Positions 1 to 64,000 of a DNA stretch of 64,000 nucleotides are shown in pieces. Both the position numbers and the translations under genes were made by a program. The notes beneath the pieces were generated by a model. That model searched no databases and was not told the DNA's origin. It saw nothing but the letters and a program-made list of their open reading frames with translations. Positions within the stretch are counted from its first letter, which is position 1. The number at the start of each line of letters is the position of its first letter. Origin of the DNA: Microbacterium sp. zg-Y625 (GTDB lineage Bacteria > Actinomycetota > Actinomycetes > Actinomycetales > Microbacteriaceae); assembly GCF_030246925.1 (NCBI RefSeq), contig NZ_CP126740.1:558001-622000 (forward strand), given 5' to 3'.

Positions 1-1
1 C

Positions 2-796
2 TGGCGCGTGCTGCTGTCGCTCGTCTTCTGCCTGCTGCTGTTGACGGTGACGCGGTCGTGGCCGAAGATCATCGCCATCATCCGGCAGCCGCGACTGCTC
101 ATGTGGACCGCGGCGGCGGGCGCCCTGATCTACGTCAACTGGCAGGTCTTCCTCATCGCCACCCTCACCGGGCACGTGCTGGAGTCGAGCCTCGGCTACT
201 TCATCAACCCCATCGTGACCGTGCTGCTGGCCGTGCTGGTGCTGCGCGAGAGGCTGCGCGTGACCCAGTGGGTGGCGCTGGGCGTGGCGGGAGCGGCGGT
301 CCTCGTCATCGTGGTGGGGTACGGCACGTTCCCGTGGATCGCGCTGACGCTTGCGACTTCGTTCGGCGTGTACGGACTGGTGAAGAAGCAGATCGGCCCG
401 GCCGTGGATGCCGTGAGCGGTCTGACCCTGGAGTCCTTCTGGCTGCTGCCGGTCGCGATCGTGCAGCTGGTGATCGTCGGCGCCACCACCGGCATCACGA
501 TGGGCACCGACGGCGTCGGGCACGCGGTGCTGCTGGCGCTCGCCGGCGTCATCACCGCGACACCGCTGCTGTTCTTCGCCGCCGGTGCCCGCCGTGCCTC
601 GCTGACGGTCATGGGTCTGCTGCAGTTCGTCGCCCCCATCCTGCAGTTCGCGATCGGCGTGTGGCTGGGCGAGGACATGCCCCCCGAGCGCTGGATCGGC
701 TTCGCCCTCGTGTGGGTGGCGCTCATCCTGCTCACGGCCGATTCGCTGCGTCACGCCCGGCGGGTGCGGGTCGACGACCTCGGCGCGGTGACCTGA
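2..796 (+). CDS. rarD: RarD-type EamA family transporter, 5'-truncated by the window edge
   Basis: The C-terminal 264 residues of a multi-helix inner-membrane permease are visible. The frame is already open at base 2, and a normal RarD is about 300 residues, so the true start lies outside the window. The stretch LESSLGYFINPIVTVLL, followed by L-RER-R-QW, is the characteristic RarD signature of the drug/metabolite transporter (EamA) superfamily. YGLVKKQ and the late FVAPILQF helix also match. The family is thought to export or import small hydrophobic metabolites; the substrate is unknown. The frame closes at a TGA directly followed by a hairpin. Confident on family, not on substrate. Confidence 0.85.
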   Translation, partial: WRVLLSLVFCLLLLTVTRSWPKIIAIIRQPRLLMWTAAAGALIYVNWQVFLIATLTGHVLESSLGYFINPIVTVLLAVLVLRERLRVTQWVALGVAGAAVLVIVVGYGTFPWIALTLATSFGVYGLVKKQIGPAVDAVSGLTLESFWLLPVAIVQLVIVGATTGITMGTDGVGHAVLLALAGVITATPLLFFAAGARRASLTVMGLLQFVAPILQFAIGVWLGEDMPPERWIGFALVWVALILLTADSLRHARRVRVDDLGAVT

Positions 797-797
797 G

Positions 798-822
798 CGG
801 ATGCCGCCGGGTGCGGCATCCG
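798..822 (+). terminator. Hairpin built from an inverted GGATGCC pair
   Basis: Arms CGGATGCCGC and GCGGCATCCG pair perfectly over 10 bp around a 5-nt loop, immediately after the rarD stop codon. A second dyad, CCCCC...GGGGG, follows at about 824-840. There is no T-tract, so this is a likely but not canonical intrinsic terminator. Confidence 0.6.
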
Positions 823-986
823 ACCCCCGCGTCGTGGGGGCCGGCGGCCGTTATCGATCCGAGACTGTTCTGTTTCAGACCGTTAACACATCGCAACACT
901 GGCGACGCGGAGCCGGGTCTAGGTTGGGACCCACTGGCGCGGCACCCGACGAAGCCGCGCCGCTCACGAAACAACTAGGGAGCACT

Positions 987-2255
987 ATGAGCGTCTTCAC
1001 ACGTTCGCGCGGCGCCAAGGTCCTCGGCGCCGTCGCCGTGGTCGGAGCCAGCGCGATGATCCTTGCCGGCTGCGCGGGTTCGAGCGAGCCCGCCGAAACG
1101 TCTGCTGCGCCCGCGGCGGAGGAGCGTGCGCCGCTGGATCTCAGCATCGGCACCGTGCTGCCGCAGACCGGGTCGCTGGCCTACCTCGGCCCGCCCGAGG
1201 AAGCGGGCGTGGGCCTGGCCGTCGCCGAGATCAACGAGGCCGACAAGGGCATCACCGTCGAGGTGGAGTACGGCGACTCGGGCGACACCGACAACAAGGC
1301 GTACGAGACCACCGTGCCGCGTCTGCTGGGCAACGGCGTGCAGGCGCTCATCGGCGCCGCCTCGTCGGGTGTGACCAAGCTCTTCCTCGACCAGGCGGTC
1401 GGCGCCGGCGTCATCACGTTCTCGCCGGCGAACACGTCGCCGGACTTCACCACCTGGGAGGATGACGACCTCTACTGGCGCACCGCCCCCAGCGACCTGC
1501 TGCAGGGCGAGGTGCTCGGCAACCTGATCGCCGAGGACGGACACTCGACGCTCGGCATCATCTACCTCAACGACGCGTACGGCACGGGGCTGGAAGCGGC
1601 CCTCACCGAGACCTTCACCGCCACCGGCGGCGAGGTCGTCGCCAGCGAGTCCTACAACGCCGGCGACACCAACTTCAGCGCTCCGGTGTCGTCGATCCTG
1701 GCCCAGAACCCCGATGCGATCGCCGTGATCGGCTTCGAGGAGACGGCCACGATCGTCCCGTCGTTCGTCAACAGCGGCTTCGACGGCGCCAACTTCTACT
1801 TCGTGGACGGCAACATCTCGCAGTGGGGCGCCGACATGCCGGTGTCGATCGAGGGATCGAAGGGCACGCAGCCGGGTCCCGTGCTCTCGGACGACTTCCA
1901 GGAGCGCCTGACGGCCCAGTGGATGGAGCAGGACGGCAGCGAGCTGGTCGACTTCAACTACGCCGCCGAGTCCTACGACGCCGTGGTGCTGCTGGCGCTG
2001 GCCGCCCTCGCAGCCAACTCCACCGACACCGCGGACATCGCGGCGGCGCTGCCTGAGGTGTCGGGCGGCACCGGTGAGGGCGAGAAGTGCGAGTCGTTCG
2101 CCGACTGCGCCGACATCATCCTCGAGGGCGGCACGGCCGACTACGACGGCTACTCCGGTGGCATTGCGTTCGACGAGGCCGGCGACCCGACCGAGGCGAC
2201 GATCGGCATCTTCGAGTACGGCGCGGACAACACCCACACCCGCGTCAACGACTGA
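987..2255 (+). CDS. Branched-chain amino acid ABC transporter substrate-binding lipoprotein (LivJ/LivK-like)
   Basis: Predicted 422-residue lipoprotein that captures the ligand outside the membrane for the Liv permease. The signal peptide has a basic n-region, a hydrophobic core and the lipobox LAGC (Cys about residue 29). The mature part is a periplasmic-binding-protein type I fold: GTVLPQTGSLAYLGPPEEAG near its start, then A-S-SGVT and ESYDAVVLLALAA. The ATG at 987 is chosen because AGGGAG lies 5 bases upstream and the signal peptide begins there; the open frame runs further upstream without coding character. The gene converges on the livHMGF genes on the other strand and shares their terminator. 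Ligand is inferred from the neighbours. Confidence 0.9.
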   Translation: MSVFTRSRGAKVLGAVAVVGASAMILAGCAGSSEPAETSAAPAAEERAPLDLSIGTVLPQTGSLAYLGPPEEAGVGLAVAEINEADKGITVEVEYGDSGDTDNKAYETTVPRLLGNGVQALIGAASSGVTKLFLDQAVGAGVITFSPANTSPDFTTWEDDDLYWRTAPSDLLQGEVLGNLIAEDGHSTLGIIYLNDAYGTGLEAALTETFTATGGEVVASESYNAGDTNFSAPVSSILAQNPDAIAVIGFEETATIVPSFVNSGFDGANFYFVDGNISQWGADMPVSIEGSKGTQPGPVLSDDFQERLTAQWMEQDGSELVDFNYAAESYDAVVLLALAALAANSTDTADIAAALPEVSGGTGEGEKCESFADCADIILEGGTADYDGYSGGIAFDEAGDPTEATIGIFEYGADNTHTRVND

Positions 2256-2268
2256 CACATGAAGAAAG

Positions 2269-2301
2269 GCCCCGGAGCAGATGAACTGCTCCGGGGCTTT
2301 T
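2269..2301. terminator. Bidirectional intrinsic terminator
   Basis: GCCCCGGAGCAG (2269-2280) pairs perfectly with CTGCTCCGGGGC (2286-2297) around a 5-nt loop. TTTT follows on + and an A-rich stretch precedes it, which serves the minus strand. It separates the convergent binding-protein gene and livF. Confidence 0.9.
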
Positions 2302-2317
2302 CGCTGTCGTCAGCGGG

Positions 2318-8176
<5,859 letters not shown>

Positions 8177-8180
8177 CGCT

Positions 8181-8260
8181 CGCGAGTGAGTATTCGTCGC
8201 GCCGAGTGAGTATTCGCCGCGCCGAGTGAGTATTCGTGCTCGCGAGTGAGTACTCGAGCA
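8181..8260 (+). repeat. Tandem array of four 20-bp repeats (left array)
   Basis: Four contiguous units with an exact 20-bp period begin 4 bases after the guaB stop. Each carries GAGTGAGTAYTCG, itself an imperfect dyad CGAGT-N4-ACTCG (perfect in unit 4). There are no spacers, so this is not CRISPR. The same unit occurs in opposite orientation at 9401-9500. Confidence 0.9.
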
Positions 8261-8265
8261 GCGCC

Positions 8266-8529
8266 TCAGCCGAAGAGTCCGTCGACGAGCGCGCGGCGCG
8301 TTCGTCGCGCTCACGCTGCATGCGGGCGAGGGGATCCTCGCGCCTGGCGTGACCGCGCGGCTCCGCCGGAGCGGCCGCGGCCGATGCAGGCACGGCGGGG
8401 ATGCCGGAGGGCGGGGTGGGTGCTTTCTGGAATGTGCCGCAGCGTCGCGGTCGGGCCGAGCGGTCGCATCCATGCGGCGGACGCCGAACCGGTGGCATCC
8501 GCGCCGCAATGCTCGCAGATCTCCATCAT
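8266..8529 (-). pseudogene. Frame-broken small zinc-ribbon-like gene
   Basis: Read on the minus strand, three conserved-looking pieces lie in two frames. An N-terminal piece with CEHCGAD and a C-terminal ALVDGLFG followed by TGA share one frame. The middle (CGTFQKAP, then an Ala/Pro-rich linker to DPLARMQRERDE) is in another. Two compensating frameshifts would rebuild a protein of about 87 residues with a CxxC...C pattern. No single frame spans it, hence the pseudogene call; sequencing error is the alternative. It sits between the two 20-bp repeat arrays. The family is not known to me. Confidence 0.45.
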
Positions 8530-8545
8530 TCGGTCTGGACCGAAT
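8528..8545. promoter_or_regulatory. Perfect 18-bp palindrome
   Basis: ATTCGGT and ACCGAAT are exact inverted arms around CTGG. The site touches the start codon of the frame-broken minus-strand gene, where a repressor would block expression. The cognate regulator is not in the window as far as I can tell. Confidence 0.4.
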
Positions 8546-8728
8546 CGTGGCGATGTCCGATGGACCGGCGCGGTGATGCTGCGCTCGTTCCGCCGCGGGC
8601 GCGAGATTTACTATCGGCGCACGTCTCTGGGCGACAGCGTCGCCTTCCCGGATGCCCACGCCCTCAGCCCGCGATGACCGCGGCGCTGCACCGCCGCCAG
8701 GACACTTACTGGGCGTCGGAGACCGGGC
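8546..8728. other. Interval without a recognisable gene
   Basis: Short frames exist on both strands here, but none has a ribosome binding site or family-like protein sequence. It may be remnant DNA of the decayed gene to its left. Confidence 0.4.
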
Positions 8729-8734
8729 TAGCCT
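8729..8734 (+). promoter_or_regulatory. Leaderless-type -10 (TAGCCT)
   Basis: TAGCCT ends 6 bases before GTG 8741 and no Shine-Dalgarno is present, matching the TANNNT box of leaderless actinobacterial transcripts. Confidence 0.5.
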
Positions 8735-8740
8735 GACCCC

Positions 8741-9359
8741 GTGATCCGGAGCCCGCGGTCGGCGAGCCTGTCCACGCGCCGGATCGAGGCATTCACCGAC
8801 GGCGTGTTCGCCATCGCGGCGACGTTGCTCGTACTCGACCTCACCGATCATTCGCTGGGCGAGGTCGACTCCGAAGCCCAGATGTGGGCGGCGCTGGGCG
8901 ACATGTCGAACCTCTTCTTCAATTTCGCGCTGAGCTTCGTGCTGCTGTGCCTGCTGTGGCGAGTGCACGTGCAGCAGTTCGAGCATGTCCAGCGCGTGGA
9001 CACCACCGTCATCTGGCTCAACAACGCGCGGCTGCTGTTCATCGTGCTCGTTCCGTTTGCGACGAATCTGACCACCGAGTACTCGGAATTCGTGGCGGGC
9101 CGACTGGCCATGCCGGTGAGTTTCTTCCTCGCGATCCTGTGCAGTGGGCTGCAGTGGGAGTGGATGGCACGCCACGCCGACGTGATGCTTCCCGAGATGA
9201 CGACGGCGGACGTCGTCGCCTTCGGCCGCGCCTCGCGCAGCGCCCTCATCATCAGCGCCGTGGTCGTCGCGCCGGCGCCCTGGGTCGGGTCCTGGGCATT
9301 CCTGCCTGTTCCTCCTCGACGGCGTCTTCACTCGGGTACTGCGCCGCAGGGCCGCCTGA
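8741..9359 (+). CDS. TMEM175-family potassium channel-like protein, frameshifted near its 3' end
   Basis: Small membrane protein of about 200 residues. RIEAFTDGVFAIAATLLVLDL at the N-terminus is the TMEM175/DUF1211 signature (bacterial K+ channels of two short repeats); four or more hydrophobic helices follow. After about residue 188 (GSWAFLP) the frame reads into arginine/glycine-rich sequence and the right repeat array, finally stopping at 9463. A +1 shift near 9300-9310, at the doubled CCTG, restores a natural end: a helix CLFLLDGVFTRVL, basic residues and a TGA at 9357-9359. So either a recent frameshift mutation or a base-calling error. The start follows the leaderless pattern. Confidence 0.65.
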
Positions 9360-9400
9360 TCCGGGGTGGATGCCGGCGGGGTGAATGCCGACGGGGGGAC

Positions 9401-9500
9401 CAGTACTCACTCGGCACCGCGAGTACTCACTCGGCGCCGCGAGTACTCACTCGGCGCCGCTAATACTCACTCGGCACCGCGAATACTCACTCGGCAGCCG
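9401..9500 (-). repeat. Tandem array of five 20-bp repeats (right array, inverted)
   Basis: Five contiguous units with an exact 20-bp period. Read on the minus strand they carry GCCGAGTGAGTAYTNG, the same unit as the array after guaB. The array ends 28 bases before guaB3. Together the two arrays form a large inverted repeat around about 1.1 kb. Confidence 0.9.
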
Positions 9501-9516
9501 GGGGAGAGGGGGCGGG

Positions 9517-9522
9517 TAGGCT
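9517..9522 (+). promoter_or_regulatory. Leaderless-type -10 (TAGGCT) of guaB3
   Basis: TAGGCT ends 6 bases before GTG 9529 and supports that codon as start over the ATG at 9535. Confidence 0.45.
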
Positions 9523-9528
9523 GGAGGG

Positions 9529-10653
9529 GTGAGCATGGAGATCGAGATCGGCCGCGCCAAGCGGGCCCGCCGCGCGTACGCCTTCGACGACATCGCCGTG
9601 GTGCCGTCGCGCCGCACCCGCAACCCCGAGGACGTCTCCACGGGCTGGGCCATTGACGCGTTCCAATTCGACATCCCGGTTCTCGCAGCCCCCATGGACT
9701 CCGTCGTCAGCCCCCGCACCGCGATCATGCTGGGCCAGCTCGGTGGCCTCGGGGTGCTCGACCTGGAGGGCCTGTGGACGCGCTACGACGACCCGGATCC
9801 CCTCCTGGCCGAGATCGCGACGCTCGCCGACGCCGAGGCCACCCGGCGCATGCAGGAGCTGTACGCCGAGCCCATCAAGCCTGAGCTCGTCCGCGACCGG
9901 CTCGCCGAGATCCGCGCCGCCGGTGTCACCGTCGCCGGTGCCCTCACCCCGCAGCGTACGCAGCAGCTGTACGAGACCGTCGTCGCCGCCGGCGTCGACC
10001 TCTTCGTCATCCGCGGCACGACCGTCTCGGCCGAGCACGTCTCGAGCGTCGACGCTCCCCTGAACCTCAAGAAGTTCATCTACGACCTCGACGTTCCCGT
10101 CATCGTCGGCGGCGCCTCGACATACACCGCCGCGCTGCACCTCATGCGCACCGGCGCGGCGGGCGTGCTCGTCGGCTTCGGCGGGGGGGCGGCATCCACC
10201 ACGCGCGCCACCCTCGGCGTGCACGCGCCCATGGCCACCGCCGTCGCCGACGTCGCCGGCGCACGCCGCGACTACCTCGACGAGTCGGGCGGCCGCTACG
10301 TGCACGTCATCGCCGACGGCGGTGTCGGCACCTCCGGCGATATCGTGAAGGCGCTGGCGATGGGGGCGGATGCCGTCATGCTGGGCGTCGCCCTCGCCCG
10401 GGCGACCGATGCTCCCGGCCGCGGATACCACTGGGGCCCCGAAGCGCACCACTCCCGGCTGCCCCGCGGCAGCCGCATCCGCGTCGAGCAGAAGGTCAAC
10501 CTCGAGTCCGTGCTCTACGGCCCGGCCACCGTCGCCGATGGCACCGCGAACCTCATCGGCGCGCTGAAGAAGTCCATGGCGACCACAGGCTATTCGGATC
10601 TCAAGGAGTTCCAGCGCGTCGAGGTCGTCGTCGCGCCGTACCGGTCCAGATGA
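9529..10653 (+). CDS. guaB3: GuaB3-family IMP dehydrogenase-like protein
   Basis: Cytosolic TIM-barrel paralogue of GuaB, 374 residues, with no CBS domains. Family hallmarks are YAFDDIAVVPSRRTRNPEDV, VLAAPMDSVVSP, a late VIADGGVGTSGDIVKAL and the GYSDLKEFQRVEV end. Where true IMP dehydrogenases carry the catalytic cysteine (SICTT), this protein reads GGAASTTR with Ser223, so ordinary IMP dehydrogenase chemistry is doubtful. Actinobacteria commonly carry this second gene near guaB; its role is not settled. GTG 9529 fits a leaderless start; ATG 9535 with GGAGG upstream is the alternative. The 3' end overlaps the SURF1 gene by 4 bases. Confidence 0.88.
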   Translation: MSMEIEIGRAKRARRAYAFDDIAVVPSRRTRNPEDVSTGWAIDAFQFDIPVLAAPMDSVVSPRTAIMLGQLGGLGVLDLEGLWTRYDDPDPLLAEIATLADAEATRRMQELYAEPIKPELVRDRLAEIRAAGVTVAGALTPQRTQQLYETVVAAGVDLFVIRGTTVSAEHVSSVDAPLNLKKFIYDLDVPVIVGGASTYTAALHLMRTGAAGVLVGFGGGAASTTRATLGVHAPMATAVADVAGARRDYLDESGGRYVHVIADGGVGTSGDIVKALAMGADAVMLGVALARATDAPGRGYHWGPEAHHSRLPRGSRIRVEQKVNLESVLYGPATVADGTANLIGALKKSMATTGYSDLKEFQRVEVVVAPYRSR

Positions 10654-11573
10654 GCGTGAGCAATCCGTCGACGGGCCCGGCGACCACGCCGGCCCCTGAG
10701 CCGGTGACGGCGCCCGACGGCGGCGCGGCCGCCGGTGCCGGCGTGCTGCCGCAGTTCCCGCCCACTCTCCGCGAGGTCATGCTGCGGCCGTGGTGGCTGG
10801 CCATGCTCGTGTTCGCGCTCGCCGTCGCGGGGGTCTTCGCCTGGCTCGGCCAGTGGCAGCTGGGGAACGCGATCGACAGCGACCCGCCGCCCCCCGGCAT
10901 GACCGAGGAGCTGCGGCCGCTGGCCGAGGTCGCCGGTCCCGGCGAATACCTGTCCGAGCCGCTCGTCGGCCAGCGGGTGGAGGCCGCGGGGCGCTGGATC
11001 CCCGGGGACTTCATCCCGGTGGCATCCCGCTTCAACGACGGGACCGAGGGTTACTGGGTCACCGGCCAGCTGCGGCTGGACGAGACCACCGCGGGCGCCG
11101 GCGACCCGACGTCACTGGCCGTCGCCGTGGGCTGGGCGCCCACTGAGGCCGACGCCCAGGCGGCGATCGCGACCCTCGAAGCCGATGCCGAAGCCGACCC
11201 GGGAGCCGTCGTGCAGCTCACCGGCCGTCTGATCTCCGACGAGGGGCCCGGGGTTCCGCCGAGGGGCGCGGACCCGCAGACGATGACGCGGATGTCACCG
11301 GCGGCGCTGCTGTCCCGCTGGCACGACGTCGACGGACTCGAGGTGTACCGCGCCTACCTGACCTCCGCGGAGCCGCTCGGCGGACTCGAGGCCATCGCGT
11401 CGCCCGCACCGGTCGAGGGATCGAACGTCAACTGGCTGAACATCTTCTACGCGGCCGAGTGGGTCGTGTTCGCCGGGTTCGCGTTCTACATGTGGTACCG
11501 CCTCGCGCGTGACGCATGGGAGAAGGAAGTCGAAGAGCTCGAGGACCAGCAGGCCGCGGCATCCGCTCCCTGA
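10650..11573 (+). CDS. SURF1-family cytochrome oxidase assembly protein
   Basis: Membrane protein of 307 residues with the SURF1 topology: a proline/alanine-rich cytoplasmic leader, a first helix at about 48-65 followed by WLGQWQLGNA, an extracytoplasmic core, and a second helix near the C-terminus (NIFYAAEWVVFAGFAFYMWY). The conserved G-R-W (AAGRWIPGDF) is present. SURF1 helps insert haem a into the aa3-type terminal oxidase. ATG overlaps the guaB3 stop (ATGA), so it is probably cotranscribed with the purine genes although functionally unrelated. The C-terminal 25 residues form an acidic, coiled-coil-like tail. Confidence 0.85.
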   Translation: MSVSNPSTGPATTPAPEPVTAPDGGAAAGAGVLPQFPPTLREVMLRPWWLAMLVFALAVAGVFAWLGQWQLGNAIDSDPPPPGMTEELRPLAEVAGPGEYLSEPLVGQRVEAAGRWIPGDFIPVASRFNDGTEGYWVTGQLRLDETTAGAGDPTSLAVAVGWAPTEADAQAAIATLEADAEADPGAVVQLTGRLISDEGPGVPPRGADPQTMTRMSPAALLSRWHDVDGLEVYRAYLTSAEPLGGLEAIASPAPVEGSNVNWLNIFYAAEWVVFAGFAFYMWYRLARDAWEKEVEELEDQQAAASAP

Positions 11574-11643
11574 CCGCTCGAAGGCCCGCCCCGACGGCGC
11601 CCGACGGCGCCCGGCGGCGCGTGGGCGACGGTGAACGCGACGG

Positions 11644-11649
11644 TAGGAT
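11644..11649 (+). promoter_or_regulatory. Leaderless-type -10 (TAGGAT)
   Basis: TAGGAT ends 7 bases before ATG 11657, matching the TANNNT pattern seen at many other starts in the window. Confidence 0.4.
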
Positions 11650-11656
11650 GGAAGCC

Positions 11657-12181
11657 ATGCCGGCCCCCAAACTCGCGTCCTTCCCAGCGATCCGCTCGGC
11701 GCTGAAGTTCTACCAGATCGCGTCGGTGATCACCGGCGTCGGGCTGCTCCTGCTGCTGGCCGAGATGATCTTCAAGTACACGCCGCTGCATGTCGAGCTG
11801 TTCGCCGGCGGGTCCGGCGGCCTGCTGTGGTTCGCGACGGTCATCGTCGGCCCCGACTGCCAGTGGTTCTCGCTCTTCATCCCGGGCAGCGACCAGTGCG
11901 AGATGATCTCCACCGGCGACGGTCTCAACCTGTCGCTGGGCATCCTCATCGTGCACGGCTGGTTCTACGTCGTGTACCTCTTCGCCTGCTTCCGGGTGTG
12001 GAGCCTCATGCGCTGGGGCTTCGTGCGCTTCCTCCTCCTCGCCCTCGGCGGTGTCGTGCCGCTGCTGTCGTTCTTCATGGAGGCGCGCGTCGCCCGGGAG
12101 GTCACGACCTACCTCGCCGAGCGGGAAGCCGCTGAAGCTGCGGCATCCGCTCCCATCCCCGCCACGGAAGGCAACCGTTGA
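11657..12181 (+). CDS. DUF3817 membrane protein
   Basis: Protein of 174 residues with three predicted membrane helices (about 20-40, 95-115 and 120-142). The family pattern includes [20 protein letters not shown] at the N-terminus and [19 protein letters not shown] in the middle; function is unknown. A segment at about 55-90 with two cysteines (PDCQW and DQCEM) lies between helices and may be extracytoplasmic. ATG 11657 is preferred; an in-frame ATG lies at 11648. The stop overlaps the guaA TTG start by three bases, so the two are translationally coupled, a common actinobacterial arrangement. Confidence 0.82.
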
Positions 12182-13761
12182 CCGCTCAGACCGAAACCTC
12201 GCAGCGTCCCGTGCTGGTCGTCGATTTCGGCGCCCAGTACTCCCAGCTCATCGCCCGGCGCGTCCGCGAGGCCGGTGTCTACAGCGAGATCGTCCCTCAC
12301 ACCGCGACGGCCGCCGAGATCGCCGAGAAGCAGCCCGTCGGCCTCATCCTCTCGGGCGGACCCGCGTCGGTCTACGAGCCCGGCGCCCCGAGCCTCGACC
12401 CGGAGGTCTTCGACCTCGGGGTCCCCACCCTCGGCATCTGCTACGGCTTCCAGGTGATGGCGCAGGCCCTCGGCGGCGAGGTCGCCAACACCGGGCTGCG
12501 CGAATACGGCGCGACGGATGCCACGCTCTCCGGCGACGGCGGCGTGCTGCTGTCGGGGCAGCCCGCGCAGCAGAACGTCTGGATGAGCCACGGCGACCAG
12601 GTCGCCGCCGCCCCCGAAGGCTTCGAGGTGCTCGCCTCGACCGCCGCCACCCCCGTCGCCGCCTTCGCGAGCGACGAGCGCCGCATGTACGGCGTGCAGT
12701 GGCATCCCGAGGTCAAGCACAGCGACCACGGCCAGAACGTGCTGGAGAACTTCCTGCACAAGGCCGCGGGGCTCCCCGCCGACTGGAACAGCGGCAACGT
12801 CATCGCCGAGCAGGTCGCGAAGATCCGGGAGCAGATCGGCACCGGCCGCGTGATCTGCGGGCTCTCCGGAGGCGTCGACTCGGCCGTCGCCGCCGCGCTC
12901 GTGCACAAGGCCGTCGGCGATCAGCTCGTGTGCATCTTCGTCGACCACGGACTGCTCCGTAAGGGCGAGCGGGAGCAGGTCGAGCAGGACTACGTCGCCT
13001 CGACCGGCGTGCGCCTGGTGACCGTGGACGCGCGCGAGCGCTTCCTCACGGCGCTTTCGGGCGTGAGCGACCCGGAGCAGAAGCGAAAGATCATCGGGCG
13101 CGAGTTCATCCGCACGTTCGAGCAGGCCGAGGCGGCGCTCGTGGCCGAGGCCGCCGCCGACGGCGAGCCCATCCGCTTCCTCGTGCAGGGCACGCTGTAC
13201 CCCGACGTCGTGGAGTCCGGCGGTGGAGCGGGCACCGCGAACATCAAGAGCCACCACAACGTGGGCGGGCTTCCCGAGGACCTGCAGTTCGAGCTCGTCG
13301 AGCCGCTGCGCACCCTCTTCAAGGACGAGGTGCGGGCGATCGGCCGGGAGCTCGGGCTCCCCGAGGTCATCGTCGGGCGCCAGCCGTTTCCGGGCCCCGG
13401 CCTCGGCATCCGGATCGTCGGTGAGGTCACCGCTGACCGCCTCGAGATTCTGCGTGACGCCGACGCCATCGCCCGCGAGGAGCTGACGAAGGCGGGTCTT
13501 GACGACGAGATCTGGCAGTGCCCCGTGGTGCTCTTGGCAGACGTCCGCTCGGTGGGCGTGCAGGGTGACGGCCGCACCTACGGCCACCCGATCGTGCTGC
13601 GCCCGGTCTCGAGTGAGGACGCGATGACGGCGGACTGGACGCGCCTGCCGTACGACGTGCTGTCGAAGATCTCGAACCGCATCACCAACGAGGTGCGCGA
13701 GGTCAACCGGGTCGTGCTCGACGTGACGAGCAAGCCCCCGGGGACCATCGAGTGGGAGTGA
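12178..13761 (+). CDS. guaA: GMP synthase (glutamine-hydrolysing)
   Basis: Converts XMP, glutamine and ATP to GMP, the last step of guanine nucleotide synthesis; 527 residues, standard length. The class I glutamine amidotransferase domain has nucleophile Cys88 in LGICYGFQ and the His-Glu pair in WHPEV. The ATP-pyrophosphatase domain has the P-loop [12 protein letters not shown] at about 226-237. The C-terminal dimerisation domain ends GTIEWE, as in nearly all GuaA. TTG start with GGAAGG upstream, overlapping the DUF3817 stop. A strong hairpin follows. Confidence 0.97.
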
Positions 13762-13767
13762 GTCGGT

Positions 13768-13803
13768 GACGGATGCCGCGGCCTGAGGGTCGCGGCATCC
13801 GTC
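13768..13803 (+). terminator. guaA terminator with inverted GGATGCC pair
   Basis: GACGGATGCCGCG pairs with CGCGGCATCCGTC over 13 bp around a 10-nt loop, starting 7 bases after the guaA stop and followed by GTTTCC. Confidence 0.8.
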
Positions 13804-13876
13804 GTTTCCGGGCGGGCGGGCGGGCGCGGCGCCGCGGTTCGGGGGAGACCCAGGGCGCGTGGGGGAGGATGGACGG

Positions 13877-15253
13877 ATGAGTGAATCCGCGCTGCCCGAC
13901 GCCGACTACCTCGTGCTCGCGAGCCGCCTGATCCCCGACCGCGACGGCGGCTTCACCATCTCGGTGCTGCGCCGCGCCCGCGATATGGCCGGCGCCGGCG
14001 CCCGCGTGCGCCTGCTGACCGTGGATCCGGGGGACCAGGAAGACCACGACCGCGACCGCGCGGAATGGGTGCGCCGGGGGCTGCTCGGCGCCCCCGAAGA
14101 TCTGCGGAACCTCTTCGACGACGCCCGGGCGGATGCCGCGTGGCTGCGCGCCGCGGCGCTGCCGCTGCCTGCCCCCGCGGCGGCCGCCGACGCCGGCAGT
14201 CGCGCCATCCGCGACGCCGCGGGCCGCACGGTGCTCGAGCTGCCGGTGATCGCGGGCGACCCCGCGTGGCACCTGAGCGAGTCCCCGGTCGTGGTGTGGT
14301 CCGAGGACGGCAGCGCGCCGGCCGGGTGGCTGCCCGGCTTCGGCGCGCTGTACCGGGCGTGGCTGAACGCCCTCGCGGCCGAGACCGCGGGCGACACGGT
14401 CGTGATCTGCGAGGCGCGGCAGGTGGGCGAGGTGCTGGTGGCAGAGGCGGCGCCGCAGCTGGAGCCCGGCATCCGGCTGCTGCACACCACGCACGCCTGT
14501 CACGTGCAGGCCCCGTTCACGTGGGATGCGCCGATGGATGCCGCCTGGACGCGCTGGTTCGCCGTCGCCGACCGGTTCGACGGCGTGCTGTGGCTGACGG
14601 CGAGCCAGCAGGCCGACGTGGAACGGCGGGTGAGCGGCATCCGCTCGTCCGTCGTGCCGCATCCGGCGCCGGCGGGGCTGGCGAACGATCCGGTGCCCGG
14701 CCGCATCGTGATGCTGAACACGCTCAGTGCCAGAAAGCGCGTGGACGACGCGATCCGTGCGCTCGCGACGGTGCGGGCCTCGGTGCCGCATGCCGAGCTG
14801 CACGTGTACGGCGACGGACCGGAGCGCGCCGCCCTCGTGGCCCTCGCGGAGTCGCTCGACGTCGGCGGAGCGGTGTTCTTCCACGGGCACACCGCCGACC
14901 CCGAGACGGCCTGGGCGACGGCGGACCTCTTCGTGCTCACGAGCACGAACGAGGGGCAGCCGCTGGTGGTGCTCGAGGCCCTCGGCCACGGGGTGCCGGT
15001 GGTCTCGTACGACATCCCCTACGGCCCCCGCGACACCCTCGCCCGCGGCGGCGGCATGCTCGTGCCCGACGGCGGCGTCGATGCCCTCGCCGGCGCGCTG
15101 ACGGCGCTGCTCACGGGTCCCGGGGTGCGCGCGTGGCTCGCGGATGCCGCCCGCGCCGCAGCCGCAGGGATGGATGCCGCCGCCTCGATGCGCGCCCTCG
15201 CCGCCGCGGTGCGCGCCGCCCTCGCCGCCCCGGTGCCGCGGCCCGGCCGCTGA
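13877..15253 (+). CDS. Glycosyltransferase family 4, teichoic-acid glucosyltransferase-like
   Basis: GT-B fold transferase of 458 residues, cytosolic, probably acting at the membrane. The N-terminal half opens with DGGFTISVLRRARDMAGAGARVRLLTVD, which resembles TagE/TarM-type enzymes that decorate poly(polyol-phosphate) teichoic acid. The C-terminal donor domain has NTLSARKRVDDAIRAL, the LHVYGDGPER strand, and the EGQPLVVLEALGHGVPVVSYD segment with the catalytic E-x7-E motif. The GGGAGG before ATG 13877 sets the start. It stands alone between two terminators. The wall-polymer role is inferred from weak family resemblance. Confidence 0.8.
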   Translation: MSESALPDADYLVLASRLIPDRDGGFTISVLRRARDMAGAGARVRLLTVDPGDQEDHDRDRAEWVRRGLLGAPEDLRNLFDDARADAAWLRAAALPLPAPAAAADAGSRAIRDAAGRTVLELPVIAGDPAWHLSESPVVVWSEDGSAPAGWLPGFGALYRAWLNALAAETAGDTVVICEARQVGEVLVAEAAPQLEPGIRLLHTTHACHVQAPFTWDAPMDAAWTRWFAVADRFDGVLWLTASQQADVERRVSGIRSSVVPHPAPAGLANDPVPGRIVMLNTLSARKRVDDAIRALATVRASVPHAELHVYGDGPERAALVALAESLDVGGAVFFHGHTADPETAWATADLFVLTSTNEGQPLVVLEALGHGVPVVSYDIPYGPRDTLARGGGMLVPDGGVDALAGALTALLTGPGVRAWLADAARAAAAGMDAAASMRALAAAVRAALAAPVPRPGR

Positions 15254-15278
15254 CCCCGCCGGGCCCGCGCCGCAACGA

Positions 15279-15308
15279 GAAAGGGCCGCCCCGGAGGGCG
15301 GCCCTTTC
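15279..15308. terminator. Bidirectional terminator
   Basis: GAAAGGGCCGCC (15279-15290) pairs perfectly with GGCGGCCCTTTC (15297-15308) around a 6-nt loop. The T/A-rich outer ends suit both strands. It lies between two convergent genes. Confidence 0.85.
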
Positions 15309-15325
15309 GACGAACGACGCGGGTG

Positions 15326-16228
15326 TTACTCGCTGCCGCGCAGGATGGCGAGCATCCGCAGGATCTCGACGTACAGCCACACGACGGTGACCATGATGCC
15401 GAAGGCGCCCATCCAGGCGAACTTGCGGGGGGCGCCGTTGCGCACGCCCTGCTGGATCTGGTCGAAGTCGAGCACCAGCGAGTAGGCCGCCAGGATGATG
15501 ACGAACACGCCGATGATGACGCCCCACGGAATGCCGAAGAGGGGGCTCGGCGCGCTGTGCAGGCCGAACATCATGCCGGCCGGCACGACGCCCACGAGCA
15601 TGAGCACGACGTTCAGCAGCGAGAAGACGAGGTAGCCGACCATCGCGATCATGAAGATCTTGGTGGCCTTCTTCGACGCGCGCACCTTGCCGCTGGCGAA
15701 GAGCGCGAGGGTCACACCCACGACCGCGAGGGTCGCGAGGGTCGCCTGCATGACGATGCCGGGGAAGACGAACTCGAAGTACGCCGAGATGCCACCGACG
15801 AACAGACCCTCCATCGCGGCGTAGCCGAAGATGAGGCCGGGGCGGATCTTCTTGCGCGAGCTGAAGATGACGACCATCGACAGCACGAAGCCGCCGAGGG
15901 CGCCGATGATCCACGGCATCATGGTGGGGCCGTTGTCGGGGAGCGGCGACAGCGTCCAGATCCAGCCGACGACGGCCGTGGCCACCAGGATCGCGAAGAG
16001 GCCGACGGTCTTGACGACGGTGTCCTCGACGGTCATCCGGTCGGTCTCGACGGCGCCGGCGGACGGAGCGGCGTACATGCCCTCCATCTGCGCCTGGGCG
16101 GCGACGTCGACGCCCTGGTGCTGAGCGGCGGCGTACGGGGTCTGCGCACCGGGAGTCGTCGGCGGCGTCAAGCCGGGACGCTGCTCCTGGAACGCCGGGT
16201 TGGCGAATGCGGGGTTGTTGAGGGCCAC
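15326..16228 (-). CDS. Bax inhibitor-1/YccA-family membrane protein
   Basis: Polytopic membrane protein of 300 residues. A disordered N-terminal tail of about 75 residues (repeats of NPAF, Pro/Gln-rich) precedes seven hydrophobic helices. Family motifs include GYAAMEGLFVGGISAYFE and the DFDQIQQGV loop with the acidic pair typical of Bax1-I proteins. Bacterial members (BsYetJ) are pH-sensitive calcium leak channels; the role here is unknown. GTG at 16228 gives the family-typical MALNNPAF start; the frame is open about 60 bases further upstream. Confidence 0.87.
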   Translation of the reverse strand: MALNNPAFANPAFQEQRPGLTPPTTPGAQTPYAAAQHQGVDVAAQAQMEGMYAAPSAGAVETDRMTVEDTVVKTVGLFAILVATAVVGWIWTLSPLPDNGPTMMPWIIGALGGFVLSMVVIFSSRKKIRPGLIFGYAAMEGLFVGGISAYFEFVFPGIVMQATLATLAVVGVTLALFASGKVRASKKATKIFMIAMVGYLVFSLLNVVLMLVGVVPAGMMFGLHSAPSPLFGIPWGVIIGVFVIILAAYSLVLDFDQIQQGVRNGAPRKFAWMGAFGIMVTVVWLYVEILRMLAILRGSE

Positions 16229-16260
16229 GTGCTCTCTCACACTCCAAAGTCGGGTTTGCG

Positions 16261-16279
16261 ACACAGCGCCGTGCTGTGT
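16261..16279. repeat. Inverted repeat in the leader of the Bax1-I gene
   Basis: ACACAGC and GCTGTGT are perfect 7-bp arms around 5 bases. It lies in the predicted 5' leader on the minus strand, downstream of a TACTGT -10 candidate at 16287-16292. Confidence 0.4.
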
Positions 16280-16386
16280 GCACCCCACAGTAACGGACGC
16301 GTATGACGCGAGCGCGGAATATCGCTGTGAGCGAGCTTTGAAGGCATGATGCCACAGCCCCGAGCGGCCCCGCTCCGGGTCGCGCG

Positions 16387-16392
16387 TAGCCT
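16387..16392 (+). promoter_or_regulatory. Leaderless-type -10 (TAGCCT)
   Basis: TAGCCT ends 6 bases before ATG 16399; the six intervening bases are all G. Confidence 0.5.
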
Positions 16393-16398
16393 GGGGGG

Positions 16399-17412
16399 AT
16401 GCCGCGCCCCCGTCCGCTCATCATCGGTCACCGCGGCGCACCCGGCTATCGCCCCGAGCACAGCCGGTCGTCGTACGACCTCGCGCTGGCCACCGGCGCC
16501 GACGCCGTCGAGCCCGATGTCGTCGTCAGTCGCGACGGGGTGCTCATGGTGCGGCACGAGAACGAGATCTCGGGCACGACCGACGTCGCCGACCGTCCCG
16601 AGTACGCCGACCGGCGCACCACGAGGACCATCGACGGCGAGGAGCTGACCGGGTGGTTCACCGAGGATTTCACCGCCGACGAGCTTTGCGGCCTGCACTG
16701 CCGCGAACGGCTGCCGAAGCTGCGTCCTGCCAGTGCCGCCTTCGACGACCGGGAGCCGGTGCTGCGCCTGCGGGACGTGCTCGACCTCGTCCGAAACGCG
16801 GCCCGCGCCCAGGGTCGGCCCATCGGCGTCGTGGTCGAGATCAAGCACGCCACCTACTTCGCCGGTCTCGGGTGGGACATCGCCGGCCTCCTCGGGGAGG
16901 AGCTGCGCGCGGCGGGATGGGACGACGCAAAGCTGCCGCTCATCATCGAGTCGTTCGAGTCGACGGTGCTGGCGGACCTCCGCCGAAGCGGCATCCGGGC
17001 AGACCTCATCTATCTGCTCGAGGCGGAAGGCAAGCCCTTCGACCTCGTGGCGGGGCTGGGTGCCGACGCTCCCGACTACCGCGACACCGTCACTCCGGCG
17101 GGGCTCGACGCCCTGGTCGGACGGGTCGACGGCATCAGCGTCGACAAGCGCATGATCCTCGCCCCCGACGCGCTCGGCCGCCCGACGGGGCCGGCGCCGT
17201 TCGTCGCCGACGCCCACGCGCGGGGCCTGCGCGTCTTCACCTGGACTGCCCGCCCCGAGAACGCGTTCCTGCTGGCGCGCTTCCGCAGGCACGGCGGCAA
17301 GGCCGCGTTCGGGGACTACCAGGGGGAGTGGCGCGTGCTGGCGGATGCCGAGGTCGACGGCGTCTTCGTCGACCACACCGACCTCGGGGTGGCGTTCTTC
17401 CACGGCGGCTGA
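16399..17412 (+). CDS. Glycerophosphodiester phosphodiesterase
   Basis: Hydrolyses glycerophosphodiesters to glycerol-3-phosphate and an alcohol; 337 residues, no signal peptide, so a cytosolic form. GHRGAPGYRPEHS at the N-terminus supplies the catalytic HRG and the first metal ligand. VEPDVVVSRDGVLMVRHE supplies the ExD metal pair and second histidine. VVVEIKH is the third conserved strand, and RVFTWT plus DGVFVDHTDLG close the TIM barrel. The length, longer than the roughly 250-residue UgpQ type, resembles the GlpQ group. The gene is divergent from the Bax1-I gene and seems to be transcribed without a leader. Confidence 0.9.
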   Translation: MPRPRPLIIGHRGAPGYRPEHSRSSYDLALATGADAVEPDVVVSRDGVLMVRHENEISGTTDVADRPEYADRRTTRTIDGEELTGWFTEDFTADELCGLHCRERLPKLRPASAAFDDREPVLRLRDVLDLVRNAARAQGRPIGVVVEIKHATYFAGLGWDIAGLLGEELRAAGWDDAKLPLIIESFESTVLADLRRSGIRADLIYLLEAEGKPFDLVAGLGADAPDYRDTVTPAGLDALVGRVDGISVDKRMILAPDALGRPTGPAPFVADAHARGLRVFTWTARPENAFLLARFRRHGGKAAFGDYQGEWRVLADAEVDGVFVDHTDLGVAFFHGG

Positions 17413-17456
17413 GATCTCGGTTACCGCCGGTCGGCGGCGAAATCGCGACCCTCCGC

Positions 17457-17462
17457 TAGGGT
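17457..17462 (+). promoter_or_regulatory. Leaderless-type -10 (TAGGGT)
   Basis: TAGGGT ends 7 bases before GTG 17470. It argues for that codon rather than the in-frame GTG at 17461, which the hexamer itself overlaps. Confidence 0.45.
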
Positions 17463-17469
17463 GACGCTC

Positions 17470-18420
17470 GTGACCACACCCGGAATAGTGGCGCGCGGCG
17501 TCCGACGATCGTTCGGAGACGTCCACGCCGTGCGCGACGTGACCCTCGAAGCCCGCGAAGGGGCGGTGACGGGCCTGGTCGGTCCCAACGGGTCCGGCAA
17601 GACAACGCTCATGCTCATGCTGGCCTCGCTCCTCGCCCCCGACGCCGGCGAGGTGCGGATCGGGGGCGTCGACCCGGTCGCCGACCCCGCCGCCGCTCGG
17701 CGCCTTCTCGGCTGGATGCCGGACGCCCTCGGCGCCTGGCCCTCTCTCACCGCTCGGGAGACGATCGCCGTCACCGGCGAGCTCTACGACCTGACCCGGC
17801 CGCAGGCGAAGGCGCGCGCGGCGGAGCTGCTGCGCGACCTCGGGCTGGAGGGCCTCGCCGACGCACCCGCGCGGGTGCTCTCGCGAGGGCAGAAGCAGAA
17901 GCTGGGCCTTGCGCGCGCGCTCGTGCACGACCCGCGGGTGCTGCTGCTGGACGAGCCCGCCTCAGGGCTCGACCCGCAGGCCCGCATCGACCTGCGCGTG
18001 CTGCTGCGGCGCTTCGCAGCCGAGGGGCGCACCGTGCTGATCTCCAGCCACATCCTCTCGGAGCTGGAAGAGGTGATCGACGACGCGGTGTTCCTCGTCG
18101 CCGGTGAGACGGTGAGCTCGGAGCGGGTGGCGGTCGCGGCATCCCGCACGCGCACGTGGCGCATCCGCCTGGCCGACCGCGACGGCGTCGCCGCCGTGCT
18201 GCCGGTGGCCGCCGCGCTGGGGCTCGATGCCGGCACCCTCCCCACCGACCGGCGCGACGTGCTGGTCGGGTTCGCCTCGGATGCCGACGCGGCGCGGGGC
18301 CTGGCTGCCCTCGTGTCGGCGGGGCTCCCGGTGGCCGAATATTCGGCGGCCACCGGAATGCTCGAGCACACCTTCCTGGATCTTCGCGAAGGGCCCGCCA
18401 CCGGGGGAGGAGCGGCATGA
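17470..18420 (+). CDS. ABC transporter ATP-binding protein
   Basis: ATPase of 316 residues. Walker A GPNGSGKTT is at about 38-46. The signature is unusual, LSRGQKQ rather than LSGGQ. Walker B is LLLDEPASGLDP, and the switch histidine sits in ISSHILSELEE. The C-terminal about 90 residues form the extra domain common in exporters of the ABC-2 class. It overlaps the downstream permease by 4 bases, so the two form one transporter, probably an efflux or membrane-protein export system; the substrate is not deducible. Confidence 0.88.
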   Translation: MTTPGIVARGVRRSFGDVHAVRDVTLEAREGAVTGLVGPNGSGKTTLMLMLASLLAPDAGEVRIGGVDPVADPAAARRLLGWMPDALGAWPSLTARETIAVTGELYDLTRPQAKARAAELLRDLGLEGLADAPARVLSRGQKQKLGLARALVHDPRVLLLDEPASGLDPQARIDLRVLLRRFAAEGRTVLISSHILSELEEVIDDAVFLVAGETVSSERVAVAASRTRTWRIRLADRDGVAAVLPVAAALGLDAGTLPTDRRDVLVGFASDADAARGLAALVSAGLPVAEYSAATGMLEHTFLDLREGPATGGGAA

Positions 18421-19445
18421 ACGTGCACCGTCTCGCAACGATCGCGCGGCTGGAGCTCGTCCAGCGGATGCGATCGGTCGCCTGGTACGTGCTGCTGGGG
18501 GTGTTCGCGCTCCTTCTCATCGGGGTGACGTGGCTGGCGTTCCTCGCCTGGGGCACCTCGAACGAGCGCGGGCCCGGCATCTACTCCACGGTCGTGCTCA
18601 TCACTCTCCTGCTCGCGGTGCTCGTCTCGCCGACGCTCAGCGGCAACTCCATCAACGGCGACAGGGATGCCGCGACCCTCGCACCCGTGCAGGTGACCCT
18701 CGCCACGACGGGCGAGATCCTGGTGGGCAAGTTCCTGGCGGCGTGGGCGACGGGGCTCGCCTTCGCCGTCGTGGCGATCCCGTTCCTCGTGATCGCCACG
18801 GCGGCGGGCGGCGTGAGCGGATGGGTCGTGCTGGTCTCGCTCGTGGTGCTGGTGGTCGAGATCGGTGTCGTCTCTGCGATCGGCACGGCGCTCAGCGCCA
18901 TCCTCGCCCGGCCGCTCTTCTCGGTCGCGACGACCTACCTGGTCGTGGCGGCGCTCACGGTCGGCACGCTCATCGTCTTCGGGCTGGTGGGAGCGGGCGT
19001 ACGCACCGAGGTGACCCAGTCGTACCGCGTCGTCACCTACCAGGGCGACGGTATCGTCTGCGCCGACCGATGGGAGACGACCACGTTCGAGGTGCCGCGA
19101 TTCGACACGGTGTGGTGGGTGCTGGCAGCGAACCCCTTCGTCATCCTCGCCGACGCCACCCCGACCCAATACGACGCGCGGGGATGGCCGGTGGACCTCT
19201 TCGGCCAGATCAAGAGCGGTGTCCGCACGGCCCAGCAGCCGCCGCCCTCGGAGCAGCGATACGACGAGTGCGCGCCGTCGACAGGGGACGATACGACGCC
19301 GCGCGACATCATCGCCGAGACGGTTCCCAGCTGGTTCGTGGGTCTCGGCGCGCAGCTGCTGCTCGCCGGCGGACTGATGGCCTGGGCCTACCGGCGCACC
19401 CGCACCCCGGCCAGGACGCTGCCGCGCGGCACCCGCATCGCTTGA
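18417..19445 (+). CDS. ABC-2 type transporter permease
   Basis: Membrane partner of the preceding ATPase, 342 residues. A basic cytoplasmic N-terminus leads into a first helix (WYVLLGVFALLLIGVTWLAF). Four more helices cluster at about 60-190, then a large extracytoplasmic loop (about 195-300), with CAD and ECAPS cysteines that could pair, precedes a final helix. The segment LSGNSINGDRDAATLAPVQ is typical of ABC-2 permeases of the NosY/DUF type. ATG overlaps the ATPase stop (ATGA) with GGAGGAG upstream. Confidence 0.82.
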   Translation: MNVHRLATIARLELVQRMRSVAWYVLLGVFALLLIGVTWLAFLAWGTSNERGPGIYSTVVLITLLLAVLVSPTLSGNSINGDRDAATLAPVQVTLATTGEILVGKFLAAWATGLAFAVVAIPFLVIATAAGGVSGWVVLVSLVVLVVEIGVVSAIGTALSAILARPLFSVATTYLVVAALTVGTLIVFGLVGAGVRTEVTQSYRVVTYQGDGIVCADRWETTTFEVPRFDTVWWVLAANPFVILADATPTQYDARGWPVDLFGQIKSGVRTAQQPPPSEQRYDECAPSTGDDTTPRDIIAETVPSWFVGLGAQLLLAGGLMAWAYRRTRTPARTLPRGTRIA

Positions 19446-19463
19446 TCGCGCGTTGCCGCCCGT

Positions 19464-20459
19464 TCAGGGGGCGGGAGGCCGAGGATCGGGCGGGGGCGCG
19501 TCGAGGGCGCGCACCATGCGGGTGAGCACCTCGCGCAGCTCGGACCGGGCGGGTTCCGCGAGATCGGTGGTGAACTCCACCCCGGCGGGGACGAAGGTCA
19601 TGCCGTACATGGTCTCGCGGAAGTCCCGCCCGCCCACCGGCCAGCGGGTGCGGTCGGCGCCCTCGGCCTCGGCGCCCTGCGACCACTCCCCGAAAGCCGC
19701 GCGCATGTCGGCGAGGGGCAGGTCCATCACCACGTCCGCCTCCACGGGCTGGCGCACCCACGACCGGGCGACGGAGATGAACTCCTCGACCTGCTCCGCC
19801 GTCAGTGCCCGAGCCTCGAACAGCACGCGGGTGTGCTCCACGTGCGACAGCCGGTCCACGCGGAAGGTGCGCCAGTCGTCCCGGTCGAGGTCCCAGCACA
19901 GCAGATACCAGTGCCGGTCCGCCGGTGCCAGCACGTGCGGCTCGACGCGGCGCCGGCTCACCTCGGCGGATGCCGCGGTGTACGTGAACCTCACGCGTTC
20001 GTGATCCCGGCACGCCAGGGCGAGCTCGCCCAGCACCTGCGTCGACACGGGGGCCCCGACGCCGCCTCCGGTCGGCTGCAGGGCGTCGCCGATCGCGTGC
20101 ACCCGTCGGCGCAGAGCCGCCGGCAGCACCTGCTCGAGCTTGGCCATCGCCGTGAGAGTGGTCTCGGGCCCGCCCACCAGGCGCTGCTCGGCGGCGATGC
20201 GCAGTCCCACCGCCATGGCGACGGCCTCTTCGTCGTTGAGCAGCAGCGGAGGCACGGCCGACCCGGCTTCGAGGCGATAGCCGCCCGCCGCGCCGGGCGA
20301 GGACTCGATGCGGTAGCCGAGCTCCCGCAGGCGGTCCACGTCGCGGCGCACCGTGCGCTCGGTGACGCCCAGTCGCGTCGCGAGCTCTCGTCCCGGCCAG
20401 TGCCGGTGCGTCTGCAACAGGTTCAGCAGCGACAGCGCGCGGGTGGTGGTGTCGGTCAC
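19464..20459 (-). CDS. WYL-domain transcriptional regulator (HTH-11)
   Basis: DNA-binding regulator of 331 residues. The N-terminal winged helix-turn-helix (ELATRLGVTERTVRRDVDRL at about 25-45, then GYRIESSPGAAGGYRLEAG) is the HTH-11 type. The WYL ligand-sensing domain spans about 140-235 (RRVEPHVLAPADRHWYLLCW, then FRVDRL). A C-terminal extension follows. It is divergent from an ABC exporter only 62 bases away and is the obvious candidate to control it. GTG start with CACAAT six bases upstream, consistent with a leaderless message. Confidence 0.88.
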   Translation of the reverse strand: MTDTTTRALSLLNLLQTHRHWPGRELATRLGVTERTVRRDVDRLRELGYRIESSPGAAGGYRLEAGSAVPPLLLNDEEAVAMAVGLRIAAEQRLVGGPETTLTAMAKLEQVLPAALRRRVHAIGDALQPTGGGVGAPVSTQVLGELALACRDHERVRFTYTAASAEVSRRRVEPHVLAPADRHWYLLCWDLDRDDWRTFRVDRLSHVEHTRVLFEARALTAEQVEEFISVARSWVRQPVEADVVMDLPLADMRAAFGEWSQGAEAEGADRTRWPVGGRDFRETMYGMTFVPAGVEFTTDLAEPARSELREVLTRMVRALDAPPPDPRPPAP

Positions 20460-20462
20460 ACC

Positions 20463-20500
20463 GTCATTGTGCTCGTCATTGCGGACCGGATGTGTCCGGA
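20463..20500. promoter_or_regulatory. Candidate operator between the WYL gene and the ABC exporter
   Basis: A direct repeat GTCATTG (20463 and 20475, 12-bp spacing) lies next to the inverted repeat CCGGA-TGTG-TCCGG (20486-20499). The inverted repeat covers the expected -35 region of the exporter promoter; the direct repeat covers the WYL promoter. Confidence 0.4.
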
Positions 20501-20508
20501 TCGCCTTC

Positions 20509-20514
20509 TACCGT
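20509..20514 (+). promoter_or_regulatory. Leaderless-type -10 (TACCGT)
   Basis: TACCGT ends 7 bases before ATG 20522. Confidence 0.45.
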
Positions 20515-20521
20515 GGCCGCC

Positions 20522-21562
20522 ATGGCTGAACCGATCATTGAAACCGCGGGCCTCACCAAGAGGTTCACCGTCAAGAAGAAGACCGTCGCGGCGGTCACCG
20601 ACCTCACCTTCCACGTGGCAGCCGGCGAGCTGGTGGCGTTCCTGGGACCCAACGGCGCCGGCAAGTCGACGAGCCTGCGCATGCTCACCACCCTGCTTCC
20701 TCCCACCGAGGGCACGGCCCGCGTCGTCGGGCACGACATCGTGCGCGATGCCGGGGCCGTCCGTGCGCGCATCGGCTACGTCGGCCAGCTGACCAGCGGC
20801 AGCTTCGCGCAGCGCGTGCGCGACGAGCTGATCAGTCAGGGAGCGTTCTACGGCATGGCGCGGGCGGCGGCCCGCATCCGCGCCGACGCGCTCATCGAGT
20901 CGCTCGACCTCGCCTCCTTCGCCACGCGCGCCGTGCAGCAGCTCAGCGGCGGGCAGAAGCGGCGGCTCGACATCGCCCTGGGGCTCATGCACGCCCCGCC
21001 CCTGCTCTTCCTCGACGAGCCCTCGACGGGCCTCGACCCGCAGAGCCGCGCGAACCTCTGGCAGCACATCCTCGACCTGCGCGCTGAGCACGGCACGACG
21101 GTCTTCCTCACCACGCACTACCTGGACGAGGCCGACCGGTACGCCGAGCGCGTCATGGTGATGGATCGCGGCAGGGTCATCGCCGATGACACCGCAGCCG
21201 CCCTGAAGGCGACGCTCGCCGGCGACGTGCTGACGCTGCGGTTCGCGAGCGACGCCGACGCCGACCGGGCCGTGCCCGTCGTGCAGGCGCTCACCGACCG
21301 CCCGGTGCGGCGGGAGGGCGCGGCATCCGTCGCCGTCACCGCTCCCGACGGAGAACGCCTGCTCCCGGAGGCGGTCCGCGCGCTCGATGCGGCCGGGGTC
21401 GCCGTGCGACGGGCCACCGGCGTGCCTCCCACCCTCGACGATGTCTTCCTCGCTCTGACCGGCCGCACGCTTCGCGAAGCGGGCGAGGGCACCGACGCGT
21501 CGGGAGAGGCGGATGCCGCCGACGCGGTCGATGCCGCCGGGCAGACGGGAGTCGTGCGATGA
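20522..21562 (+). CDS. ABC transporter ATP-binding protein, DrrA-type
   Basis: ATPase of 346 residues in the daunorubicin-resistance (DrrA/CcmA) group. Walker A GPNGAGKST is near 41-49, the signature LSGGQKRRLDIALGL near 142, then FLDEPSTGLDPQ and the LTTHYLDEAD switch. The C-terminal domain contains the DrrA-typical TLDDVFLALTGRTLRE. After that comes an Ala/Asp/Glu-rich tail of about 25 residues without known function. It overlaps the next gene by 4 bases. Probably exports a hydrophobic compound; the WYL regulator is divergent. Confidence 0.9.
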   Translation: MAEPIIETAGLTKRFTVKKKTVAAVTDLTFHVAAGELVAFLGPNGAGKSTSLRMLTTLLPPTEGTARVVGHDIVRDAGAVRARIGYVGQLTSGSFAQRVRDELISQGAFYGMARAAARIRADALIESLDLASFATRAVQQLSGGQKRRLDIALGLMHAPPLLFLDEPSTGLDPQSRANLWQHILDLRAEHGTTVFLTTHYLDEADRYAERVMVMDRGRVIADDTAAALKATLAGDVLTLRFASDADADRAVPVVQALTDRPVRREGAASVAVTAPDGERLLPEAVRALDAAGVAVRRATGVPPTLDDVFLALTGRTLREAGEGTDASGEADAADAVDAAGQTGVVR

Positions 21563-22335
21563 CCACGCCGGCGATCGGGCGCCCTCACGCCGTGCGCGAC
21601 ACCTGGAACGTGCTCACCCGGGAGCTGCGTCCGGTGCTGCGGGATCCGTTCTCACTGATCTTCAGCCTGCTGCAGCCGCTGGTGTTCCTCGGGTTGTTCG
21701 CGCCGCTCCTGGCCGGCGCTGCCGGCGGCGACGTCGCCGGAACGCTGCAGTGGTTCGTGCCGGGTGTGCTGGTGATGATCGTCCTGTTCGGAACGGGCGC
21801 GACGGGGTCGAACCTGCAGTACGAGATGATGACCGGCTCGCACGAGCGCACCCTCGTCGCCCCGCTCTCGCGCTCGGCCCTGCTGGTGGGGCGGGCGCTG
21901 AAGGAGGTGGCGCCGATCGTGGTGCAGTCGATCGTGATCGTCGTGATCGCCTGGCCGTTCGGCTTCCGCGTCGATGTCGCGGGGTTTCTGATGGGACTCG
22001 TGCTGCTGGCGGTGTTCGGGGTGGGACTCGGAGCGCTGTCGTACTCCCTCGCGCTCGCGACGAAGGACCGCGAGTGGTTGTTCTGGGGCGTGCAGCAGGC
22101 GCTGATCTTCCCGCTCCTCATCCTCTCGGGCATGCTGCTGCCGCTCGACGACGGGCCGGCGTGGATGCGCGCCGTGGCTGCGGTCAACCCGGTGAACGGG
22201 GTGGTGCAGGCCGAGCGGGCGCTGCTGGCCGGGGACGTCGGAGCCCCCGCCGTGCTCTGGGGAGCGGTGTCCGCGCTCGCCGTGGCCGCTGTCGGTCTGG
22301 GTGTCGGCGTGCGGGCGATGCGTCGCTCGGGCTGA
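21559..22335 (+). CDS. ABC-2 type exporter permease, DrrB-type
   Basis: Membrane subunit of 258 residues with six helices, partner of the DrrA-type ATPase. Characteristic pieces are LTRELRPVLRDPFSLIFSLLQP before the first helix, then GTGATGSNLQYEMMTGSHERTL in the cytoplasmic loop and WGVQQALIFPLLILSGMLLP near the end. The ATG overlaps the ATPase stop. Closed by a very strong hairpin at 22340. Confidence 0.9.
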   Translation: MTTPAIGRPHAVRDTWNVLTRELRPVLRDPFSLIFSLLQPLVFLGLFAPLLAGAAGGDVAGTLQWFVPGVLVMIVLFGTGATGSNLQYEMMTGSHERTLVAPLSRSALLVGRALKEVAPIVVQSIVIVVIAWPFGFRVDVAGFLMGLVLLAVFGVGLGALSYSLALATKDREWLFWGVQQALIFPLLILSGMLLPLDDGPAWMRAVAAVNPVNGVVQAERALLAGDVGAPAVLWGAVSALAVAAVGLGVGVRAMRRSG

Positions 22336-22339
22336 CGCA

Positions 22340-22379
22340 CGGATGCCGCCGGTCGCGGGAGGGCGACCGGCGGCATCCG
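22340..22379. terminator. Long hairpin with inverted GGATGCC pair
   Basis: A 17-bp perfect stem, starting CGGATGCCGCCGGTCGC and ending in GGCATCCG, closes on a 6-nt loop between two convergent genes. No T-tract follows on +. Confidence 0.8.
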
Positions 22380-22398
22380 GTATGTCGGGCGGGGTGTG

Positions 22399-23322
22399 TC
22401 AGGCGCCGTGGGCGATGAGCCAGCTCTCGCCGTTGACGTAGCCGTTGTTCACCTGCACCTCGAGGTGCAGATGCGCCCCGAAGGCGCGGCCCGTCTCGCC
22501 GACCTGGCCGATCACCTGACCGGCGACGACGCGGTCGCCGACCTGCACGGTGCGGGAGCCGTACGTCATGTGGGCGTAGAGGGTCGTGACGCTCACGCCG
22601 TTGATGTTGTGCGCGACCTTGACGTACACGCCCCAGCCGGGCCCGCTCTCGGACGACTCGATCACCACGCCGTCGGCGACCGAGGAGATGGGGGTGCCCG
22701 CGGCGACCATGTAGTCCACGCCGCGGTGGCCCGCGTAGGGGGTGCCGAAGTTGTCGAAGTACGGCAGCGGCCGCACGACGCCGCCACCGGCGGGAATCGC
22801 CGCCGAGACCGCGGCGAGCTGGCCGTTGGTGATCGCCGCAGCGAGGCGGGCGCGCTCGGCCTGCGCGGCGGCCTCCTCGGCCTGCTTGACCGCCGCGATC
22901 TCCTCGGGAGTCGTAGCGGCGTACGACAGGCGGTCGAGGGCGACGCCGTCGGACTGCGAGGCGACCACGAGCGACTGCGTCTCGCGGGGGGCGTCAGCCT
23001 CGGAGGCGGCGACCAGCGAGGTCGTGCCGTCGGCGGCATCGAGTTCGACGGAGGTGTCGAGGGGCCGGGCGGCGGTGTCGGACATGTCCTGCGTCGTCAC
23101 GGCCATGGCGGGGATGGCGGTGGTGCCGGCGAGGCTGACCACGACGCTCACGGCGAAGACGACGTGCACGGTCCGCCGCGCGGAGCCGGGCGTGCGGGTC
23201 GCCGCCCGCGCGGTCACCAGTGTCGACCACCGGGCGCGGGAGGCCGCGGCGATCCGGGCGGAGCGGCGGGTGGGACCGGGGCTGGGCGTGGCGGAACTGG
23301 GTGAAGTGGAGTTCTCGGTCAA
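22399..23322 (-). CDS. M23-family metallopeptidase (peptidoglycan hydrolase-like)
   Basis: Secreted or membrane-anchored protein of 307 residues. The cytoplasmic N-terminus is long and arginine-rich (about 50 residues). A hydrophobic segment follows (VHVVFAVSVVVSLAGTTAIPAMA), then an alanine/glutamate-rich coiled-coil-like linker (about 130-165). The LytM/M23 domain spans about 180-300. Zinc ligands are visible in HRGVD and in HLHLE, with YAHM between them. Cuts or remodels cell-wall peptide cross-links. Nothing identifiable as a c-di-AMP riboswitch was found upstream. Activity is expected since all metal ligands are present. Confidence 0.9.
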   Translation of the reverse strand: MTENSTSPSSATPSPGPTRRSARIAAASRARWSTLVTARAATRTPGSARRTVHVVFAVSVVVSLAGTTAIPAMAVTTQDMSDTAARPLDTSVELDAADGTTSLVAASEADAPRETQSLVVASQSDGVALDRLSYAATTPEEIAAVKQAEEAAAQAERARLAAAITNGQLAAVSAAIPAGGGVVRPLPYFDNFGTPYAGHRGVDYMVAAGTPISSVADGVVIESSESGPGWGVYVKVAHNINGVSVTTLYAHMTYGSRTVQVGDRVVAGQVIGQVGETGRAFGAHLHLEVQVNNGYVNGESWLIAHGA

Positions 23323-23540
23323 ACGGGGGCCTCTGGGCTTTGTGAGCCCGCGGATCGGCGCCGTCGGATCGGCGCGGTGCGGATGCCGCGAAATGCTTCG
23401 GGTGGCGGCGCGTGCGTAACAATACTGTCACGATGAACCTGAACGGAGCCTCCGAGAGCCGTAGCTTCCGCTAAGGCAGCCGTCAACCGGATGCGCTCGG
23501 CGATTCCGTCGCCGATGCTGGCGGAGGAGAGGAGCACGCC

Positions 23541-23702
23541 ATGAGTAACAATCTGCCCGACCTGCCCGACGAGGAGCGTCCCGCCGATCCGGCCGCCGAG
23601 AGCTTCTTCGCCGACCCGCTGCTCGACGACGAACGTCCCGTGCCGCTCGACGAAGAAGACGACGCCGCCCTCGAGATCGAGAGCCAGGACCTCGGCTCCT
23701 GA
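23541..23702 (+). CDS. Small acidic protein, unknown function
   Basis: A 53-residue protein with a strong AGGAGAGGAG ribosome site 6-15 bases before ATG. Almost one third of residues are Asp or Glu; proline-rich, with a repeated D-P-L-L-D/E-E-R-P-like pattern (ADPLLDDERPVPLDEEDD). No cysteine, no membrane helix; probably disordered. It lies just upstream of the FUSC gene and may be cotranscribed with it. The clean start, ribosome site and codon bias support a real gene; I do not recognise a family. Confidence 0.65.
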   Translation: MSNNLPDLPDEERPADPAAESFFADPLLDDERPVPLDEEDDAALEIESQDLGS

Positions 23703-23802
23703 CACGGCGGGGCGGCAGCGCCGGGCTGGCCGCATCGCCCCCGCCGCGGTAGCGCGGCGCCTGCGCTCGGCGGGCGGCGAGGTCGTCGCGCTGTCGCGGC
23801 TC

Positions 23803-24816
23803 GTGCTGGCCGCCAAGACCGCCGTTGCCGCCGCCGTCGCCTGGTATCTGGCGCCCGCCGTTCCCTTCGCCGACGCGGAGTACTCGTACTACGCCCCGAT
23901 GGGGGTGCTCGTCAGCATGTACCCCACCGTCGCGGACTCCGCACGCGCGGGCGCGCAGGCCCTCGGCGGGCTGGCCCTCGGGATCGTCCTCGGCTTCGGG
24001 GGACTCGCCGCGGTCAGCGTCGGTGCGCCTGCGATCGCGGCGATCGCGCTGGTCATCGGGGCCGGCGTCGCGCTCGGCGGCATCCGGGGGCTCGGGGCGG
24101 GACGCGACTGGATCGCCATCGCGGGGCTCTTCGTGCTGCTGCTCGGTGGGGGCAGTGCGGACGAGTTCTCGACGTCGTACCTCGTGACGATGGCCTTCGG
24201 CGTGCTGGTGGGGATCGCAGCGAACTTCCTGCTGCTGCCGCCGCTGTACCTGCGGGAGGCGGGTGCGCAGCTGGCGGACCTCCGTGAGCGACTCGCGCTC
24301 AGTCTCGAGCGCCTCGCCGGCGACATCGAGACCGGCGAGGTCGACCCCGCGCGCCTCGATCGTGAGTCCGATGAACTGGCATCGCTCGCGGCGAGCGTGG
24401 CCGAGGGCATGGGTGAGGCCGGCCGCAGCGTGCGCGGCAATCCGCGCGGACGCGGACGGGTCGCGGAGCAGGAGCAGAACGACCTCGCGTGGTCGGCGCT
24501 GGAACGCGCGACACTGCTCACGCGGGAGGTGACCGAGGTGCTGGCGCGGCGGCCGCAGGTGACGGCCGACGGTCTGCCCCGTCTGCATCGGCAGCTCGGC
24601 GAGGCGTTGCGCGCCTGTGCTGACCTCGTCGCGGCGGGTCCGTCCGCGCAGGACCTGTCTCCATCCGCCGAGGGTGCCTCGGCCGCCGTCACGCGGTACG
24701 CGCGGTCGGTCGCCGCGGAGACGGACGACGCCGCTCAGCCCGACCCGGCGTTCGCCGTGGCCGGCCACCTCAGCCGCATCGTGCAGCTGTGCGGGCCGGC
24801 TGCGGCACGGGGCTGA
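23803..24816 (+). CDS. FUSC-family / aromatic-acid-exporter-like membrane protein
   Basis: Protein of at least 337 residues. Six closely packed helices in the first about 150 residues, starting AAKTAVAAAVAWYLAP and including APMGVLVSMYPTVADS, match the FUSC-like half of p-hydroxybenzoate efflux (AaeB) proteins. The C-terminal half is a soluble helical bundle rich in Arg/Glu/Ala. The start is uncertain: GTG 23803 has no ribosome site, and the frame is open upstream (through ...RRLRSAGGEVVALSRL) with no ATG/GTG/TTG. So a non-standard start or a small sequence error is possible. Substrate unknown. Confidence 0.75.
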   Translation: MLAAKTAVAAAVAWYLAPAVPFADAEYSYYAPMGVLVSMYPTVADSARAGAQALGGLALGIVLGFGGLAAVSVGAPAIAAIALVIGAGVALGGIRGLGAGRDWIAIAGLFVLLLGGGSADEFSTSYLVTMAFGVLVGIAANFLLLPPLYLREAGAQLADLRERLALSLERLAGDIETGEVDPARLDRESDELASLAASVAEGMGEAGRSVRGNPRGRGRVAEQEQNDLAWSALERATLLTREVTEVLARRPQVTADGLPRLHRQLGEALRACADLVAAGPSAQDLSPSAEGASAAVTRYARSVAAETDDAAQPDPAFAVAGHLSRIVQLCGPAAARG

Positions 24817-24830
24817 GCGGCGCCGCCGCG

Positions 24831-24977
24831 TCACTCGGAGTCGGTCGTCTCCGCGTCGATGTCGTCGCCTTCGGCCTGTGAGGGGTGACCCATCGCTTCG
24901 TCCGTCCCGGACTGCTCCGAGGGGCGGTCCGGGTCGTCACCTTCGGCCTGGCTGGGGTGCGCGTTGTCCGTGTCCAT
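24831..24977 (-). CDS. Small acidic protein with two HPSQAEGDD repeats
   Basis: A 48-residue protein preceded by AGGAGGAG five bases before its ATG. It carries two copies of the nine-residue motif HPSQAEGDD (about residues 6-14 and 32-40) and is otherwise Asp/Glu/Ser/Thr-rich, with no hydrophobic core. Probably disordered. It converges on the FUSC gene. The repeat suggests a peptide that is bound or processed twice; no function is known to me. Confidence 0.65.
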   Translation of the reverse strand: MDTDNAHPSQAEGDDPDRPSEQSGTDEAMGHPSQAEGDDIDAETTDSE

Positions 24978-25078
24978 GCTGCTCCTCCTTCGATCGGGCA
25001 TCAGTGGGGTCGACGCTAGGGGCAGCGCGCGCCGGTCGCGAAGGGATTGACGACGGCTCTGCGTGGGAGTACCCCGCC

Positions 25079-25837
25079 TCACGCCTCGCCGGCGCGGAGC
25101 GCCTGCTCGACCGCCGCCGACACGCCCTCGGTCCACGGCTCGCCATGCCCAGGCAGAACGGTGCGGGCGCCGGTGTCGGCGAGGGCGGAGAGCGCCGCCA
25201 ACGCGGCGTGAGGGTCGGCCGTCGCGGCGTTCGCGACGATGCGTGGGCCCACGGCTCCGGTGTAGGGGTCGAGCGTGACCAGCGCATCGCCGGAGAGCAG
25301 CACGCCGACGGCGGGAAGCAGCAGCGCGCAGTGCCCCTCGGTGTGCCCGGGGGTGAACACCGGCACCGGGGCGCCGGGCACGCCGAGCGGCTCACCGGGG
25401 ACGAGGGTCCCGCCGGCGTCGATGCCCTTGACAGCGAGGGCGCCCGCAGCGGCCATGCGGGCGATCACGGGGATGGCGCGAGGATGCCGGAAGGGATAGA
25501 TCCAGCGCGGGGCGGCGTGGCGGTAGCGGTACGGATGCCGCGCCAGGCGGCGGTCCCGCTCGTGCACGTGGTGGGCGACGCCGTGGTCGTCGACGAGGCG
25601 TCGCGACATGCCGACGTGGTCGAAGTGACCGTGGGTGAGCACCACGGCGTCGATGTCGGACGGGGTGGCATCGAACTCGGCGAGGAGCGCGACGAGATCA
25701 CGCCACATGGCGGGCAGGCCAGCGTCCACGAGCGTGATCCCCGCGGCATCCCGGATCAGGTAGCAGTTCACTTCGGCGCGGGTGAGGCGGTGCACGCCGG
25801 GGGCGATCTCGGTGCGCGACGGAGCGGGAGCGGCCAT
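25079..25837 (-). CDS. MBL-fold metallo-hydrolase
   Basis: Cytosolic hydrolase of 252 residues of the metallo-beta-lactamase superfamily. The metal site is complete: HGHFDH at about residues 69-74, a histidine in TPGHTEGH, the aspartate in LLSGDAL and a final histidine in LPGHGEP. Glyoxalase II-like, but no substrate is implied. The ATG at 25837 (MAAPAPSRTE) is preferred to the one 36 bases upstream; GAGCCT lies 6 bases before it, a weak leaderless-type box. Confidence 0.87.
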   Translation of the reverse strand: MAAPAPSRTEIAPGVHRLTRAEVNCYLIRDAAGITLVDAGLPAMWRDLVALLAEFDATPSDIDAVVLTHGHFDHVGMSRRLVDDHGVAHHVHERDRRLARHPYRYRHAAPRWIYPFRHPRAIPVIARMAAAGALAVKGIDAGGTLVPGEPLGVPGAPVPVFTPGHTEGHCALLLPAVGVLLSGDALVTLDPYTGAVGPRIVANAATADPHAALAALSALADTGARTVLPGHGEPWTEGVSAAVEQALRAGEA

Positions 25838-25877
25838 GCCGCCAGGCTCCGGGCCGGACGCGCCCGCAGCCACGGGG

Positions 25878-25907
25878 TTGACCCCTCGGGGATGCCGGTG
25901 CTACCGA
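25878..25907 (+). promoter_or_regulatory. Probable promoter of the diiron-protein operon
   Basis: TTGACC (25878-25883) and TACCGA (25902-25907) are spaced by 18 bases. Transcription would start about 80 bases before ATG 25993. Confidence 0.4.
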
Positions 25908-25992
25908 ACAGGGGAGGGGTCGTCAAGTCGATGCGGCCCCGTGCGGGTCTTGCGAAGCTTGCTTCTGTCGCTTCTCACAGACAGGAACCACC

Positions 25993-27051
25993 ATGACGCT
26001 GCCCGCCGCCGCGGAGCCCCGGATCCACCCTCGACCCGCTGCCCGCGGTCCCCTGAGCGCCGCGATCCTGGAACTGCTGGCAGACCCGGCCCAGGATGCC
26101 GCCGGCGTCGCCGCCCGCGCGGCTGCTGCTGTCGACGCCGCCGACGACGTCGTGCGCGACGACGACGTGCAGCTGTCGCTGTTCCTGCTGTACGCGCTTC
26201 ACTACGGCTCCCTCGGCGGCCTTCCCGACGCGAGAGAGTGGGACCCGCACCTGCTCGCAGCCCGCCACGTGCTCGAGGCGGCGTTCGAAGCGCGCCTGCG
26301 GGCCGAGATCGACGTCCCGGAAGCGCCCGACGAGCCCGGTGCCGATGCCGTTGCCCGGTTGCTGTTCTCCCTCACCGCACCGACGCCCGGGCCGAGCCTC
26401 GCCCGCCACGTCGCAAAGAAAGCGTCGGTCGAGCAGCTGCGCGAGTTTCTCATGCACCGCAGCATCTACACGCTGCGCGAGGCCGACCCCCACTCCTGGG
26501 TGATCCCGCGGCTGACCGGACGCGCGAAGGCGGCGCTCATGGAGATCCAGTTCGACGAGTACGGCAGCGGCGACGCAGGTCGCGCCCACGCCGGCATCTT
26601 CGCGCAGACCATGCGCGGGGCGGGTCTGGACGACACCTACGGCGCGTACGTCGACGCGGTGCCCGCGGTCACCCTGGCATCCCTCAACATGATGTCGATG
26701 TTCGGGCTGAACCGGCGGCTGCGCGGCGCGATCGTCGGCCACCTGGCTGCGTTCGAGATGACGTCGTCGATTCCCAACAAGCACTACGCCGACGGCTTCC
26801 GGCGGGTCGGGTTCGGCGCGGACGTCACCTGGTACTTCGACGAGCACGTCGAAGCCGACGCGGTGCACGAGCAGATCGCCGGCCGCGACCTCGCGGGCGC
26901 GCTCGCCGAGGACGAGCCCGATCTGCTCCCCGACATCCTCTTCGGCGCCGCCGCGTGTCTCGCCGTCGACGGATGGGCGGGCGACCACATCCTGCAGGCC
27001 TGGCAGGAGGGGCGGTCGGCCCTGCGCGAGGGCTTCGTTGCCTCGCCCTGA
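25993..27051 (+). CDS. Haem-oxygenase-like diiron enzyme ('iron-containing redox enzyme' family)
   Basis: All-helical protein of 352 residues of the HDO superfamily, whose characterised members (UndA, BesC, SznF) are diiron oxidases or oxygenases of small metabolites. Candidate iron ligands are Glu189 (MEIQFDEYGSG), His199 (GRAHAGIF), Glu255 (AAFEMTSS), then His285, Asp289 and His292 in EHVEADAVH. That is a full set rather than a degraded one. Also conserved-looking is SLNMMSMFGLNRRLRGAIVGHL. AGGA lies six bases before the ATG. It is the first gene of a three-gene unit with a glycosyltransferase and a CDGSH protein. The substrate is unknown. Confidence 0.8.
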   Translation: MTLPAAAEPRIHPRPAARGPLSAAILELLADPAQDAAGVAARAAAAVDAADDVVRDDDVQLSLFLLYALHYGSLGGLPDAREWDPHLLAARHVLEAAFEARLRAEIDVPEAPDEPGADAVARLLFSLTAPTPGPSLARHVAKKASVEQLREFLMHRSIYTLREADPHSWVIPRLTGRAKAALMEIQFDEYGSGDAGRAHAGIFAQTMRGAGLDDTYGAYVDAVPAVTLASLNMMSMFGLNRRLRGAIVGHLAAFEMTSSIPNKHYADGFRRVGFGADVTWYFDEHVEADAVHEQIAGRDLAGALAEDEPDLLPDILFGAAACLAVDGWAGDHILQAWQEGRSALREGFVASP

Positions 27052-28000
27052 CCGCGCGCGCCTGGACGGCGAGTACGTGCTCCCGCTGCGGTGGGACGAA
27101 GACGCCGATCTCGCCGAGCAGACGGTGTACCTGCGGGAGCTGGCGGATGTCATCGACGTCACGGTCGTGGACGGCTCGGATGCCACGGCGTTCGCCGCGC
27201 ACCGGGCGGCGTGGCCGTTCGCGCGGCACGTCGCACCGGTCGTTCCCGGCCGCAACGGCAAGGCGCGCGGGGCGATGACCGGCATCCGTCTGTCCCGTCA
27301 CGAGAAGCTCGTCATCGCGGACGACGATGTGCGGTACGACCGCGCCGTGCTCGCTGCGGTGCTCGACCGGCTCGGGCGCTCGGATGTCGTGCGCCCCCAG
27401 AACGTCTTCTCGCCCGCGCCCTGGCATGCGCGGTGGGACACCGGGCGCACGCTGCTGAACCGCGCTCTGGGCGGAGACTTCTCGGGCACGGTGGCGCTTC
27501 GCCGCAGCGCCCTGCCGCCGGGGGGATACGACACCGACGTGCTGTTCGAGAACCTCGAGCTCGAGCGCACCGTGCGCGCCCGCGGCGGCCGTGTCGACGT
27601 GGCATCCGACCTGTACGTATCCCGGCGCCCGGCCGAGGTGCGCCGGTTCTGGGAGCAGCGGGTGCGGCAGGCGTACGACGACTGGGCCCAGCCGCAGCGA
27701 CTGCTGCGCGAGCTGGCACTGCTCCCGGCCATCGTGTCGCTCGTGCGTGCCGGGAACGCACGGGGGCTCGCGGCCTTCGCCGGGGCGGTCGTCGCCCTCG
27801 CCGCCGTCGGCAGGGCGCGCGCCGGTGGGCGGGCGCACTTCCGGGCGAGCGACTGCCTGTGGGCGCTGCCCTGGGTGCTCGAGCGCTCTCTCACCGTCTG
27901 GATCGCCGTGCTGCTGCGCCTTCGCGGCGGCGTGCGCTATCGCGACGAACGCATCCACCGCGCGGCCACGCCGCTGCGCACCCTCAGGAGGACGACATGA
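27038..28000 (+). CDS. Family 2 glycosyltransferase with C-terminal membrane helices
   Basis: GT-A transferase of 320 residues. The nucleotide-sugar half shows DVTVVDGSDA, GRNGKARGAMTGI and the metal-binding ADDDVRYD (about residue 95). FSGTVALRRSALP and FENLELERTVRARGGRV follow as the acceptor-side motifs. Two or three hydrophobic segments near residues 225-300 suggest membrane attachment. TTG start overlaps the end of the diiron gene by 14 bases and its stop overlaps the CDGSH start, so all three are translated together. Product unknown; a surface or lipid-linked sugar is plausible. Confidence 0.8.
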   Translation: MPRPDRARLDGEYVLPLRWDEDADLAEQTVYLRELADVIDVTVVDGSDATAFAAHRAAWPFARHVAPVVPGRNGKARGAMTGIRLSRHEKLVIADDDVRYDRAVLAAVLDRLGRSDVVRPQNVFSPAPWHARWDTGRTLLNRALGGDFSGTVALRRSALPPGGYDTDVLFENLELERTVRARGGRVDVASDLYVSRRPAEVRRFWEQRVRQAYDDWAQPQRLLRELALLPAIVSLVRAGNARGLAAFAGAVVALAAVGRARAGGRAHFRASDCLWALPWVLERSLTVWIAVLLRLRGGVRYRDERIHRAATPLRTLRRTT

Positions 28001-28212
28001 CCGCGGACGAGACCACCATCACCGCCTACCCCGACGGCCCGCTCATCGTGCGCGGTGCGGTGATCTACCGCAACGAGGCGGGGGAGGAGATCCGCCAGCC
28101 GCGCCGGACCGTGGCGCTGTGCCGGTGCGGCGTCTCGGCGATCAAGCCCTGGTGTGACGGCACCCACAAGCTCATCGGGTTCACCACCACGCCGGAGTTG
28201 CCGGGGGAGTGA
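27997..28212 (+). CDS. CDGSH iron-sulfur domain protein
   Basis: A 71-residue protein with one CDGSH [2Fe-2S] motif. The ligands are Cys42, Cys44, Cys53 and His57 in CRCGVSAIKPWCDGTH, matching the C-x-C...S-x2-K-P-x-C-D-G-x-H pattern. The three-cysteine, one-histidine site makes the cluster redox-active and pH-labile. No transmembrane anchor, so soluble. ATG overlaps the glycosyltransferase stop, with CAGGAGG upstream. In context it could feed electrons to the diiron enzyme two genes upstream; that is inference. Confidence 0.92.
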   Translation: MTADETTITAYPDGPLIVRGAVIYRNEAGEEIRQPRRTVALCRCGVSAIKPWCDGTHKLIGFTTTPELPGE

Positions 28213-28215
28213 GGC

Positions 28216-28253
28216 GGGGGCAGGGCCGGCGGGCGGCGGGCCGGGGGCGGGGG
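28216..28253 (+). other. G-run sequence, potential G-quadruplex
   Basis: Six runs of three to five G are separated by one to five bases on the + strand, directly downstream of the CDGSH stop. Confidence 0.4.
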
Positions 28254-28305
28254 CGGCTGCGGCCCCGGGCGGCGGCAGGCCAGGCGGTCTCCCAGCGGCG
28301 ACCGA

Positions 28306-28311
28306 TACGGT
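28306..28311 (+). promoter_or_regulatory. Leaderless-type -10 (TACGGT)
   Basis: TACGGT ends 6 bases before ATG 28318. Confidence 0.5.
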
Positions 28312-28317
28312 GAACGA

Positions 28318-28725
28318 ATGCCTGTCTGGTGGGAACGCGTTCGCTCTTTGTTGTCGATGAGCGCCCACGAGCATGCCGCCCTCCCGGACCTGCGCGGGCT
28401 GGAATCCAGCCGTGCCCGTGTCGAGGGCACCCAGTATCGCCCCAACGACCACGAGCGGATGAGCGTCGGCGATCGCATGTACGTGCTGCGCCGCGAGCCG
28501 CGCAACCAGCGAGACGCGTCGGCCATCGCCGTCTACGCCCGCGGGCGCGCGGTCGGATACGTCTCCACGGCGCGGGCGGCGGTCATCGCGCCTCTGCTGG
28601 ACCGCCTCGGTGGCGCCGCGGTGGTCAACGGCATCGGCACCGACACCGACAGCAGTCGACTGTGGGTCGAGCTGCCGGAACCTGCGGTGCTGGACGACTT
28701 CGTGCGGGAGTACGAAACGGCCTGA
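28318..28725 (+). CDS. HIRAN-domain protein
   Basis: A 135-residue soluble protein. The HIRAN domain covers about 35-105: VEGTQYRPNDHERM, MYVLRREPRNQRDASAIAVYA, then GRAVGYVSTARAAVIAPLL. HIRAN folds bind DNA ends or are fused to repair helicases such as HLTF; here the domain is free-standing. The N-terminal helix of about 20 residues is amphipathic. A role in DNA repair is an inference from the fold. Confidence 0.78.
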   Translation: MPVWWERVRSLLSMSAHEHAALPDLRGLESSRARVEGTQYRPNDHERMSVGDRMYVLRREPRNQRDASAIAVYARGRAVGYVSTARAAVIAPLLDRLGGAAVVNGIGTDTDSSRLWVELPEPAVLDDFVREYETA

Positions 28726-28867
28726 GGTCGGGCTGCGGTCCGCGGCTCGCGCGAACGGGCCGGGGATTCCTCCCCAGGCGGCGGTGCCGCCGAGTTATCC
28801 ACAATGCCCGCGTGGCCTGGGATTTGTGAAGCCCTCAATGTCGGAGGGGGTCGGCAGAATCGGGGGT

Positions 28868-30217
28868 ATGAACAGCTCCTCGGCCGCCGGCTCGATCGCC
28901 ACCGCCTCGCACGGCGCGGTGATCAGCGGGGTGGAGCACACCCGGCGGGCGATCGCGGCGTTGCAGGCGGAAGAGCTGCAGTGGTTCGCGCGGGCCGAGG
29001 CTCTCGCGGCGGAGGAGACCGCGCGTATCCCGTCGAGTGAGGGGCGGGAGCGGGAGATGCCGCGCCGCGGCATGGCCGCCGAGCTCGCGGCGGTGTTGCG
29101 CCGGTCGGATCGGGGCATGCAGGAACGCATGCGGGACGCCGCCGTGCTGGTGGAGGGGTTCCCCGAGACGCTGGGTGCTCTCGAGTCCGGCCGGATCGAC
29201 GTGGCGCACGTGCGGGTGATCCAGGATGCCGGGGCGCGCATCACGGACCCCGACGCGCGAGCACGGTTCGAACAGGCCGCGCTGGTGGTCGCGGAGCGGG
29301 AGACGCCGGGGCGGGCCAAGCCGATCATCCTGATGCTCGCGCAGCGCCTGGACCCGGTGCCGCTGGAGGAACGGCACACCGAAGCCGCGGCCGGTCGGCG
29401 GGTGTGGGTGCGGGACCTCGACGACGGGATGGCCGAGCTCGCGGCGGTGCTGCCGGCTCCGCTGGCGTACGCGATCAAGGAGCGACTCACCGCGCACGCG
29501 CGGGAGATCGTCGCGGCGGCACGGGGGGCGCGGACTGGGGCGGGCGGCGAAGCTGACATCGGAGCGGAGGCTGCGAGCACAGATGTCATCGCAACGGACT
29601 GCCGCACCACCGACCAGGTCCGCGCCGATGTGCTCACCGACCTGCTCCTCACCGGACACGCCACCGCACCGGTGTCCGCCGGCAGCATCCCCGCGACCGC
29701 GGCGATCAGCGCGCACGTGCAGATCACCATCCCCGCAGCGACCCTCACCGGGGAAGGCACCGAACCCGCCGAGCTCGTCGGCTACGGGCCCATCGACCCC
29801 ACCACCGCCCGGCACCTCGCCGCCACCGCCCCGACCTGGGAGCGACTGTTCACCTCACCCACCACCGGGGCGGTGCTGCAGGTCGACACCTACCGGCCGA
29901 GCGTGCAGATGCGACGGCTCCTCGACGCGAGGGATGAGCACTGCCGGTTCCCCGGATGCCGGAGGCCCGCGCGACTGTGCGACGGCGACCACACCATCGA
30001 CGCCGCCCGCGGCGGACCGACCCGCGTCACCAACCTCGCCAACCTCTGCCCCGGCCGACATCACCCCGTGAAGCACAAGACCGCATGGAGTGTGGTGCAG
30101 AGACCCGACGGCATCCTGGAATGGACCAGCCCCACCGGGAGGGTCTACGTCGACGTCCCGCGGCGGGTGCTGGAGTTCATGGCCCTGGCCGCCGCGGAAG
30201 AACCCGCACCGTTCTGA
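28868..30217 (+). CDS. DUF222/REP13E12-type HNH endonuclease
   Basis: A 449-residue protein of the family repeated many times in actinobacterial genomes. The long helical DUF222 part occupies about 20-330 (GMAAELAAVLRRSDRGMQER, FPETLGALESGRIDVAHVRVI). The HNH nuclease is at about 375-415: HCRFPGCRRPARLCDGDH, then NLANLCPGRHHPVKH, with the two CxxC/C pairs binding zinc and the conserved histidines. Its biology is unknown; some copies are linked to mobile DNA. CAGAAT ends 7 bases before the ATG. Confidence 0.88.
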   Translation: MNSSSAAGSIATASHGAVISGVEHTRRAIAALQAEELQWFARAEALAAEETARIPSSEGREREMPRRGMAAELAAVLRRSDRGMQERMRDAAVLVEGFPETLGALESGRIDVAHVRVIQDAGARITDPDARARFEQAALVVAERETPGRAKPIILMLAQRLDPVPLEERHTEAAAGRRVWVRDLDDGMAELAAVLPAPLAYAIKERLTAHAREIVAAARGARTGAGGEADIGAEAASTDVIATDCRTTDQVRADVLTDLLLTGHATAPVSAGSIPATAAISAHVQITIPAATLTGEGTEPAELVGYGPIDPTTARHLAATAPTWERLFTSPTTGAVLQVDTYRPSVQMRRLLDARDEHCRFPGCRRPARLCDGDHTIDAARGGPTRVTNLANLCPGRHHPVKHKTAWSVVQRPDGILEWTSPTGRVYVDVPRRVLEFMALAAAEEPAPF

Positions 30218-30230
30218 CGAGCGGCGACGG

Positions 30231-31412
30231 TCAGCGGGTGACCGTGAGCCGCACGTCCATGAACCTCGGACGGTAGATGCTCGCGTCGTCGTAGACGTCG
30301 CCCACGTTGTCGAAGGTGTTCACGTTGTAGGTGACCAGCAGGCGTGATCCCCGTGTCAGTTCGGGGTGGGAGTGCGAGTTGTAGGTGAAGACGTCGGCAT
30401 CGCCGTAGGTGCCGGCGGCGCCCGTCTCCGGTGTGCGGAACAGTTCGGTGTCGCCGGTGAACATGTCCGTCGGGCTGCAGCCGACCTTCGCCACGACCCG
30501 GGTGCTGAACAGCTCCGAGGTGTCGTGCGTCACCATCAGGTAGCCGTCACGGAACTTCTCGACGCTGAACTCATTGGCCACGTTCTCGGCGACCGGTGCC
30601 GCATCCGCTTCTGACGCCGACCAGCGGGAACCGTCCCAGAACGTCCACGCTCCCTTCAGCCCGTCGCCGTCGGTGGTGCGGGCCACGAAAGCGGTGCGAA
30701 CTCCGGCGACATCCTCGATGCCGTAGATATACGTGGTGCGTCCCTCCTGGAGGGTCCAGGAACCCCAATTGATGCCGCGTTCGGACGGCAGGTCGGTCAC
30801 CTCGATCAGGCGAAGCGTCCGGCTGTCGAGGGTCGCGAGATGGTTGGCGGTCCACCGGAAATCGAAGCTGCCCGTGCCGGTCTTCTCGAACTGCAGCAGC
30901 GGGATCTGTATCGTCTTGCCGCGCCCATCGGCGGGATCGCCGATCCAGTACCAGGTGTTCGCCACTCCGGTCGGGGCGACGGCATCGGGCTGCTCCGCGG
31001 TGCCGCCGGTGACGGTGCGCAGCCCCTGACGCGACTGCACCACGATCGAGTTGTTCACGAACAGTGAGTCCTGCGGGCGGGACCCGTCGGGGTTCACCTC
31101 GCCGAGGAAGGTGTCCGAGAAGAACCAGCCGAGCTCGCCGCCCTGCAGCGGGAGGGAGAACGTGCTGTCGCCGCCGGTCCAGGCCCCCGCCGTGTCGCCG
31201 TAGTCGGCGAACTGCCCGGTGAGTTCCTGGTTCACCGATGCAGTGGCCGTCAGCGTGCTCGATTCGAGGCGGCACGAGTCATCCCCGTGCGACCGGTCGG
31301 CCGACGCGTGGGCGGCGGGACCGGTGACGACGGCCAGGCCGACGGTCAGGGCGAAGGCTCCGGCGGATGCCAGGCCGATGCGCGCTGAGGGGATCCGATA
31401 CATGAGGGTCAC
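30231..31412 (-). CDS. Secreted protein, probable beta-propeller (DUF5005/DUF4185-like)
   Basis: A 393-residue exported protein. The signal peptide spans about residues 10-36 (LTVGLAVVTGPAAHASA). The mature part is beta-rich with repeated blade-like segments: GDSTFSLPLQGGELGWFFSD, IYGIEDVAGVRTAFVARTT, and DVFTYNSHSHPELTRGSRLLVTYNVN near the end. That pattern is typical of predicted five-bladed propeller glycosidase relatives. It overlaps the cytoplasmic glycosidase gene by 4 bases and is the last gene of the LacI-controlled sugar operon, so it may trim or bind the polymer outside the cell. Family name is tentative. Confidence 0.65.
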   Translation of the reverse strand: MTLMYRIPSARIGLASAGAFALTVGLAVVTGPAAHASADRSHGDDSCRLESSTLTATASVNQELTGQFADYGDTAGAWTGGDSTFSLPLQGGELGWFFSDTFLGEVNPDGSRPQDSLFVNNSIVVQSRQGLRTVTGGTAEQPDAVAPTGVANTWYWIGDPADGRGKTIQIPLLQFEKTGTGSFDFRWTANHLATLDSRTLRLIEVTDLPSERGINWGSWTLQEGRTTYIYGIEDVAGVRTAFVARTTDGDGLKGAWTFWDGSRWSASEADAAPVAENVANEFSVEKFRDGYLMVTHDTSELFSTRVVAKVGCSPTDMFTGDTELFRTPETGAAGTYGDADVFTYNSHSHPELTRGSRLLVTYNVNTFDNVGDVYDDASIYRPRFMDVRLTVTR

Positions 31413-33556
31413 TCCTTCGAGACTGTTGTGGGTGGTAGGGGGGAGTCAACGACGGAGCCGTCGGCGTGGATGTCGAAGAGTCGCTCGGCGACGCGGAGGT
31501 TGCGCAGCGTGGCGGTGGGATCGAGGTCCTGGATGCAGCCGCCGGCGGTGACGGCGCCATCGACGCCGATCCGCACCCCGAAGATGCCCTCCACGATCAG
31601 TTCGAACCAGGCCCCGGACGAGGAGCAGGACCAGTCGATGATGTAGGGCAGCTGCGGCGGCGCTTTGCGGGCTCCACCGTTGATCCCCGGCACGGCGTCC
31701 TCAACGAAGTGCGCCTGCCCCATCGGGCCTTGGTTGGCGCTGCGGGCGAGGCCGTCAAGCCAGCTGAGCAGCACCCGCGGTGCGCCGAGCGCGATGAGAG
31801 CGCGTCCCGCATCCGCGGGCCACGCCGGGTAGGCGCCGTTCCACTGATGATCGGGCCGCACGCTGTAGCTCGCGTCGGGATCCCAGGGCGACAGCGCCCC
31901 CATCCAGTTTTCTGACTGGAGCTCGCGCTGGAAGAAAGAGACCATGTCGGCGCGGAACTCTGCCGGCAGGTCTTGCGGGATCGTCGTTCCGACGATGCTG
32001 AAGTCGTAGCAGTGCCGCACCGGCAGGCGCGTACCGTCGGGCTGGCCGGCGGCGAAGAACCCTTCGCCCTCGACCGCGAGGCCCAGCACCCGTGGGAGCA
32101 GATCTTCGGCTTCGCCGCGTAGTCCAGCGGCCGCATCCGTGTCGCCCGTCTGATCCAGCAGAGCGGCGACGGTCCGCAGGTTCCAGACGTTGGCCGCGTT
32201 CAGGCTGGCGACCTCGTGCGTGTACGAGCTGACGCACTCGAGCAGGTTGTCGATCTCGCCGTAGTCGGCCAGCCCCGAGGGCGTGCGCAGATCGTGCCAC
32301 GCCAGGGCCCAGTATCGGAGCGACTCGGTGACCGCTCCCCGCTCCCCGATGCGCTCGCGGAGGAACCCCGTGTTCCCGGTGACCCGCACATAGTCGTTCA
32401 CGAGCCGCGTCATCGCGAAGTCGTTCACCGAATACCAGTTGCCGACTGTCTCCCCGGTGAGCGACGACGTGCCGAAGTGCGTGTGCGTGTCGAGCCCGAT
32501 CCACAGGGACACCTGGCGCCGCATCTCTTCAGGATCGAGAAGGGCATGGGTGAGCGAGCTGAGACTGTAATCCCAAATGAAGGTGGTCGTCCCCCAGTAA
32601 TTGGGCATGAGGGTGTCGTAGGAGCGGCCCAGCACATTCGCCGCGAAATCGCGGCGGAACCAGATGACACCGAGGATGCTCCACCAATACAGACGTCGGA
32701 GCGCGGGGGACTGCGTCTCGAGGGTCGGCAGGTGGCCCGAATACTCGCCGTTGCCGGGGGTGAACGCGGCTGCGAGCTGGCGGTTCCAGAACCGCTCGGC
32801 TTCGGCGACCGCGCCGGCGACGTCGGCGATGACGGCGCGGTAGGACGCATCCGCCTCATCGGATGTCGTACCGGTCGCGTTCACGTACCCGAAGCGACCG
32901 GTCCCGCCTGCGGGAACGGTGAGTTCCACGGCGATCTCTCCGCCGCGACCGTTGCCGCCGATGCCGGTCCCGAACGCGTCGGGGAGTTCGGGCACGCCGC
33001 TCAGCCGGATGTGAGCCGGCACATCCACCCCTTGCATGTTCCACGCGCCGCGCTCGGCGGAACGGAACACCAGCCGCCGGCCCTCGATCTCGACGTCGTC
33101 GCGCTCGCTCGGCGACTCGGCCTGGCGCCATGCACCGGCGGCACGCGTCACGCGCGCGGCGATCGACAGTGAAAGGCGGATGCGGCGCTGTTCGTCCCCG
33201 GTGTTGCGCACCGCGACCTCGATCACCACGGCCGTCTGTCCGGGCGCGGCCACGGTCGTCGTCGAGATCTCCCAGCCGTCGACCGCAGCAGTGCGCACGA
33301 CTCTGTCCGGGCGCCATTGGTGCGTCACCGGCACGCCATAGGAGGCGAAGAGCCGACCGTCGACGAACAGCACCGCGGTCTGCGTGATCGCCTGTGACAC
33401 CGGCGGGAACTGCACCGCGCTGATCGCGGTGAGGTCGTGGTCGACGCGCACCGTGCCGAGGAAGTTCGTCAGACCCGAGGGCGCGACCATATCGTCGAAG
33501 TGATGCGTGACGGGGTCGGCCGCCAGGTCTTCCACACGGGGGATCGCAGCGAGCAC
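31409..33556 (-). CDS. Cytoplasmic (alpha/alpha)6-barrel glycoside hydrolase-like protein
   Basis: A 715-residue protein without a signal peptide. The first about 260 residues are beta-sandwich-like; a helical toroid follows (about 270-690). Typical barrel segments include NYWGTTTFIWDYSLSSLTHA, where Trp-Asp is a candidate acid position, then WNLRTVAALLDQTGDTDAA and WMGALSPWDPDASY. The layout resembles clan GH-G and GH94-like enzymes, but I cannot name a family. It lies between the ABC permeases and the secreted protein, so it should cleave the imported oligosaccharide. ROK kinase and mannose-6-phosphate isomerase upstream suggest a mannose-containing substrate. Confidence 0.68.
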   Translation of the reverse strand: MLAAIPRVEDLAADPVTHHFDDMVAPSGLTNFLGTVRVDHDLTAISAVQFPPVSQAITQTAVLFVDGRLFASYGVPVTHQWRPDRVVRTAAVDGWEISTTTVAAPGQTAVVIEVAVRNTGDEQRRIRLSLSIAARVTRAAGAWRQAESPSERDDVEIEGRRLVFRSAERGAWNMQGVDVPAHIRLSGVPELPDAFGTGIGGNGRGGEIAVELTVPAGGTGRFGYVNATGTTSDEADASYRAVIADVAGAVAEAERFWNRQLAAAFTPGNGEYSGHLPTLETQSPALRRLYWWSILGVIWFRRDFAANVLGRSYDTLMPNYWGTTTFIWDYSLSSLTHALLDPEEMRRQVSLWIGLDTHTHFGTSSLTGETVGNWYSVNDFAMTRLVNDYVRVTGNTGFLRERIGERGAVTESLRYWALAWHDLRTPSGLADYGEIDNLLECVSSYTHEVASLNAANVWNLRTVAALLDQTGDTDAAAGLRGEAEDLLPRVLGLAVEGEGFFAAGQPDGTRLPVRHCYDFSIVGTTIPQDLPAEFRADMVSFFQRELQSENWMGALSPWDPDASYSVRPDHQWNGAYPAWPADAGRALIALGAPRVLLSWLDGLARSANQGPMGQAHFVEDAVPGINGGARKAPPQLPYIIDWSCSSSGAWFELIVEGIFGVRIGVDGAVTAGGCIQDLDPTATLRNLRVAERLFDIHADGSVVDSPLPPTTVSKE

Positions 33557-33566
33557 GAAGGTCCTT

Positions 33567-34376
33567 TCAATACTGGCCGAGGGCGAGGCCCTTGGCGAAG
33601 AACCGCTGGGTGCACAGGAACAGCACCACGGTCGGGAGGGAGACGAGCACAGCCGCCGCCAGCACCGTCGACAGCTGTGCGCCGCCGTAGGTGGACTGCA
33701 TGCCGGCCAGCGTCGTCACGATCGGACGGACGTTGTCGGATTGGCTGAGGGTGAGACCGAGCAGCAGGTCGTTCCAGACGAACGTCGCCTGCAGGATGAA
33801 GATGGCCACCAGTGCGCTCGAGGCGATCGGCAGGTACAAGCGGACGAAGATGCGCCACGTGGTGGCCCCGTCCAGCACGGCCGCCTCGAAGACGCTGTGG
33901 GCGACGCCGGTGAAGAAGTTGCGCATGACGAACGCGGAGAACGGGATCGAGATCGCCGTGTAGACGATCACCATCCCGAACCGGGTGTCGTACGCGCCCA
34001 CGCGCGAGTAGGCGTCGAAGAGCGGCAGCAGCACCATCTGCAGGGGGAACACCGTGCCGCCGAAGATGACGACGAACCACAGGAATCCGTGCTTGAGGTT
34101 CAGCGCGACGATGGCGAAGCCGGCCGCGGCGCCGACCATCACCGCGATGAGCGGCGACACGACGGCATAGATGAGGGTCGCAATCACGCTGTCGCCGAGG
34201 CCCGACAACGCCATCGCGTCGGCGATGTTCTCGAACAGGTGGAAGTCCGTGGGCGCCCAGGAGGTCTTGGTCGTGAACGTCATCGGGTTCTTCGCGGCAT
34301 TCACCACCAGCAGGTACGCCGGCAGCAGCCAGAAGAGACCGAGAACGACCAGGACGGCGTATCTGATGCTCTTCAT
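33567..34376 (-). CDS. Carbohydrate ABC transporter permease (MalG-type)
   Basis: Membrane subunit of 269 residues with six helices, CUT1 family. The EAA loop that contacts the ATPase is VFEAAVLDGATTWRIFVRLYLP. The N-terminal LFWLLPAYLLVVNAAKNP and the end FFAKGLALGQY are MalG-like. ATG 34376 lies two bases after the partner permease, with a GGGAG site inside it. No ATPase gene is in the operon, so a shared MsiK-type ATPase elsewhere is expected. Confidence 0.9.
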   Translation of the reverse strand: MKSIRYAVLVVLGLFWLLPAYLLVVNAAKNPMTFTTKTSWAPTDFHLFENIADAMALSGLGDSVIATLIYAVVSPLIAVMVGAAAGFAIVALNLKHGFLWFVVIFGGTVFPLQMVLLPLFDAYSRVGAYDTRFGMVIVYTAISIPFSAFVMRNFFTGVAHSVFEAAVLDGATTWRIFVRLYLPIASSALVAIFILQATFVWNDLLLGLTLSQSDNVRPIVTTLAGMQSTYGGAQLSTVLAAAVLVSLPTVVLFLCTQRFFAKGLALGQY

Positions 34377-34378
34377 GA

Positions 34379-35314
34379 TCAGAACTCCCGCTTCGGGGAC
34401 AGCTGCTGGCGCAGGTAGAGCACGGATGCCAGCAGGGTCACGACCGTGAGGAAGACCGCGACGGCGGATCCGAGGCCGTAGTCGGAATTGACGAACGTCT
34501 CCTTGTACATCGTGAGGGCCAGCGTCTCCGAGACCGTGCCCGGTCCGCCCTTGGTCATCGCCCACACGATGTCGAAGGTCTTCAGGCTCGCCACGATCGA
34601 GAGGCCCACCACGACGGCGGTGAGGGGGCGGAGCATCGGCCACAGCACGCTGCCGAAGAGGCGGAAGCCTCCCGCGCCATCGATGCGCGCCGCCTCCAGC
34701 GGCTCCTTCGGGATCGACTGCAGCCCGATGGTGAACAGCAGCGCGTTCACCCCCACGCCCTGCCAGGCCGACGCGAAGATCATGACGACGGTGTTCAGCG
34801 GCGCATCCAGCAGCCAGCGCGGCGGATCGGTGATGCCGACGACCGCCAGCGCCTGGTCGAGCGCGCCACCGGAGGACAGGATGAACGACCAGATGACCCC
34901 GACGCCGATCCCGGAGAGGGCGTACGGGATGAGGAACGGGAGTCGCAGCCAGATTCCACCGGCGAGGTTCCAGGTCAGCAGCGCGATCCCGAGGCCGATG
35001 CCGACCGGGACGACAAGCGTCCCGATCACCCACAGCAGTGTGTTCGCAGCCGAGGTGAGGAACCCGGCATCCGCGAACATCTCCACGTAGTTCTCCAGGC
35101 CCACCCACTCCGGGCTTCCCAGGCCGTTGTACCGCGTGAAGCTCAGGTACACCGTCCACAGCAGAGGGAGGTAGAGCAGCACTGCCACGAGGATCACGCC
35201 CGGGGCGACGAAGCCCCGGGCGGACCACTCGTACGGCGACTTCGGCGGGTGCGAAGGCGTGGTCGGATGCGGCGACCGCACGTCGGCGGCCGTCCGTGTT
35301 TCTGTCGTCGTCAT
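34379..35314 (-). CDS. Carbohydrate ABC transporter permease (MalF-type)
   Basis: Membrane subunit of 311 residues. About 30 polar residues precede the first helix (GVILVAVLLYLPLLWTVYLSF), then comes the CUT1 pattern TRYNGLGSPEWVGLENYVEMF. The EAA loop is EAARIDGAGGFRLFGSVLWP. ATG 35314 is chosen for its GGAG site and because the frame upstream is antisense noise. It pairs with the MalG-type permease and the binding protein just upstream. Confidence 0.9.
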   Translation of the reverse strand: MTTTETRTAADVRSPHPTTPSHPPKSPYEWSARGFVAPGVILVAVLLYLPLLWTVYLSFTRYNGLGSPEWVGLENYVEMFADAGFLTSAANTLLWVIGTLVVPVGIGLGIALLTWNLAGGIWLRLPFLIPYALSGIGVGVIWSFILSSGGALDQALAVVGITDPPRWLLDAPLNTVVMIFASAWQGVGVNALLFTIGLQSIPKEPLEAARIDGAGGFRLFGSVLWPMLRPLTAVVVGLSIVASLKTFDIVWAMTKGGPGTVSETLALTMYKETFVNSDYGLGSAVAVFLTVVTLLASVLYLRQQLSPKREF

Positions 35315-35342
35315 CGGGGGGCTCCCGCGCCGGCCGTGGTCA

Positions 35343-36620
35343 CTAGTCCTGCGACGCCCAGTACGAGTCGGCTTCGGCCTGGATCGTCTCGAGGTAGGGC
35401 ATCGGGTCTCCCGGGTTGGCGATGAACGCGCCGAACTGCTCGATCGCGACATTGACCACATCGGAAGGCATCGCCTCGAAGAACCGGTCGTACAGCACGT
35501 AGTCGCCGTCGGCGATCTCGCTGCCGAGCTCGGCCAGGGCCGGGTCGGAGACGGTCGCCTTGGGGTTGAACGCCACATCGCCGTGGGCTTCGTTCCACGC
35601 GGTCTGCGCCGTGTCGGACATCCACCACTCGGAGTAGGCGAGGCCGAGGTCCTTCTGCGCAGAGCTCTCAGCGACACAGATGGGCCCGGATTCGACGGCA
35701 ACGGGAGTCTCCTCCAGTGCGCCGTTGACGGCCGGAATGGCGAACATGCCGTAGTCGTCGGGCGTCATGCCGGCGCCGGCGAGGTTGCCGGCGTAGAAAG
35801 TGCCGAAGTCGATCATGGCGAAGTCGCCCTGCTTGAGCCCCACGGCGGGGTCGGTGGAGCTGCCGGGGTCGCTGAACCAGCCGTTCTCCATCTGCTCGAG
35901 CCAGACGTTCATGACCTCCACGATCTCGGGGTCGGTGTACTTCACGTCGCCGGTGGTCAGCCCTTCATACAGGTCGGGGTCGGTGCTGGCGACGAGGTGC
36001 TGGAACCACTGGAAGGTGAACAGCGTGGCCGTCTGGTAGTACGGCGTGACGCCGGCATCGGTCAACGTCGTGGCGACCGTGTCGAGCTCGTCCCACGTGG
36101 TGGGCACACTCAGGCCGTTCTGCTCGAACGCGTGCTTGTTGTAGAACATCACCCAGTAGGCGATGTTCATCGGTACGCAGTACTGCTTGCCGTCGTAGGT
36201 GTACCCCTCGGCGAGGCTCTCGTCGACCCATCCCTCATCGATGGCCTTCTGCCAGATGTCGGTGGTCTCGGCGACCAGCCCCTCGTCGACCAGCTCCGTC
36301 AGCGTCTCTCCGGTGTGCCAGGTGAACAGACCCGGCGCCTTGGAGGTGCGGAAGGACTGCTTGATGAACGCGTCGTACTGGTCGGCGTCGCTGTATCCGG
36401 TCACCTTCAGGGTGATGTCGGCATCCCCTCCGCTGGTTTCGTTGAGCGACTCGAAGTCGCCCTTCCACGCCGCCTTGTCGGTGGCGAAGTCGAGCGTGCC
36501 GGTGGTCTCGCCGTTCGAGCCGCTGTCGGCTCCGTCTCCGCCTCCGCTGCACCCGGTGAGCGCGGCGGCCGCCAGGGCGACCACCGCCACTGATCCGGCG
36601 ATGATTCGTCGATTGGTCAT
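35343..36620 (-). CDS. Extracellular solute-binding lipoprotein, sugar type
   Basis: A 425-residue lipoprotein that delivers an oligosaccharide to the permeases. The signal peptide ends in the lipobox LTGC (Cys about 24), followed by a Ser/Gly-rich tether. The fold is the family 1 sugar-binding type: YSDADQYDAFIKQSF, YCVPMNIAYWVMFYNKHAFE and GLSVPTTWDEL are standard segments. Many aromatic residues (WFQHL, YYQTATLFTF) suit sugar stacking. It lies 37 bases after the isomerase gene, with GGAG before the ATG. Confidence 0.92.
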   Translation of the reverse strand: MTNRRIIAGSVAVVALAAAALTGCSGGGDGADSGSNGETTGTLDFATDKAAWKGDFESLNETSGGDADITLKVTGYSDADQYDAFIKQSFRTSKAPGLFTWHTGETLTELVDEGLVAETTDIWQKAIDEGWVDESLAEGYTYDGKQYCVPMNIAYWVMFYNKHAFEQNGLSVPTTWDELDTVATTLTDAGVTPYYQTATLFTFQWFQHLVASTDPDLYEGLTTGDVKYTDPEIVEVMNVWLEQMENGWFSDPGSSTDPAVGLKQGDFAMIDFGTFYAGNLAGAGMTPDDYGMFAIPAVNGALEETPVAVESGPICVAESSAQKDLGLAYSEWWMSDTAQTAWNEAHGDVAFNPKATVSDPALAELGSEIADGDYVLYDRFFEAMPSDVVNVAIEQFGAFIANPGDPMPYLETIQAEADSYWASQD

Positions 36621-36657
36621 GAGAACTCCTTCGTTCGTGATCGGTACCCGGTGCGGG

Positions 36658-38511
36658 TCAGGGGGTCGGTGCGGCGCGCTCCGTGCCGCGTACGTAGGCC
36701 TTGACGGTGGCGAAGCGCTCTGCGCGCGCGTCGTCCGTGCGTTCGATCACGTACGCGCCGACGGCGGCGGGCACGATGAACGTCTCGGCGTAGTGCACGA
36801 CGAACGGGTCGAACGCGCCGTCGGGGCTCACCACCCGGACCTCGTCGCCCTCGACGAGGTTCAGCACGTTGACCGTGCCGGCGGTGTGGTGCGTGGCGCG
36901 CTCGGTGAACCAGTGCCGCCGCACCTCGATGAACTCCAGCTCGTGCAGGCCGGTGCGTTCCTCGACGACGCCGTCGGCGTCGCTGAGCTGCTCCACCTGG
37001 CCGACCAGGTTGTCGCGCACCCAGGCGGTGTCGCGGTTCCACTGGATGTTGTTGGCTCCGTGCTCCAGGTGCACCGGGCGGGGGATGCCATCGAGCCCGA
37101 CTCTGCCCCAGTCCCAGAGCTTGAACGTGAAGATGAAGGGTGTCGCCGAGATCTCGAGCACCATCGAGTTCTCGCCCGAGCAATGAACTGTCCCGGCCGG
37201 GATCGCGAAGTGGTCGTGCTTGCGCGCGGGGAAGGTGTTGACGTAGTCCTCGGCGGGGAAGGGGCGCTCGCCGCGCTGTGCGGCCGCCAGGTCGCGCAGC
37301 ATCCGGTCCCGGTCGATGCCTTCGCGGGTGCCGAGATACACGATCGCGTCGTCACCGGCATCCAGCATGTAATAGCTCTCGTCCTGGGTGTAGTGCATGC
37401 CGAAGGTGTTCTGGATGTAGTCGGTGAGCGGGTGCACCTGCAGGCTGAGGTTGCCGCCTCCCATCGTGTCCAGAAAGTCGAACCTGATGGGGAATTCGGC
37501 ACCGAACCGGGCGAAGGTCTTCTCGCCGAGAAGGGCCCTGGGCTGCGAGAAGACGAGGTCCAGGGCGGGGAGCTCGACGACACCGGTGTTACTGTCAGCC
37601 GCGTCGCGCAGCAACAGGGAGTTCTCTTCGGGGACGCAGTCGAAGCACCAGGCGTAGTTCGGCTGCGCCGGGTCGAGCCCGATGACGCTCTTCATCCATT
37701 GGCCGCCCCACACGCCGGGGTCGAAGAACGGCACCACCCGCAGCGGCCGGGTCGCCGCGGCCGCGAGCGCACCGCGGAACGCCTCTCCCGTGATCATGCC
37801 GAATTCGGCTGCCCCCTCGGTGCGCGACGGTGAGATCGCGTTGCCGTCGACGACGAAATCGACCGTGTCGAAGAGCGCGCGCTTGTGCCGGTCCGCCACG
37901 CGCCACTCCACGAAGAATCCCCGCTTGTACTTGCGCAGGTTGTCGTCGTCCCCGTTGTCGCAGTGCCAGTTTGCGGCGCCGCCGCGCTGGCGCTGCTGAA
38001 TCTCCCAGCGCGCCATGTCCACCACGACGATCGTCGCCGCGTCGGGGGCCGCGAGCGCCGCCCCCCAGCCGACCAGGACGAGGGGATCTTCGGTGCGCGC
38101 GGCGTCGTCGCGCACGGTACGCAGGCGCTCCAGGTCGTAGAAGTCCGTGAGCACCGCGTGGCTGATCACGCCGAAGACGCGGTCGTCGGTCAGGTTGGCG
38201 TCGATGAGGGCGTCGATGCGCGCAGTGGGCAGTGAAGCCGTTTCGACATCGACGATCCGCCAGTCCGGGAGGGCGGCTCGGATGCCACGGACCACGGTCG
38301 AGAGGTCGGCGCCGGGATAGGTGTCGACGACGAGTACAGGCGGCGTTCCGCCGGCCGCGGCGGCGCGCTGTTCGGCGGACCCTGCGGCGAGGCGCCAGGC
38401 GTCGGCGCCGCGGGTGATGCGCTCGCCGCGGGGGAGCGGGATCGTCGGCTGAGTGTCGTACATGCTGCGCGCGGTGCGGCCGCTGTGCATGCCGTCGATC
38501 GGTCCGGTCAC
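36658..38511 (-). CDS. Class I mannose-6-phosphate isomerase with extra N-terminal domain
   Basis: A 617-residue enzyme, much longer than the 320-420 residues of ordinary ManA. Residues from about 280 form the cupin core: QVHPLTDYIQNTFGMHYTQD-type zinc site, DESYYMLDAGDDA, and FAIPAGTVHCSG. It should interconvert mannose-6-phosphate and fructose-6-phosphate. The N-terminal about 200 residues (PVLVVDTYPGADLSTVVRGI ... DATIVVVDMARWE) look like a Rossmann or P-loop-derived fold lacking a Walker motif; function unknown. GTG 38511 overlaps the ROK stop (GTGA). Direct operon link to sugar import. Confidence 0.82.
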   Translation of the reverse strand: MTGPIDGMHSGRTARSMYDTQPTIPLPRGERITRGADAWRLAAGSAEQRAAAAGGTPPVLVVDTYPGADLSTVVRGIRAALPDWRIVDVETASLPTARIDALIDANLTDDRVFGVISHAVLTDFYDLERLRTVRDDAARTEDPLVLVGWGAALAAPDAATIVVVDMARWEIQQRQRGGAANWHCDNGDDDNLRKYKRGFFVEWRVADRHKRALFDTVDFVVDGNAISPSRTEGAAEFGMITGEAFRGALAAAATRPLRVVPFFDPGVWGGQWMKSVIGLDPAQPNYAWCFDCVPEENSLLLRDAADSNTGVVELPALDLVFSQPRALLGEKTFARFGAEFPIRFDFLDTMGGGNLSLQVHPLTDYIQNTFGMHYTQDESYYMLDAGDDAIVYLGTREGIDRDRMLRDLAAAQRGERPFPAEDYVNTFPARKHDHFAIPAGTVHCSGENSMVLEISATPFIFTFKLWDWGRVGLDGIPRPVHLEHGANNIQWNRDTAWVRDNLVGQVEQLSDADGVVEERTGLHELEFIEVRRHWFTERATHHTAGTVNVLNLVEGDEVRVVSPDGAFDPFVVHYAETFIVPAAVGAYVIERTDDARAERFATVKAYVRGTERAAPTP

Positions 38512-39425
38512 CGGGGCGCCTCCTCGGGCGTGCGGGGGATGTCGTGGTGCGCGTGCTGGGCGAGGGCACTCAGGCCGCGCAGCACGGAGAGTTCGGGGGC
38601 GGTCGGGACCGCGAACCGGGGCCGGTGTGCGGATGCCCACAGGTGGGCGTGCACGTATTCACGGACAGGCTCGGCGACGACCGCACCAGCGCGCAGCACG
38701 CCGCCCGAGAGCACGACGAGGTCGGGGTCGTACATGTGGCAGAGGGTGACGACGGTCGCGCCCCAGACCCTTATGTACTCCGCCAGGAGCGCCGCGGAAG
38801 CGGCATCCGTCCGGCTCGATGCGATGAGGGCGTCGATGCCGTCGATGTCGGGGTGGCTCTCGCGGAGAGCGCGGGTGCTCGCGAGCAGCTCGGCGCAGCC
38901 CACGTTGCCGCATGGGCAGGGTCCGGCGTGGACGTCGACGGTCACGTGCCCCCCGACGATGCCGGCATGGTCATGCGAGCCCCGAAGAAGACGGCCGCCC
39001 ATGGCGGCCGCCGTGCCGATGCCGGTGCCGAGGGTGATCATGACGACGTCCCGCTCTCCCCCCGCCACACCGCAGGCCATCTCGCCGGCCAGTGCGGCGC
39101 GGGCGTCGTTCTCGACGACCGCCGGCACGCCGAAACGCGAGCTCGCCCAGTCTCGGATGTCGAGTCCGCTCGTTGCGAGGAAGTCGTATTTCGCGTTGGC
39201 GTGCAGCATGCGCCCGGTGTGACGCTCGACCACTCCCGGCACGGCGATGCCCACGGCGCTGGGGGCGTTGCCCTCCCCGGCGATGAGGGCATCCGCGGCT
39301 TGCGCGGCGCGCTCCAGGTCGGACGGAGTCCCGAGTACGGGGAGGACGGCGGTGGTGAGGGGGGTCCCGGCGTCGAGCAGCCCCAGCTTGATGTCGGTCC
39401 CTCCGAAGTCGATGCACAGGTGCAC
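38508..39425 (-). CDS. ROK-family sugar kinase
   Basis: A 305-residue ASKHA kinase. The ATP phosphate-binding loop DFGGTDIKLGLL is near residue 5, with the catalytic ENDARAALAGEM, the GTGIGTAA loop and the second phosphate loop LSGGVL. The zinc-binding ROK signature is GHVTVDVHAGPCPCGNVGC. No N-terminal helix-turn-helix, so a kinase rather than a repressor. Likely phosphorylates the monosaccharide released by the operon's glycosidase. GTG 39425 is chosen because GGAGGAG lies 10 bases upstream; GTG 39434 is too close to it. First gene downstream of a perfect LacI-type operator. Confidence 0.87.
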   Translation of the reverse strand: MHLCIDFGGTDIKLGLLDAGTPLTTAVLPVLGTPSDLERAAQAADALIAGEGNAPSAVGIAVPGVVERHTGRMLHANAKYDFLATSGLDIRDWASSRFGVPAVVENDARAALAGEMACGVAGGERDVVMITLGTGIGTAAAMGGRLLRGSHDHAGIVGGHVTVDVHAGPCPCGNVGCAELLASTRALRESHPDIDGIDALIASSRTDAASAALLAEYIRVWGATVVTLCHMYDPDLVVLSGGVLRAGAVVAEPVREYVHAHLWASAHRPRFAVPTAPELSVLRGLSALAQHAHHDIPRTPEEAPR

Positions 39426-39458
39426 GACGCTCACCTCTCCTCCGTCGGATGCGATGGC

Positions 39459-39472
39459 TGGTAACGTTACCA
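39459..39472. promoter_or_regulatory. LacI-type operator of the sugar operon
   Basis: TGGTAACGTTACCA is a perfect 14-bp palindrome with the central CG typical of LacI/GalR operators. It lies 34 bases before the ROK start and just downstream of the lacI-type gene. Confidence 0.8.
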
Positions 39473-39523
39473 ACGCGCCTGGGGCGGGTCAACCATTTGT
39501 TTTTCCGGCGCGAGGGCCCGGGG

Positions 39524-40567
39524 TCAGCGCGTTCGGAGGGTGAGGGTGACCGGCATCCGCAGTTCGCGGGCCGATCCGTCGACCACGCCGTCGAGGCGAT
39601 CGAGCAGCAGTCGGGCGGTCTCGCGGCCCAACTCACGAGCGTCATGTCCGAGGACGCTGACGGGCACGGGCATGAGTTCGGAGAGCTCGAAGTCGTCGAA
39701 GCTCATGATCTCGGGAAGGTCCGATGCCGCACGCCCGAGAGCCTGGATCTGCCGGCCGATCTCTGCGATGGCGCCGATGGCGTTGCGGTTGTTCGCGCAG
39801 AACACGGCGGTGGGTGGATCGGGCAGCCGCAGGAGCCTGCGCATCGCCTCGCGGGCGTGCGCCACATCCTGCTGCCCCTCGCCGATGAGCCGCGGGTCGA
39901 CGGGGACACCGCGCTCCCGGTGGGCACGTTCGAACCCTGCGTAGCGGCGCCGGCCGGTGAACATCGATCGGGCGTTGCCGAGGTAGGCGATGCGGGTGTG
40001 GCCGGCATCGAGCATCGCGAGGGTGCCCCGGTGGGACCCGCCCTCGTCATCGAGGACGACGCTGTCCACGGCGAAGCCCTCGGCGCGGCGGGAGGCGAGC
40101 ACGATCGGCACACCCTGGGCGACGGCGCGTTCGAGGTGGTCGTGGTGCTCACTGGTGGGAACCACGATGAGCCCGTCGACCCGCCGACCCAAGAAGTCGC
40201 TGACGAGCTGACGTTCTCGGTCCACATCCTCCGAGGTGTTGCCGAGGAGGATGCGGCGCCCTGTGGCTGCGGCGACCTCCTCGACGCCCAGGGCGAAGGT
40301 GCTGTAGTAGGGGTTGGCGATGTTCGTGATGGCCACGCCGATGAGACCGCTCGACTGGCCGGGACGGATGCTGCGGGCGTTCTCGTTGCGCTGGTAGCCC
40401 AGTTCCCGCACGGCTTCCCACACGCGTTCCTGCACGTCGGCGCGCACGTTCGTTCCGCCCGCGAGGGTGCGTGAGACCGTCATCGGGCTCACCCCCGCGT
40501 GCTGGGCGACCTCCTTGACGGTCGGTCGCCGCGCTGACCCGGGTCTGGCCGGGGCTTGCTCGGTCAT
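39524..40567 (-). CDS. LacI-family transcriptional repressor
   Basis: A 347-residue regulator. The N-terminal helix-turn-helix TVKEVAQHAGVSPMTVSRTL (about 16-35) and hinge helix (RNENARSIR) are classical. The rest is a periplasmic-binding-like sensor (SGLIGVAITNIANPYYSTFA, VDGLIVVPTSEHHD, PEIMSFDDFELSELM). It is transcribed in the same direction as the sugar operon it should control. A perfect palindrome follows it in front of the ROK gene and a degenerate copy (11 of 14 bases) lies in its own promoter, so autoregulation is likely. ATG with GGAGAGCAGG upstream. Confidence 0.92.
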   Translation of the reverse strand: MTEQAPARPGSARRPTVKEVAQHAGVSPMTVSRTLAGGTNVRADVQERVWEAVRELGYQRNENARSIRPGQSSGLIGVAITNIANPYYSTFALGVEEVAAATGRRILLGNTSEDVDRERQLVSDFLGRRVDGLIVVPTSEHHDHLERAVAQGVPIVLASRRAEGFAVDSVVLDDEGGSHRGTLAMLDAGHTRIAYLGNARSMFTGRRRYAGFERAHRERGVPVDPRLIGEGQQDVAHAREAMRRLLRLPDPPTAVFCANNRNAIGAIAEIGRQIQALGRAASDLPEIMSFDDFELSELMPVPVSVLGHDARELGRETARLLLDRLDGVVDGSARELRMPVTLTLRTR

Positions 40568-40611
40568 CCTGCTCTCCGGGCGCTAGGGCGTCGCGGGCAG
40601 ACCCGCATCTG

Positions 40612-40625
40612 AGGGAACGTTATCA
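40612..40625. promoter_or_regulatory. Degenerate LacI-type operator upstream of the repressor gene
   Basis: AGGGAACGTTATCA matches 11 of 14 positions of the operon operator at 39459, keeping the AACGTT core. It lies 45-58 bases before the repressor ATG. Confidence 0.5.
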
Positions 40626-40635
40626 GCCCGGGGTT

Positions 40636-41907
40636 TCACGCCGGAGGGGCGTCAGCGGAGCCGGGCACGTCCAGCGCCGGCGGCGCCGCCGCGATGTGCG
40701 AGATCGAGCGCCACACCAGCAGCAGAGTCACCGCCGAACCCGCGAACGCGAACCACCATGGCGCGGTGAGTCCCCACCCCTGGGCGATCAGCCCACCGAG
40801 CAGCTGCCCGATCACGAGTCCGCCGAAGATGCCGACCATGTTCACCGAGGCGATGCGGCCCTGCAGGTGCAGCGGCACCAGCCGTTGACGCACGGTGGTG
40901 GAGATGGTACCCCAGACGAACGCGTACATGCCGAACCCGAACATGATCACGAAGGCGATCGCGGGGATCGTCGTGAGGGCGAACGCCAGGTGCATGATCA
41001 CCTCGAGCGACAGGCAGACGCGCATGAGCGTCGCGAAGGACAGACGGCGTTCGAGCCAGCCGAAGCAGACGGTCCCCACGAGTCCGCCGAGGGCCGATGC
41101 CGTCGTGAGCGCGCCGAAGCCGACCGCTCCCATCTGCAGATGCTCGGTCGCGTAGAGCACGAGGAGGCTCCAGGGAGCGGCCCAGGTGACGTTGAACACC
41201 AGGATGATCACGATGAGCGTTCGCACCGGGGGGTGGGCGCGCAGCCACTGCAGCCCTTCGCGGATCGGATGCACCTTCGCGGCATCCGCCGTCGGCTCGT
41301 CCTTCGCAGGCACCGGGGTGCGGGCAATTCGGGAGATGAGGACCACAGCCAGGCTCACGCACAGGATCTGCAGGAGGAAGGGCCAGAACGACGCGGCGGC
41401 GAAGAGGAATGCGCCCAGCGGCGGACCCGCCAGCTGGTTGCCCACGAGGTACCCCGCCTGCAGGCGCGCGTTGCCGACGCCCAGGTCGCCCGGCCGCACG
41501 AGCATGGGCATGAGCGTGCTCCCGGCGGTGTCGGCGAAGACCTCCGCGGTGCCGTAGAGGAACGCCGACGCAAGCACGACCCACACGGTGACGTGGCCGG
41601 TGGCGAGGAAGACGACGAGTCCCAGCACGATGACCGCGCGCGATGCGTTGGCCAGCATGACCAGCCGCCGACGGTCGTGGTGGTCGGCGACGGAGCCGGC
41701 GAAGAGGCCGAACAGCAGCCAGGGGAGGTACTGCATCATCGCTCCGGCTGCCACGAGCAGCGGCGAGGACGTGAGGGATGCAAGAAGCAGCGGCGCCGCC
41801 GACAGCGCGATGCCGTCGCCGAGATTGCTGGTCCACGACGACGCCAGCAGCCAGCGGAAGTCGCGGCCGAGGCGTTTGGGCGCGATCAGCTCACCGGGAG
41901 AAGGCAT
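40636..41907 (-). CDS. MFS transporter (DHA3/enterobactin-exporter-like)
   Basis: A 423-residue permease with 12 predicted helices of the major facilitator superfamily. SSWTSNLGDGIALSAAPLLL in helix 1 and the cytoplasmic FAGSVADHHDRRRLVML motif A variant are typical of the DHA3 drug/siderophore efflux group. It carries the midpoint loop (about 195-220) rich in Pro/Lys/Asp. The ATG at 41907 is supported by AAGGAA; the frame runs further upstream without a site. It precedes the S4 gene's end by 34 bases. Substrate unknown. Confidence 0.87.
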   Translation of the reverse strand: MPSPGELIAPKRLGRDFRWLLASSWTSNLGDGIALSAAPLLLASLTSSPLLVAAGAMMQYLPWLLFGLFAGSVADHHDRRRLVMLANASRAVIVLGLVVFLATGHVTVWVVLASAFLYGTAEVFADTAGSTLMPMLVRPGDLGVGNARLQAGYLVGNQLAGPPLGAFLFAAASFWPFLLQILCVSLAVVLISRIARTPVPAKDEPTADAAKVHPIREGLQWLRAHPPVRTLIVIILVFNVTWAAPWSLLVLYATEHLQMGAVGFGALTTASALGGLVGTVCFGWLERRLSFATLMRVCLSLEVIMHLAFALTTIPAIAFVIMFGFGMYAFVWGTISTTVRQRLVPLHLQGRIASVNMVGIFGGLVIGQLLGGLIAQGWGLTAPWWFAFAGSAVTLLLVWRSISHIAAAPPALDVPGSADAPPA

Positions 41908-41941
41908 GCGGGTTTCCTTACGCGCAGACGGCGTGGGCGCG

Positions 41942-42169
41942 TCAGGCCTGGACGCGCACGAGGCGCTCACCGAAGCCGACGACATCACCGGGATGCAGCT
42001 GCCGTCCTCGGCGACGATCGACCTCGCCGTTGACCGTCACCTCGCCGTCGATGATGGCCTCTTTGACGTCACCACCGGAGTCGAGGAGCCCGGCGAACTT
42101 CAGGAACTGCCCGAGGCGGATCATCTCACTGCCGACCGGGACGTCGTCGATCGGAGCCGGGTTGGTCAT
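41942..42169 (-). CDS. S4-domain RNA-binding protein (YaaA/RlbA-type)
   Basis: A 75-residue protein consisting of one S4 domain: IRLGQFLKFAGLLDSGGDVK, then IIDGEVTVNGEVDRRRGRQL and HPGDVV. Such free S4 proteins bind structured RNA, in some bacteria the ribosome or tRNA. TAGCAT (42176-42181) ends 6 bases before the ATG and there is no ribosome site, so translation is probably leaderless. The gene starts divergently from the large helicase. Confidence 0.87.
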   Translation of the reverse strand: MTNPAPIDDVPVGSEMIRLGQFLKFAGLLDSGGDVKEAIIDGEVTVNGEVDRRRGRQLHPGDVVGFGERLVRVQA

Positions 42170-42175
42170 CCCGGA

Positions 42176-42181
42176 ATGCTA
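42176..42181 (-). promoter_or_regulatory. Leaderless-type -10 (TAGCAT)
   Basis: TAGCAT on the minus strand ends 6 bases before ATG 42169. Confidence 0.5.
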
Positions 42182-42309
42182 GCCGGTCGGGCGGGGTCGA
42201 CGCTGCCGATGCCGACCGGAGCGTGGTGATCAAGCGCACGCGCGAGAACGCGGCCGGCAGCGAGGGGAAGGCTCGCGGCTTGTACGCTTTCTGGGATAGG
42301 GGAGCGTGA

Positions 42310-45300
42310 GTGGGCTTGGCTGGGGAACCTCGACGGTTGTCGAAGGGTGGCGAGGGTGCCGGTCTGCTCGTGGGATCGCCCGCCGCCGCTGCGGCACAGG
42401 GTGAGGAATCCTGGACTCCCGCCTCGGCGCTGATCCCGCCGGAGCTGCGCAAATACCTCGACTCCTTCGACCGCGTGAACCCGCTGCAGTCGCGGGCTCT
42501 GCCTGTGGTCCTGTCCACGTCGGGCCACGTGATGGTCGTCGCGCCGACGAGCTCGGGCAAGACCCTCATCGGTGAGGCTGCCGCGCTGCGATCGATCGTG
42601 TCGGACGGCAAGCCCGCCGTGTGGCTGCTCCCCGCCCGCGCCCTCGCGGCGGAAGTGGCGGAGATCGCCAGGCGGTGGAGCGCGCACGGCATCCGGACGG
42701 TCGAGCTGACCGGCGAGACGAACATGTCCAGCGATGCGGTGCGCCAGGCGCAGCTCTGGGTGGCGACCACCGAGAAATTCGAGGCGCTCTACCGGCGGGC
42801 GTCGCTGAAGGACGTCATCAGCCGCATCGGATGCGTGATCATCGACGAGGTCCACCTGGTGGGTGACCCCGCCCGCGGCGCGACGCTCGAGTCGCTCATC
42901 GCCCGGCTGCGTGTCGCCGGGGGCGGCACGCGCATCGTCGCACTGTCGGCGACGGTCTCCAACGCCGAAGAGCTCGCGGCGTGGTTCCACGCAGACCTCG
43001 TGCGCTCCGCGTGGCGCCCGACGGCGCTGACGACCCGGCTCATTCCGTACGACGTCCCGACGCAAGGGAAGCGCGAGGACTACGAGACCGCGAAGGACGA
43101 GGTCGTCCTACCGCTCCTGCGACGCCTGGTCGGCGAGGACCTGGGCAGCTCGTCTCCCCGGGCGGCCGCGAAGGGATCCTCCAGCGCGGTCGTGTTCTGC
43201 GGGAGCAAGGCGGCGGTCGTCCGCACCGCTGCCCGCGCCGCGGGGGTGCCGTACCGAGGCGTCGACCTCGAGACGGTGGTGGAGTCCTGCTTCCGCCGAG
43301 GCGTCGGCATTCACTTCCGTGATGCGCCGCATTCGGGCCGCGCGCTGGACGCGTTCCGGACGCGTGACCTGCGTGTGCTGGTGGCGACGTCGGGCCTGTC
43401 GACGGGGGTGAACACCCCCGCGAAGTTCGTCGTGATCCGAGACCTGGAGCTCGGGATGACGCCGCTGGAGGTCAGCCAGGCGCAGCAGATGTTCGGGCGT
43501 GCGGGCAGGGCAGGGCAGGAATCCGAGGGTTTCGGATTCATGCTGGTCCCGAGGGCCGAGGAATCGGTATGGGCGTCCAGATTCAGCGACGGGTACGCGG
43601 CAACCAGCCGGATCGCCGGGCAGCTCGGCGACGCGATCCTCGCCGAGCTCCTCCTCGGATCCGTCGTCGACCGCACGAGCGCGCGCGCCTGGTTCGAGCA
43701 GACGCTCGCGTTCGCCCAGAACCGTGCGCGTGTCGATCTGGACGGCGTCATCGACGACCTGCTGCGGCGCGGCTTCGCGTCGGAGACCGACGGCCGGCTC
43801 GCCCCGACGGAAATCGGCCTGCTCACCTCCCGCCTCATGATCGACGTCGACTCGGCGGGGGAGATGCGGCGGCTGCTCGCCGCGCTCCCCCTGCCGGCGA
43901 ACGCGGACGAAGCCGAAGAGCTCGTCGTGCAGACGATCGCCAGCGCGGCGGCCACGCTGCGCGACCGCCCTGTCAATGAGCGCACCTACGGGGGGTACGT
44001 CGGTCAGCTGCTCACAGGGTGGTCGCCGCGGGTCACCGCACGCGCGGCCGATCGGTTCGGCGCGCAGGTGTGCATGGCGGCGGCGCAGATCGTGCTGCGT
44101 GCCCCTGGCCGGATGCGCGAGACGCCGCCGCCGGGCGTGTCGATGGCGGAGTTCCGCCGCGCGGCGGAGGACATGCCGCGCTACCTGGCATGGGTCGCGG
44201 CTCTCGGATATGCGGAGGCCTCCACCTGGGCTCCCGCCGTCGCCGGCGACCTCGCGCGCCGGATGACCTGGTGGCAGCTGTCCCCCCACCCCGAACGCGG
44301 CACCGGGCGGATGCTCTGGATGTTCGAGCGGATGCTCGAGCCGCAGCATCACCGCAGTCGGATGCCGGACCTCTGGCGTCGTGCCCGAGCCGCCGGCTTC
44401 TCGTCGCCCGACGCGATCCAGGCGAGACCGCGGGGCGTCGACGTCACCGCCGATGGGTTCGCCGACATCGTCAGCGCCCGCGCCCAGCTCCACCTCGATC
44501 CCGTCGTCGATCGCGCGCTGCCCATGCGCGCCTCCACTGCGCACGCCCGCGTGAGCGTCCTGGCCACCACCGGCAACAGTCGTGCCGTCACCAGCACCCG
44601 GCCCACGGTGGGGCCGATCGGCCTCGCGCTTCCGCCGCGGTCGTCGGGACAGGTGGCGGCGGACGTCTTCCTCTACACGCGCGACGGTGACTTCGGCTAC
44701 GACAACCTCGTCGCGGACATCCCCGAGGGCGTGCCCGCGCTCACTCCGCTCGACGAGGCCGTGGGGCTGCTCGACGACCTTCCCGAGGTGCGCGCGGGGC
44801 TGCGTCACCCGCGCGGGGTCCGCCGGCTGTTTCAGGGTGAGCGCAAGGCCCTGCGTGAGAGCGTGCGGCCGCTCATCGCCGCGGATCCCCGCCTCGCGGC
44901 TGTCGCGATCGCGCTGGCGGAGCACCATGCCGACCCCGAGGCGGCGATCGTCGCGATGCGGACGAATCTGCGCGCGCTCCTCCGGGACTCGAGTCGCCCC
45001 GAGCTGCGCTCGCCGGCTGGAGTGCTGCGGTCCCGCGAGGCGTCGGAGGCGGAGGTGCAGGTCACGCTCGCAGCTCTCCTGGCATCCCTCCAGTTCGAGG
45101 TGGGCATCGCGATCTCCGAAGGGCATCCGCTCGCCGTCGTGCGGCTGAACGAGCAGTGGGCGCTGGCCGGGCCGCGTCATGCGCGGCCGGGCGCGGTCGA
45201 GGCGCTCCTCCCGCCCGTGCTGCCACGGCGGATCGACGCGGTGTCGGCGCCTGCAGTCTCCCGATCCCGCAACACGGTGGTCGCGCCGAGCTGTGCCTGG

Positions 45301-45321
45301 ACGGTGGAGTTCGCACGCTGA
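42310..45321 (+). CDS. Large Ski2-like DEAD/DEAH-box helicase
   Basis: A 1003-residue superfamily 2 helicase. Motifs in order: Walker A APTSSGKT near 79-85, LLPARALAAEV (Ia), DEVH at 179-182 (II), ALSATVSN (III), VLVATSGLSTGVNTPAK (V) and QMFGRAGRAGQ (VI). LNPLQS-like NPLQSRAL before motif I is the Q-motif-like entry seen in Ski2/Hel308 helicases. The remaining about 500 residues are helical, without a recognised nuclease. Unwinds RNA or DNA; the pathway is unknown. GTG start with GGGGAG five bases upstream; TACGCT at 42283 is a good -10. It stands alone, next to a tRNA-like remnant. Confidence 0.85.
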   Translation: MGLAGEPRRLSKGGEGAGLLVGSPAAAAAQGEESWTPASALIPPELRKYLDSFDRVNPLQSRALPVVLSTSGHVMVVAPTSSGKTLIGEAAALRSIVSDGKPAVWLLPARALAAEVAEIARRWSAHGIRTVELTGETNMSSDAVRQAQLWVATTEKFEALYRRASLKDVISRIGCVIIDEVHLVGDPARGATLESLIARLRVAGGGTRIVALSATVSNAEELAAWFHADLVRSAWRPTALTTRLIPYDVPTQGKREDYETAKDEVVLPLLRRLVGEDLGSSSPRAAAKGSSSAVVFCGSKAAVVRTAARAAGVPYRGVDLETVVESCFRRGVGIHFRDAPHSGRALDAFRTRDLRVLVATSGLSTGVNTPAKFVVIRDLELGMTPLEVSQAQQMFGRAGRAGQESEGFGFMLVPRAEESVWASRFSDGYAATSRIAGQLGDAILAELLLGSVVDRTSARAWFEQTLAFAQNRARVDLDGVIDDLLRRGFASETDGRLAPTEIGLLTSRLMIDVDSAGEMRRLLAALPLPANADEAEELVVQTIASAAATLRDRPVNERTYGGYVGQLLTGWSPRVTARAADRFGAQVCMAAAQIVLRAPGRMRETPPPGVSMAEFRRAAEDMPRYLAWVAALGYAEASTWAPAVAGDLARRMTWWQLSPHPERGTGRMLWMFERMLEPQHHRSRMPDLWRRARAAGFSSPDAIQARPRGVDVTADGFADIVSARAQLHLDPVVDRALPMRASTAHARVSVLATTGNSRAVTSTRPTVGPIGLALPPRSSGQVAADVFLYTRDGDFGYDNLVADIPEGVPALTPLDEAVGLLDDLPEVRAGLRHPRGVRRLFQGERKALRESVRPLIAADPRLAAVAIALAEHHADPEAAIVAMRTNLRALLRDSSRPELRSPAGVLRSREASEAEVQVTLAALLASLQFEVGIAISEGHPLAVVRLNEQWALAGPRHARPGAVEALLPPVLPRRIDAVSAPAVSRSRNTVVAPSCAWTVEFAR

Positions 45322-45342
45322 GGCGTGACTCTGCGCCGATAG

Positions 45343-45415
45343 ACGCGACGGCGGGAGTCGAACCCGCAACGCTCCCGGGTATGAGCCGGTGCCCGGGACC
45401 ACCCGGATCGCCGCG
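45343..45415 (-). tRNA. Degenerate tRNA-like sequence with CAT anticodon
   Basis: On the minus strand the acceptor arms CGCGGCG and CGTCGCG pair (one G-U). The T arm is perfect (GCGGG-TTCGACT-CCCGC), and an anticodon loop CTCATAC presents CAT at 45383-45381. But base 8 is A, the anticodon stem has an A-G mismatch at its base, the D loop is only about 6 bases, two bases separate the D and anticodon stems, the discriminator is T, and no CCA is encoded. It could be a divergent tRNA-Met, a pseudo-tRNA, or an attachment-site remnant. No integrase is visible. Confidence 0.45.
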
Positions 45416-45537
45416 ATGACCCCACGCTAGACCGGTGGGACGCGCGGTGGGGCCGACTGTTGCGGCCGGTGGCCGAGTGTGACGGCCCGTGACGGCAGGC
45501 GGGCGGCGGACGGGGGGATGCCGCGGGCGGGCTCGGG

Positions 45538-45942
45538 TCAGCGCGCGACGGCGCGGTCGAACGCACCCTGCCGGGTGGGGACGATCTCCTTGCCCAGCGG
45601 CGCGAGCGACACCGGCACCATCTTGAAATCGGCGATGCCCAGCGGAATGCCGACGATCGTGAGGCACAGCGCGACGCCCGACACGATGTGCCCGATCGCC
45701 AGCCAGATGCCGGCGACGATGACCCAGATCACGTTGCCGAGGAACGACCACGTGCCGGCGGTGGGCTTCGCCACGACCGTGCGTCCGAAGGGCCAGAGCG
45801 CATACAGCGCGATGCGGAACGACGCGATGCCCCAGGGGATCGTCACGATGAGCACGCAGAGCACCACGCCCGCGGCGAGATAGCCGAGGAACAGCCAGAA
45901 GCCGGCCAGGATCAGCCAGATGATGTTCAGCAGGGTGCGCAC
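45538..45942 (-). CDS. YccF-domain membrane protein
   Basis: A 134-residue inner-membrane protein with two tandem YccF repeats of about 50 residues: LLNIIWLILAGFWLFLGYL...TIPWGIASFRIALYALWPFG, then LGNVIWVIVAGIWLAIGH...GIPLGIADFKM. Four or five helices; function unknown. GTG start, with GAGAAT ending six bases upstream, a weak leaderless-type box. Confidence 0.88.
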   Translation of the reverse strand: MRTLLNIIWLILAGFWLFLGYLAAGVVLCVLIVTIPWGIASFRIALYALWPFGRTVVAKPTAGTWSFLGNVIWVIVAGIWLAIGHIVSGVALCLTIVGIPLGIADFKMVPVSLAPLGKEIVPTRQGAFDRAVAR

Positions 45943-46001
45943 GGGTCGATTCTCGCACCGCCGGCTGTGCAGCTGCCCGGCCGGGTGTCAGCACCCCCGC
46001 C

Positions 46002-46007
46002 TAGACT
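46002..46007 (+). promoter_or_regulatory. -10 hexamer (TAGACT) close to pcrA
   Basis: TAGACT ends 9 bases before ATG 46017; the leader, if any, would be only one to three bases. Confidence 0.4.
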
Positions 46008-46016
46008 TGATGGGAC

Positions 46017-48503
46017 ATGACCGACCCTGCCCCGGCCGCGCGAGACGCGGCATCCGCCCCTCTGATCGTCGTCGGCGACGCCGGACCGCGCGAGGACGAC
46101 GACCTGCTGCGCGGCCTCAACGAACCCCAGCGTCGTGCCGTCACCTATCGCGGCCCCGCACTGCTGATCGTCGCAGGCGCGGGCTCCGGCAAGACCCGGG
46201 TGCTGACCCACCGCATCGCGTCGCTGCTGCGCAACCGCGAGGCGTGGCCGAGCCAGATCCTCGCGATCACGTTCACCAACAAGGCCGCCGGCGAGATGCG
46301 CGAGCGCGTGGGGCAGCTGGTGGGCGAGGCGTCCCGCGGCATGTGGATCTCGACCTTCCACTCGGCGTGCGTGCGCATCCTCCGTCGCGAGGCCGAGCAG
46401 TTCGGCTTCAAGAACTCCTTCAGCATCTACGACTCCGGCGACTCCCGCGCGCTCATCAAGCGACTCGTCAAGGAGCACGAGGCCGACGCGTTCGGCCTCA
46501 CCCCGGCATCCGTGCAGGGGCGCATCTCCAAGCTCAAGAACGAGCTGGCGGATGCCGAGTCGTACCGCCGTCAGGCCAACATGAGCGACCCCGCCGAGCG
46601 CGTCTTCGTCGAGGTCTTCGCCGACTACGAGAAGTCGCTCCGGCGGGCCAACGCGTTCGACTTCGACGACCTGATCGCCCAGACGGTGTACCTCTTCCGC
46701 GCCTTCCCGCACGTCGCCGACGTGTACCGGCGACGGTTCCGCCACATCCTCGTCGACGAGTACCAGGACACCAACCACGCGCAGTACTCGCTGATCCGCG
46801 AGCTCACCCGGCCGGTGTCGGGCGCGAGTGGCGCCGAGCCGTATTCCTCCGGCGGCATGATGATCTTCGAGGCCGAGCCCTCGGCGAGCGGCCCCGAGCT
46901 CGAGGGGGCGTCGCTCACGGTCGTCGGCGACTCGGATCAGTCGATCTACGCGTTCCGCGGCGCGGACATCCGCAACATCAGCGAGTTCGAGCGCGACTTC
47001 CCCGGCGCCGAGGTGGTGCTGCTCGAGCAGAACTACCGTTCGACGCAGAACATCCTCTCGGCGGCCAACGCCGTCATCGGCAACAACTTCGACCGCAAGG
47101 ACAAGAAGCTGTGGACCGACGTCGGCGCGGGGGAGAAGATCGTCGGCTTCACCGGCTACTCGCAGCACGACGAGGCGCAGTTCGTCGCCGACGAGATCGA
47201 CCGCCTCCGCCGGGCCGGGGTCGCCTACTCCGACATGGCGGTGTTCTACCGCACCAACTCGCAGTCCCGTGCGCTGGAGGAGATCTTCATCCGCTCGGCC
47301 GTGCCCTACAAGATCATGGGCGGCACCAAGTTCTACGAACGGGCCGAGATCAAGGACGCGCTGGCTTATCTGACCGCCGTGGCGAACCCCGCCGACGAGA
47401 TGGCGGTGCGCCGCATCCTGAACCGCCCGCGCCGCGGCATCGGCGACGTCACCGAAACGGCCATCGCCCGCTACGCCGCCGAGGAGCAGATCACCTTCCG
47501 CGACGCCCTGGCCAACGCCTCGGCGCTGGGAGTGGGGCCGAAGCTGCAGACAGCGATCTCGCAGCTGGATGCCGTGCTGGCCGAGGCATCCGCCCTCATG
47601 CTGCCCGCATCCGGGGAGCTGGCCCCGCCGTCGGCGATCGCCGAGGGGCTGACGCTGCTGCTCAACAAGAGCGGTTACCTCGACGCCCTCCGGCGCAGCA
47701 AGGACCCGCAGGATGAGGCGCGGGTGGAGAACCTCGACGAGTTCGTCGCGGTCGCCCGCGAGTTCGCCCGCAACAACCCGGAGGGCACGATCCTCGACTT
47801 CCTCGCCGACGTCGCGCTCGTCTCGGATGCCGACGACCTCGACGACGGCTCCGGCTCGGTGTCGCTCATGACGCTGCACACCGCAAAGGGGCTGGAGTTC
47901 GACACGGTCTTCCTCACCGGCGTCGAAGAGGACCTCATCCCGCATCGCATCTCGGCGGGGGAGCCGGGCGGGCCGCAGGAGGAGCGGCGCCTCTTCTACG
48001 TCGGCATCACGCGCGCCCGCAAGCGCCTCTACCTTTCGCTGGCGATGACCCGCGCACAGTTCGGCGAGGTCTCGGCGGCCATGCCCAGCCGGTTCCTGCA
48101 GGAGATCCCCGCCGACCTCGTGCACTGGCGGCAGTCCCCGGGCGACGTCAACTCGCGCGGCGGCACGCAGTCGCGGGCGCTCAACGCGCGCCGCCCCGGC
48201 GGCGGGTCGGGTTCGTCCGGGGGCTTCGGCGGTGGGTCGCGCTACGGCGACGACCTGGTGCCGCTCGGGCGCTCCGCCCGCGTCACGGACCCCAGCCGGT
48301 TCCCGAACCGCGTGACGGCGAAGGTGCGCGACAACGGCGATCTCGAGCTCGCCGCCGGGGACCGCATCCGCCACGACGACTTCGGCGAGGGTCGGGTCGA
48401 CACCGTCACCGGCGAGGGCGCCAAGCGCATCGCCCACGTGCGCTTCGACACCGCCGGCGCCAAGAAGCTGCTGATCAAGGTCGCGCCGATCGTCAAGCTC
48501 TGA
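46017..48503 (+). CDS. pcrA: UvrD/PcrA-type ATP-dependent DNA helicase
   Basis: A 828-residue superfamily 1 3'-5' helicase for DNA repair and replication restart. Motifs: LNEPQRRAV (Q), GAGSGKT at 54-60, ITFTNKAAGEM, VDEYQDTN (II), VGDSDQSIYAFRGAD (III), LEQNYRST (IV), LMTLHTAKGLEFDTVFL (V), RRLFYVGITRARKRL (VI). The C-terminus has the RNA-polymerase-binding Tudor-like end (GDRIRHDDFGEGRVDTVTG). Between motifs II and III an insert of about 30 residues (GASGAEPYSSGGMMIFEAEP) is absent from Bacillus PcrA. A Gly/Ser-rich linker precedes the C-terminal module. Confidence 0.95.
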   Translation: MTDPAPAARDAASAPLIVVGDAGPREDDDLLRGLNEPQRRAVTYRGPALLIVAGAGSGKTRVLTHRIASLLRNREAWPSQILAITFTNKAAGEMRERVGQLVGEASRGMWISTFHSACVRILRREAEQFGFKNSFSIYDSGDSRALIKRLVKEHEADAFGLTPASVQGRISKLKNELADAESYRRQANMSDPAERVFVEVFADYEKSLRRANAFDFDDLIAQTVYLFRAFPHVADVYRRRFRHILVDEYQDTNHAQYSLIRELTRPVSGASGAEPYSSGGMMIFEAEPSASGPELEGASLTVVGDSDQSIYAFRGADIRNISEFERDFPGAEVVLLEQNYRSTQNILSAANAVIGNNFDRKDKKLWTDVGAGEKIVGFTGYSQHDEAQFVADEIDRLRRAGVAYSDMAVFYRTNSQSRALEEIFIRSAVPYKIMGGTKFYERAEIKDALAYLTAVANPADEMAVRRILNRPRRGIGDVTETAIARYAAEEQITFRDALANASALGVGPKLQTAISQLDAVLAEASALMLPASGELAPPSAIAEGLTLLLNKSGYLDALRRSKDPQDEARVENLDEFVAVAREFARNNPEGTILDFLADVALVSDADDLDDGSGSVSLMTLHTAKGLEFDTVFLTGVEEDLIPHRISAGEPGGPQEERRLFYVGITRARKRLYLSLAMTRAQFGEVSAAMPSRFLQEIPADLVHWRQSPGDVNSRGGTQSRALNARRPGGGSGSSGGFGGGSRYGDDLVPLGRSARVTDPSRFPNRVTAKVRDNGDLELAAGDRIRHDDFGEGRVDTVTGEGAKRIAHVRFDTAGAKKLLIKVAPIVKL

Positions 48504-48598
48504 CGGACAGGGCCTCGCGCCGCCGGCCCGGCGGGTCCGGCGGGCGCCGCCGGACCGCAACACCCGCCGCAACCCCCGTCTGCCGGAGGAGCACCGGC

Positions 48599-48604
48599 TA
48601 CGCT
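48599..48604 (+). promoter_or_regulatory. Leaderless-type -10 (TACGCT)
   Basis: TACGCT ends 6 bases before ATG 48611. Confidence 0.5.
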
Positions 48605-48610
48605 CGACAG

Positions 48611-49636
48611 ATGGCTCTGTTCTCCCGACGCGACAAGAAGACCACGCCGTCCGACGAGGTCGAAACGCCCGACGTCGCGCCCGAGGCGCACGCGCCTGCG
48701 GCCGAGGTCGAGGCCGATGACGTGCCCCAGGTGAACATCTCGATGTCGACCTTCGGAAAGCCCGCCCCGGCCCCGCGGCCGGCGCCGACGCCGGTGCCCG
48801 ACGGCGCCCAGCGGGTGCAGCGCGGGCCGGCCGAGGCCCCCGCGCGCACCGAGAGCGTGCCGGGCCTGCCGGACAACGTTCTGGTGCGCCAGGCTCTGAC
48901 CGCGCTTCCGGAGCAGCCGGAACCCTCCGACATCATGACGCTCATGCGCCAGCTGCTGCAGGGGCACCTGTTCGTCCGCGTGCGCGGCGACGCGCGGGCG
49001 CAGCTGGCCGAGGGCAAACAGCTCACCATGGCGGTCTCGGCGGTCGGCGACGACCGCTACCTGCTGGCGTTCACCGGCGGCGACGCCCTTCAGGCCAGCG
49101 TCGCGGCAGACGGCGACAAGGAGACCTCCGCGATGGGCCAGCCCGTGGCTGCGATCCTCCGCAACGTGGTCGACGGGCCGTACGCCGGGTTCATCCTCGA
49201 CCACGCGACGCCGGGTCGGCGGGCCATCCTGCCCAAGGCGCTCGTGGAGAAGGCCATGCAGGATGCCGACCCCGAGTTCACTCTGAAGAACCTGCTGGCC
49301 GGGGAGCGCACCGACGAGACCCCCGCCGCCGTCGGGGCCGCTCTCGCGACCACCCGCGTGTGGGTCGCCGCGGGCGCCGTTCCCGGTGAGGACAAGCGCA
49401 TGGGCGTCTCGGAGGTGCGCGGCGCGAACGGCTCCCGTCACCTCGAAGTGTTCTCACACCCGCTCGAGGTCGCCGTGCTCGGCCGCAACGACCGCGCGGT
49501 GCCGCTCACCCCGCAGCAGCTGTCCAAGGCGCTCGCCGCCGACGTCGGCCTCACCGGCGTCGTCGTCGACCCCGCCGGTCCCTGGATCATGCTCGACCGG
49601 TCCGCGCTTGCCCCTGTCATCGCGCTCACCGCCTGA
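48611..49636 (+). CDS. SseB-family protein, unknown function
   Basis: A 341-residue soluble protein. The first about 85 residues are disordered, rich in Pro/Ala/Glu. A core at about 90-225 looks like SseB N-terminal domain (LMRQLLQGHLFVRVRGDARAQL, LAFTGGDALQASV). The C-terminal part (AAGAVPGEDKRMGVSEVRG, then GLTGVVVDPAGPWIMLDRSAL) resembles SseB C-terminal. SseB proteins are linked to secretion or antagonism but are biochemically undefined. Not in an operon; leaderless-type start. Confidence 0.65.
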   Translation: MALFSRRDKKTTPSDEVETPDVAPEAHAPAAEVEADDVPQVNISMSTFGKPAPAPRPAPTPVPDGAQRVQRGPAEAPARTESVPGLPDNVLVRQALTALPEQPEPSDIMTLMRQLLQGHLFVRVRGDARAQLAEGKQLTMAVSAVGDDRYLLAFTGGDALQASVAADGDKETSAMGQPVAAILRNVVDGPYAGFILDHATPGRRAILPKALVEKAMQDADPEFTLKNLLAGERTDETPAAVGAALATTRVWVAAGAVPGEDKRMGVSEVRGANGSRHLEVFSHPLEVAVLGRNDRAVPLTPQQLSKALAADVGLTGVVVDPAGPWIMLDRSALAPVIALTA

Positions 49637-49675
49637 GCGGGCGCGCGCCGCTCATCGCGGTGCGGGACGGGGACC

Positions 49676-49760
49676 GTGCAGAACGTCGCCGATCCTCGGC
49701 TGAGCGAGCCTGCACCGCTGGTTTTCGCCGCCCCGCGCGCGAAATGGCGACGTTGTGCAC
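49676..49760. repeat. 85-bp element bounded by 15-bp imperfect inverted repeats
   Basis: GTGCAGAACGTCGCC and GGCGACGTTGTGCAC pair with one mismatch. The interior holds two further dyads: GGCT-GAGCG-AGCC, and TTTCGC...GCGAAA. It lies in a gene-free interval (49637-49836) and can fold on itself. It could be a miniature mobile or REP-like element; no second copy is visible in the window. Confidence 0.55.
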
Positions 49761-49824
49761 ACCGCGCCGGCCGCGCACGCGCCGGACGCGCCCGCCGGGC
49801 GTGCGGAGGCAGCGCCCGCGCCTC

Positions 49825-49830
49825 TAGGGT
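49825..49830 (+). promoter_or_regulatory. Leaderless-type -10 (TAGGGT)
   Basis: TAGGGT ends 6 bases before ATG 49837. Confidence 0.5.
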
Positions 49831-49836
49831 CGGGGC

Positions 49837-50886
49837 ATGGCATCGGAGCGCATCACCCTCACCGTCCCCGGCCCCGACGGCGATCGGGAGGTCGGTCTCT
49901 CGAGTCCCAACCGCGTGCTGTGGCCCGATCTCGGCATCACGAAACACGAGCTCGCTGAGTATGTGATCGCGGTCGCCGAGCCGTTCCTCACCGCCAACGG
50001 CGACCGGCCGGTGTCGCTGGAGCGGTTCCCGGGCGGCATCGACGGGGAGCGCTTCTACTCGAAGAACCCGCCCAAGGGGGCGCCGGAGTACGTCGACGAG
50101 GTGATGTGCACCTACAACAGCGGGCGTCGGCATCCGCAGGTCGTGCTCCGCGAAGCCGCCGCCGTCGTCTGGGCCGTGCAGATGAACACCGTGGTCTTCC
50201 ACCCGTGGGCCTCGCTCGCGGCCGACACAGACAACCCCATCGAGCTGCGCATCGACCTCGACCCGCAGCCGGGCACCGACTTCGCCGACGCCGCCGCGGT
50301 GGCGCCGGCGCTGCGGGACGTGCTCGCCGAGGCCGGTCTGACCGCCTTCCTCAAGACCAGCGGCAACCGCGGCATCCACGTGTTCTGCCCGATCGAGCCG
50401 ACCCACGAGTTCCTCGACGTGCGCCACGCCGTCATCGCCGCCAGCCGCGAGCTCGAGCGGCGCATGCCGCAGAAGGTCACGACGAACTGGTGGAAGGAGG
50501 AGCGGGGCGAGCGCATCTTCCTCGACTTCAACCAGGCCAACCGCGATCGCACGATGGCGGGAGCCTATAGCCCGCGGGCGCTGCCCGGTGCGCCGGTGGC
50601 GACGCCGGTGACCTGGGAGGAGCTCGCAGCGGGCGTCGACCCCGCCGACTTCACGGTGCGCACCGTGCCCCAGCGACTCGCGGACATCGGCGACCCCTGG
50701 GCCGACCTGCAGGCCGCGCCCGGCCGCATCGACACCCTGCTGCAGTGGTGGGAGCGCGACGTCGCCGCCGGGCTCGGCGAGCTGCCGTTCCCGCCGGATT
50801 TCCCCAAGATGCCCGGGGAGCCCCCGCGCGTGCAGCCCAGCCGGGCGCGGCAACCCGAAGAGGCGCCCCAGCCCGAAGCGGACTGA
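49837..50886 (+). CDS. LigD-type primase-polymerase domain protein (NHEJ)
   Basis: A 349-residue stand-alone polymerase domain of bacterial non-homologous end joining. LSSPNRVLWPDLGITKHELA is the family start; RIDLDPQPGTDF holds the catalytic aspartate pair, and LKTSGNRGIHVFCPI the SGxxGxHV motif. IFLDFNQANRDRTMAGAYSP contains the third metal aspartate. All catalytic residues are present, so active gap filling is expected. The ligase domain normally fused in LigD is on a separate gene 1.3 kb away; no Ku gene is in the window. Confidence 0.9.
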   Translation: MASERITLTVPGPDGDREVGLSSPNRVLWPDLGITKHELAEYVIAVAEPFLTANGDRPVSLERFPGGIDGERFYSKNPPKGAPEYVDEVMCTYNSGRRHPQVVLREAAAVVWAVQMNTVVFHPWASLAADTDNPIELRIDLDPQPGTDFADAAAVAPALRDVLAEAGLTAFLKTSGNRGIHVFCPIEPTHEFLDVRHAVIAASRELERRMPQKVTTNWWKEERGERIFLDFNQANRDRTMAGAYSPRALPGAPVATPVTWEELAAGVDPADFTVRTVPQRLADIGDPWADLQAAPGRIDTLLQWWERDVAAGLGELPFPPDFPKMPGEPPRVQPSRARQPEEAPQPEAD

Positions 50887-50889
50887 CCG

Positions 50890-52152
50890 CTACGACACCG
50901 GCTGAGTGACCGGGTGCTTGGCCGCCTCGGCGACCGCCTTGCGCCTGCGACGCGAGCGGGCCCAGCGCTCGGGGGAGCCCGCATCGGTCTCGTTGGGCTT
51001 GGGGCGCGCCCAGCGGGCCGGCATGTTGTCGCCGTCCCAGACCTGCACCACGCCCCATACGACGGCCGTGATCGGCACCGCGAGCACGGCCCCGAGGATG
51101 CCGCCCAGCACCGTGCCGACCGTCAACGCGATCAGTACGACGAAGGCGTGGAGCTTCATCGAGCGTCCCATGAGGACCGGCTGCAGGAAGTTGCCCTCCA
51201 GCTGGTTCACGAGCACCACGACGCCGACGACGATGAGCGCCACGACCCAGCCGTTGGCGACCAGCGCCACGAGGGCGGCGAGGATGCCGGCGACGGTCGC
51301 GCCGACGATCGGGATGAAGGCGAGGAGGAACACCAGCACGGCCAGCGGGATCGCCAGCGGCACATCCAGGATCAGCAGACCGATGAGGATGCCGATGGCG
51401 TCGACGGCGGCCACCGTCGCGGTGCCGCGGATGTAGGAGCCGAGGGTCTGCACCGTCTTGTCACCGATGCGCACCGCGCGCTCGTAGTTCTCGCCGCGGA
51501 AGGGTCGCAGCAGGAACGCCCACATGCGCGGGCCGTCCTTGAGGAAGAAGAACAGGATGACGACCAGCAGCACGAGTCCCGTGATGAAGTTCGCGACCGC
51601 GCCGACGCCGGCGAGGGCGCCCGAGCCGAACTGGGCGCTGGTGACGAAGTCGGTGACCGCGGCGATCCACTCGTCGATCTGGGCCTGGTCGATGGCGAAG
51701 GGCAGGTCCCGCGCCCACGCCACGACGGTCTGGAATCCCTCTTCCGCCTGGCCGTAGAGCTCGCTCCACTGGTCCCGCACGGCCCAGACGATGAGCCAGC
51801 CCACTCCGCCGAGCAGCGCGACGATGGCCAGCAGCGTCGCGAGGGTGGCCACCAGGGCCGGAATGCCGTGGCGGCGCATCCAGCTCATCACCGGCGCGAA
51901 CGCCGAGGCGAGGATGAGGGCCAGCACGAGCGGGATCGTGACGACGGTGATCTGCTGGATGCCGAGGATGACCGCCGCGGCCACCGCCACGATGAGGATC
52001 AGCTGCAGCGCACGCATCGCGAGCTTGCCCATGCCGTCGGCCCAGAGGCTCCACGGGGCGCGGTCGGCGCCGAGCTGCACGGGCGACTGCGCGTCCACCC
52101 GCAGCGGCGCGTCGATGCTGATGGAGCGGGGTGAGCGCGTGAACAGTCCCAT
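50890..52152 (-). CDS. AI-2E-family transporter (TqsA/PerM-like)
   Basis: A 420-residue membrane protein with about eight helices. Family features: a cytoplasmic N-terminus, TIPLVLALILASAFAPVMSWM, an amphipathic middle with WSELYGQAEEGFQTVVAWA, and the LLAFIPIVGATVAGILAALVAL plus LEGNFLQPVLMGRSMKLHAFVV motifs near the end. Members export autoinducer-2 or act as Na+/H+ antiporters; specificity cannot be read here. Basic C-terminal tail. TACGGT (52159-52164) ends 6 bases before ATG. Confidence 0.88.
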   Translation of the reverse strand: MGLFTRSPRSISIDAPLRVDAQSPVQLGADRAPWSLWADGMGKLAMRALQLILIVAVAAAVILGIQQITVVTIPLVLALILASAFAPVMSWMRRHGIPALVATLATLLAIVALLGGVGWLIVWAVRDQWSELYGQAEEGFQTVVAWARDLPFAIDQAQIDEWIAAVTDFVTSAQFGSGALAGVGAVANFITGLVLLVVILFFFLKDGPRMWAFLLRPFRGENYERAVRIGDKTVQTLGSYIRGTATVAAVDAIGILIGLLILDVPLAIPLAVLVFLLAFIPIVGATVAGILAALVALVANGWVVALIVVGVVVLVNQLEGNFLQPVLMGRSMKLHAFVVLIALTVGTVLGGILGAVLAVPITAVVWGVVQVWDGDNMPARWARPKPNETDAGSPERWARSRRRRKAVAEAAKHPVTQPVS

Positions 52153-52158
52153 GCCTCG

Positions 52159-52164
52159 ACCGTA
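52159..52164 (-). promoter_or_regulatory. Leaderless-type -10 (TACGGT)
   Basis: TACGGT on the minus strand ends 6 bases before ATG 52152. Confidence 0.5.
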
Positions 52165-52214
52165 CCGCGCACAGGCCCACGACGCGGTGGCTTGACGACG
52201 GTGCGATCAGCGGG

Positions 52215-53243
52215 TCACTGCAGGACGTCGCCGAGGTCGTACGCCGCCACGGCCTCCAGCTGCTCGAACGTGCAGGAGCGGGCATCCCGGTCCGGCCGCC
52301 AGCGCTCGAACTGCACCGTGTGCCGGAACCGGTCGCCCTCCAGCTGGTCGTAGCGCACCTCCAGCACCCGCTCGGGGCGCAGCCGCACGAACGAGGTGTC
52401 CTTCGCCGCCGAGAAGCGCGAGCGGTCGGTCTCGCCGGTGACAGCGGCCCCGGTGGCATCCGTCTCGACGAGCGGCGCCAGCTCGTCGACGAGCTCCCGG
52501 CGGCGGGCATTGCTGAACGCCGCCACCCCGCCCACGTTGCGCAGCCGCCCGGCGTCGTCGTACAGGCCGACCAGCAGCGAGCCCACGCCCTCGCCGCTCT
52601 TGTGGATGCGGTACCCGAGGGCCACGACGTCGGCCGTGCGGGCATGCTTGATCTTCAGCATCGTGCGCTTACCGGGGGAGTACGGCGCATCGAGCGCCTT
52701 GGCGACGACGCCGTCCAGGCCCGCGCCCTCGAACTCCGCCAGCCAGCGACGCGCCCGCGCGGCATCCTCGGTCGTGCGCGTGACGTGCACCGGGTCGGGC
52801 ACCCCGTGCAGCAGATCCACCAGCTCGGCGCGCCGCGTCGCGAACGGCTCCGCCTGCAGGTCCCGGTCGCCGCGCGCGAGCAGGTCGAACGCGATGAACA
52901 TCGCCGGGGTCTCGGCAGAGAGCAGGGCGACGCGGGATGCCGCGGGGTGGATCCGCTGCGACAGCGCGGGCCAGTCCAGCCGCTGCGCACCCGGTTCTCC
53001 CACCGCGACCACGATCTCGCCGTCCACGAGGCACGGCTCGGGAAGCAGCCGGGCGAACGCCTCGACGAGCTCGGGGAAGTACCGGGTCAGCGGCTTCGCG
53101 CCGCGGGAGCCGATCTCGACCTCGTCGCCGTCGAAGGCCACGAGCGCCCGGAACCCGTCCCACTTGGGCTCGAAGCTGTAGCCCGGCGCGCCGGGAACGT
53201 CGGGGACGGACTTGGCGAGCATCGGGGCGGGGATGTCGTACAT
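52215..53243 (-). CDS. ATP-dependent DNA ligase (LigC/LigD-ligase type)
   Basis: A 342-residue ligase. EPKWDGFRAL supplies the adenylated lysine (Lys27). Further nucleotidyltransferase motifs are SRGAKPLTRYFPE, VDGEIVV, FIAFDLL, GLDGVVAKALDAPYSPGKR and MLKIKHARTADVV. The OB-fold follows. With the polymerase gene at 49837 it would make a two-protein LigD. The ATG at 53243 (MYDIPAPML) is preferred; CAGGAT ends six bases before it. No nuclease domain is fused to either part. Confidence 0.9.
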   Translation of the reverse strand: MYDIPAPMLAKSVPDVPGAPGYSFEPKWDGFRALVAFDGDEVEIGSRGAKPLTRYFPELVEAFARLLPEPCLVDGEIVVAVGEPGAQRLDWPALSQRIHPAASRVALLSAETPAMFIAFDLLARGDRDLQAEPFATRRAELVDLLHGVPDPVHVTRTTEDAARARRWLAEFEGAGLDGVVAKALDAPYSPGKRTMLKIKHARTADVVALGYRIHKSGEGVGSLLVGLYDDAGRLRNVGGVAAFSNARRRELVDELAPLVETDATGAAVTGETDRSRFSAAKDTSFVRLRPERVLEVRYDQLEGDRFRHTVQFERWRPDRDARSCTFEQLEAVAAYDLGDVLQ

Positions 53244-53308
53244 GCGCCCATCCTGCCCGGCGGTGCCGCGCCTCGCCACGGGCGGCTGGTCGCGGCATAC
53301 TCGGGGGC

Positions 53309-54889
53309 ATGCGCCCGGTCTTCGAGTTCCTCGCCGCGCACCCCGTGCTCACCGTCTTCCTGCTGGTGGGACTGGGCTCCGCCCTCGGCCGCATCCGCAT
53401 CGCGGGGGTGTCGCTCGGGGCGATCGGGGTGCTCTTCGGGGCGATGGGCCTGACCGCGTGGGCCGTGTCCACCGGCGTGACGATCGAGTTGCCGGCGCTC
53501 ATCGGCGACACCGGACTGGTGCTCTTCGCCTTCTGCGTGGGGCTCATCGCCGGGCCGAGTTTCGGCCATGCGCTGCGCACCGCCTACCCGCTCCTGCTGG
53601 TGGTCGCCGGGTTCCTCGTCGTCGCGGCCGCAGCCGGCTTCGTCCTCGGGCGGGCGATGGGGGTGTCCACGCTCACGATCGCCGGCACCTTCGCCGGTGC
53701 GGTGACCAACACCCCGGCGCTCGCCGCCACCGGCGGCAGCCCCGAGGCGACGGTCGGCTACGCCAGCGCCTACGTGTTCGGCGTGGTCGGCCCCATGCTC
53801 GCCGTCGGCCTGGCCCTGCGCCACCGCGCGGGCGAGACCGGGGGGCACGTGCCGCTGGTCGACAAGGCGGTGCGCATCGACACGACCGACCGCCCGACGG
53901 CGCGCGCGCTGCGCGCCCGGTACGGCGGCCGCATCACGTTCTCACGGCTGCGCACGAAGGGCGGCGGTGCCATGGCGACGGTGGGACCAGACACCGAGAT
54001 GCCGCCCGGCGGCGTCGTGAACGTCATCGGACCGCAGGATGCCGTCGAGGCCGTCGCCGCCGAGCTCGGCCACACGTCGTCGCTGGACATCGTGCACGAC
54101 CGCTCGCACCTGGAGTACCGGCGCCTGATCCTGTCGAATCCGCAGCTGGCGGGTCGCACGCTCGCGAGCCTGGGCCTGCGGGAGCGGTTCGGGGCGACCG
54201 TCCCCCGGGTGCGCCGCGGCGACGCCGACATCATCGGCGAGGCGTCCCTCGTGCTGCAGCAGGGCGACCGGCTGCAGGTCGTCGCACCGCGTGACGCCAT
54301 GCCGGCGCTGACGGCGCTGATCGGGGACTCCGAGCGGGGTATCAGCGACATCAACCCCGTCGCCCTCGGGCTCGGCATCGCGCTCGGGCTCGCGATCGGC
54401 GCCATCCAGGTGCCGCTCCCCGGCGGGGGAGTGTTCGCGCTGGGGCCGGCGGCCGGCGCCCTCATCGTCGGTCTCGTCTTCGGTCGGGTGCGGCGGATCG
54501 GGCCGATCGTGACGACGCTGCCGTCGACGGCGGCGAACGTGCTGTCAGAGGTGGGGCTGGTGATCTTCCTCGCCTACGCCGGTACCAAGGCGGGCTCCCT
54601 CATCATCTCGGCCATCACCTCGGGCGAGATCCTGCGACTGCTGCTGCTCGGCTTCGTCATCACCACGATCGTGGTGGCGGGAACCTACCTCGTGGCGCGG
54701 CACGCGATGCACACCGGCGGCACCCGGCTGGCGGGGGTGATGGCGGGGACGCTCACCAACCCCGCCCTCCTCGCCTTCGCCAACCTGCGCACCGAGTACG
54801 ACACGCGGGTCGCGCTGGCCTACACCCTGGTGTACCCCGCGGCGATGGTGGTGAAGATCCTGCTGGCGCAGGTGCTCGTCGCGCTCTGA
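53309..54889 (+). CDS. Aspartate:alanine exchanger-family transporter (AspT/YidE-type)
   Basis: A 526-residue permease built of two five- to six-helix halves separated by two cytosolic TrkA-C (RCK-C) domains at about 195-340 (PPGGVVNVIGPQDAVEAVAAE, LVLQQGDRLQVVAPRDAMPAL). LVLFAFCVGLIAGPSF and GTFAGAVTNTPALAATGG in the first half repeat as LVIFLAYAGTKAGS and GTLTNPALLAFANL in the second, an internal duplication typical of the family. May exchange amino acids or dicarboxylates. CATACT ends 7 bases before ATG. Confidence 0.87.
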   Translation: MRPVFEFLAAHPVLTVFLLVGLGSALGRIRIAGVSLGAIGVLFGAMGLTAWAVSTGVTIELPALIGDTGLVLFAFCVGLIAGPSFGHALRTAYPLLLVVAGFLVVAAAAGFVLGRAMGVSTLTIAGTFAGAVTNTPALAATGGSPEATVGYASAYVFGVVGPMLAVGLALRHRAGETGGHVPLVDKAVRIDTTDRPTARALRARYGGRITFSRLRTKGGGAMATVGPDTEMPPGGVVNVIGPQDAVEAVAAELGHTSSLDIVHDRSHLEYRRLILSNPQLAGRTLASLGLRERFGATVPRVRRGDADIIGEASLVLQQGDRLQVVAPRDAMPALTALIGDSERGISDINPVALGLGIALGLAIGAIQVPLPGGGVFALGPAAGALIVGLVFGRVRRIGPIVTTLPSTAANVLSEVGLVIFLAYAGTKAGSLIISAITSGEILRLLLLGFVITTIVVAGTYLVARHAMHTGGTRLAGVMAGTLTNPALLAFANLRTEYDTRVALAYTLVYPAAMVVKILLAQVLVAL

Positions 54890-54895
54890 ACCTCG

Positions 54896-55567
54896 TCAGC
54901 GCGACAGCGAGGCCTGCACCCGGCGGGCCACCTCGGCCGCCGGCATCCGCTGCGGGAAGACGGCGACCACGATGTCGTCCTCGGCCGGCGGGCTGGTCGG
55001 GGCCACACCGAAGCGCTGCAGGGCGTCGTCGAGGGCGCTGCGCAGCACCGAGACCGGCACCCGCTTCGGTCCCCGCAGCAGCCGGCGCAGCACGTGGTTG
55101 TGGACCGCGGTCACCAGCGCGGCGAAACCCACGGCATCGAGCGGGTCGAGGTCGGGGATCGCGCGGCGCAGGTACTCATCGAACAGGCGCTCGTAGCGGA
55201 AGACGGTCACGATCTCGCGGTCGCGCAGCGCCGGCACCTGCCGCACCACCGCGTAGCGGCGCCGGGCGAGGTCGGGGTCGGCGGCGAAGTGGCGGTACAC
55301 CGTCACCGACGCCTCGCAGACCGCCTGCCATGGGTCGGCATGGTCGTCGGCGAGGTAGGCGCGCAGCCGCTCGAGGAGCACCTCGTGGTCGGCGAAGACG
55401 ACGTCGTCCTTGCCGCCGAACTGCCGGAAGAACGTCGACCGCGACACCCCGGCCGCCTGCGCGATCTGCTCGACCGATGTCGCCTCGAACCCCTGCGCCG
55501 CGAACAGATCCAGCGCGGCGGCCACCACGGCAGTGCGCGCGGTGGTCACGGCGTCGGTGTCGCTCAT
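54896..55567 (-). CDS. TetR/AcrR-family regulator
   Basis: A 223-residue repressor. The helix-turn-helix is ATSVEQIAQAAGVSRSTFFRQFGGKDDVVF (shown in part: VEQIAQAAGVSRSTFFRQF, about 32-50). The C-terminal ligand domain is helical. It is divergent from the Rieske-FAD oxidoreductase, with only 69 bases between starts, and is probably its regulator. TAGGCT lies 8 bases before its ATG. Confidence 0.88.
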   Translation of the reverse strand: MSDTDAVTTARTAVVAAALDLFAAQGFEATSVEQIAQAAGVSRSTFFRQFGGKDDVVFADHEVLLERLRAYLADDHADPWQAVCEASVTVYRHFAADPDLARRRYAVVRQVPALRDREIVTVFRYERLFDEYLRRAIPDLDPLDAVGFAALVTAVHNHVLRRLLRGPKRVPVSVLRSALDDALQRFGVAPTSPPAEDDIVVAVFPQRMPAAEVARRVQASLSR

Positions 55568-55568
55568 G

Positions 55569-55605
55569 TCAACGGAGCCTACTGCCCGCCGTGTCAAGCC
55601 GTTGA
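55569..55605. promoter_or_regulatory. Candidate TetR operator
   Basis: TCAACGG (55569-55575) and CCGTTGA (55599-55605) are exact inverted arms with a 30-bp centre-to-centre distance, placed between the TetR and oxidoreductase starts. Each half also carries TGTCAA. Confidence 0.4.
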
Positions 55606-55636
55606 GCCGGTTGCGCGTCCGGGTTTGAGTGGGGCG

Positions 55637-57151
55637 ATGACCGCTCTCTGGAAGCAGGACCCCCGCCCCGTCCCCACCCACCCCTTCGAGCGCGGCGCCC
55701 ACCACGACGTGGTGATCGTGGGCGCGGGGCTGACCGGACTCAGCACCGGCGTGATGCTCGCACGCGACGGCTTCGACGTCGCGGTGATCGATGCCGGCGA
55801 CATCGCCTCCGGAGCGAGTGGGTCGAACACCGGAAAGGTGTCGCTGCTGCAGGGGAGCACGCTCTCCACGATCCGCGCCCACCATCCGGCGTCCCTCGTG
55901 CACGCCTACGTCGAGGCGAACCGTGCCGGGCAGGAGTGGATCCTCGCCTTCGCGGATGCCGCGGGCGTGCCCCGCACGACCCACACGGCCTACTCCTACG
56001 CGCAGTCCGCCGCCGGCGTCGAGACCGTCGACGCCGAGCATGACGCCGCCCGCGAGGCCGGTCTTCCCACCCGCATCGTCACGGCCGACGAGGTCGCGGG
56101 CCTGCCCTTCCCCGTCGCCCGTGCCGTCGCGCTGGACGACCAGACCGCTCTCGACCCGGAGGACCTCACCCGGGCGCTCGCCGCGGCGTTCGTCGCCGCG
56201 GGCGGGACCCTGCACACCGGGGCGCGCGTGATGGGCATGTCGGTGCTCCCACGACCCGAGGTGCGCACGAGTCTCGGCGAGATGACCGCCGGCCAGGTGG
56301 TGCTGGCCACCGGCATCCCCATCGTCGACCGAGGGCTCACCTTCGCGAAGGTCACCGGCAGCAGGTCGTACTGCGTCTCGTTCGACACCCCCGGCCCCGT
56401 GCCCGAGGGCCTCTATCTCTCCGTCGACGGCCCCACCCGCTCGGTGCGCCCCGTCGCCGAGCACGGTTCGCGTCTCATCGTCGGCGGCAACGGGCACCCC
56501 GTCGGCCGCGCCGACTCGGAGCGCCGACTGGTCGAAGACCTCGTCGCGTGGACGCATCAGTACTTCCCCGGCGCCGAGCCCACGCATCGGTGGTCGGCGC
56601 AGGACTACACCTCGCACAACCGCGTCCCCTTCGTCGGGGTGCTGCCCCGAGGGCTCGGTCGCGTGCGCTTCGCCACCGGCTACGCGAAGTGGGGCCTCAC
56701 GAACGCCCCGTGGGCGGCGCTGCGGCTCGCTGCCGAGATCCGCGGGCAGGCCCGGGAGGAGCTGCCGCAGTGGATGGCGCAGATCGGCACGCGCCTAACG
56801 ATGCCCGGCGATCTCGGGCGCGGCATCGTGGAGAACGCCAAGGTGGCCGGGGCGGCCGCGCGCGGCTGGGTGGGCGCCGAGCGCACTTCGGTGCCGGTGC
56901 CCCGCCCCGCCGAGGGGGAGGGCGTCGTCGCCGAGCGGCGCGGGCGCCCGGTGGGCATCTCGACCGTCGGCGGGGTGACACGCGCGGTGAGCGCGGTGTG
57001 CAGCCACCTGGGCGGAGTGGTGGCGTGGAACGACGCGGAGCGCACGTGGGACTGCCCGCTGCACGCCTCGCGCTTCGCCCCGGACGGCACGCGACTGGAA
57101 GGGCCTGCGCGCACGGACCTGCCCTGCCTGGCGCAGCGGTCCGACGTGTGA
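55637..57151 (+). CDS. FAD-dependent oxidoreductase with C-terminal Rieske [2Fe-2S] domain
   Basis: A 504-residue soluble enzyme. The DAO-type FAD domain starts [21 protein letters not shown] (GxGxxG near 29-34). It continues with [16 protein letters not shown] and ends at [13 protein letters not shown]. From about 410 a Rieske domain follows, with ligands in CSHLGG and CPLHASRF. The fusion is known in actinobacteria and Bacillus (YhfW-like) and is thought to oxidise an amine or dimethylglycine-like substrate; the substrate is unknown. ATG 55637 divergent from TetR. Confidence 0.9.
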
Positions 57152-57198
57152 CCGGGCGGCGCCGGGTGCTCGCGGCCAGAGTCCGCAGACGCGGGTAG

Positions 57199-57204
57199 TA
57201 GGCT
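57199..57204 (+). promoter_or_regulatory. Probable -10 of sucCD (TAGGCT)
   Basis: TAGGCT lies about 78 bases before the sucC start, giving a leader of about 70 bases. No obvious -35. Confidence 0.45.
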
Positions 57205-57220
57205 GGGGAATCGGTCGATC

Positions 57221-57234
57221 TCTCGACATCGAGA
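57221..57234. promoter_or_regulatory. Perfect palindrome downstream of the sucCD promoter
   Basis: TCTCGA-CA-TCGAGA is an exact inverted repeat about 10 bases after the predicted transcription start, a good place for a roadblock repressor. The regulator is unknown. Confidence 0.5.
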
Positions 57235-57281
57235 TTCTTTTTCGGCCCCGAAACCCACCGTCGCCCAGCGAAGGATTGCAC

Positions 57282-59376
<2,095 letters not shown>

Positions 59377-59390
59377 CGCCGGACGCACAC

Positions 59391-59428
59391 GACGAAGGGT
59401 GGATGCCACGCGGCATCCACCCTTCGTC
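59391..59428 (+). terminator. sucCD terminator with inverted GGATGCC pair
   Basis: Seventeen perfect base pairs (GACGAAGGGTGGATGCC and complement) around a 4-nt loop, followed by GTTTCG. The next gene converges, so it also serves the minus strand. Confidence 0.88.
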
Positions 59429-59454
59429 GTTTCGTCGTCTCGCGTGCGCCCGGC

Positions 59455-59787
59455 TCAGACCGCCTGAGGTCCGCCGCGACCGGGGCCGCCCGCGGGCTCG
59501 GGGGAGCGGGTGAGGGCGTCGACCAGCTGGGAGTCGATCTCGGTGAACGCCTCGGCCACCGCATGGGCCTGCTCCTTGAGGGCCGTGACCTCCTCGATCA
59601 GCTGGCGGCGCTTGTCGTCCCACTTGCCGGCGAAGTCGTCGGTCGCGTTCGCCAGCTCCGTGACCGGGATGGCGCCGGCGAGGGAGCTGGCGTCGGCCTG
59701 CGCCGACTCCAGCCGGCGCACGATCGTGGCGAGGTTGGTCGACACGCGCCCCACCTCGTCGATGTCGATCCTCAGTCGTCCCGACAT
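59455..59787 (-). CDS. WXG100/ESAT-6-like protein
   Basis: A 110-residue, mostly helical protein. The helical hairpin pattern and a central W (FAGKWDDKRRQLIEEV) with G just before it match the WXG100-type fold, although the exact W-x-G motif is replaced by G-K-W. Hydrophobic residues recur every three to four positions (VSTNLATIVRRLESAQ). The C-terminus is Gly/Pro-rich. Last gene of a five-gene minus-strand cluster. Small secreted type VII partners look like this; no EccC ATPase is in the window. Confidence 0.6.
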   Translation of the reverse strand: MSGRLRIDIDEVGRVSTNLATIVRRLESAQADASSLAGAIPVTELANATDDFAGKWDDKRRQLIEEVTALKEQAHAVAEAFTEIDSQLVDALTRSPEPAGGPGRGGPQAV

Positions 59788-59802
59788 GTCGAGTTCCTTT
59801 CG

Positions 59803-60357
59803 TCAGTCCTCGGGTGCGAGCCCGATGGCCCGCGCCAGTGCGTCGTAGTCCACGCGCAGCGCCTCGAAGCGCGCGATGTCGGGGTCCCCCGCGATCATCA
59901 GCACGTCGCGGTCGTCCAGGCGCCACAGCCAGTGGGTGATGGCCGTCAGAGCCCCCTGCTCGTCGGCGACGTGGCGGGTGGCGGTGGACCCCGGGCCCAG
60001 CCGGCCGTCGTCGAAGGCGCTGGGCTGCACGGGCCGCACGGCGGTGGCGTCGGCGACACCCAGCATCTGCTCGTCGGTGGCATCCGTGCGGGGCATCTCG
60101 TAGATGCTCGCGATGCCGAGCGCCTCGTGCGGGCGGGAGAAGTACGCGAACCGGTGCTCGTGCTCGTCGGCGCCGCGGGCGAGGCCCTCGGCGGTGGCCG
60201 CGACCCACTCCCGCATCGCGTCGTCGTAGCCGTATGCGCCGGCGAGGGCGTCGGCCAGGGCGTCCCGCCACTGCTCGATGCCCGCGAACCCCTCCCACGG
60301 CCAGGCGTCGGGGACGTACAGCCACAGGTCGCGGTCGAAGTCGACGTGCAGGGTCAT
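59803..60357 (-). CDS. Uncharacterised protein of the T7SS-like cluster
   Basis: A 184-residue soluble protein, no signal or helix. It is rich in aromatic residues (LWLYVPDAWPWEGFAG near the start; THWLWRLDDRDVLMIAG near the end) with an alternating strand/helix pattern. It shows a general resemblance to its upstream neighbour (W-R-x-D/P then a hydrophobic strand, and a final about 30-residue helix), so they may be diverged paralogues. ATG overlaps that neighbour's stop by 4 bases. Could be a chaperone for the cluster's secreted proteins; that is a guess. Confidence 0.6.
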   Translation of the reverse strand: MTLHVDFDRDLWLYVPDAWPWEGFAGIEQWRDALADALAGAYGYDDAMREWVAATAEGLARGADEHEHRFAYFSRPHEALGIASIYEMPRTDATDEQMLGVADATAVRPVQPSAFDDGRLGPGSTATRHVADEQGALTAITHWLWRLDDRDVLMIAGDPDIARFEALRVDYDALARAIGLAPED

Positions 60358-60947
60358 GCTTCTCCTCCGGCCGCGGGCCACGTCAGGGCGTCGAGCATCG
60401 TGGTCATGAGCGTCGTCAGCGCCTCGGTCACGGGCGCGTACTCCGCGACCGGCAGGCCGGAGATCGACGCGTAGGCGACGAGGTAGGCGTCATGGCCGGG
60501 GACCCGCCAGATGTAGTCGATGCTGCGCAGCAGCACGACCGACTCGGGATCGGCGTCGCCGGGGTGCTGCTCATCGCGGATGCCGCGACGAGCGGGGCCC
60601 GCGTCGGTGTCCACCCGCTCGCCCCCGGGGGGAAGCTCCGGATCGGGGGCGGCCACGTGGCTGAGCACGAGGGACGTCGACACCGGCACCTGCCAGGGGA
60701 TGCCCATGGGCATGGCGGCGGCGAACGCCCCGGTCTCGCGAGCGTCATCCAGCGCCGACGCGAGCGTGCGCTCGAGCTCGTGCACGAACGGGCCGATGCT
60801 GTCGCGGGGCCCGCTCTCCCAGGCCCCCGCGAACGCCGCGCGCGCCGTGGCGGCGTTGTCGTCGGTGACGGGGAAGAGCTGCCACCCGGGCGGCAGGATC
60901 ATCTCGGGCCGGGGGAGCCGGCCGGCGGTGGTCGATGCCGGGCTCAC
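60354..60947 (-). CDS. Uncharacterised protein of the T7SS-like cluster
   Basis: A 197-residue soluble protein. It starts LPPGWQLFPVTDDNAATAR, followed by a region with many charged helices, a strand-rich part (IPWQVPVSTSLVLSHV, SIDYIWRVPGHDAYLVAYAS) and a C-terminal helix. GTG 60947 overlaps the stop of the membrane-protein gene (GTGA), giving tight coupling. No known family recognised. It resembles the downstream protein in layout. Confidence 0.6.
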   Translation of the reverse strand: MSPASTTAGRLPRPEMILPPGWQLFPVTDDNAATARAAFAGAWESGPRDSIGPFVHELERTLASALDDARETGAFAAAMPMGIPWQVPVSTSLVLSHVAAPDPELPPGGERVDTDAGPARRGIRDEQHPGDADPESVVLLRSIDYIWRVPGHDAYLVAYASISGLPVAEYAPVTEALTTLMTTMLDALTWPAAGGEA

Positions 60948-61513
60948 CGGCGCACCGGCCGGCGCAGCTCGCGGATGTCGCGGACGTATTCGATCGCACC
61001 CCGGATGCCGAAGACCACCATGGCGACGAAGAAGGCGCCGGCCGCGGCGAACACGATCGACGACTGGGGCGCCTCGTATGCCACGGCGGCGATCAGCGTC
61101 GTCAGCAGGCCGACGAGGCTGATGATGCTCATGTCGAACCGCGCGCCCCAGAAGTAGGCGGGGAAGCGCGAGGGGAACGGCCACGTGATGACCGTGAGGG
61201 CGAGCATTCCCAGGGCCGGGAGCCACAGCAGCCAGAACGGCGGCTGGAAGAGGGGGAAGCCGGGGGCGGAGCCGATGATGCCGCCGTCGGCTTCGGAGGG
61301 GACGGTGCCCTGCGCGATGCCGATGATCGCGATGATCGCCAGCGGCAGCATGCCGAAGGCGACGACGCCCATCGCGGACCAGAAGAACACGCGGCCCGCC
61401 AGCCGCACCCTCGGGGACTTCTCTGCGGGCCGCTTGCCGCGGCTCTGCCTGCGGCGGGCGGGGGCGGGTCGGCGCCCTGCGGCGGAGGATGTCTTCGTCG
61501 CGCGATCTGTCAC
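60944..61513 (-). CDS. Membrane protein of the T7SS-like cluster
   Basis: A 189-residue protein. The first about 35 residues are very basic (ARRRQSRGKRPAEK). Four helices follow (about 45-67, 88-110, 125-145, 150-170), and an arginine-rich end. Family not recognised. GTG start immediately follows the stop of the 437-residue gene. It could be a membrane anchor for the cluster's products. Confidence 0.6.
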   Translation of the reverse strand: MTDRATKTSSAAGRRPAPARRRQSRGKRPAEKSPRVRLAGRVFFWSAMGVVAFGMLPLAIIAIIGIAQGTVPSEADGGIIGSAPGFPLFQPPFWLLWLPALGMLALTVITWPFPSRFPAYFWGARFDMSIISLVGLLTTLIAAVAYEAPQSSIVFAAAGAFFVAMVVFGIRGAIEYVRDIRELRRPVRR

Positions 61514-61514
61514 G

Positions 61515-62828
61515 TTACGACCCTACTTTCCAGGTGGCGGCATCCTTGACGTGCTGCCACCCGCCCAGGGCGCTGTCGATCACGCCGCTGACGGGGTTGT
61601 CCGGCAGCTGGCCCTCGAGGATCTCGGAGATCGGCGCGGCGACGCTCTGCACGGTGCCGGGCATGGTGGCGATCGTGCGCGTCAGGAACGCGTTCTTGAT
61701 CGTGGCGATCTGGCTGCGCCCGATCTGCAGCAGCAGGTCGTCCAGCGGCCCGCCGGCTCCGGCCTGGGCGCGCTGGGCGACGCGCAGGAAGTGGGCGCTG
61801 GTGATGCCCTTGGCCCCCCAGACCTCCCGCGCCCACGCGGTCGAGGGCAGCTTCACGGGGCCGAGGGTGAGCCCGTTGCGCCCGCGCAGCACGCCGTTGA
61901 AGCTGCCGGTCACCGAGCGCAGCGCCGAACCGTGACCCTGCGCCGCCAGCCGCGCGACGCGGGTCCCCTTGAGGGCGTTCATCGTGGTGCCGAGCGCCCG
62001 CAGGGCCACCGCGGCCACACCGAAGGTGGCCACCGTGATGAGGTCGATCGCGAAGTCGACCCACGACATCTGGCCGGTCGCGGCGAGCACGAGACTCAGG
62101 CCCGCCGTCAGCGCGGCCGCGGCGATGGCGAAGGGCGCCAGCACGGGGATGAAGAAGCTCAGCACGGACAGCACCGAGGTGACGATGCGCAGCACGCTGT
62201 GGATGGCCTTGAGGATCTCGGCGTTCTCGGCCACCCAGCCCGAGAAGTTGTCCCACATCCCGTCGTTGAACCCGTCGCCGTCCATCGCGTCGCGCATGCG
62301 GGCGGCGGCATCCACGCCGGCGGTGCGCACGCGCTGCACGATCTGGGTGAAGCGCGCCTGCGCGTCGGCGGCGGCGGAGGACTGCGCGCCCTGGCGCTGC
62401 GCGAGCAGCATCAGGTGCTGGTTGAGGTCGACGGCGACCATGGGGTCCGTCGTGCGCTGGCGCTCCTCGCGGTAGCGGGAGATCTCCCGGTCGTAGCGCT
62501 GCTCCGCATCCGCGGCCTCCGCGTGGGCGCGCACGACGGTCTCGGCCTCGCGCTGAGCGCTTTCGAGGACCGTCGCGAAGGAGCTGAGAGCCTCACCCGC
62601 CTCGCGGTAGCGGCCCTCGAGGGACTCCAGCCGCGTCGCCGTCTCGCCGGCGTTCTCGGCCAGCTGGTCCAGCGCCTTGCTCTCGTGGTTGGAGGTGTCG
62701 GCGATCGCCGCGCGCAGGCCGGCGACGGCCTCGAGGATCGCGTCGGCGGTCGCGGTGAAGCGACCGGCACGTGACGAGATGGTGCCCGGGTCCCCCGGGA
62801 TGGGGCCGATCTGGTCGGGCAGGGACAT
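61515..62828 (-). CDS. Putative T7SS-associated protein with long helical head and membrane-type middle
   Basis: A 437-residue protein. Residues about 10-190 form long helices resembling the WXG100-like N-terminal halves of actinobacterial type VII substrates (LRAAIADTSNHESKALDQLA, LSSFATVLESAQREAETVV). Three hydrophobic segments lie at about 215-280 (VLSVLSFFIPVLAPFAIAAA, then LITVATFGVAAVALRALG). The last about 150 residues are soluble with no toxin motif I know. First gene of the five-gene cluster, with GGAG before its ATG. Confidence 0.6.
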   Translation of the reverse strand: MSLPDQIGPIPGDPGTISSRAGRFTATADAILEAVAGLRAAIADTSNHESKALDQLAENAGETATRLESLEGRYREAGEALSSFATVLESAQREAETVVRAHAEAADAEQRYDREISRYREERQRTTDPMVAVDLNQHLMLLAQRQGAQSSAAADAQARFTQIVQRVRTAGVDAAARMRDAMDGDGFNDGMWDNFSGWVAENAEILKAIHSVLRIVTSVLSVLSFFIPVLAPFAIAAAALTAGLSLVLAATGQMSWVDFAIDLITVATFGVAAVALRALGTTMNALKGTRVARLAAQGHGSALRSVTGSFNGVLRGRNGLTLGPVKLPSTAWAREVWGAKGITSAHFLRVAQRAQAGAGGPLDDLLLQIGRSQIATIKNAFLTRTIATMPGTVQSVAAPISEILEGQLPDNPVSGVIDSALGGWQHVKDAATWKVGS

Positions 62829-62911
62829 CAGTGCTCCTTCGGGTGGCGTGCGGCTCTCACTCTAGGAGCGAAGACGGCGGGTGGCCGATGGGGCGAACTC
62901 CCCATTGACGC

Positions 62912-62917
62912 TAGCGT
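62912..62917 (+). promoter_or_regulatory. Leaderless-type -10 (TAGCGT)
   Basis: TAGCGT ends 6 bases before ATG 62924. Confidence 0.5.
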
Positions 62918-62923
62918 GAGGGG

Positions 62924-63364
62924 ATGTCGTTGAATGGTGAGTATCTGCCGAGCACATCGGAGTGGGCGCGCACGCAGGCCGAGCAGTACGAGGCGTCGGA
63001 CGGCCGCGAGGCGAATACCCTGCGGGGGGTCCCCATCATCGTGCTGACCACGGTCGGAGCCAAGAGCGGGGGACTGCGCAAGACCGCGCTGATGCGGGTC
63101 GAGCACGACGGTCGGTACGCGGTGGTGGCATCCAAGGGTGGCGCCCCGGAACCGCCCGCATGGTACTGGAACGTGCGGAAGAACCCGCGGGTGGCGCTGC
63201 AGGACGGGGCCGTGCGGCGTGAGTACCTTGCGCGCGAGCTCGACGGCGACGAATACGCGCAGTGGTGGCGTCGGGCGGCCGCGGTGTGGCCCGACTACGA
63301 CGCCTATCAGGAGAAGACCGACCGGCGCATCGCGGTGTTCGTGCTGGAGCCGGTCGAGGACTGA
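62924..63364 (+). CDS. F420-dependent nitroreductase-family protein (Ddn-like)
   Basis: A 146-residue split beta-barrel protein of the deazaflavin-dependent nitroreductase family. [26 protein letters not shown] is the family core (shown here in part: [15 protein letters not shown]), with [20 protein letters not shown] next, the phosphate/F420-contacting region. Members reduce quinones or nitro compounds with F420H2 in actinobacteria. Stand-alone gene with a leaderless-type start. Confidence 0.9.
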
Positions 63365-63386
63365 GCGGCGCGGCGCGCCGGCTCAG
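63361..63386. terminator. Bulged hairpin after the nitroreductase-family gene
   Basis: An 11-bp stem with a single bulged G and a 3-nt loop overlaps the stop codon, between two convergent genes. No clear T-tract. Confidence 0.5.
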
Positions 63387-63399
63387 CCCTCGAAACCGG

Positions 63400-64000
63400 T
63401 CAGGCCAGCAGCGCCTCGATGGGGCCGCGGGCGAAGTACACCACGAAGCCGAGGGCGACCACCCACAGCAGCCAGTGCACCTTGCGCGCCCGGCCCGACA
63501 GCGCGTTGACGACGACCCAGCTGACGAAGCCCGCACCGATGCCGTTGGCGATCGAGTAGGTCAGCGGCATGACGGTCGCCGTGAGGAACACCGGCAGCAG
63601 CACGTTGAACTCCGAGAAGTCGATGTGCTTGATCTGGGCGAGCATCATCGCGCCGACGAGCACGAGCGCAGCGGCGGCGATGAAGCCGGGGACGAGGCCG
63701 GTGACGGGCGTCACGAACATCGCGAGCAGGAACAGCACGCCGGTGACCACGTTCGCGAGCCCCGTGCGGGCACCCTCGCCGATGCCGGAGCCCGACTCGA
63801 CGAACACGGTGGCCGACGACGACGAGGTCGCGCCACCCACGACCGCACCGACGCCCTCGACGACGAGCGCGGACTTGATGCGGGGGAAGTCCCCCTTCGC
63901 GTCGGCGAGGTCGGCCTCCTTCGCCAGGCCCGTCATGGTGCCCATGGCGTCGAAGAAGTTGGTGAACACGAGCGTGAACACGAACATCAGCAGCGTGACG
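63400..64000 (-). CDS. NCS2 purine permease (AzgA/PbuG-type), truncated by the window edge
   Basis: The C-terminal 200 residues of a multi-helix permease; its 5' end lies beyond 64000. FTNFFDAMGTMTGLAKEADL, TSSSSATVFVESGSGIGEGARTG (in part: ATVFVESGSGIGEGARTG) and the final helices match the AzgA group of guanine/hypoxanthine or adenine:H+ symporters. The SGxGEGxRTGL segment is the substrate-proximal signature. It would serve purine salvage, matching the gua genes elsewhere in the window. Confidence 0.87.
   Translation of the reverse strand, partial: VTLLMFVFTLVFTNFFDAMGTMTGLAKEADLADAKGDFPRIKSALVVEGVGAVVGGATSSSSATVFVESGSGIGEGARTGLANVVTGVLFLLAMFVTPVTGLVPGFIAAAALVLVGAMMLAQIKHIDFSEFNVLLPVFLTATVMPLTYSIANGIGAGFVSWVVVNALSGRARKVHWLLWVVALGFVVYFARGPIEALLA

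Follow-up and report, generated by a model that had tools for sequence, protein, structure and literature searches.

The window analysed here, a stretch of 64,000 nucleotides from Microbacterium sp. zg-Y625, carries two facing arrays of short tandem repeats between two purine genes. The gene for IMP dehydrogenase, guaB (6674-8176, + strand, TGA stop at 8174-8176; an open reading frame also called by codon usage), precedes guaB3 (9529-10653, + strand; an open reading frame call), both names being those of the initial annotation. Array 1 (8183-8256, + strand) consists of four exact copies of the core CGAGTGAGTAYTCG, with T, T, T and C at its variable position, joined by the spacers tcgcgc, ccgcgc and tgctcg; its first core lies 6 nt past the guaB stop, and the array is sense to guaB. 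Array 2 (9400-9493, - strand) has five units, three with exact cores and two with one changed base, shows T, T, C, C and C at position 11 of its cores when read in its own sense, ends 35 nt ahead of the guaB3 start (9529) and is antisense to both neighbours. The pattern CGAGTNNNTAYTCG has seven matches in the window, against a mean of 0.01 in shuffled sequence. The initial annotation was right that two facing arrays of four and five units exist here; its unit counts stand, while the positions and the gaps of 6 and 35 nt are refinements. Its 20-bp period also holds, but not its claim of exact 20-bp repeats, as only 14 nt of each unit stay constant and the remaining 6 nt differ.

What lies between the arrays (8260-9361) is, judged by eye, native DNA in decay rather than cargo. 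Decay had been recognized at the outset, yet the remains are those of three genes, not of two: a zinc-ribbon-like gene (8260-8540, - strand), recognizable by three-frame translation as pieces in different frames with a CEHCG motif; the 3' remnant (8570-8677, + strand, by-eye comparison) of a gene of about 298 aa that is whole at this place in M. pullorum; and a TMEM175-family gene (8741-9361, + strand; PF06736, E 1.8e-25) whose frame is lost near the 3' end. As called, the open reading frame of the latter extends to 9463, into array 2, and the break was judged by eye against the copy in another genome, G158. The arrays are not the ends of a mobile cassette: the enclosed genes vary by species, one relative (G031) has no interval, M. 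pullorum has another gene there and, by eye, G158 has a TMEM175-like gene after guaB with no arrays.

The two arrays belong to a family that is found throughout the genome. Exact cores number 292 in the 3,259,775 bases of the whole zg-Y625 genome (152 on the + and 140 on the - strand), and a reversed-pattern control yields none. The arrays studied, 67 in 35 stretches including the window, were taken around the matches listed, and the genome thus contains at least 67; they form 50 clusters in those 35 stretches of one genome. Iterons and multimeric operators occupy one or a few loci, as a rule beside the gene for the binding protein. A locus-specific iteron, an operator or a barrier between the purine genes, as initially envisaged, is ruled out by this genome-wide occurrence, mostly at gene 3' ends.

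Each unit joins a 14-nt core that hardly varies to a variable 6-nt spacer. Core-to-core steps of up to 65 bp are exactly 20 bp in 127 of 136 cases across the 35 stretches. With one array of out-of-register units set aside, 66 arrays comprise 238 units, 2-7 per array and mostly 3-5. The spacers are diverse (78 distinct among 172) and locally related, with an agreement of 0.69 between neighbours within an array vs. 0.45 across arrays. Replication slippage, one of the initial proposals, fits the identical adjacent spacers (37 of 106 pairs) but does not explain the dispersal of the arrays. Arrays are polar: core position 11 is T in all 66 first units and C in 18 of the 66 last units, and other core changes gather toward the array 3' end (6/66 first, 15/106 middle and 20/66 last units). 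In one stretch (L051), a run of CCCCG repeats just left of position 2036 adjoins an array.

Genes around the arrays were called with a purpose-written codon-usage caller, which probably missed at least one gene (at L049). Of the 67 arrays studied, 47 share their strand with the gene behind the array 5' edge, and in 45 of these 47 the array-to-stop distance is between -27 and 22 nt, the other two lying at 68 and 220 nt. Among the 66 arrays with both neighbours called, 45 are sense and lie within 22 nt of the stop or contain it; when placement and orientation are shuffled within the same gaps, 5000 trials give a mean of 12.2 and a maximum of 23. In 20 of the 47 sense arrays, the stop codon is the first core's own TGA (C GAG TGA GTATTCG). 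The 20 antisense arrays sit 24-515 nt from the gene behind, and the farthest (L049) probably has a missed gene, since a 598-codon open frame with a coding score enters its core. Of the 35 solo arrays, 24 have the same sense as the gene behind and 11 the opposite one, or 25 and 10 if L049 is corrected. Array 1 fits this position rule; array 2 belongs to the roughly ten solo arrays that depart from it in being antisense.

Arrays at most 80 bp apart always converge: all 16 such pairs have the forward array first and the reverse array second (F-R), and none is R-F. The F-R junction is exactly 3 nt in nine of the 16 (L045, L047, L053, L058, L064, L066, L067, L068, L070), and arm lengths differ by 0-2 units. 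Eight pairs lie between convergent genes, seven between co-directional and one between divergent genes, against 54:209:80 among baseline gaps (minimum length 40 bp, drawn from the window plus the G031 and G294 stretches, with those that carry arrays left in); the convergent context is thus found in 8/16 pairs vs. 54/343 baseline gaps (16%; Fisher p 0.002). That the R arm arose by fold-back copying of the F arm is rejected, because the agreement of mirrored spacers is below that of random ones (0.22 vs. 0.46; n = 16, not independent). In the pairs with a 3-nt junction, the facing spacers differ as if perfect long palindromes were avoided.

Two cores in register occur in five of 295 sampled genomes of the genus, with 292 exact cores in zg-Y625 (G000), 186 in G067, 96 in G031, 32 in Microbacterium pullorum Sa4CUA7 (G025) and 4 in G294. 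These five form one clade with support 100/99 in a guaB tree built from the 30 closest rows. Among named species genomes, a set from which records near the window's genome may be missing, only M. pullorum Sa4CUA7 has core matches (7 stretches). Fifteen more genomes hold one core each, which is near the chance level, as the control pattern has 9 matches in 8 genomes. No match to the repeat was found in viral contigs, plasmids or phages, and a phage or plasmid origin is rejected; Rfam gave no match above the gathering score in six sources. In the open-licence PMC literature, no report of such repeats in Microbacterium was found, and the 12 letters GAGTGAGTATTC matched two papers, both unrelated by title.

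Array sites are shared within this clade. Relatives of guaB are present in 294 of the 295 genomes, and the comparison with related strains proposed in the initial annotation finds that G031, G067 and M. pullorum all carry the guaB array in the same position. The site of array 2 is old, since M. pullorum has this array as well; at the corresponding place G294 retains no more than a core with two changes. Of the 18 zg-Y625 clusters that are bracketed in G031, 17 have one or more near-cores there, and the first cluster of L052 has none; G031 mostly has fewer units, 44 vs. 84 over the 17 clusters. Across 42 unit pairs aligned between these two genomes, cores differ at 14/546 positions (3%) and spacers at 66/252 (26%). 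This count omits position 11 and admits up to three mismatches per core (15/572 and 73/264 at a limit of four), and the core value is biased low because units were detected under a mismatch limit. The difference supports the initial suggestion that the fixed-period array invites sequence-specific recognition. The nine clusters bracketed in G294 include no exact core and a single core with two changes.

How a site may be founded is indicated by a gene with SIS and glutamine amidotransferase domains (L046), which we take to be glmS. In 10 outgroup genomes its product ends ...VTVE, with the codon GAG followed by TGA (four genomes), TAG (five) or TAA (one) and no core. At that end, zg-Y625, G031 and M. 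pullorum carry the first core, which falls on exactly C GAG TGA, and in G067 the gene ends GAG TAA and has no array. Gene ends of the form CGAGTGA make up about 3% of ends (7/236 in G294 stretches, one of them an array; 3/85 at outgroup loci; 1/56 in the window). Together with the glmS comparison, this background makes it most likely that arrays arise at gene ends that already read CGAGTGA. The spreading agent is neither a RAYT nor a reverse transcriptase as far as the domain searches reach: PF01797 (IS200-like Y1 transposase, RAYT) has no match in any of 15 genomes, the five with arrays among them (control positive in 5/14), and PF00078 (reverse transcriptase) has none in the five array genomes and is present in one of 10 outgroups (G222).

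The strand on which the arrays are read matters for their predicted structure. Among the 34 solo arrays folded, the sense RNA has a mean z of -3.8 against shuffles and the antisense RNA one of -1.6, a gap that does not amount to 34 independent tests because the arrays share one core; the 16 F-R pairs have predicted fold z values of -7.6 to -15.8. Core can pair with core over 12 of 14 positions when G-U pairs are allowed, and on the sense strand only. Most units have an imperfect form of the dyad CGAGT-N4-A(C/T)TCG that had been proposed as a DNA feature (204 of 238 have T and 33 have C at core position 11), and the argument from the dyad is weak on DNA because the majority letter breaks the dyad; what survives is its fit to sense RNA with G-U pairs, and sense-only pairing of this kind would also account for the dyad-breaking T being the common letter. 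All 58 arrays of at least three units stop all three frames in sense, whereas 54 of 66 stop none in antisense; the closure arises because 20-nt steps rotate the TGA through the frames.

These observations converge on a reading to which we give a probability of about one half: the window arrays are two copies of a dispersed, clade-specific family that lies mostly in sense at gene 3' ends, and whose transcribed hairpins, as modelled, would protect or shape mRNA ends in the manner of REPs. For the family as a whole we infer a REP-like 3'-end element of new architecture that acts at the RNA level. A founder unit would most likely settle where a gene already ends CGAGTGA, and the array would then lengthen through 20-bp slippage. 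In the sense RNA, core would pair with core, G-U pairs allowed, or, in F-R pairs, arm with arm, and the helix together with the all-frame stops would stall 3' exonucleases, ribosomes or polymerase. A hypothetical trans-acting factor would account for the retention of the exact core letters. Array 2 could, on this RNA reading, have antisense transcripts as its targets or form long-range pairs with array 1. Against a 3'-end function stand the antisense orientation of about ten solo arrays, array 2 included, the one pair that lies between divergent genes, and the loss of nearly all arrays from G294 with no known harm.

A further step, which we put forward tentatively and hold to be rather improbable, would make the family a 3'-end element of a new, sequence-specific class, in which 20-nt units in head-to-tail order start from the native stop, close all three frames, pair unit with unit or arm with arm in the RNA, and would be kept letter-perfect by a dedicated trans-acting factor that was lost in G294 along with nearly all arrays.

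Structure alone does not require exact letters, and a binding protein may therefore be primary. In its DNA form this idea takes the core as the site of a protein that, bound to an array phased at two helical turns per unit, would serve at gene ends as a polar roadblock or as an anchor of the nucleoid. The strict 20-bp phase (127/136 steps), near-invariant core letters over variable spacers, the consistent convergent orientation of pairs and the near disappearance of arrays from G294 (4 cores, and 0 exact at the nine bracketed sites), as if the factor had been lost, all speak for it. But the T of 204/238 units breaks the DNA dyad, the stop codons in the core and the sense placement at the stop are left with no role, and the candidate protein is hypothetical, which makes this account unlikely, if the strongest of the competing ones.

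Slightly more doubtful is a purely selfish repeat that a putative enzyme spreads to CGAGTGA ends, that slippage lengthens and that has no host function. Its clade-limited occurrence in unequal numbers (292, 186, 96, 32 and 4), its strong enrichment at CGAGTGA ends, the identical adjacent spacers and its near absence from G294 with no known harm are what such an element would leave; however, positions are kept between species, cores resist change, and neither an IS200-like transposase (15 genomes) nor a reverse transcriptase (the five array genomes) was found.

Bidirectional terminators of convergent genes are improbable by a wide measure. In their favour, convergent genes flank half of the F-R pairs vs. 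16% of baseline gaps, the pair hairpins are predicted to be very stable, and two pair sites (L046, L048) seem, by eye, to be occupied in G294 by ordinary hairpins. Against them, the longest T-run in the 30 nt behind 66 arrays is 3, no intrinsic terminator was called at the window's two arrays, solo arrays as well as seven co-directional pairs and one divergent pair exist, and one array lies inside an apparent operon in five species, where an acyl-CoA dehydrogenase gene and a ligase-like gene flank it. The missing T-run and that operon array likewise argue that the arrays are not plain intrinsic terminators.

Several known repeat systems resemble the 3'-end element preferred here in part. MIRUs of Mycobacterium tuberculosis are likewise actinobacterial tandem units at TGA stop sites, but differ in unit size (about 50-100 bp), in locus number (a few dozen) and in the lack of inverted pairing. 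Neisseria DNA uptake sequences share a short, invariant, clade-specific word and inverted pairs behind genes, and differ in lacking the 20-bp tandem. REPs are 20-40 bp palindromic repeats with a GTAG or CGTC tag at one end; one account describes their repeat ends as able to supply a stop codon, TAG, and takes G-T pairs as a sign of transcription (PMC3733652). E. coli REPs located at most 15 nt from a stop have been reported to stall ribosomes (PMC12306157). The likeness of the Microbacterium arrays to REP/BIME/REPIN elements, as that first account presents them, lies in an intergenic location downstream of genes, between unidirectional and convergent ORFs, in units of opposite orientation that may fold together, in G-T pairs and in the supplied stop (TAG in REPs, TGA here) (PMC3733652). 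The arrays are indeed intergenic, mostly behind genes, enriched between convergent ORFs and predicted to fold as RNA. They differ from REPs in having no RAYT-type transposase and no stem-loop per unit, as head-to-tail 20-bp units pair unit with unit; over 238 units, neither GTAG nor CGTC has a fixed position, and CGTC occurs by chance in spacers (CGTCGC, 20/172). STAR elements of Staphylococcus, with a 14-bp consensus T(G/A/T)TGTTG(G/T)GGCCC(C/A) and spacers of at least 40 bp, are also dispersed 14-bp direct repeats with locus-specific spacers, numbers that do not track relatedness and an obscure mechanism of spread (PMC3532100). Their core is another one, their spacers are at least 40 bp vs. 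6 nt here, and the main text of that report mentions no stop-codon or orientation rule (PMC3532100). Because the defining marks of each are absent, the repeat is set apart as a variant, not a member, of REP or STAR.

A single 14-nt word that stands in hundreds of copies at gene ends, is abundant in one clade and has nearly vanished from one sister species offers a natural experiment on how a short repeat spreads and is retained in genomes with no RAYT. If the RNA reading is true, a high-GC actinobacterium ends or protects its messages through arrays with no T-run. Thanks to the contrast among the five species, the function can be tested directly, and so can the missing enzyme or binding factor. 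The sole full array of G294, between the acyl-CoA dehydrogenase (Pfam) and putative acyl-CoA ligase genes, is also the one common to all five species; its flanks are 84.6-89.6% identical to each relative vs. 83.7-91.2% among the relatives, and a recent gain by G294 is rejected. There the acyl-CoA dehydrogenase frame crosses the first core and stops in the second, and the other four species are alike by eye; the first core would thus be translated (RVSIR...) at the C-terminus of the enzyme (L144:8759-8832 and the orthologs L145-L149). At the 3' end of the ligase-like gene, no array was seen in the 200 nt inspected of G294 and G031, and further arrays (L148, L147, L149) are found in the other three genomes, with seven exact or near-exact units in zg-Y625, four in M. 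pullorum and two in G067.
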